Positions 1-20,879 of a stretch of 20,879 nucleotides of DNA are shown in pieces (positions within the stretch are counted from its first letter, which is position 1; each line of letters begins with the position of its first letter). A program made the translations under genes and the position numbers. The stretch lies in IMG/VR virus record IMGVR_UViG_3300030333_004295, positions 1 to 20,879 of that record; one strand, written 5' to 3'. Origin of the DNA: a virus. The notes beneath the pieces are model-generated. The model was not told the DNA's origin and ran no database searches. It saw nothing but the letters and a program-made list of their open reading frames with translations.

Positions 1-907
1 AGAGTTTGAAACCATAGAAGAACTTGAGGAATGGTTTGAAGAAGAGGAAGAAATAGAGGAAGAAATAGAAGAAGAGGTCGAAGAAATAGAGGAAGAAGCC
101 GAAGAAACTAGAGTAGCCGAAGAAGAAAAAGGTGGTATTACTTCACAAATGTTAAGTGTTGTAGCTAGTACAATTCAAACGGCTACCGACAGTGTTAGTG
201 GAACAACAGCAGGTACATCAATACATGCGACAGGAAATACAAAATCTTCTGGTGGTAGTGTCGCAGGAAATACAACAGCTACAGCCGTAACCAGTAGTGT
301 TACAGGTGGACAGAGTATGTCAAACTCACCTAGTATATCTGCTCAAGTGGTTAGTTCAGTTGTACAAACTCAACAAGTTTTAAATAGTTTTAGTACCGAC
401 AGCAGTGTTTCAAATACCATGAGTACACAAAACACAGCAGTAGGGAATACCGACAGTGGTAGCAACACAGCAGTAGGTTCAACCACTACAACAACCAATG
501 AAACCGCTACCAATACTAGTGTTGCGAGTAATACCAGTAGTGACAATAATACAGCAGTAGGAAATACAGGTGGTGAGGAAAACACAGCAGTGGGTGAAAC
601 AAGTGGCCCACAAAATACAGCAGTAGCTTTCGAGAATAATATGCAAGACCAACAAGAGCAGTTAGAGCAACAACAAGAAGAGACAGGAGAATATGCAGAC
701 TCTACACAGCTTGTTGCGTATATGGGAACAGTTCCAGGATTTGATGCATACAGACAAATAGTTATGCCACAGGCTTCTGCATGGTATGAACCTAAAGATA
801 TTTACATGTCTGCTTTGATGCCTGATAACAATCAAGCATTCTTTGGAATGTATTCAGATAGTTTGAATGGATTAAAAGCTTTACAAGATTTACAACCTAA
901 CTTATAA
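1..907 (+). CDS. Acidic, NTAVG-repeat virion/tail-associated protein (3' part)
   Basis: The reading frame is open from base 2 with no stop, so the gene starts left of the window; the ATG at 149 is internal. The visible 301 codons have three parts. The first is a Glu-dominated stretch (about codons 1-45, mostly E with I, V and A). The second is a Ser/Thr/Asn/Gly/Val-rich low-complexity region with five NTAV repeats, four of them NTAVG (starting at bases 431, 464, 548, 581 and 614). The third is a compact C-terminal segment rich in aromatic residues (YMGTVPGFDAYRQ, then ASAWYEPKDIYMSALMPDNN). NTAVG-type repeats are common in phage tail-fibre regions, and the C-terminal segment resembles, from memory, the end of proteins at the close of podovirus structural modules. 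Its position before the convergent replication operon fits. Structural role is inference; exact function is not recognised. Confidence 0.75.
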   Translation, partial: EFETIEELEEWFEEEEEIEEEIEEEVEEIEEEAEETRVAEEEKGGITSQMLSVVASTIQTATDSVSGTTAGTSIHATGNTKSSGGSVAGNTTATAVTSSVTGGQSMSNSPSISAQVVSSVVQTQQVLNSFSTDSSVSNTMSTQNTAVGNTDSGSNTAVGSTTTTTNETATNTSVASNTSSDNNTAVGNTGGEENTAVGETSGPQNTAVAFENNMQDQQEQLEQQQEETGEYADSTQLVAYMGTVPGFDAYRQIVMPQASAWYEPKDIYMSALMPDNNQAFFGMYSDSLNGLKALQDLQPNL

Positions 908-922
908 TAATGGAGAAATAAA

Positions 923-1291
923 ATGGATTGGTTTCAATCAAGAGCAACACAAATAATAGGTTTGGTTTCTATTATAGGAACTTTAGCTGGATTTGGATAC
1001 ACAGGTGCTACCTATGTAAACAGAATCGAAAACCTAGAGAAAAAAATAGGAAGACTAGAAGGTACAGAAGACGCTCAACAAGAAATTGAAGAACGCTTTA
1101 GTGCTATCGAAACTTCTGTTGAATATATTAATAAGACAATTGATGATAGTATTGTGCCTGAAGTTAAAGAGAACACTAACATGGTTAAGGTACTTGATCT
1201 AGATATCTCTACAGTAAATGTAGAAATAGATAACTTAGAAAACAGAGTTAAAAGAATAGAAGACCAAGACGATAATCCGTTGGCAAATTAA
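923..1291 (+). CDS. Small membrane-anchored coiled-coil protein
   Basis: This 122-residue protein follows the structural gene after 15 bases, with ATG preceded by a GGAG ribosome binding site. Residues about 10-31 (IIGLVSIIGTLAGFGYTGAT) form one hydrophobic segment near the N-terminus. The rest is charged and strongly helical, with heptad-like runs (IENLEKKIGRLE near residue 35, VEIDNLENRVKRIED near 100). This suggests a single membrane anchor with a long coiled coil. A spanin, holin-accessory or virion membrane protein would fit the end of a structural/lysis module, but no signature decides. Its stop codon overlaps the end of the convergent gene on the other strand. Confidence 0.7.
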   Translation: MDWFQSRATQIIGLVSIIGTLAGFGYTGATYVNRIENLEKKIGRLEGTEDAQQEIEERFSAIETSVEYINKTIDDSIVPEVKENTNMVKVLDLDISTVNVEIDNLENRVKRIEDQDDNPLAN

Positions 1292-1506
1292 TCAACATAT
1301 TGAACAGCAGTTATTTCATTTTCGAGGTATCGATGTATGCCTTGAAGTTTTATTGTGCCTTCGTGTACAATCTTTTTGATAACCTGTGCATCTTCTTTAT
1401 TTCTAAAAACTTTGTCTATGTCTTTCATAGGTAGTCCTCCAAGATCAGATACTATGTTTCCTTTAGAGTCTAATATAATTTTAAAAGTGAGTAAGGTTGC
1501 TTCCAT
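1288..1506 (-). CDS. Small hypothetical protein downstream of NrdJ
   Basis: This 72-residue protein starts at ATG 1506-1504, which overlaps the TAA of the ribonucleotide reductase gene (TAATG), so it is probably translated by coupling. It has no recognised domain. It looks like a small alpha/beta protein: a beta-like start (TLLTFKIILDSKGNIVSDLGG) followed by a charged helical half with KDIDKVFRNKEDAQVIKKIV. It is the last gene of the leftward operon and its stop overlaps the stop of the plus-strand gene ending at 1291. A link to nucleotide metabolism is suggested only by position. Confidence 0.65.
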   Translation of the reverse strand: MEATLLTFKIILDSKGNIVSDLGGLPMKDIDKVFRNKEDAQVIKKIVHEGTIKLQGIHRYLENEITAVQYVD

Positions 1507-3425
1507 TATAGTATCTCACATGAACCAGCAGTACAGGCCAGTTCTTTAGTGTTTTCAGTCATATCTTCCTTTTCATAATCAGAAAGTTTAGACCAATCAA
1601 CAGAATCAGTTGTTTTATTTAACCATTCTTTATATTCATCTTCAAATATTTCCTGGTATGGAGCTTGTTGATATGAATGATCTGCATAAGGAAGAAAAGA
1701 AACTCCTGATATTCTATCAAAATTATCCCATACCCATGAGCCAACCTTTAACCATTCTGATTCTCTAACTGAGATCGTGGCCGATGGTTTATGTTCACAC
1801 CAACTGTCTTGATATGTTTTCCAAATTTCTAAATGTTCTATAGCTGATAAATCTATTCTTGTCAAAGATTTTTTAGGAGATTTAATTGGAAAGTAAAACA
1901 CTAAAGTATGATCAGGTTTAGTAATATCGTCTTCATGATATACTCCTTGATCAACCATTAACTGAGCAACAGGATCTTTTTTATCAGCACGAACAGTTCT
2001 TAAATAGTATTCGCTGTGTCTTGTATGTATCCCACTAGCGCTATCAACCAACTGACTAACAGTTCCACTAGGCTTAACACATGTTATTGCAACAGATTGT
2101 TCTATTCCTAAACTTCCTGCCCATGCCTCGTTAACTTCTACTGCAGTTCTTTTTAAACTTTCTAATCTTCTTGGTAAGTTATCTCCTTCATACATCTTTT
2201 TATTGTCCATAATACCTGTAAGAGAAACACCTAATAATGATTCTTCTTCTGTATTGTCTTTCCAAGCTTTTGTTAAGTATCTAAAGTTAGTTAGTGTTGC
2301 TTGGTAAGTTCCCAAAATAGTTGCAATTTCTACTTTTCTTTCTAAATCTTTCCAAGTATCATTAGGTCTAACAACAACCTCTGTTAAATTACAGAATTGT
2401 TTATTCCTTAGTATGATTTCACTACATGGATTACAACCAAAATCTTTATACTCTTTTCTTCTTCCGTTTTTAGATGCTTGTTCTTCAGATGCTTGTCTGT
2501 TAAATATTCCTCTTTCTCCACTTTTAGATTCGTACAAAGATAACCATTCTCTCATGAATGCACCCATCTCTGCTGAATCTGTGTATGCTACTGAGTTATT
2601 AGACAATGCTCTGTGTTGGCTGTGTTCCCACCAAGAACCTGACTTAGCATTACGCATACGCTCATCTGAGAGGTTGCTGAGTGAGATCAAAGCGCTACGT
2701 CTAACACCACCTACTACAACAACTTCTGCAATCTTACACATCAAATCGTGGCAGTCAATAGACACCAGTTTCTTTTGTCCTTTGGATATGGCATCTTGAA
2801 AAATATTAATTGTAAAACGAATTAAATCGTCTAGAGGAGCTGGTCCACTAGCCCTTCCTCCAAAAGTTTTAAGTCTTGCTCCTTGTGGCCTAATATTACT
2901 AAGATCCCACTCAGGTATTTGTCCTGCATAAAGTAAAGACATTAATTCTTTGTATGCTTTTGCCCAACCGATTTTGGAGTCAGCAACTTTTATAACTGTA
3001 TCTGTAGGATGTAGTTCTTCAGGAAGATCAGGAAGTTTATTTATGTACTGTCTTTCAACACTAAATCCAACACCTGTACCGCACATAAGAATATAAAGTG
3101 TTTCATCGAATGATCGAACATTATCAACAGCAACATAGCTACAATTAAATCCTGCAACATTATCACGCTCTAACGCTTTACCTGAAGACATCAATGCTCT
3201 CATACTAGGCATAACTTCTAATTTAAGTACAGCTTCTTCTAGTCTTTGTCTTTCTTTACTAATGTCTGTATTGTGATTGTCCATTAAATGTTTCTGCATA
3301 AAATCGAAATACCTAGCAACTGTTTCTTGCCAAGTTTCTCTTCTTCCTAAGTCTTCATTCCATCTTGCGTACCTGCTAAGATGGATAAACTCTTGATATG
3401 TAGTAGGTAATTTAACTTCTTCCAT
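1506..3425 (-). CDS. nrdJ: Adenosylcobalamin-dependent (class II) ribonucleotide reductase, monomeric RTPR type
   Basis: Class II reductases convert ribonucleotides to deoxyribonucleotides using a coenzyme B12-generated thiyl radical, supplying dNTPs for phage replication without oxygen dependence. The 639 residues carry the full cysteine set. C95 (GFNCSY) is the reducing partner, C334 with E336 is the radical and catalytic motif NPCSEI, C345 is the second reducing partner, and C631/C636 form a C-x4-C pair in the C-terminal tail that passes electrons from thioredoxin. The C334-C345 and C631-C636 spacings match Lactobacillus leichmannii RTPR (C408/C419, C731/C736). VKPSGTVSQLVDSASGIH (450-467) is also typical. 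It is shorter than the roughly 740-residue bacterial enzyme. ATG 3425 has a strong site (AGAAGGAGAG) and overlaps the DUF3310 gene by 14 bases. It needs host or environmental cobalamin. Confidence 0.96.
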   Translation of the reverse strand: MEEVKLPTTYQEFIHLSRYARWNEDLGRRETWQETVARYFDFMQKHLMDNHNTDISKERQRLEEAVLKLEVMPSMRALMSSGKALERDNVAGFNCSYVAVDNVRSFDETLYILMCGTGVGFSVERQYINKLPDLPEELHPTDTVIKVADSKIGWAKAYKELMSLLYAGQIPEWDLSNIRPQGARLKTFGGRASGPAPLDDLIRFTINIFQDAISKGQKKLVSIDCHDLMCKIAEVVVVGGVRRSALISLSNLSDERMRNAKSGSWWEHSQHRALSNNSVAYTDSAEMGAFMREWLSLYESKSGERGIFNRQASEEQASKNGRRKEYKDFGCNPCSEIILRNKQFCNLTEVVVRPNDTWKDLERKVEIATILGTYQATLTNFRYLTKAWKDNTEEESLLGVSLTGIMDNKKMYEGDNLPRRLESLKRTAVEVNEAWAGSLGIEQSVAITCVKPSGTVSQLVDSASGIHTRHSEYYLRTVRADKKDPVAQLMVDQGVYHEDDITKPDHTLVFYFPIKSPKKSLTRIDLSAIEHLEIWKTYQDSWCEHKPSATISVRESEWLKVGSWVWDNFDRISGVSFLPYADHSYQQAPYQEIFEDEYKEWLNKTTDSVDWSKLSDYEKEDMTENTKELACTAGSCEIL

Positions 3426-3684
3426 TTCTCTCCTTCTCTTTTAATATTTGTTTTAGTTTGTTTTCATACCAATCTGCTTTATCTAAGTCTTGTACTCCAT
3501 TCTTGTATCTAAATCTCCAACGATACTTCAATGAGTTTCCTCTTAGATAACCAATAAATTCTTCGTGTGTTAGCATGGCTTCAATAGCTTCAATGCATTC
3601 TATCTTGCCGTTGTTGTAGTGCGGTGGATGATTAACTAAATCTTCATCCATTATCTTATGTGCTTGTTCCATTAGTTCTTCCAT
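3412..3684 (-). CDS. DUF3310 family protein (T7 gp1.7 C-terminus-like)
   Basis: This 90-residue protein contains the DUF3310 signature: VNHPPHYNNGKIECIEAIEA near residues 17-36, followed by FIGYLRGNSLKYRWRFRYK and LDKADWYENKL. DUF3310 is widespread in phages and occurs at the C-terminus of T7 gp1.7, reported as a nucleotide kinase, so a role in nucleotide metabolism beside the ribonucleotide reductase is reasonable but not proven for this stand-alone domain. ATG 3684 is preceded by AGAGGAGGAG, a very strong ribosome binding site that lies in the 3' end of the upstream zinc-ribbon gene. The 3' end overlaps nrdJ by 14 bases. Confidence 0.88.
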   Translation of the reverse strand: MEELMEQAHKIMDEDLVNHPPHYNNGKIECIEAIEAMLTHEEFIGYLRGNSLKYRWRFRYKNGVQDLDKADWYENKLKQILKEKERNGRS

Positions 3685-3685
3685 G

Positions 3686-3850
3686 TTACTCCTCCTCTTC
3701 GTTTTTCATATAGTTCGGTAAATAAACTTCTACAAAACAATTACAATTAGGACAAGAAAGATTAGTAACAATGGAATATTCTTCGTTTTCATGTTCAATA
3801 TCGTGATCTCCTCCCCAAATTAAGTCATGATTACAGTACCAACAATTCAT
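3686..3850 (-). CDS. Small zinc-ribbon protein
   Basis: The 54-residue product begins MNCWYC and holds two CxxC pairs (C3/C6 and C33/C36) separated by an acidic, aromatic linker, the pattern of a single zinc ribbon. It ends in an acidic tail (NYMKNEEEE). I place the start at ATG 3850, which overlaps the stop of the upstream endonuclease gene (TAATG) with GAGGAGGA about 8 bases upstream. The longer frame from 3874 would place that ribosome binding site inside the coding sequence. Proteins of this kind are common in phage early regions and are usually uncharacterised; nucleic acid or host-protein binding is inferred. Confidence 0.8.
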   Translation of the reverse strand: MNCWYCNHDLIWGGDHDIEHENEEYSIVTNLSCPNCNCFVEVYLPNYMKNEEEE

Positions 3851-4287
3851 TATTGTTCCTCCTCTTCTTTCCATTTTTTAGGTAAACTCTCTGCGCTGTA
3901 CCATCTAAATCCATTCTTTGATGCCCATTCAGCGTGGCTTCTCTTTGTTCCATCTCTTCTTCTTTTAGCTCCTGGCATAGGTGCTGAAGGATTAGAGAAC
4001 AAAAAAACTAATTCACAATCTTTGGGAAGTTGTTTTCTGATATGTATGTATTTACTATACTCAGCATAATCCCAAAATCTTCCTTTGGCCTCAAGATAAA
4101 TAATTTTTTTACCTATAATTCTAATAAAGTCAGGATGATATTTATGTGGAATTGAATACTCAATTATTCCTTTATGATGTTCCCAATGTTGTAGTTCTTC
4201 TTGGTGAAGATCGTACTCCCATTTAGAGTCGTATCCTTTTGGTAGTCCTTTTTCAACTGGTCTTTTCTTTCTTGGTACTCTTTTCAT
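3850..4287 (-). CDS. T7 endonuclease I-like Holliday junction resolvase
   Basis: T7 gp3 (endonuclease I) cleaves branched DNA, resolving junctions and degrading host DNA. This 145-residue protein matches it in length (149 in T7) and in motif order: an acidic residue after the basic N-terminus (SKWEYDLHQEEL), PDF (T7 has YTPDF), then LEAKGR as the E-x-K of the PD-(D/E)XK core, then IHIRKQ and a C-terminal HAEWASKNGFRWYSAESLPKKW that parallels the T7 end. The start is uncertain: ATG 4287 lies one base after the stop of the preceding gene and places the first catalytic Glu nearer the T7 position; ATG 4308 would add MMRQYIK. Neither has a strong ribosome binding site. It belongs to the recombination part of the leftward operon. 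Confidence 0.88.
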   Translation of the reverse strand: MKRVPRKKRPVEKGLPKGYDSKWEYDLHQEELQHWEHHKGIIEYSIPHKYHPDFIRIIGKKIIYLEAKGRFWDYAEYSKYIHIRKQLPKDCELVFLFSNPSAPMPGAKRRRDGTKRSHAEWASKNGFRWYSAESLPKKWKEEEEQ

Positions 4288-4288
4288 T

Positions 4289-4489
4289 TTAATGTACTGT
4301 CTCATCAACAGGCATATCCATACCTAGTTCTCTTAGGTTTATTTCTGTTTCTAGTAAGTCTTTAAGTTTTTCCAATAGATCAGAATCTATTTCTTGTATC
4401 TCTGTTCCTGCAAATAAAACACCGCCTATAGCAATTAGTAAATCATCTAATTGTATAGTAGTGATGTCAATTTGTATTTCTTCAGTCAT
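4289..4489 (-). CDS. Small acidic hypothetical protein
   Basis: This 66-residue acidic protein lies between the exonuclease and endonuclease genes, overlapping the exonuclease gene by 8 bases. A hydrophobic stretch (LLIAIGGVLFAG, about residues 17-28) is flanked by acidic segments and followed by an amphipathic helix (DLLEKLKDLLETEINLREL). The hydrophobic part is too short for a confident membrane span. No family is recognised. The tight overlap within a recombination and replication operon supports a real gene. Confidence 0.65.
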   Translation of the reverse strand: MTEEIQIDITTIQLDDLLIAIGGVLFAGTEIQEIDSDLLEKLKDLLETEINLRELGMDMPVDETVH

Positions 4490-5354
4490 AAGTAATCTCT
4501 TCTACTCTTGGTTCTTTTGCAACTTTTGTAAAATAAACTAACTTGTTAGAATACTTAAAGACTCTAAGGCCTTTTCCTTCGTTAGCATCTTGGTGACAGG
4601 TGTTTTTATGACGGCAGTAAACACAACCTGTAGGGAGTTTCATGTTACCACTTTTTCCGTCAGGTATACTATTATAGCACCTATCTGGAGGGTTGTCAAT
4701 AGTTAAAGCTTTTTTTATGTTTTTTATTCGTTTTTTAATGTTAGGTTTGTCTAACTCTTCAGGACAATACAAAGCAATTTCTCCAGTCTCTTTATTTAAA
4801 GCTAAAAAACCTCCTTTATTTGTTCCTTCGTTTTCTTCGTATCCTGATAGTTGAGCCATGTATCCAAAAGGATCGTCTTCTCTTAAAGTTCCGTATTTAA
4901 ATTTTTTGAAAGAGAATCCTGATGCTGTTTTAATATCAACAACTTCTCCATCTATAATACAATCCATGTGGCCTATAACACCATCAACATTAACTTCCTT
5001 TTGTTCTCCTTTTACAGAATGTCCTGATAGTTTGGCTAACAATAAAAGAACTTCTTCTAACATATGACCATATAAAAACTTTATAAAAACATGAGGAGCA
5101 ATAGGTGTTTGTTCTTCTTCAGATTTTAAATCGTACCAAAGTTGTCTCATAGGCTTACCGACATTGCTCATGCGCAAGTTATGTTGATCAGACCTATCTC
5201 TAGGTGTTGACCAGGATCTTAAAACATCCATCATTGCTGTACCAAACTTTTGAATGTCTTCTTCAGAAATGTTTAAAGATTTACCTTCGTTTAAAACTGA
5301 TACGGTTTCATAAATATCTGAAACCAAAGTGTCTAATGTTTTTTTACTGCTCAT
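4482..5354 (-). CDS. PD-(D/E)XK exonuclease, RecB/Cas4-like, with Fe-S cluster cysteines
   Basis: In T7-like phages a 5'-3' exonuclease degrades host DNA and removes primers; here that role is probably filled by a RecB-family nuclease. The 290 residues contain GHMLEEV (E100), GHMDCII (D131), the core VVDIKTAS (D140, K142) and QLSGY (168-172), the motif I to IV order of this superfamily. Near the C-terminus C226, C244, C247 and C253 (GCVYCRHKNTC) form the four-cysteine pattern that binds a 4Fe-4S cluster in Cas4 and AddB type nucleases. ATG 5354 has GAGGAAA upstream. It sits between the HNH endonuclease and the resolvase. Cas4-like single-strand exonuclease activity is expected from the family; no CRISPR is present. 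Confidence 0.9.
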   Translation of the reverse strand: MSSKKTLDTLVSDIYETVSVLNEGKSLNISEEDIQKFGTAMMDVLRSWSTPRDRSDQHNLRMSNVGKPMRQLWYDLKSEEEQTPIAPHVFIKFLYGHMLEEVLLLLAKLSGHSVKGEQKEVNVDGVIGHMDCIIDGEVVDIKTASGFSFKKFKYGTLREDDPFGYMAQLSGYEENEGTNKGGFLALNKETGEIALYCPEELDKPNIKKRIKNIKKALTIDNPPDRCYNSIPDGKSGNMKLPTGCVYCRHKNTCHQDANEGKGLRVFKYSNKLVYFTKVAKEPRVEEITYD

Positions 5355-5368
5355 AAGTTTTCCTCTTT

Positions 5369-5782
5369 TTAAAAATTAAATTCTCTTTGTTTTTCAAGAT
5401 AACAAGATTTTTCTTCTACTATTTCTTTGTTTTTCCTAACATGTGGCATGTAATCTCTTTCTTCCCATGTTTTAATACTGTGACAGTTCTGACATCTTAC
5501 TTCACATTTTCTGATTTCATCAAAAAGTTCTTTGATGTATTGTCTGTTTTTAACTTTATCGGTGGTGTTGATTCTACAAACTAAAGTTGACATGTTTGCA
5601 CCACTTTTAGAAGCATCTAATAGTTCTGTCTTATCTTCTCTAACTACATGATCAAAACAAAGTGCTTTCGGATGTTCAGCATACCCACAATCTTTACATC
5701 CTTTGGCTAATTTATATTTGTTTATCCTTCTGTATCTTTTATCTCTAAGATACTTTCGATAATCGGAATTAGTGAGTTTCAC
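5369..5782 (-). CDS. Free-standing HNH endonuclease
   Basis: This 137-residue protein has the zinc-finger HNH layout: CKDC (C29, C32), CFDHV with D44/H45, then CEVRCQNCHSIKTWEERD with C97, C100 and H101. The basic N-terminus (KYLRDKRYRRINKYKLAKG) fits DNA binding. HNH enzymes of this size are often mobile genes in phages. It begins with GTG at 5782, overlaps the 3' end of the polymerase gene by 14 bases, and has AGGAGAG upstream. Insertion between polymerase and exonuclease, where many related phages have direct adjacency, suggests a homing endonuclease, though the smooth overlap shows it is well integrated in the operon. A nicking enzyme for replication is an alternative. Confidence 0.88.
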   Translation of the reverse strand: MKLTNSDYRKYLRDKRYRRINKYKLAKGCKDCGYAEHPKALCFDHVVREDKTELLDASKSGANMSTLVCRINTTDKVKNRQYIKELFDEIRKCEVRCQNCHSIKTWEERDYMPHVRKNKEIVEEKSCYLEKQREFNF

Positions 5783-7547
5783 TCCAATTCTCTCCTATTT
5801 TATACTCGGCATCTAAAGGACAACCAAGATTAAAATGTTCTCCTGCTTCCTTTATAGCTTCTACAGCGAGAGATCCAAACTCTTCTACATCTTTATTTAT
5901 TACTTCTACTTGCCATTCATCGTGTATGTTAGCAACAAATTTAAAATCTAAACTTCTTTCTGTTGCTTTTTCATTTAACATGATAAGAGCTTTCTTCATT
6001 ACGATAGCTCCTGCGCCTTGTAATAAACTGTTTAAAGAAGCATGAATGTGTCTTATGTGTATCTTCCTACCATCTAATCCTTTGAGATAGCCCTTCGCTG
6101 ATGCTTTTGAAACTCTCTCTCTAAGTCTTTTAAATGAAGGTTGATTAGCAAAGAAACGTTGTTTAAGTCTTGCTCCATCTTTTTTGCTTCCTCCAACCAC
6201 TTGTCCAATCTTTGCATCTCCTGCTCCGTATAAGAGTGCATAGATGAAAGTTTTTGCCTGATCTCTTGATTGAAGTCCTGCAGTTTCTTGATTTCTTTTG
6301 TGAACATCACCATGTATTATCTCCCTTGTAAATTCTTTATCTTGCATATAATGAGCCAACATCCTTAATTCTAAGCTAGAAGCATCTATTCCAACCAATT
6401 TATGTCCTTTAGAAGCAATCCAACAAGACCTGCAATCAACTCCAAAAGGGCTTTTGATAGAAGGAACTTGAGCCATGTTAGGCGATCTGTGGCTCATTCG
6501 GCCAGTTATTGTTCCGTTTGGAATAACAAAACCATGTACTCTATCGTCATCTTCTACTGCTTCTATCCAGGAATCTATCTGAGCAATCCTCTTCTGAAGT
6601 AAAAGATAATCCGCAATCATCTTAACTTCAGGAATGTTTTCAATGTTACTCAAAGTTTTTTCATCAACAATAGGTCTTCCTGTTGCAGTAAATTTTTGAG
6701 GTTTCCATCCAAAATCTTGTAAGTATTCTCCTATTTGTTTTCTGCTTCCGAGATTAAAATCCTGTAATTTTCTTCTCATAAAAGGCTTTGGTTTTGGAAT
6801 AATTACTTCTCCTTTATCGTCAATTTCTTTTTGTTGCAGTAAAATATCAGAAAAAACTTTATTATATTCCTCATCTGTAAGTCCTCTTTTAGAAAGGCTA
6901 CCATCTTTCTTAATGTAAGGAGTAACTTCTTTGACATCAACAAGTTTAGGTTTAAAAACTTTATGTACTTGATCTTCAGCATCTCTCATTTTTTCTCTAA
7001 GCTTTGCAAGTAATATTTCTGCATTATAACGATCAAAGAGAAAACCATCTTCTTCTTGTTTTTTTAAGATTTTTGAAACTTCTTGCTCTATGTATATACT
7101 TTCGCTAGAGAAACCTTTTGATTCTTCTTTAAGTTTTTCAAAAACTAAAGTATTTAATTGCACATCTCTTACACAATAATTCATCATCTCTTTTGAATAA
7201 TTAGTATAATCATTAAAATCTTGCTTAGAATACTTTAATCGATATCCCCACATTTCTAAACTATGGCCACCTTCTCTAACAGGATTAAATAATCTAGACA
7301 AAACCAAAGTATCTATGAGTTTTTTATCAGATAAATCAACACCTAAAAGTTTATGTATAACAGGAATATCGAAGCCAATTATATTATGTCCGATTAATGT
7401 TTCTGCTGATTGAAGTAACTCAAGACCTGACTCCAGCTGGTGAGGAGCAAACTTATAGATTTCACTAGAGCCAGTATCTTGAGCAACGATACACCAAACC
7501 TTAGTGGCTTGGACATCATCTGTTTCTATGTCGAAAACTAAGTCCAT
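5769..7547 (-). CDS. polA-like: Family A DNA polymerase with 3'-5' exonuclease domain (T7-like)
   Basis: This is the replicative polymerase. The 592 residues begin directly with the proofreading exonuclease: FDIETD (D6, E8), IGHNIIGFD (Exo II, 52-60) and YCVRDVQ (Exo III, D128). The polymerase domain has motif A GIDASSLELRMLAHY (D388), motif B RDQAKTFIYALLYGAG (R428, K432, Y436, Y440) and motif C HDEWQVEV (H542, D543, E544). No 5'-3' exonuclease domain is present, as in T7. Residue Y436 corresponds to E. coli Pol I F762. It is about 110 residues shorter than T7 gp5. ATG 7547 has AAGGAG upstream and overlaps the primase-helicase gene by 10 bases, which points to coupled production of the replisome. 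Confidence 0.97.
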   Translation of the reverse strand: MDLVFDIETDDVQATKVWCIVAQDTGSSEIYKFAPHQLESGLELLQSAETLIGHNIIGFDIPVIHKLLGVDLSDKKLIDTLVLSRLFNPVREGGHSLEMWGYRLKYSKQDFNDYTNYSKEMMNYCVRDVQLNTLVFEKLKEESKGFSSESIYIEQEVSKILKKQEEDGFLFDRYNAEILLAKLREKMRDAEDQVHKVFKPKLVDVKEVTPYIKKDGSLSKRGLTDEEYNKVFSDILLQQKEIDDKGEVIIPKPKPFMRRKLQDFNLGSRKQIGEYLQDFGWKPQKFTATGRPIVDEKTLSNIENIPEVKMIADYLLLQKRIAQIDSWIEAVEDDDRVHGFVIPNGTITGRMSHRSPNMAQVPSIKSPFGVDCRSCWIASKGHKLVGIDASSLELRMLAHYMQDKEFTREIIHGDVHKRNQETAGLQSRDQAKTFIYALLYGAGDAKIGQVVGGSKKDGARLKQRFFANQPSFKRLRERVSKASAKGYLKGLDGRKIHIRHIHASLNSLLQGAGAIVMKKALIMLNEKATERSLDFKFVANIHDEWQVEVINKDVEEFGSLAVEAIKEAGEHFNLGCPLDAEYKIGENWSETH

Positions 7548-9217
7548 ATAGCATCTCCTTGATCGTTTTCAAAAGGTTCAGCTTTAACTTCTCTCAGTCT
7601 TCCTGTTTCTTTTTCATATAAAAGGCTTGTTGCATATCCCACATCACCAGTATATCTAGATTTTAAAACCCTAAGAACAGTTGTATTTGCTTCTTCAGGA
7701 TCATCAGATTGTTGGTTTCTTTCTAATGCAACCACAGTATCGCTTAACTGAGCAATACTTTGGCTTCCTCTTAAATGACTTAAATTAACTTGTATTCCGT
7801 TTTCATGACCTTTGTTTCCATCGACTCTTCTTAAATGAGATACCAGGATAAGCCCTGCGCCTGTTTCTTCAACTATACTACGGAGTCTAGTCATTATCGC
7901 ATCAATCGACCTTCTTTCGTCTCCATCTGTTGTAGCACAAACCAACATATGTAAATGATCTACTACAACCCATTTACAATCACACCCTACAATCATAAAT
8001 CTAAGCTTAGAAAAAATTTCTTCTATATCGTTTGTTCCAAAATGAGAATGTACCCAAAGTCTATTGTTATTGTCCTTATCGGTTAAAATATCAAAATAAG
8101 AATCTATTTGATCTTTTGAAAACTGCTCTCTTATATGGTCAATGTACAATCTAGCGTTGGCCTCAATGGATAAGACACCATCAACAGTTCTTCTCCAGTC
8201 TTCTTCTAGTGCAATAATTCCTACATTATCATTAGTTGTTTTGATTAACCAATGTTCCAACTCTCTAGTTACACTACTCTTTCCAAGTCCTGTACCTCCT
8301 GTAAGAGTCATTAAAGTTCCTGCTTGAAGACCATATATCTTTTTGTTTAGGCCTTCCCAAGCAAAAGGAATTGTAGGTTTCTTTTTTCTATTGTGAAAAG
8401 CTTCTTTCTTGTCGAAAACATTTATGACTCCTGCAGGTGTATATGTTTTAGAATCCCACCAACAACTTGTAAATTCTACAAACTTGCCTTCTTTGAGCAT
8501 GTCGTTAGCATCCTTAAATCCTTTAGGTAAAGACATTATTTTTGCTTTTCCTGGTTTAAGAAGTCTTGCTACTTTTTTAGATGCATCTCTGCCTTGCTTG
8601 TCATTATCAAAACAAATAACAACATTATCAAAACTTTCTATAAACTCTAAACTATTTCTGATATCTTTTTCTGCATTTCCTGCTCCGTTTTTAATGGACA
8701 CTACAGGCCACTTGCTACCCATGAGTTCATAAGATGCCATAGCATCACATTCACCCTCTGTTATGGTTAGATACTTTCCTTTTTTAAATAGTTGTTGACC
8801 AAACAAAACAGTTTCAGAAGTGTTTCCTTGCCAAGAAAAGTCTTTTGTTTTTACGCTTCTTGTTTTTGTGGCTATTTTATCTCCGTTATCGTTGTAGTAA
8901 GGATAATGATGTTGATAGACCGATCCATCTAAAGAAGGAGTAATTGTAACATTAAACTTTTTTGCAGTTGCTTCTGAAATTTTTCTGTCGGATAAAGCAC
9001 CAAAATTAGAAGTGATGATAGTAGTTGGTTCTTTTTCAACAGAGGTATTTTTAGAAATAGGAACGACTTCTGATTTGTTGTCGTAATTAGGTATCCTAGT
9101 CTTACAACTAAAACAATATGCTGATCCATCTAGATTAATACATAAGCATTTCTTATGATTACATACTGGACAATCTTGGTGAGTTTTGGAATAACCTGTA
9201 GTTTTATCTGTGTTCAT
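7538..9217 (-). CDS. DNA primase-helicase (T7 gp4-like)
   Basis: This bifunctional protein unwinds DNA and makes primers. The 559 residues show an N-terminal zinc-binding domain (CPVC C16/C19, CFSC C35/C38), a TOPRIM fold (LTITEGECDA with E155, then CFDNDKQGRDA with D204 and D206) and a RecA-type helicase core with Walker A TGGTGLGKSS (K313), Walker B WVVVDHLHML (D420), LILVSHLRR (457-464) and GSQSIAQLSDTVVALER near 484-500. Size and order match T7 gp4 (566 residues), including the full-length primase zinc finger. ATG 9217 has AGAAGGAGC, a strong ribosome binding site, and is preceded by a 363-base gene-free leader with duplicated inverted repeats. Confidence 0.97.
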   Translation of the reverse strand: MNTDKTTGYSKTHQDCPVCNHKKCLCINLDGSAYCFSCKTRIPNYDNKSEVVPISKNTSVEKEPTTIITSNFGALSDRKISEATAKKFNVTITPSLDGSVYQHHYPYYNDNGDKIATKTRSVKTKDFSWQGNTSETVLFGQQLFKKGKYLTITEGECDAMASYELMGSKWPVVSIKNGAGNAEKDIRNSLEFIESFDNVVICFDNDKQGRDASKKVARLLKPGKAKIMSLPKGFKDANDMLKEGKFVEFTSCWWDSKTYTPAGVINVFDKKEAFHNRKKKPTIPFAWEGLNKKIYGLQAGTLMTLTGGTGLGKSSVTRELEHWLIKTTNDNVGIIALEEDWRRTVDGVLSIEANARLYIDHIREQFSKDQIDSYFDILTDKDNNNRLWVHSHFGTNDIEEIFSKLRFMIVGCDCKWVVVDHLHMLVCATTDGDERRSIDAIMTRLRSIVEETGAGLILVSHLRRVDGNKGHENGIQVNLSHLRGSQSIAQLSDTVVALERNQQSDDPEEANTTVLRVLKSRYTGDVGYATSLLYEKETGRLREVKAEPFENDQGDAIWT

Positions 9218-9580
9218 GTTTGCTCCTTCTCGTTTTAAAAATCTGTGGTAGTTTTATGGTTCCGAAGATAACTACCAACTCCTCCAACAGCAACATAACC
9301 ATCGGTCTTTACCCTGTCTGTCTACAGCAGTATGTGCGCTTTTATAGTCATCTAACAATCCATACATCTCATTGTTAGGAAGACTTATGGTAGTTTTGAT
9401 ATAGCAGACTACCAACTGCTTCTACGCTAGTTTGATTTGTTTACCCACAGCTTAAATTACTAGCAAAGTCTGTGCGCTTTTAGATAAAGCGTTGTTTATA
9501 TGATATCTCAGCCGATACTATGTATGGACTACTGTATCAATAACTTTAAATGATTTACTTTTCACATACTTTATCTTTAA
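9218..9580 (-). other. Gene-free leader with two about 140-nt structured repeats upstream of primase-helicase
   Basis: No credible gene lies here. Read on the minus strand, two diverged modules follow each other. Each has AAAAGCGCACA near its start (plus coordinates 9471-9481 and 9333-9343), a GGGTAAA in the middle, and a closing GTTGGTAGT...AACTACC hairpin (arms 9408-9413 with 9389-9394, and 9270-9276 with 9247-9253). In the first module AAAGCG also pairs with an upstream CGCTTT, and GCTAGT pairs with ACTAGC around a loop. Conserved motifs at 138-142 base spacing with the hairpins kept suggest structured RNA or a DNA element such as a secondary origin. I recognise no known riboswitch. Confidence 0.55.
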
Positions 9581-9862
9581 TTAATCCTCTTCAGGAGGAA
9601 AAGCATCTGTCTCTTCGATGTCAACTTCAGCTTCTTCTTCTTCTTCTTGTTGAGGTTCTTCTCCGTTCATTAAACTAATGAATACATTTGTCCACCCTTC
9701 TTTACGAATATGAGTATCGATTCTTCGATCATCAAGCTTAACTGCTTCAGATTCAAGAACAATGAGATTGTTAAATGCTCTTAACCTTGCAGGAGTATCC
9801 ATTTCACTTTGTCTATATACCACACCTTGAATGGTCAGTATAATATCGTTTTCTTCATTCAT
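9581..9862 (-). CDS. Acidic protein between SSB and primase-helicase
   Basis: This 93-residue protein has an ordered-looking N-terminal two thirds (ILTIQGVVYRQSEMDTPARLRAFNN) and a very acidic tail (QQEEEEEAEVDIEETD). It follows the SSB-like gene after 17 bases. The ribosome binding site is weak (TAGG), so translation may depend on coupling with SSB. Acidic tails of this kind occur on phage SSBs and replisome adaptors, so a replication accessory role is plausible, but no family is recognised. Confidence 0.7.
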   Translation of the reverse strand: MNEENDIILTIQGVVYRQSEMDTPARLRAFNNLIVLESEAVKLDDRRIDTHIRKEGWTNVFISLMNGEEPQQEEEEEAEVDIEETDAFPPEED

Positions 9863-9879
9863 AATAAGTACCTATATAA

Positions 9880-10299
9880 TTAAAATTGAAGTTCATCATC
9901 GTCAGGAGAATATTCTACCAACTTTGTTACCATAACAGCTTGAAGTTCAAAGAATTTACCATAGCGATTTTCATAAGGCTTAACTTGGATTTGACCCTCA
10001 GAACCATTTCCAACATTTGCATCTAAAGGCTCTTTGTTTTTATCCAGGAGTTTAGGTGCTTCGTTTTGAATCTCCATCTCTTGTCCTGTTTGACGATCTT
10101 TTATTTTTCTTGAAACCGATCTTTTGGCCGTTATTCGATGTTCACCTTCGTCATTGGTGTTCACTCTAAAACCATCGGATATAAGCTGTTGTGCATCTTC
10201 ATCACTTATTACAGCAGTTACAGTATATTTGTGAGGTTCAAACCTCGTTTGTGGAGTGGTTATACTTGCCCACTCTATAGATAATGCGTTTATTAGCAT
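9880..10299 (-). CDS. Single-stranded DNA-binding protein, DUF2815 / T7 gp2.5-like
   Basis: This 139-residue protein protects single-stranded DNA and coordinates the replisome. It looks like a DUF2815-type phage SSB: an N-terminal beta-rich segment (INALSIEWASITTPQTRFEP, then YTVTAVISDEDAQQL), basic residues in the middle (ITAKRSVSRKIKDRQTG), and YENRYGKFFELQAVMVTKLVEY near the end. The C-terminus DDDELQF is acidic and ends in phenylalanine, as in T7 gp2.5, where this tail contacts polymerase and helicase. ATG 10299 has AGAGAGGA upstream. A 202-base leader with nested inverted repeats precedes it, and a consensus-like promoter lies further upstream at about 10709-10737. Confidence 0.85.
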   Translation of the reverse strand: MLINALSIEWASITTPQTRFEPHKYTVTAVISDEDAQQLISDGFRVNTNDEGEHRITAKRSVSRKIKDRQTGQEMEIQNEAPKLLDKNKEPLDANVGNGSEGQIQVKPYENRYGKFFELQAVMVTKLVEYSPDDDELQF

Positions 10300-10501
10300 G
10301 GCTATTTTCCTCTCTTATTTTATTATTATTATTGTTAATTTAAAATTTTTAGTAGGTGCAGTACCTTTAACTCCGCTGTATCTGCCTTGTCTGTTATAGT
10401 ATTTCAACTGGAGTACCTACTTTTCTATCCGTCTGCGACCAACTCAGCCCTGCTTAACTCTTATGCAGATTTTATTTTTAGCGTTGGCTCTCATGGATAG
10501 A
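10300..10501 (-). other. Structured leader upstream of SSB with two nested inverted-repeat elements
   Basis: No gene is seen in these 202 bases. On the minus strand a first element has outer arms CTATCC/GGATAG (plus 10495-10500 with 10425-10430), inner arms GCCAAC/GTTGGT (10483-10488 with 10438-10443) and a central CTGC/GCAG hairpin (10465-10468 with 10450-10453). A second element follows at once, with outer arms GTAGGT/ACCTAC (10415-10420 with 10352-10357) and inner arms ACTCC/GGAGT (10410-10414 with 10370-10374) and a 12-base bulge on one side. An A/T-rich tail then leads to the SSB ribosome binding site. A 5' UTR regulatory RNA is possible; no known class is recognised. Confidence 0.5.
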
Positions 10502-10678
10502 TTAATCTTTTTCAATTTCTGAGATTCTATCAGTCAATGTAGCTTCCAACTCAGATATCTGATCGGCCAACGAATCTTCCAAGCTTTCAATTCTATCTAG
10601 AACATAAGTGAGTTCGTTGTTTATTTCTTCTACAATAACGATAAGTTTTTCTCTTATAAAATCTTCGTTTACGGACAT
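10502..10678 (-). CDS. 58-residue coiled-coil peptide
   Basis: The product starts MSVNEDFIREKLIVIVEEIN and continues with a regular heptad pattern (LDRIESLEDSLADQISELEA, then TLTDRISEIEKD), so it is almost certainly one long amphipathic helix that self-associates. ATG 10678 is preceded by AAGAGGAAAA at good spacing and lies about 24 bases after the predicted start of transcription from the promoter at 10709-10737, making it the first gene of that transcript. It does not look like a known replication factor. Function unknown; an oligomerisation or host-binding peptide is inferred. Confidence 0.75.
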   Translation of the reverse strand: MSVNEDFIREKLIVIVEEINNELTYVLDRIESLEDSLADQISELEATLTDRISEIEKD

Positions 10679-10708
10679 GTTTTTTCCTCTTGATTAAATT
10701 AATACTGT

Positions 10709-10737
10709 ATTATATCAAATTTTAAAGTTCATTGCAA
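10709..10737 (-). promoter_or_regulatory. Sigma70-type promoter for the replication genes
   Basis: On the minus strand TTGCAA (10737-10732), a 17-base spacer and a perfect TATAAT (10714-10709) are seen. Transcription would start near 10702, just upstream of the 58-residue peptide gene, and continue into SSB, primase-helicase and polymerase. The -35 box lies inside the 3' end of the Mom-like gene. Confidence 0.75.
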
Positions 10738-11361
10738 GTCTTTTCCCAACTTTTTGTTGGTCTTAGGATAAGGTTTAATATCATACCTTATAGCTTTTTT
10801 TAAATGTTTTTTCTGTTTCCTGGATGCTAGTATTTGAATATATCTATGTTTTCTTGGTCTTTGAACCAAAATCGTTCTTTCATTGATGTCTTTTATATCT
10901 GTAGAAATCATATGTCTTCCATGTTTTGTTTTTGATCCATCTACGAAAACTCTATCTGTTCTTTTAGCAGACAATCCTAAGTAAATCCAATTGGTTGCTT
11001 GGTAAACATATCCTACATGATCTTGGTCGCTGTCAGCATAGGATATTATGATACTAGGTTTAGGAAGTAGTTTTAAACTGGAAGCAATTAAAAAACTGGC
11101 TTCATTTTTTTCGTTATGTTTCAAAACTAATCTGTTTAACTCTAAAACTTTTTTAGCATGTTCACGACCACAAAGGCCATCACAAACTCTAGGAGATGCA
11201 GGTGAGCCATATGTTATACAACCAATAAGTTTGTTCTCTTTAAATAAACCAAAAGCATAAGAAACAGAAGGCATCCTCTTTGCATAATGTATGCCAAGAA
11301 TGTAAGGTTTTGTTTCGTTATAACTAATTGGTTTTACTTTATATATTTCTTTCATTTTCAT
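10729..11361 (-). CDS. Mom-like DNA modification protein
   Basis: Mom of phage Mu modifies adenines and blocks host restriction; its relatives have an acetyltransferase-like fold. The 210 residues show the family pattern: HYAKRMPSVSYAFGLFKENK (25-44), LIGCITYGSPASP, LELNRLVL (73-80), ASFLIASSLKLLP and the strongest block SYADSDQDHVGYVYQATNWI (107-126). The C-terminal third is very basic (RKQKKHLKKAIRYDIKPYPK), fitting DNA binding. The frame is open to a TTG at 11406, but I prefer ATG 11361 (or 11355), because the upstream part overlaps a methyltransferase stub in another frame. No Com-like regulator is visible. Modification of phage DNA against host restriction is inferred from family membership; the modified base here is unknown. 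Confidence 0.82.
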   Translation of the reverse strand: MKMKEIYKVKPISYNETKPYILGIHYAKRMPSVSYAFGLFKENKLIGCITYGSPASPRVCDGLCGREHAKKVLELNRLVLKHNEKNEASFLIASSLKLLPKPSIIISYADSDQDHVGYVYQATNWIYLGLSAKRTDRVFVDGSKTKHGRHMISTDIKDINERTILVQRPRKHRYIQILASRKQKKHLKKAIRYDIKPYPKTNKKLGKDLQ

Positions 11362-11461
11362 CGTTTTCACAGAAGGCAACAGTCTTAAACTTGTTTGTGT
11401 TTTCAAGTCCTAGACTGAAACCTCCCATGCCTGTGAATAAATCTAAGACTTTAAGACTCAT
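11339..11461 (-). pseudogene. N-terminal stub of a cytosine-C5 DNA methyltransferase
   Basis: A 40-codon frame starts at ATG 11461, overlapping the stop of the preceding gene (ATGAGTCTTAA), and encodes MSLKVLDLFTGMGGFSLGLE, followed by TVAFCEND. This is the S-adenosylmethionine-binding motif I (DLFxGxGGFSLGL) and motif II (an acidic residue after a beta strand) of Dcm/HhaI-type enzymes. It then runs out of homology and stops at TAA 11341-11339, inside the start of the Mom-like gene, whose frame is shifted by one. Full enzymes are about 300-400 residues with catalytic PCQ; nothing of this remains. It looks like the remnant of a methyltransferase replaced by the Mom-like gene, though a retained short peptide cannot be excluded. 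Confidence 0.8.
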
Positions 11462-11828
11462 AATATCTTAAACGATTCTCATATTTTGAATTAATATCAT
11501 CCATTTTATCTCTGTATTCTGCTTCAAGATATCTTCTTTCTCTTTCTTGCTCATATTTAATACTAGCAATCAGTTCTTTTCTGCGAACAGCAGGTTTGAT
11601 TTCTAAATAGAGTCTCCACTCTTCTGCATATTTACTAGGAAGGTCTTGATCATATCCTCTCGCACTCAATCCATCTTTGATTGCATGTACTTTTCTTTGG
11701 CCATTTGCTCTGAGCCTTCTTTTCAATTGAGGATTCCTAAACTTTTCTTCTAGCTTAAAGAACAAATCTGCTTCCTCTTTTTCTTGTTTGGTTTTGTATG
11801 GTATTCTATAACGATATGCATGTGCCAT
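11451..11828 (-). CDS. Basic charged hypothetical protein
   Basis: This 125-residue protein is rich in Arg, Lys, Glu and Tyr. It starts MAHAYRYRIPYKTKQEKEEA, has a basic middle (NPQLKRRLRANGQRKVHAIK) and a helical C-terminal half with KYEQERERRYLEAEYRDKMD, probably a coiled coil. ATG 11828 is preceded by AAGAGGAAA. Its last codons overlap the start of the methyltransferase stub, so both were, or are, translationally coupled. No domain is recognised. Location beside modification genes may hint at a DNA-binding accessory role; this is inference only. Confidence 0.7.
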   Translation of the reverse strand: MAHAYRYRIPYKTKQEKEEADLFFKLEEKFRNPQLKRRLRANGQRKVHAIKDGLSARGYDQDLPSKYAEEWRLYLEIKPAVRRKELIASIKYEQERERRYLEAEYRDKMDDINSKYENRLRYYES

Positions 11829-11848
11829 GTTTTTTTCCTCTTATTTAG

Positions 11849-12103
11849 TTAAATTAATAAATCTTTTTGAAGTTCTTCTACTGTTAAATTAGGATTCTTT
11901 TTAAGTTTTTTATACACCCACCTCAAAGAAAAAGCACTTAACAGATAACGATTGTTTATAAATACATGAGTTTCATTAGGTAAATAACTCTCTAAATTTT
12001 TTAAATTTATTTCTTGTTCGTCTGAAGGCGCAATACTGTTTAACCAACTGGCCAGGAGAATCTTACTTTTCTTTCTGAGTTGTTTAGCTTTCTTTCCGTT
12101 CAT
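11849..12103 (-). CDS. Small hypothetical protein
   Basis: The 84-residue product begins with a basic segment (MNGKKAKQLRKKSKILLASW) and continues with a mixed charged part (EQEINLKNLESYLPNE, then FSLRWVYKKLKKNPNLTVEE). ATG 12103 overlaps the TGA of the preceding gene (ATGA) with GAGGAGGTG upstream. Unlike its acidic upstream neighbours it is basic at the N-terminus. A nucleic acid-binding protein is possible; no family is recognised. Confidence 0.7.
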   Translation of the reverse strand: MNGKKAKQLRKKSKILLASWLNSIAPSDEQEINLKNLESYLPNETHVFINNRYLLSAFSLRWVYKKLKKNPNLTVEELQKDLLI

Positions 12104-12315
12104 TCAGACACCTCCTCCTCTTTCCATATATCCACTATATTCCCATCAACCTCATAAACATATTCGCTATAAGTTAAGTCTGGATCATTCCACAGAGTAT
12201 CAGAACAATGGTCATCAACAGTACCATCCGTATACAAAGCCCTCATTTCTGCATCATCTTCTGCTTCAATTTCAATACAAACAGTTTCTATTCTTGTGAT
12301 TTTATAAGTTTTCAT
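12100..12315 (-). CDS. Acidic mini-protein, DpnD/PcfM-like fold candidate
   Basis: The 71-residue product starts MKTYKITRIETVCIEIEAED, followed by an A-rich helix start and an acidic, Asp-rich C-terminal part. The pattern Y-K-I-T ... E-I-E-A-E-x-x-x-x-A resembles the DpnD/PcfM-like small domain found in phage and plasmid proteins and recurs in neighbouring genes. I choose ATG 12315, which has GAGGAGGTG seven to eight bases upstream and overlaps the end of the preceding gene; the longer frame from 12345 would include that site. It ends in EEEVSE, whose codons form the ribosome binding site of the next gene. Function unknown. Confidence 0.75.
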   Translation of the reverse strand: MKTYKITRIETVCIEIEAEDDAEMRALYTDGTVDDHCSDTLWNDPDLTYSEYVYEVDGNIVDIWKEEEVSE

Positions 12316-12505
12316 TATCAGACACCTCCTCATAAATCCAAGCATCAGCTTCTTCTATTTCAAAATCATAAAAAGTTTCTGGCTCGTTACCCTCTGACAT
12401 TCTATCTTTGTTGTTATCTTCTAACCATTTATCTAAATTGTTAGTAGTAGCTACATAGTCACGATTACCGCAACTGTCATGCCAATATATGTTATATAGA
12501 TTCAT
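12302..12505 (-). CDS. Acidic mini-protein in the coupled array
   Basis: This 67-residue protein begins MNLYNIYWHDSCGNRDYVAT, with a predicted beta hairpin, then an Asn/Asp/Glu-rich helix (NLDKWLEDNNKDRMSEGNEP) and an acidic end (EEVSDNENL). ATG 12505 overlaps the stop of the upstream gene (GAATGA) with GAGGAGGTGTCT just upstream. It is related in style, and perhaps fold, to its neighbours, although the vEAE motif is not clear. No known family recognised. Confidence 0.7.
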   Translation of the reverse strand: MNLYNIYWHDSCGNRDYVATTNNLDKWLEDNNKDRMSEGNEPETFYDFEIEEADAWIYEEVSDNENL

Positions 12506-12654
12506 TCAGACACCTCCTCTAAAAAGTTTTCTATTATTGTTAGTTGATCTTGAATATGCTCGACATCTTTTTGTAGTTCCTCTCCATACACAGCATCAAA
12601 TAAACAGGCAACAGATATACTTGCTTCTTCAACTGCTTCTTTTACTTTACTCAT
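12502..12654 (-). CDS. 50-residue acidic helical protein
   Basis: The product starts MSKVKEAVEEASISVACLFD and is mainly helical and acidic (VEHIQDQLTI, IENFLEEVSE). ATG 12654, or an in-frame ATG directly before it at 12657, overlaps the stop of the upstream gene (ATGATGAGTAA) and has GAGGAGGTGTCT upstream. The last codons encode EEVSE and are the ribosome binding site of the next gene. Short length, but the overlap pattern and strong translation signals support it. Function unknown. Confidence 0.7.
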   Translation of the reverse strand: MSKVKEAVEEASISVACLFDAVYGEELQKDVEHIQDQLTIIENFLEEVSE

Positions 12655-12799
12655 CATTAGACACCTCCTCTATATTACAATCATCTACATACCCATAATC
12701 TGAAAGATTATCAAATTCTTCTTGAGCTTGTTCTTTGTTTTCTGCCTCAACAATACAAACTAAAGTCGTGGTTATTTTATATTCTTTTAGTTTACTCAT
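12647..12799 (-). CDS. 50-residue acidic protein, DpnD/PcfM-like candidate
   Basis: The product starts MSKLKEYKITTTLVCIVEAE, continues NKEQAQEEFDNLSDYGYVDD and ends NIEEVSNDE. The layout KEYKIT-beta-IVEAE-x-x-x-x-A-x-E-E is the same as in the neighbours at 12100-12315 and 12792-12995, so these are probably diverged paralogues. Translation starts at ATG 12799 or 12802, in the overlap with the upstream stop, with GAGGAGGTG upstream. Function unknown. Confidence 0.72.
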   Translation of the reverse strand: MSKLKEYKITTTLVCIVEAENKEQAQEEFDNLSDYGYVDDCNIEEVSNDE

Positions 12800-12995
12800 C
12801 ATCAAACACCTCCTCTAAATCATCAGGGTTAGAAATACATTCCCAATCACCTCCATTAGCATCAACTTCATCAGTAGTGCCACCACCACTTAAAAAGATA
12901 TCAACTGCTTCTTCATAACTGTTAGCTATAACCTCTGTTTCTTCTGTTATTGTTAATGTATTACTAAATATGTATTCTTTTTTTCTCTTACTCAT
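12792..12995 (-). CDS. Acidic mini-protein, DpnD/PcfM-like candidate
   Basis: The 67-residue product begins MSKRKKEYIFSNTLTITEET and continues with a helix (ANSYEEAVDIFLSGGG) and a very acidic C-terminus ending LEEVFDDE. The order basic start, beta hairpin, EV-x-A-x-S-x-E-E-A helix fits the DpnD/PcfM-like pattern. ATG 12995 overlaps the end of the upstream gene and has GAGGAGGA upstream; the frame extends to 13010, but that would place the ribosome binding site within the gene. Function unknown. Confidence 0.75.
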   Translation of the reverse strand: MSKRKKEYIFSNTLTITEETEVIANSYEEAVDIFLSGGGTTDEVDANGGDWECISNPDDLEEVFDDE

Positions 12996-13446
12996 CCCAA
13001 TCCTCCTCAATAAAGTCAGGTTTTACAGATTCAATCTCTGATTCATATTCTTTTAGATACAAAGGAGAATCATTTATTAAACATCCACCGACATTGTAGT
13101 ATTCTTCTATGGCCAGTTCTTCGCTTTCTGCTTCTACTTCGTACTCGTCTATCCAATAGCCAATCCTTTTAATACTGACGATGTAAGGTTTTTTGTATGG
13201 CTCTACACCATAATAACTTTCTACTCTGTCAAATCTAAATGCTCTTACTTTAGAATCAGCAGTTTTGTCTGTTCCTTTAAAGACAAAGTTATCTACCAAG
13301 ATATGATTATCAGGAAGTGTATTTACATCTACCCTTCTAATTTTAGATTCTTTATTGCTGTTGGTATATTTAAACATGATGGTACCTTTGCCTTCAAAAC
13401 TTTCCAACAGGCCTCGTCTCATGTGTTCTTGTTCTCTTTTATCCAT
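12988..13446 (-). CDS. Acidic protein with C-terminal DpnD/PcfM-like module
   Basis: The 152-residue product has an N-terminal half with several beta-like segments (GTIMFKYTNSNKESKIRRVD, then HILVDNFVFKGTD) and a C-terminal half beginning YIVSIKRIGYWIDEYEVEAE, followed by SEELAIEEYYNVGG. The C-terminal half shows the same Y-I-V-S ... EVEAESEELAIEE plan as the smaller downstream proteins, so it may be the parent of the array. ATG 13446 overlaps the preceding gene (TATGGATAA). Codons for IEEDWDE supply the next ribosome binding site. Function unknown. Confidence 0.75.
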   Translation of the reverse strand: MDKREQEHMRRGLLESFEGKGTIMFKYTNSNKESKIRRVDVNTLPDNHILVDNFVFKGTDKTADSKVRAFRFDRVESYYGVEPYKKPYIVSIKRIGYWIDEYEVEAESEELAIEEYYNVGGCLINDSPLYLKEYESEIESVKPDFIEEDWDE

Positions 13447-13642
13447 AAGTTTTCTCTTCTATAAGTTTATATTTAATTAATTTGTTTTTTTCATTGTCAT
13501 AAACAGTCAAATATTTTTCACCATCCATGCCACCAATCCAAAATTTTAGTTCATAACTAGCAACAAAAGGTTTTTTGTCTATCTTCTTTACAATACATTG
13601 CCGATAATCTTTTGGATATTTCCAGGATAGTTGGTTAGTCAT
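13439..13642 (-). CDS. Small beta-rich hypothetical protein
   Basis: This 67-residue protein starts MTNQLSWKYPKDYRQCIVKK and has alternating hydrophobic residues that suggest a small beta barrel or sheet (PFVASYELKFWIGGMDGEKY, then LTVYDNEKNKLIKYKLIEE). ATG 13642 has AAAGGAGA upstream and overlaps the stop of the preceding gene (ATGA). No family recognised. Confidence 0.7.
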   Translation of the reverse strand: MTNQLSWKYPKDYRQCIVKKIDKKPFVASYELKFWIGGMDGEKYLTVYDNEKNKLIKYKLIEEKTYG

Positions 13643-13949
13643 TGTCGGATTCTCCTTTTAACCAAAAAGAAACATCGCACATGTCATCAAAGGTTATGCT
13701 TTTTTTAACAAATTTAGATAATTCCCAATCTACAACTGGATGTCCGTATTCATTCTTAACAACTTTTCCATTCTTGTATTTTTTAAAAACTTTATCTCTC
13801 TCTCTGTAATCAATATACATTGCTCCATCTTCTAATTGACATTCTGAGTCCCATAAATCTAGATTCACAGATAAACCATGATGCCTTTCTAAATATTCTT
13901 GAATCGCATCTGTTATTGCAAAATAACTTAATTCTATTTTCATTGTCAT
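13635..13949 (-). CDS. Hypothetical protein
   Basis: The 104-residue product starts MTMKIELSYFAITDAIQEYL, followed by a segment with many Asp and Glu and a WDSECQLEDGAMYIDYRERD stretch, and ends with SFWLKGESDND. I choose ATG 13949, which overlaps the TGA of the upstream gene and has GGAGG eight bases upstream; an upstream GTG at 13964 would overlap the ribosome binding site itself. The helical start followed by beta-like segments is not matched to any family I know. Confidence 0.7.
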   Translation of the reverse strand: MTMKIELSYFAITDAIQEYLERHHGLSVNLDLWDSECQLEDGAMYIDYRERDKVFKKYKNGKVVKNEYGHPVVDWELSKFVKKSITFDDMCDVSFWLKGESDND

Positions 13950-14170
13950 TGTGTTTTCCTCCACAAACTAATTTTAGGATTTGCCAACCCATTTATAATT
14001 TTGATTCTTGCCATACCATGCATTTTGAATATGGCCTTTGTTAAAAAGTTATAATCGTTTTCGTTGTTCAATCGAATAACAACTGACATATTTTTAAATT
14101 GTCTTAAGTATTCTCTCGCTTCTTCAACGCTTTTGAAATTAAAAGATAATCCGTTCCAAGTATGACTCAT
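13946..14170 (-). CDS. Small hypothetical protein
   Basis: This 74-residue protein begins MSHTWNGLSFNFKSVEEARE and continues YLRQFKNMSVVIRLNNENDY. It ends in a basic segment (ARIKIINGLANPKISLWRKT). ATG 14170 overlaps the stop of the upstream gene (ATGA) with CTGGAGGAAC upstream. A small alpha/beta fold is likely. Not recognised. Confidence 0.7.
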   Translation of the reverse strand: MSHTWNGLSFNFKSVEEAREYLRQFKNMSVVIRLNNENDYNFLTKAIFKMHGMARIKIINGLANPKISLWRKTQ

Positions 14171-14406
14171 CGTTTGTTCCTCCAGGAAATCATAGACTCT
14201 GTCATTCGCTCTGCTAACAATTCAATATCGTCATGATCTTTAACAGTCTTTGATATTTCATTGTAATTTGCTTCCATAAGCTCCTCATATAGCTCCTGTT
14301 CGATTCTTTCGATCTCGGCTAATTCTTGGTTATCTGAGGGGTCTAATGCTTCTAATCGTTGATAAGCTTGATCAACAAAGTTGTCTATTTTTGTAGTTAA
14401 GGCCAT
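14167..14406 (-). CDS. Acidic helical hypothetical protein
   Basis: The 79-residue product starts MALTTKIDNFVDQAYQRLEA and is helical and acidic throughout (LAEIERIEQELYEELMEANY). I choose ATG 14406, which has AAAGGAGC upstream; the longer frame from 14442 would begin at the predicted transcription start of the promoter at 14449-14477 and is unlikely. It is therefore the first gene of that transcript. Coiled-coil interaction protein by appearance; function unknown. Confidence 0.72.
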   Translation of the reverse strand: MALTTKIDNFVDQAYQRLEALDPSDNQELAEIERIEQELYEELMEANYNEISKTVKDHDDIELLAERMTESMISWRNKR

Positions 14407-14448
14407 TCTATTTGCTCCTTTTTCTATAATTAAGTTAAACATACTCCG

Positions 14449-14477
14449 ATTATAATCGAAATCAAATTAAAATTCAA
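14449..14477 (-). promoter_or_regulatory. Sigma70-type promoter inside the early gene array
   Basis: The minus strand shows TTGAAT (14477-14472), 17 bases and a perfect TATAAT (14454-14449). The -10 box is within a 12-bp palindrome, CGATTATAATCG. Transcription would start near 14442, 36 bases before ATG 14406, and run into the acidic mini-gene array. Confidence 0.65.
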
Positions 14478-14967
14478 CATCTTTATTCCACCATTTCGGC
14501 TTATTTCTGCCTTTTTCCCATTTTGCATAGGTCTTTTCGTTGATACAGTAGTTGCGATAAGCTTTGATAGGATCATCATCTTTGTATTGATCTGGCATAG
14601 CTTGTGCTACTGGTGTCATACTAGGATTAGGGTCTATGTTTTCAGGATGTGGTTGTAAAGCATCTTTTAATTTGGTAATGCTACCATGCTCTCTGCCATA
14701 TCTAAATTTATATTCTTCTCCTAGTGCTAGAAAATGTTTGTATAACCATGCATAGTTTATAACTCCTGCTCTAGCCCATATCGTGCATGGATGATTCCAA
14801 TAGGCTCTCTTATATAGTCCTACCTCATCAGCATAATCATCTCCATCTAATTCTCTATGTGCTGTACATAACATCTGTGCTGTTTCCAGTGGCATTTTGA
14901 CTAACATCTTGTCAGGCTGTGCTTGTGCTGAAGCTATCGGACAGTCGTAAAAGTAAAATATATTCAT
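14467..14967 (-). CDS. Conserved phage protein with KMxLETAQMLCTAHR motif
   Basis: This 166-residue protein opens MNIFYFYDCPIASAQAQPDK and has KMPLETAQMLCTAHRELDG near residues 24-42, a block that resembles a widespread but uncharacterised family in cyanophages and other marine phages. A central part rich in Trp and Tyr (YKRAYWNHPCTIWARAGVIN, then YAWLYKHFLALGEEYKFRYG) and a basic C-terminus (YAKWEKGRNKPKWWNKD) follow. In many relatives, from memory, the sequence after the start is DKHVVKM, while here it is DKMLVKM, so one histidine may be missing. Function unknown. It begins two bases after the preceding stop. Confidence 0.8.
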   Translation of the reverse strand: MNIFYFYDCPIASAQAQPDKMLVKMPLETAQMLCTAHRELDGDDYADEVGLYKRAYWNHPCTIWARAGVINYAWLYKHFLALGEEYKFRYGREHGSITKLKDALQPHPENIDPNPSMTPVAQAMPDQYKDDDPIKAYRNYCINEKTYAKWEKGRNKPKWWNKDVEF

Positions 14968-14968
14968 G

Positions 14969-15166
14969 TTATTCTGCTCCTATTTCTTGAATATTATTAA
15001 ATCCTTTGTCTTTTAACAAATAATTGATAAGTTCTTTGAAAGTTTTAAATGGCCTGTCTTTTTCATGATGCCAATTGTCCAGGATATGTTCAGTTTCTGT
15101 ATCACAAACTATAAAATAATCAGCATTTTTAACTGAGCCATAACAACTTATATTTTTTATATTCAT
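14969..15166 (-). CDS. Small hypothetical protein
   Basis: The 65-residue product starts MNIKNISCYGSVKNADYFIV and continues CDTETEHILDNWHHEKDRPF, ending in a helical, charged segment (TFKELINYLLKDKGFNNIQE). ATG 15166 has CGGAGC upstream. It is a plausible small alpha/beta protein of the early array with no recognised family. Confidence 0.68.
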   Translation of the reverse strand: MNIKNISCYGSVKNADYFIVCDTETEHILDNWHHEKDRPFKTFKELINYLLKDKGFNNIQEIGAE

Positions 15167-15172
15167 ATGTTT

Positions 15173-15418
15173 TTATGCTCCGCTTGTCATGTGTTCGTAT
15201 GGCTCGTTACATTCTTCTATAAGTTCACCACAGTTACAAATTCTAGATTCTAAGTCATCAATATCAGGTGCATCACCTAATTGATCAAAGGCCAACATGG
15301 TTGACTCGTCTGCGTATTGCTCTAACTCATCACCACTTAGATTAAGTTCTTTTTCACCTTTTTCTAGATATGTTTCATAAAGGTTTTCTAGTATCATGTC
15401 ATTATGTAGATTACTCAT
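15173..15418 (-). CDS. Acidic hypothetical protein
   Basis: This 81-residue protein is strongly acidic and begins MSNLHNDMILENLYETYLEK. Its second half contains LESRICNCGELIEECNEPYE, with three cysteines in CNC-x6-C, which might bind a metal, but the pattern is incomplete for a zinc ribbon. ATG 15418 has TAGGAGA upstream. Function unknown. Confidence 0.7.
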   Translation of the reverse strand: MSNLHNDMILENLYETYLEKGEKELNLSGDELEQYADESTMLAFDQLGDAPDIDDLESRICNCGELIEECNEPYEHMTSGA

Positions 15419-15649
15419 TGTTTTCTCCTATTTTAAATCTATAATTATCTAGCAGTTGCCCACATTGTTATTGGATTTTATCAATTTTTACAGGCCTAGT
15501 CAAATCATTTATCCTTTTAATTTTATATATGAACCCTTGAATATTAAAAAACCTTTGTAAATCAAGTACATATCTATTTTACTATTTACCAGGACAGTTC
15601 TAAATTTCCCAGCAGAGCTGGACTTTTTGCGCAAACAATAACGACAGTT
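15419..15649. other. Gene-free stretch with a small hairpin
   Basis: No credible gene is seen in these 231 bases. On the plus strand CCAGC-aga-GCTGG (15609-15621) is followed by ACTTTTT, the shape of a weak intrinsic terminator for plus-strand (antisense) transcription. On the minus strand the same hairpin is followed only by GAAATTT. A 20-codon minus-strand frame inside lacks a ribosome binding site and was not called. Confidence 0.35.
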
Positions 15650-15742
15650 TTAGTCGATTGATGATAGTAGTTTTCGTAATATAATAATTATTACTGCCAT
15701 TGCGCCTGTTGTTGTACCTATTACTATAAACGCTTCATTCAT
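15650..15742 (-). CDS. 30-residue transmembrane microprotein
   Basis: The frame starting at ATG 15742 encodes MNEAFIVIGTTTGAMAVIII followed by ILRKLLSSID. A single hydrophobic helix (about residues 5-22) is capped by a negative N-terminus and a positive RKLL, which predicts an outside N-terminus and inside C-terminus. The translation start region AGGAGCAATTAAAAATG is identical to that of the gene at 15773-15985, which supports real expression. Tiny one-helix proteins in phages act as holins, pinholins or modulators of host membrane proteins. Which of these applies is not visible. Confidence 0.6.
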   Translation of the reverse strand: MNEAFIVIGTTTGAMAVIIIILRKLLSSID

Positions 15743-15772
15743 TTTTAATTGCTCCTATTTTTATTTTATTTA

Positions 15773-15985
15773 TTAATCGATGACCGATACTATATCTCTA
15801 ACATAAATCGAACCGTATTCGTCATGGAATCCAACCTCACTGGCTTTTAGATCAACCAATAAAACTGTTTTATATCCTTTGCCTTGTTTAATGCTTTCCA
15901 AAGCGTAGGCCGTACACAATCCTAGACCATTGTTAACTTTTAGTTGTGTTCCTTTTTTTATGTTTTTAAAGTTTTCATTTATCAT
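15773..15985 (-). CDS. Small beta-rich hypothetical protein
   Basis: This 70-residue protein begins MINENFKNIKKGTQLKVNNG and has several beta-like segments (YKTVLLVDLKASEVGFHDEY, then SIYVRDIVSVID). The shape resembles a small SH3-like or cold-shock-like barrel (KKGTQLKVNNGLGLCTAYAL), but no family is certain. ATG 15985 follows the stop of the preceding gene by two bases, with AGGAGC as ribosome binding site in the end of that gene. Confidence 0.68.
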   Translation of the reverse strand: MINENFKNIKKGTQLKVNNGLGLCTAYALESIKQGKGYKTVLLVDLKASEVGFHDEYGSIYVRDIVSVID

Positions 15986-15987
15986 TT

Positions 15988-16140
15988 TTAATTGCTCCTT
16001 GTTTTTAATTCTTTTTTAGCCCATTTTAGTAACATTTTATCGTGCCAACCGCCAAAATTTTCTAATCTTTTAATTGTTTTTTTAAGCTCTTCAGTATTTT
16101 TTACTTTTATTTCAAATCTAATTAAATCAAAATCAAACAT
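15988..16140 (-). CDS. 50-residue basic peptide
   Basis: The frame from ATG 16140 encodes MFDFDLIRFEIKVKNTEELK, then KTIKRLENFGGWHDKMLLKW and a Lys-rich end. AAAGGAG precedes it at suitable distance. Its last codons (ACA AGG AGC AAT TAA) form the ribosome binding site of the next gene, a coupling arrangement like that in the acidic array. The beta-helix arrangement with EELKKTIKRLE could be a small interaction domain. Function unknown. Confidence 0.65.
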   Translation of the reverse strand: MFDFDLIRFEIKVKNTEELKKTIKRLENFGGWHDKMLLKWAKKELKTRSN

Positions 16141-16161
16141 TTTATTTGTACTCCTTTATTT

Positions 16162-16578
16162 CTAAACTATTTCCATTAATACTTTAATGATTGCATCAAT
16201 TTTATTGTCCGATATTTTAACAACACCGCTAGAAAAATGATCTTCCCATATAAAGCCCTCAATCTCTTCTATGAATTCACTGCTTGAGTCTGTAGCCGTA
16301 TAATAATTATCTGATAGAGGGTCTAAAAAATGTTCATGCTTTTCAACATAAATTAAGGGTAATGATTCGGCCTTTCCTTTTTTTGAAATATCATCTAGCC
16401 AGTAAACTTTAGACGAAAATATTATTACTTGGTTTTCGTTATCTCTGATAGGCTTATCATCTATGATTATAAACTTATCGTAATCATCCAGGATAAGTTT
16501 AGTTCGTCTTGCTCTTTGTTGATAGACTTTGATTTCTCTTTCATTATCCCAGTAATCCTTTACTATTATTTTTTTCAT
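16162..16578 (-). CDS. Hypothetical protein
   Basis: The 138-residue product starts MKKIIVKDYWDNEREIKVYQ and reads as beta-rich with hydrophobic strands (LILDDYDKFIIIDDKPIRDN, then QVIIFSSKVYWLDDISKKGK). An acidic C-terminal half (SSSEFIEEIEGFIWEDHFSS) ends with a helix (DAIIKVLMEIV). ATG 16578 is preceded by AAAGGAAAG. No domain is recognised. It follows the GP88-like gene by 18 bases and is probably on the same transcript. Confidence 0.72.
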   Translation of the reverse strand: MKKIIVKDYWDNEREIKVYQQRARRTKLILDDYDKFIIIDDKPIRDNENQVIIFSSKVYWLDDISKKGKAESLPLIYVEKHEHFLDPLSDNYYTATDSSSEFIEEIEGFIWEDHFSSGVVKISDNKIDAIIKVLMEIV

Positions 16579-16596
16579 GGTTTTATCTTTCCTTTT

Positions 16597-17469
16597 TTAT
16601 AAGTTTATTAATTCTTTTATGTTGGATTCAGTCACAAAGAAATGATTATTGACTTTGTTATCATCTATTCGATCACTTGCTTTGCTTCCTTTTCTTTTTA
16701 AATAACCTATCGATCCTTTTTTATCTTTGAATCGAACATCAGTTTCATCAAAATTTACAAGCTTTTTTCCATATAATTCTTTTGGTATCTCTAGCGTGTC
16801 TTGCTTTGTTCCTTTTGTATTAAAAGCCAATGCAATGTTAAGGCCGTCCTTAACTGCTTGTTTAAGTTCTGATCTAGAATAATCGGAATACATTGAACCG
16901 CTAAAAGTAAAATGATGATTTTTATTTTTGTTTTTCAATGCTAAGTTTCTTAGCTTCGTGTAATCGTAGAATTGAATACTAGGATTATCAGAAACAAGCT
17001 TAGAAAAGTTTAAATCAGATGTTCCATTTAATCGGACAGCAAAAGATTTACCATATTTTTTATGGCCTTTTGTGATCTCTTCCTGTAATTGATCCATAAA
17101 AGCTTCATTGTGATAAAGATAGTATAAAGTTCGTCTTATCATTGCTTTTTGTGCGTTGATCATGCCTAACCTACCAGAAGAGAATAAACAATCTTCAGAG
17201 CATCCATTTCTTTTGGCATTAGGGCATATTGTTTTACTTGTAACCATTGTATCTGGTGCAAGATATAAAATACCTGTATTAATATCAATCTTCTTGCCTT
17301 TTTCGATTTTGCTTGATGAATTGATTCCTAACAATGAGAAAGGTTTTTTACTGAAGTATTCTACATCAGATTCTAACACCTCTAACAATGTTGATTCTTT
17401 ACCATTAAACAAAAGAATATGATTTAGTTCCGCTTCTTTTAAGTATGTTTTATATATGTGATTAGTCAT
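16597..17469 (-). CDS. GP88/DUF7227-like phage protein with a cysteine cluster
   Basis: The 290-residue product starts MTNHIYKTYLKEAELNHILL. A Cys cluster (ICPNAKRNGCSEDCLFSSGR) is followed by a helical segment (INAQKAMIRRTLYYLYHNEA) and by FAVRLNGTSDLNFSKLVSDN and HHFTFSGSMYSDYSRSELKQ. From memory this resembles the phage and plasmid 'Gene product 88' or DUF7227 group, in which a CP/C-x-C cluster precedes RLNGTSD; this naming is moderate. Three cysteines in C-x7-C-x3-C could bind metal or an Fe-S cluster. I choose ATG 17469 with AAGGAA upstream; the TTG at 17496 lacks such a signal. Biochemical function is unknown. Confidence 0.75.
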   Translation of the reverse strand: MTNHIYKTYLKEAELNHILLFNGKESTLLEVLESDVEYFSKKPFSLLGINSSSKIEKGKKIDINTGILYLAPDTMVTSKTICPNAKRNGCSEDCLFSSGRLGMINAQKAMIRRTLYYLYHNEAFMDQLQEEITKGHKKYGKSFAVRLNGTSDLNFSKLVSDNPSIQFYDYTKLRNLALKNKNKNHHFTFSGSMYSDYSRSELKQAVKDGLNIALAFNTKGTKQDTLEIPKELYGKKLVNFDETDVRFKDKKGSIGYLKRKGSKASDRIDDNKVNNHFFVTESNIKELINL

Positions 17470-17501
17470 GATATTTTCCTTATATTTGATTATCAATTAA
17501 T

Positions 17502-17642
17502 TTACCAGGCCATTCTTTCAATTAGAATTTGCTTGGCTCTAAGTCTCTTTTCATTATCAGAACAATTAATGCCTTGATTGCCTTTATTATCTGACATGAT
17601 CCAATAATATTTTCTAAGTTTTTCAGTTGTCCATTTTTCCAT
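17502..17642 (-). CDS. 46-residue hypothetical protein, first gene of the leftward arm
   Basis: The frame from ATG 17642 encodes MEKWTTEKLRKYYWIMSDNK, then GNQGINCSDNEKRLRAKQIL and ends IERMAW. It is preceded by GGAGG at good distance, one of the best ribosome binding sites nearby. It is the gene nearest the control region on the leftward side, so it would be among the first expressed after infection. A small, Trp-rich, basic and mainly helical protein; no family recognised. Confidence 0.7.
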   Translation of the reverse strand: MEKWTTEKLRKYYWIMSDNKGNQGINCSDNEKRLRAKQILIERMAW

Positions 17643-17783
17643 GTTATTTGTGCCTCCAAATTTGGCCGTTTTTATTTAAGTTACACACACATTAGCATAC
17701 TTTTTAAATATGTTCAACCTTATTTATATAAGTATTTTATAGTTGGCCTTGTAATATTGTGTAAGTGTTTGAAATGTATAAAA

Positions 17784-17815
17784 CTTTTTGAAATTATTTT
17801 CATGATTTCAAAAAG
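17784..17815. repeat. 11-bp perfect inverted repeat
   Basis: CTTTTTGAAAT (17784-17794) and ATTTCAAAAAG (17805-17815) are perfect inverted copies with a 10-base loop. The stem is A/T-rich and followed on the minus strand by GTTTTATA, so it could be a weak terminator or an operator. Confidence 0.6.
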
Positions 17816-17885
17816 ATTTAAAAAGGTTTTACAAGTATTAACCAGTCTGATTAATAAATATGCGAAATAAAAAAATTAAAAAAAG

Positions 17886-18065
17886 CTTGTAAAATTTTTT
17901 AAAGTGTGATAGCCAGCATGCAAAAATAAAACTTGCAAATATTTTAAAAATGTGATAAGCTTTAAAAATTTTTTAAAAGGCCTTGCAAATATTTTGAAAA
18001 TGTGATAAACATTTTTTTAAAAAAGATTTTAAAATTGTTGCAAATTGATTGCTTTTGTGCTAGGC
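17886..18065 (+). repeat. Four tandem 29-bp direct repeats
   Basis: Copies lie at 17886-17914, 17932-17960, 17982-18010 and, more diverged, 18037-18065. Copies 2 and 3 differ at only two positions. Each begins CTTGCAA (CTTGTAA in copy 1, GTTGCAA in copy 4), continues with A/T and ends TGTGATAA-x-C (TGTGATAGCC in copy 1, TGTGCTAGGC in copy 4). Starts are spaced 46, 50 and 55 bases. TTGCAA resembles a -35 box, but the distance to GATAAG (15 bases) is short for sigma70. Iterons, activator sites or tandem promoters are all possible. Confidence 0.75.
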
Positions 18066-18082
18066 TCTGAATTTTTAAAATA

Positions 18083-18113
18083 GGGGGGGCAGGATGACAG
18101 GGGGGGTGGAGGG
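18083..18113 (+). other. G-tract cluster, possible G-quadruplex
   Basis: G7 (18083-18089), G7 (18100-18106), GG and GGG (18111-18113) lie within 31 bases in a sequence otherwise very poor in G and C. Another G6 is at 18216-18221. The plus strand could fold as a G-quadruplex, since each G7 can supply two GGG runs. This is inference from the tract pattern. Confidence 0.5.
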
Positions 18114-18230
18114 TATATATATGTAGTGGTCGAACATTTTACAAAAGTTTTAGAATGTTAACCAGTATAAAATGCGCTTAATATTTATAAAAGGCCTAAT
18201 GAATGCTAAACCTTTGGGGGGTGTTACTAT

Positions 18231-18259
18231 AGTATATATCTCATTTTACAATTTGTCAA
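18231..18259 (-). promoter_or_regulatory. Leftward sigma70 promoter (TTGACA-17-TATACT)
   Basis: On the minus strand TTGACA (18259-18254), 17 bases and TATACT (18236-18231). Transcription would start near 18224 and enter the repeat region; the first gene (ATG 17642) would have a leader of about 580 bases. Confidence 0.75.
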
Positions 18260-18290
18260 GTTAAAAAAGTTAAAAAATAACTTGACAAAT
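18251..18290. repeat. 13-bp perfect inverted repeat overlapping both -35 boxes
   Basis: ATTTGTCAAGTTA (18251-18263) and TAACTTGACAAAT (18278-18290) are perfect inverted copies with a 14-base A-rich centre. Each arm contains the TTGACA -35 box of one of the two divergent promoters. The geometry fits a shared operator or simply back-to-back promoters. Confidence 0.85.
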
Positions 18291-18310
18291 CTGTTTACCA
18301 GTCCTATAAT
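18282..18310 (+). promoter_or_regulatory. Perfect-consensus rightward sigma70 promoter
   Basis: TTGACA (18282-18287), a 17-base spacer and TATAAT (18305-18310) match the bacterial consensus at every position. The predicted transcription start is near 18317, only about five bases before the ATG of the terminase small subunit gene, so the mRNA would be nearly leaderless. Confidence 0.9.
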
Positions 18311-18321
18311 ATGAAAACATA

Positions 18322-18759
18322 ATGACAAACACATACTTACAACCCAAAGACAGTAACAAGACGCTTACCGATAAACAACAGAAGTTCTTGGATTATTTAG
18401 TTGAAACAAATGGAAACCCAAAGAAAGCCGCAGAACTAGCAGGATACAGTGGAAACCATTATCAAGTTGTCAAATCTTTGAAAAATGAGATCATAGATCT
18501 CGCAACGGATGTTTTGGCCAACAGCGCACCTGAAGCTGCCTTTAAACTAGTAGATATCATGAACACGGATGCGCCTATTCCTCAAATAGGAAACAAACTA
18601 CAAGCTGCACAAGCAATCTTAGATAGAGTAGGTGTTGTTAAAAAAGAACGAGTAGAAGTAGATCATAAAACAAATGGTGGTGTATTTATATTACCAGCCA
18701 AGAAAGAAGTAACCGTAATTGAAGGAGAATATACAGAACAAGATGACAATAAAGAGTGA
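18322..18759 (+). CDS. terS: Terminase small subunit (TerS)
   Basis: TerS recognises phage DNA and recruits the large subunit for packaging. The 145 residues open with a short tail and LTDKQQKFLDYLVETNGNPK (15-34), followed by KAAELAGYSG, the helix-turn-helix start typical of Terminase_2 and phage TerS proteins. A helical oligomerisation segment (LQAAQAILDRVGVVKKERVE) and a C-terminal part with GGVFILPAKKEVTVIEGEY follow; such an end often contacts the large subunit or portal. It is the first rightward gene after the control region. No ribosome binding site is present upstream; ATG lies about five bases after the predicted transcription start. The large subunit must lie beyond the window. Confidence 0.88.
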   Translation: MTNTYLQPKDSNKTLTDKQQKFLDYLVETNGNPKKAAELAGYSGNHYQVVKSLKNEIIDLATDVLANSAPEAAFKLVDIMNTDAPIPQIGNKLQAAQAILDRVGVVKKERVEVDHKTNGGVFILPAKKEVTVIEGEYTEQDDNKE

Positions 18760-18922
18760 TGATTATGAAATGTTTAGGAAATGGTGTAGAAACCTATACG
18801 ATGAGAATTGTTTAGAAAGACACAGAAGCGGACTACCGCCTTACGAAGACTTTGAAGATTATTATCACTTACATTTAAAATGGCTAAAAAATAAATATGA
18901 AAATGAAGAAACCAGATATTAA
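18743..18922 (+). CDS. Small hypothetical protein after TerS
   Basis: This 59-residue protein starts MTIKSDDYEMFRKWCRNLYD and is rich in Tyr, His and acidic residues (PPYEDFEDYYHLHLKWLKNK). It overlaps terS by 17 bases. A TTG frame extends to 18719, but ATG 18743 is more likely. A GGAG lies about 17 bases upstream, further than ideal, so translation may be coupled to terS. No family recognised. Confidence 0.65.
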   Translation: MTIKSDDYEMFRKWCRNLYDENCLERHRSGLPPYEDFEDYYHLHLKWLKNKYENEETRY

Positions 18923-19133
18923 TTTTAAGCATTTAAAAGAAACCAACGAAGGATACTTTGAACACATGGGAGTTGCTATATGGTATGCTATTCGTTTAGG
19001 TTGTTTGGCTTTACGTATAGCAGTACATGCGGTTTTTCCTTTCATATGGTACAACGAGGTTGATCCTACACTTAGAAGATTTAATCAAGACAGACACGAC
19101 AGAGCTTGTCTTAAAAGTAGATACTTAAACTAA
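18897..19133 (+). CDS. DUF6356-like small membrane protein
   Basis: This 78-residue protein has FKHLKETNEGYFEHMGVAIW, a hydrophobic helix (AIRLGCLALRIAVHAVFPFI) and a basic tail ending in DRHDRACLKSRYLN. The pattern, in which an HM-x-x-A helix precedes a hydrophobic part ending VHAVFPF, matches the DUF6356 family as I recall it; such proteins are found in proteobacteria and phages and are uncharacterised. One membrane helix is likely. The start is at ATG 18897 or the in-frame ATG 18903, overlapping the preceding gene by 20-26 bases. Confidence 0.75.
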   Translation: MKMKKPDINFKHLKETNEGYFEHMGVAIWYAIRLGCLALRIAVHAVFPFIWYNEVDPTLRRFNQDRHDRACLKSRYLN

Positions 19134-19134
19134 G

Positions 19135-19332
19135 ATGCCTACTAAATTCAGACCAACAGAAAAAAGTTACGACAGACGTACAGGCAAGACTGCTACAATA
19201 CGGCACTATATGAAGGCAGTACCGAAACAAGAATTAATAGACTACTTAAACAAAGAGTCTTCACCGAAAAAAAAGAAACATAAAGTAATTAAAGAACTAG
19301 AACGCAGAGGAATAAAGCTCGTATGGAAATAG
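19135..19332 (+). CDS. Small basic conserved phage protein
   Basis: The 65-residue product begins MPTKFRPTEKSYDRRTGKTA and ends VIKELERRGIKLVWK. It is Lys/Arg-rich with a KQELIDYLNKESSPKKKKHK middle. Very similar short proteins with the start MPTKFRPSEK...DRRTGK and the end RGIKIVW occur in marine phages from memory; function is unknown. Nucleic acid binding is suggested by charge. The end overlaps the 2OG oxygenase gene by 10 bases. Confidence 0.75.
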   Translation: MPTKFRPTEKSYDRRTGKTATIRHYMKAVPKQELIDYLNKESSPKKKKHKVIKELERRGIKLVWK

Positions 19333-20042
19333 ACCAAGAAAAGTTAAACATGCAGGTACATAATCTTCCTGCAGCAATTATGTTAGAATGTCAATTACCA
19401 GACGAGATAGTAAATAATTTAAACGAATACTTAGACGAATACAAAGAAACAGCAGAAAAAAAATCATTAGCAGGCACATTAGTTGGACAAATACATCAAG
19501 GCGAACAACTACTCATGGATCACAAGCATCCATTATTAATGGACTATTATCGTTTTATAACATTAATGGGTGCAGATTATGTTAATGCATTTATGGATAT
19601 TACAGGCGCACAGTTTGATTCACGTACAATAGACATTGATGAACTGTGGTCCGTACACAGCTTTGAAGGAGACTACAATCCAATACACGATCACGGCACT
19701 AAAACACTTATGGGAATTAGTACAACTTGTTGGACAATGGTTCCAGAACAAATAGGAAAGTTTGGAGAAATAGAAAAAGGCAACGAAAGAAACTACAGTC
19801 TATACAATTCCTCAGGTGCTTGTGATGGATTCTTGGCTTTTACTTATGGTCGTAACGAGATTATGAATTCTGAAAGGCTGCGACCACCACAATCGATTAC
19901 ATTACAGCCTAAAGTCGGCAGACAGTTAATGTTTCCTTCGTGGATGCAACACATGGTCTATCCGTTCTTTGGTAAAGGAGAAAGGCGAACTGTCGCTGCA
20001 AACTTAAACTGTTGGAAACAAGAGGAACTAAAAAATGACTAA
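19323..20042 (+). CDS. 2OG-Fe(II) oxygenase superfamily protein
   Basis: These non-haem iron enzymes hydroxylate substrates with 2-oxoglutarate and oxygen. The 239 residues contain a WSVHSFEGDYNPIHDHGTKT block (109-128) with H122, D123 and H124, and a second block QLMFPSWMQHMVYPFFGKGE with H210, followed by R221/R222 and TVAANLNCW. FPSW-x-x-H-x-V-x-P-F and the nearby Arg are typical of the phage group 2OG-FeII_Oxy_5, where the second His completes the metal site and Arg binds 2-oxoglutarate. The first site reads HDH, so H122 with H124 or D123 may coordinate iron. The N-terminal 90 residues are helical. Such genes are known from cyanophages; the substrate is unknown. Confidence 0.85.
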   Translation: MEIDQEKLNMQVHNLPAAIMLECQLPDEIVNNLNEYLDEYKETAEKKSLAGTLVGQIHQGEQLLMDHKHPLLMDYYRFITLMGADYVNAFMDITGAQFDSRTIDIDELWSVHSFEGDYNPIHDHGTKTLMGISTTCWTMVPEQIGKFGEIEKGNERNYSLYNSSGACDGFLAFTYGRNEIMNSERLRPPQSITLQPKVGRQLMFPSWMQHMVYPFFGKGERRTVAANLNCWKQEELKND

Positions 20043-20328
20043 AAAGAAAAAAGATCCAAGACTCGCAAGAGCAGGAGTAAGCGGTTACAATAAACCAAAA
20101 CGTACTCCTAATCATCCTAAAAAGTCACATATTGTTGTAGCTAAAGAAGGTGATAAAATAAAAACAATTCGCTTTGGACAAAAAGGAGCAAAGACTGCTG
20201 GTAAACCAAAGAAAGGCGAATCAGATAAAATGAAAAAGAAACGCAAGTCGTTCAAAGCTCGACACGCTAAAAACATTGCAAAAGGTAAGATGTCTGCAGC
20301 GTATTGGGCAAACAAAGTTAAATGGTAA
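20035..20328 (+). CDS. Very basic conserved phage protein
   Basis: This 97-residue protein has about one third Lys and Arg. It starts MTKKKKDPRLARAGVSGYNK and ends in a conserved-looking block, KSFKARHAKNIAKGKMSAAY, then WANKVKW. The C-terminal block is frequent, as I recall, in phage proteins with an unknown-function domain of marine phages (DUF5872/DUF6321-like). The charge suggests DNA or RNA binding, perhaps during packaging. ATG overlaps the oxygenase gene by 8 bases. Confidence 0.78.
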   Translation: MTKKKKDPRLARAGVSGYNKPKRTPNHPKKSHIVVAKEGDKIKTIRFGQKGAKTAGKPKKGESDKMKKKRKSFKARHAKNIAKGKMSAAYWANKVKW

Positions 20329-20346
20329 TAATAAGAGAGAAACAAC

Positions 20347-20853
20347 ATGCTAACAGTAGGTGATATATTTCCTGACTTTCATTTAGACGGAGTCAACGAA
20401 AATAATGAAATAATTAAATACAACGGTTTTGAAGAAAACTGGTCTGTGTTTTATTTTTATCCAAAAGATTTTACATTCATATGCCCAACAGAGATTGCTG
20501 AAATGGATCGGCTAGTCGATGAGGGTGTATTTGTAATGGGAATAAGCGGTGACAATGAGTTTTGCAAACTTAATTGGAAAGAAAATAATTCTCTTATTAA
20601 CGGTATTAGACATCCATTGGCAGCCGATTGTGGTTTGTCTTTGTCTGATGATTTAGGCATTATTGCCTATCAAGAAGGTGTTTGCTTACGAGCAACTTTT
20701 ATTGTAGATCCTGATCAAGTTATACAACATGTATCAGTGAATGCTTTAGATACTGGTCGTAATGTAGATGAAATAATTAGAACATTAAAAGCCTTACAAG
20801 CTGGAGGACTAACAGGTTGTTCTTGGCAAGAAGGGCAGGAGTTTGTAGCGTAA
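20347..20853 (+). CDS. Peroxiredoxin (AhpC/TSA family)
   Basis: Peroxiredoxins reduce hydrogen peroxide and organic peroxides with a catalytic cysteine. The 168 residues begin with MLTVGDIFPDFHLDG and carry the active-site motif FYPKDFTFICPTEIAEMDRL, where Cys in FTFICPTE is the peroxidatic residue (residue 43). GVFVMGISGDNEFCKLNW, IRHPLAADCGLSLSDDLGII and LRATFIVDPDQVIQHV follow the AhpC/Prx1 fold. A C-terminal TGCSWQEGQEF has a Cys where the resolving Cys of AhpC-type enzymes (CPANW) occurs. It lies between the basic protein and the next gene, 18 bases after the former. A host-derived auxiliary gene for surviving oxidative stress during infection is inferred. Confidence 0.93.
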   Translation: MLTVGDIFPDFHLDGVNENNEIIKYNGFEENWSVFYFYPKDFTFICPTEIAEMDRLVDEGVFVMGISGDNEFCKLNWKENNSLINGIRHPLAADCGLSLSDDLGIIAYQEGVCLRATFIVDPDQVIQHVSVNALDTGRNVDEIIRTLKALQAGGLTGCSWQEGQEFVA

Positions 20854-20879
20854 TGGCAACTAAAAAAGTAAAAGATAAT
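20853..20879 (+). CDS. 5' end of next gene (partial)
   Basis: ATG 20853 overlaps the stop of the peroxiredoxin gene (TAATG) and encodes MATKKVKDN before the window ends. Nothing can be said about its function; the large terminase subunit or another packaging gene is expected nearby from the gene order. Confidence 0.5.

Follow-up and report, generated by a model that had tools for sequence, protein, structure and literature searches.

A 40-codon reading frame lying directly before a Mom-like gene in a marine phage is probably the remnant of a C5 cytosine methyltransferase (MTase), most likely produced by deletion from an MTase-mom pair, which now would act as a lead-in to mom in a slot held by alternative alleles. 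The window, i.e., the whole stretch of DNA that was analysed, comprises 20,879 nucleotides (IMG/VR record IMGVR_UViG_3300030333_004295, positions 1 to 20,879) and belongs to a viral contig of 50,005 bases (GC 34%).

Phages and bacteria are engaged in a restriction arms race, from which a turnover of DNA-modification genes is to be expected, and to our knowledge intermediates of this turnover are seldom seen. The decay of genes and the exchange of modification genes are well known. Of the variant in which reciprocal losses preserve the overlap into mom, we found no description in the literature searched, and a search for work on MTase/mom exchange in marine phages found nothing on point. The locus brings together, in one slot, cytosine-MTase-only and mom-only alleles in near-identical phages, the two genes in tandem in relatives, and a third, different MTase in a close relative of the tandem carriers. 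Two questions become testable here: whether a defunct gene piece persists because translation of the following gene depends on it, and under which restriction pressure Mom has the advantage over cytosine methylation.

The 40-codon frame and its neighbours

The genes of this region lie on the minus strand in the order 125-codon gene, 40-codon frame (hereafter the stub), mom, 58-codon gene, SSB-like gene, primase-helicase and DNA polymerase. The features concerned are listed below, with L083 and L084 denoting the two MTase-bearing relatives described in the next section.

11451..11828, minus strand: 125-codon gene of unknown function, sharing 11 nt with the start of the stub and bounding the modification slot upstream
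11339..11461, minus strand: 40-codon stub, probable remnant of a C5 cytosine MTase (PF00145, E 1.1e-6; full-length gene with the same start in L083/L084)
11360..11461, minus strand: stub codons 1-34, MTase N-terminus with motif I (FTGMGG, of the form FxGxGG) and motif II (CEND, in AFCEND), from nucleotide identity to L083/L084
11339..11359, minus strand: stub tail ENERNI-stop, matching in frame the tail ENKRNN at the C-terminus of the L083/L084 MTase
10729..11355, minus strand: Mom-like DNA modification gene, 208 aa (PF25680, E 3.4e-39); alternative in-frame starts ATG 11361 and TTG 11406
10729..10738, minus strand: last codons of mom, CTTGCAATGA, identical in alignment to the last codons of the L083/L084 MTase; the shared 3' flank continues below
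10502..10678, minus strand: 58-codon gene, downstream neighbour, common to L083/L084 (100% and 96.6% aa identity)
9880..10299, minus strand: SSB-like gene, conserved throughout the phage group and bounding the modification slot downstream

The original prediction described a 40-codon frame with motifs I and II of a C5-MTase that runs into a Mom-like gene, and both assignments were borne out above profile cut-offs. A profile search with the 40-residue product (MSLKVLDLFTGMGGFSLGLENTNKFKTVAFCENDENERNI) matched the Pfam C5 DNA methylase family PF00145 at 28.7 bits (cut-off 22) over profile positions 1-33 of 324, as well as three MTase families of PHROG at about E 1e-8 or better, and the stub is the sole PF00145 match within the 50,005-base parent record. 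The catalytic PCQ, ENV, motifs VIII and X, RRERVF and the target recognition part are absent from the stub and from the rest of the record. Lacking the catalytic motifs and the remainder of the enzyme, the stub is, as judged from its sequence, not a working methyltransferase. Searches of the record with PF00145, PF01555 and PF05869 for another methyltransferase that might compensate for the loss returned none beyond the stub.

The Mom-like product scored 135 bits against PF25680 (curated cut-off 27.1) and E 1.5e-55 against phrog_1384, and keeps 37 of the 37 near-invariant columns, i.e., those conserved in at least 95% of 79 relatives, which makes it by profile a full member of the family of phage Mu Mom. 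It is predicted to modify adenine in the phage DNA, and this modification would protect against host restriction.

The 125-codon gene gave no match above cut-off in a Pfam search and adjoins the MTase in relatives too. The SSB-like label was given by aligning the gene with pelagiphage genes annotated as ssDNA-binding, by position only. By primase, the closest cultured relatives are the pelagiphages HTVC104P and HTVC103P (46% aa identity), which are too distant to fix the host, and a search of bacterial genomes for related loci found none.

Alternative alleles in related phages

Searching with the neighbouring genes recovered L083 (IMGVR_UViG_3300044448_004681) and L084 (IMGVR_UViG_3300017697_002921). 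The original prediction had pointed to relatives as the place to look for a full C5-MTase at this locus, and both carry one, of 257 aa, at exactly the place of the stub and without mom. Its motifs are FSGIGG, CEND, PCQ, ENV, RRERVF and GNAVVP; it has the same start codon and the same overlap with the 125-codon gene as the stub, an overlap noted at the outset, and it ends just before the same 58-codon gene. The window frame is thus like this enzyme in its first 34 codons, start, upstream overlap and motifs I and II, but lacks the catalytic motifs and the remaining enzyme. Nucleotide identity over stub codons 4-34 is 96.8% to L083 and 94.6% to L084, and the sequence flanking the locus is 96-100% identical between L083 and the window over most of its length, with values mainly of 98-100%, such that near-identical phages carry either the MTase or the stub plus mom.

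A chimeric assembly or sequencing error that joined an MTase-only phage to a mom-bearing one might be imagined, given that both kinds of allele occur in near-identical phages. However, a separate contig, L001 (IMGVR_UViG_3300037847_003946), at 99.9% but not complete identity to the window, shares the stub and, to the base, the junction, and the 50-kb record holds no other MTase; we therefore give this explanation practically no credence. Since L001 is non-identical and has the same junction, the stub allele is not the error of one assembly. A search with a degenerate junction pattern matched L001 only, and the stub is known from these two sequences.

Other relatives show further states of the locus. 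In L098 (IMGVR 3300030382_001427) and L099 (IMGVR 3300025122_001405) the MTase and mom stand in tandem between the same flanking genes, with the mom ATG overlapping the MTase stop (AAAAAATGAAAG). Through the MTase, L097 and L098 are 99.5% identical, but L097 is without mom; its clean joint coincides with a direct repeat (about 12 nt, around GAAAA(A)CTAT), a precedent from the sister group for deletion of mom at such a short repeat. Only the MTase is present in L092-L096 and L190. In L192, which has an SSB with 100% identity to the L098 protein, the slot holds a different C5-MTase (385 aa, LFDGMSCGQQAL type, PF00145 E 2.5e-47), and MTases of this type are also found in L195, L197 and L199. With MTase-only, tandem, mom-only and different-MTase states among relatives, the stretch from the 125-codon gene to SSB is best read as a variable DNA-modification slot of this phage group.

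The mom-less alleles of L083 and L084 are 97% identical, whereas adjacent stretches, among them SSB, show differences of about 12-39% per 100-base block. Because the two phages share this allele despite differing backbones, the slot has been moved between phages by recombination. Along the MTase gene itself, the identity of L083 to L098, L096 and L092 runs from 71% to 97% per 90-base block, a mosaic that suggests recombination inside the gene. In the 84-aa gene around 11930-12110, one 100-base block has 65% identity between the window and L083 beside regions of 98-100%, which is a further sign of local recombination.

Two side observations concern the wider group. In L192 (587-1744, against L098 (L193)) only 74 codons remain of the 125-codon gene, and 36 nt of the downstream flank occur a second time ahead of the different C5-MTase. 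A second, divergent homologue of Mom (about 32% identity over 138 aa) is present in the MTase-only group at L188 452-979, and also in L092 and L093, some 3 kb upstream of the MTase.

Junction sequences and the direction of change

Where the shared MTase codons stop, the stub continues to its end as GAT GAA AAT GAA AGA AAT ATA TAA, and the L083 MTase ends TAT GAA AAT AAA AGA AAT AAC TTG CAA TGA. Compared from the ATG, the two tails agree at 17 of 18 nt, in the same frame and at the very end of the gene. No other match of at least 15/18 occurs in the L083 locus, and a score of 17 was reached in 2 of 20,000 Markov resamplings (shuffles) of the end of the gene, a chance of about 1e-4. Furthermore, the final 10 nt of mom, together with what follows them, are the same as the end of the L083/L084 MTase and its 3' flank, with the same LQ-stop.

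The tail match and the common 3' end of mom and MTase point to an ancestral pair with reciprocal deletions. The ancestor would have carried a full C5-MTase directly before an overlapping mom in an operon. In the lineage of the window, an in-frame deletion of ~645 bp relative to L083, covering MTase codons 35-249 (L083 numbering, 215 codons) and ending at a short shared ATG (the deletion joint, 11359-11361), would have removed the MTase between motif II and its final few codons, leaving 40 codons that begin at the original start and close with an apparently original tail and stop. In the sister allele of L083/L084, mom would have been deleted from just inside its start to its last codons and the MTase kept. 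The MTase-only and mom-only alleles would then be alternative states of one slot, recombining between phages, and both relay overlaps, upstream gene with stub start and stub end with mom start, would have survived. We infer the direction of the deletions from what is directly seen, namely both alleles in near-identical backgrounds, the L098/L099 tandem and the matching junction sequences. A frameshift, for which the original prediction had proposed to search reads, is not involved, and frameshift or sequencing error was rejected as the cause of truncation, as the body of the MTase is absent and not merely out of frame.

The mom of L098/L099 is 77% identical to that of the window and is the closest found apart from L001; the two types pair in the tree with moderate support (87/84). 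Between the window and L098, the divergence of mom (75.7% nt, 42% at fourfold sites) resembles that of primase between the window and L192, a close relative of L098 (69.1%, 37% at fourfold sites), as expected if mom had long been resident in both lineages. These values bear on a true replacement, in which mom from another phage entered an MTase-only locus by recombination, so that the MTase broke off after codon 34 and was rejoined within its final codons. We consider this route unlikely. It would suit the MTase-only state of the nearest relatives L083/L084, and likewise of L092-L096 and L190, a slot that recombines between lineages, and the resident MTase replaced by another in L192; yet it leaves the in-frame tail match to the MTase C-terminus as coincidence and the L098/L099 tandem unused, and the divergence of mom fits that of primase, not a recent import. 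The earlier view of one modification gene replacing another hence stands as to the outcome, but less so as to the route, given the tandem and the reciprocal-deletion junctions.

Against the preferred reading, deletion from a pair, it counts that the window's own subgroup yielded no tandem with a window-like mom and that mom could have returned to the line of the window after recombination of the slot. As the slot has moved by recombination, more than one state could have been the last ancestral one in this line.

Translation of mom and comparison with phage Mu

The stub runs 14 nt beyond the mom ATG (11355) before its stop, in a frame other than that of mom, and the 5' flank of mom in the window reads …ATGAAAATGAAAGAAATATATAA. 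The overlaps from the 125-codon gene to the stub and on to mom mean that ribosomes finishing one frame can start the next. Pairing with the anti-Shine-Dalgarno sequence is -2.7 kcal/mol at the stub start and -2.1 at the two ATG starts of mom, against -5.8 to -15.6 kcal/mol for most window genes. The claim that mom has no strong ribosome binding site of its own is thereby upheld for both ATGs, with the nuance that the in-frame TTG at 11406, an alternative mom start, has an SD-like GGGAGG upstream (-11.4) which is formed by the motif I codons. The MTase and mom of L098 are also without Shine-Dalgarno (-2.7 and -1.8, respectively), and weak pairing is common for mom in other phages, with 46/76 weaker than -4.

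Because neither the stub nor the mom ATGs have a Shine-Dalgarno, the stub is plausibly, as was first suggested, a translational lead-in that hands ribosomes to mom, and we infer translational coupling from one to the other. A stronger version, in which an exchangeable MTase/mom pair underwent reciprocal deletions and the dead MTase start is kept by selection as an obligatory lead-in to mom, is possible, though we hold it to be doubtful.

In phage Mu, a small upstream frame controls mom (PMC6483171). The com-mom operon of Mu and the window both have a short frame directly before mom, with mom translation apparently tied to the upstream region (PMC6483171). However, Mu has the zinc-finger activator Com, whereas the stub has no zinc finger (one cysteine) and matches C5-MTases, so that the predicted Mom stands behind an MTase remnant and that of Mu behind com. 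The mom start of the window is also without a stable hairpin (-3.2 kcal/mol, weaker than the shuffle mean, z +1.27). Com-like regulation was rejected for want of zinc finger and hairpin, and simple coupling by overlap is likely, not an RNA-binding activator such as Mu Com.

The same data weigh on the suggestion, made in the original prediction, of a real short SAM-binding peptide. A functional SAM-binding or regulatory peptide kept for its own sake, e.g., a Com-like mom activator, would agree with the intact start and frame and with the control of mom by a small upstream frame in Mu (PMC6483171), but we judge it highly improbable, as PCQ, ENV, RRERVF and the target recognition part are gone, the single cysteine allows no zinc finger, no hairpin is found at the mom start, and both unique substitutions fall in motif I. 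These window-specific substitutions, S10T and I12M, are both nonsynonymous, and the resulting FTGMGG variant occurs in 1 of 56 enzymes, that of the window alone; the four differences between L083 and L084 in the motif I region are all synonymous. From this comparison the stub peptide itself looks unneeded, the counts being too small for a firm test.

A programmed frameshift fusing the stub to Mom was also considered and rejected; by eye, there is no slippery heptamer in the stub frame near GAAAACGATGAAAATG.

Elsewhere in the window, positions 12100-12830 hold a run of small acidic genes, several of them preceded by a near-identical strong Shine-Dalgarno stretch (GAGGAGGTGTCTGA). On the plus strand, 149-907 encodes a protein of unknown function in which an NTAVGN/NTAVG motif is repeated within a Ser/Thr/Asn-rich stretch.
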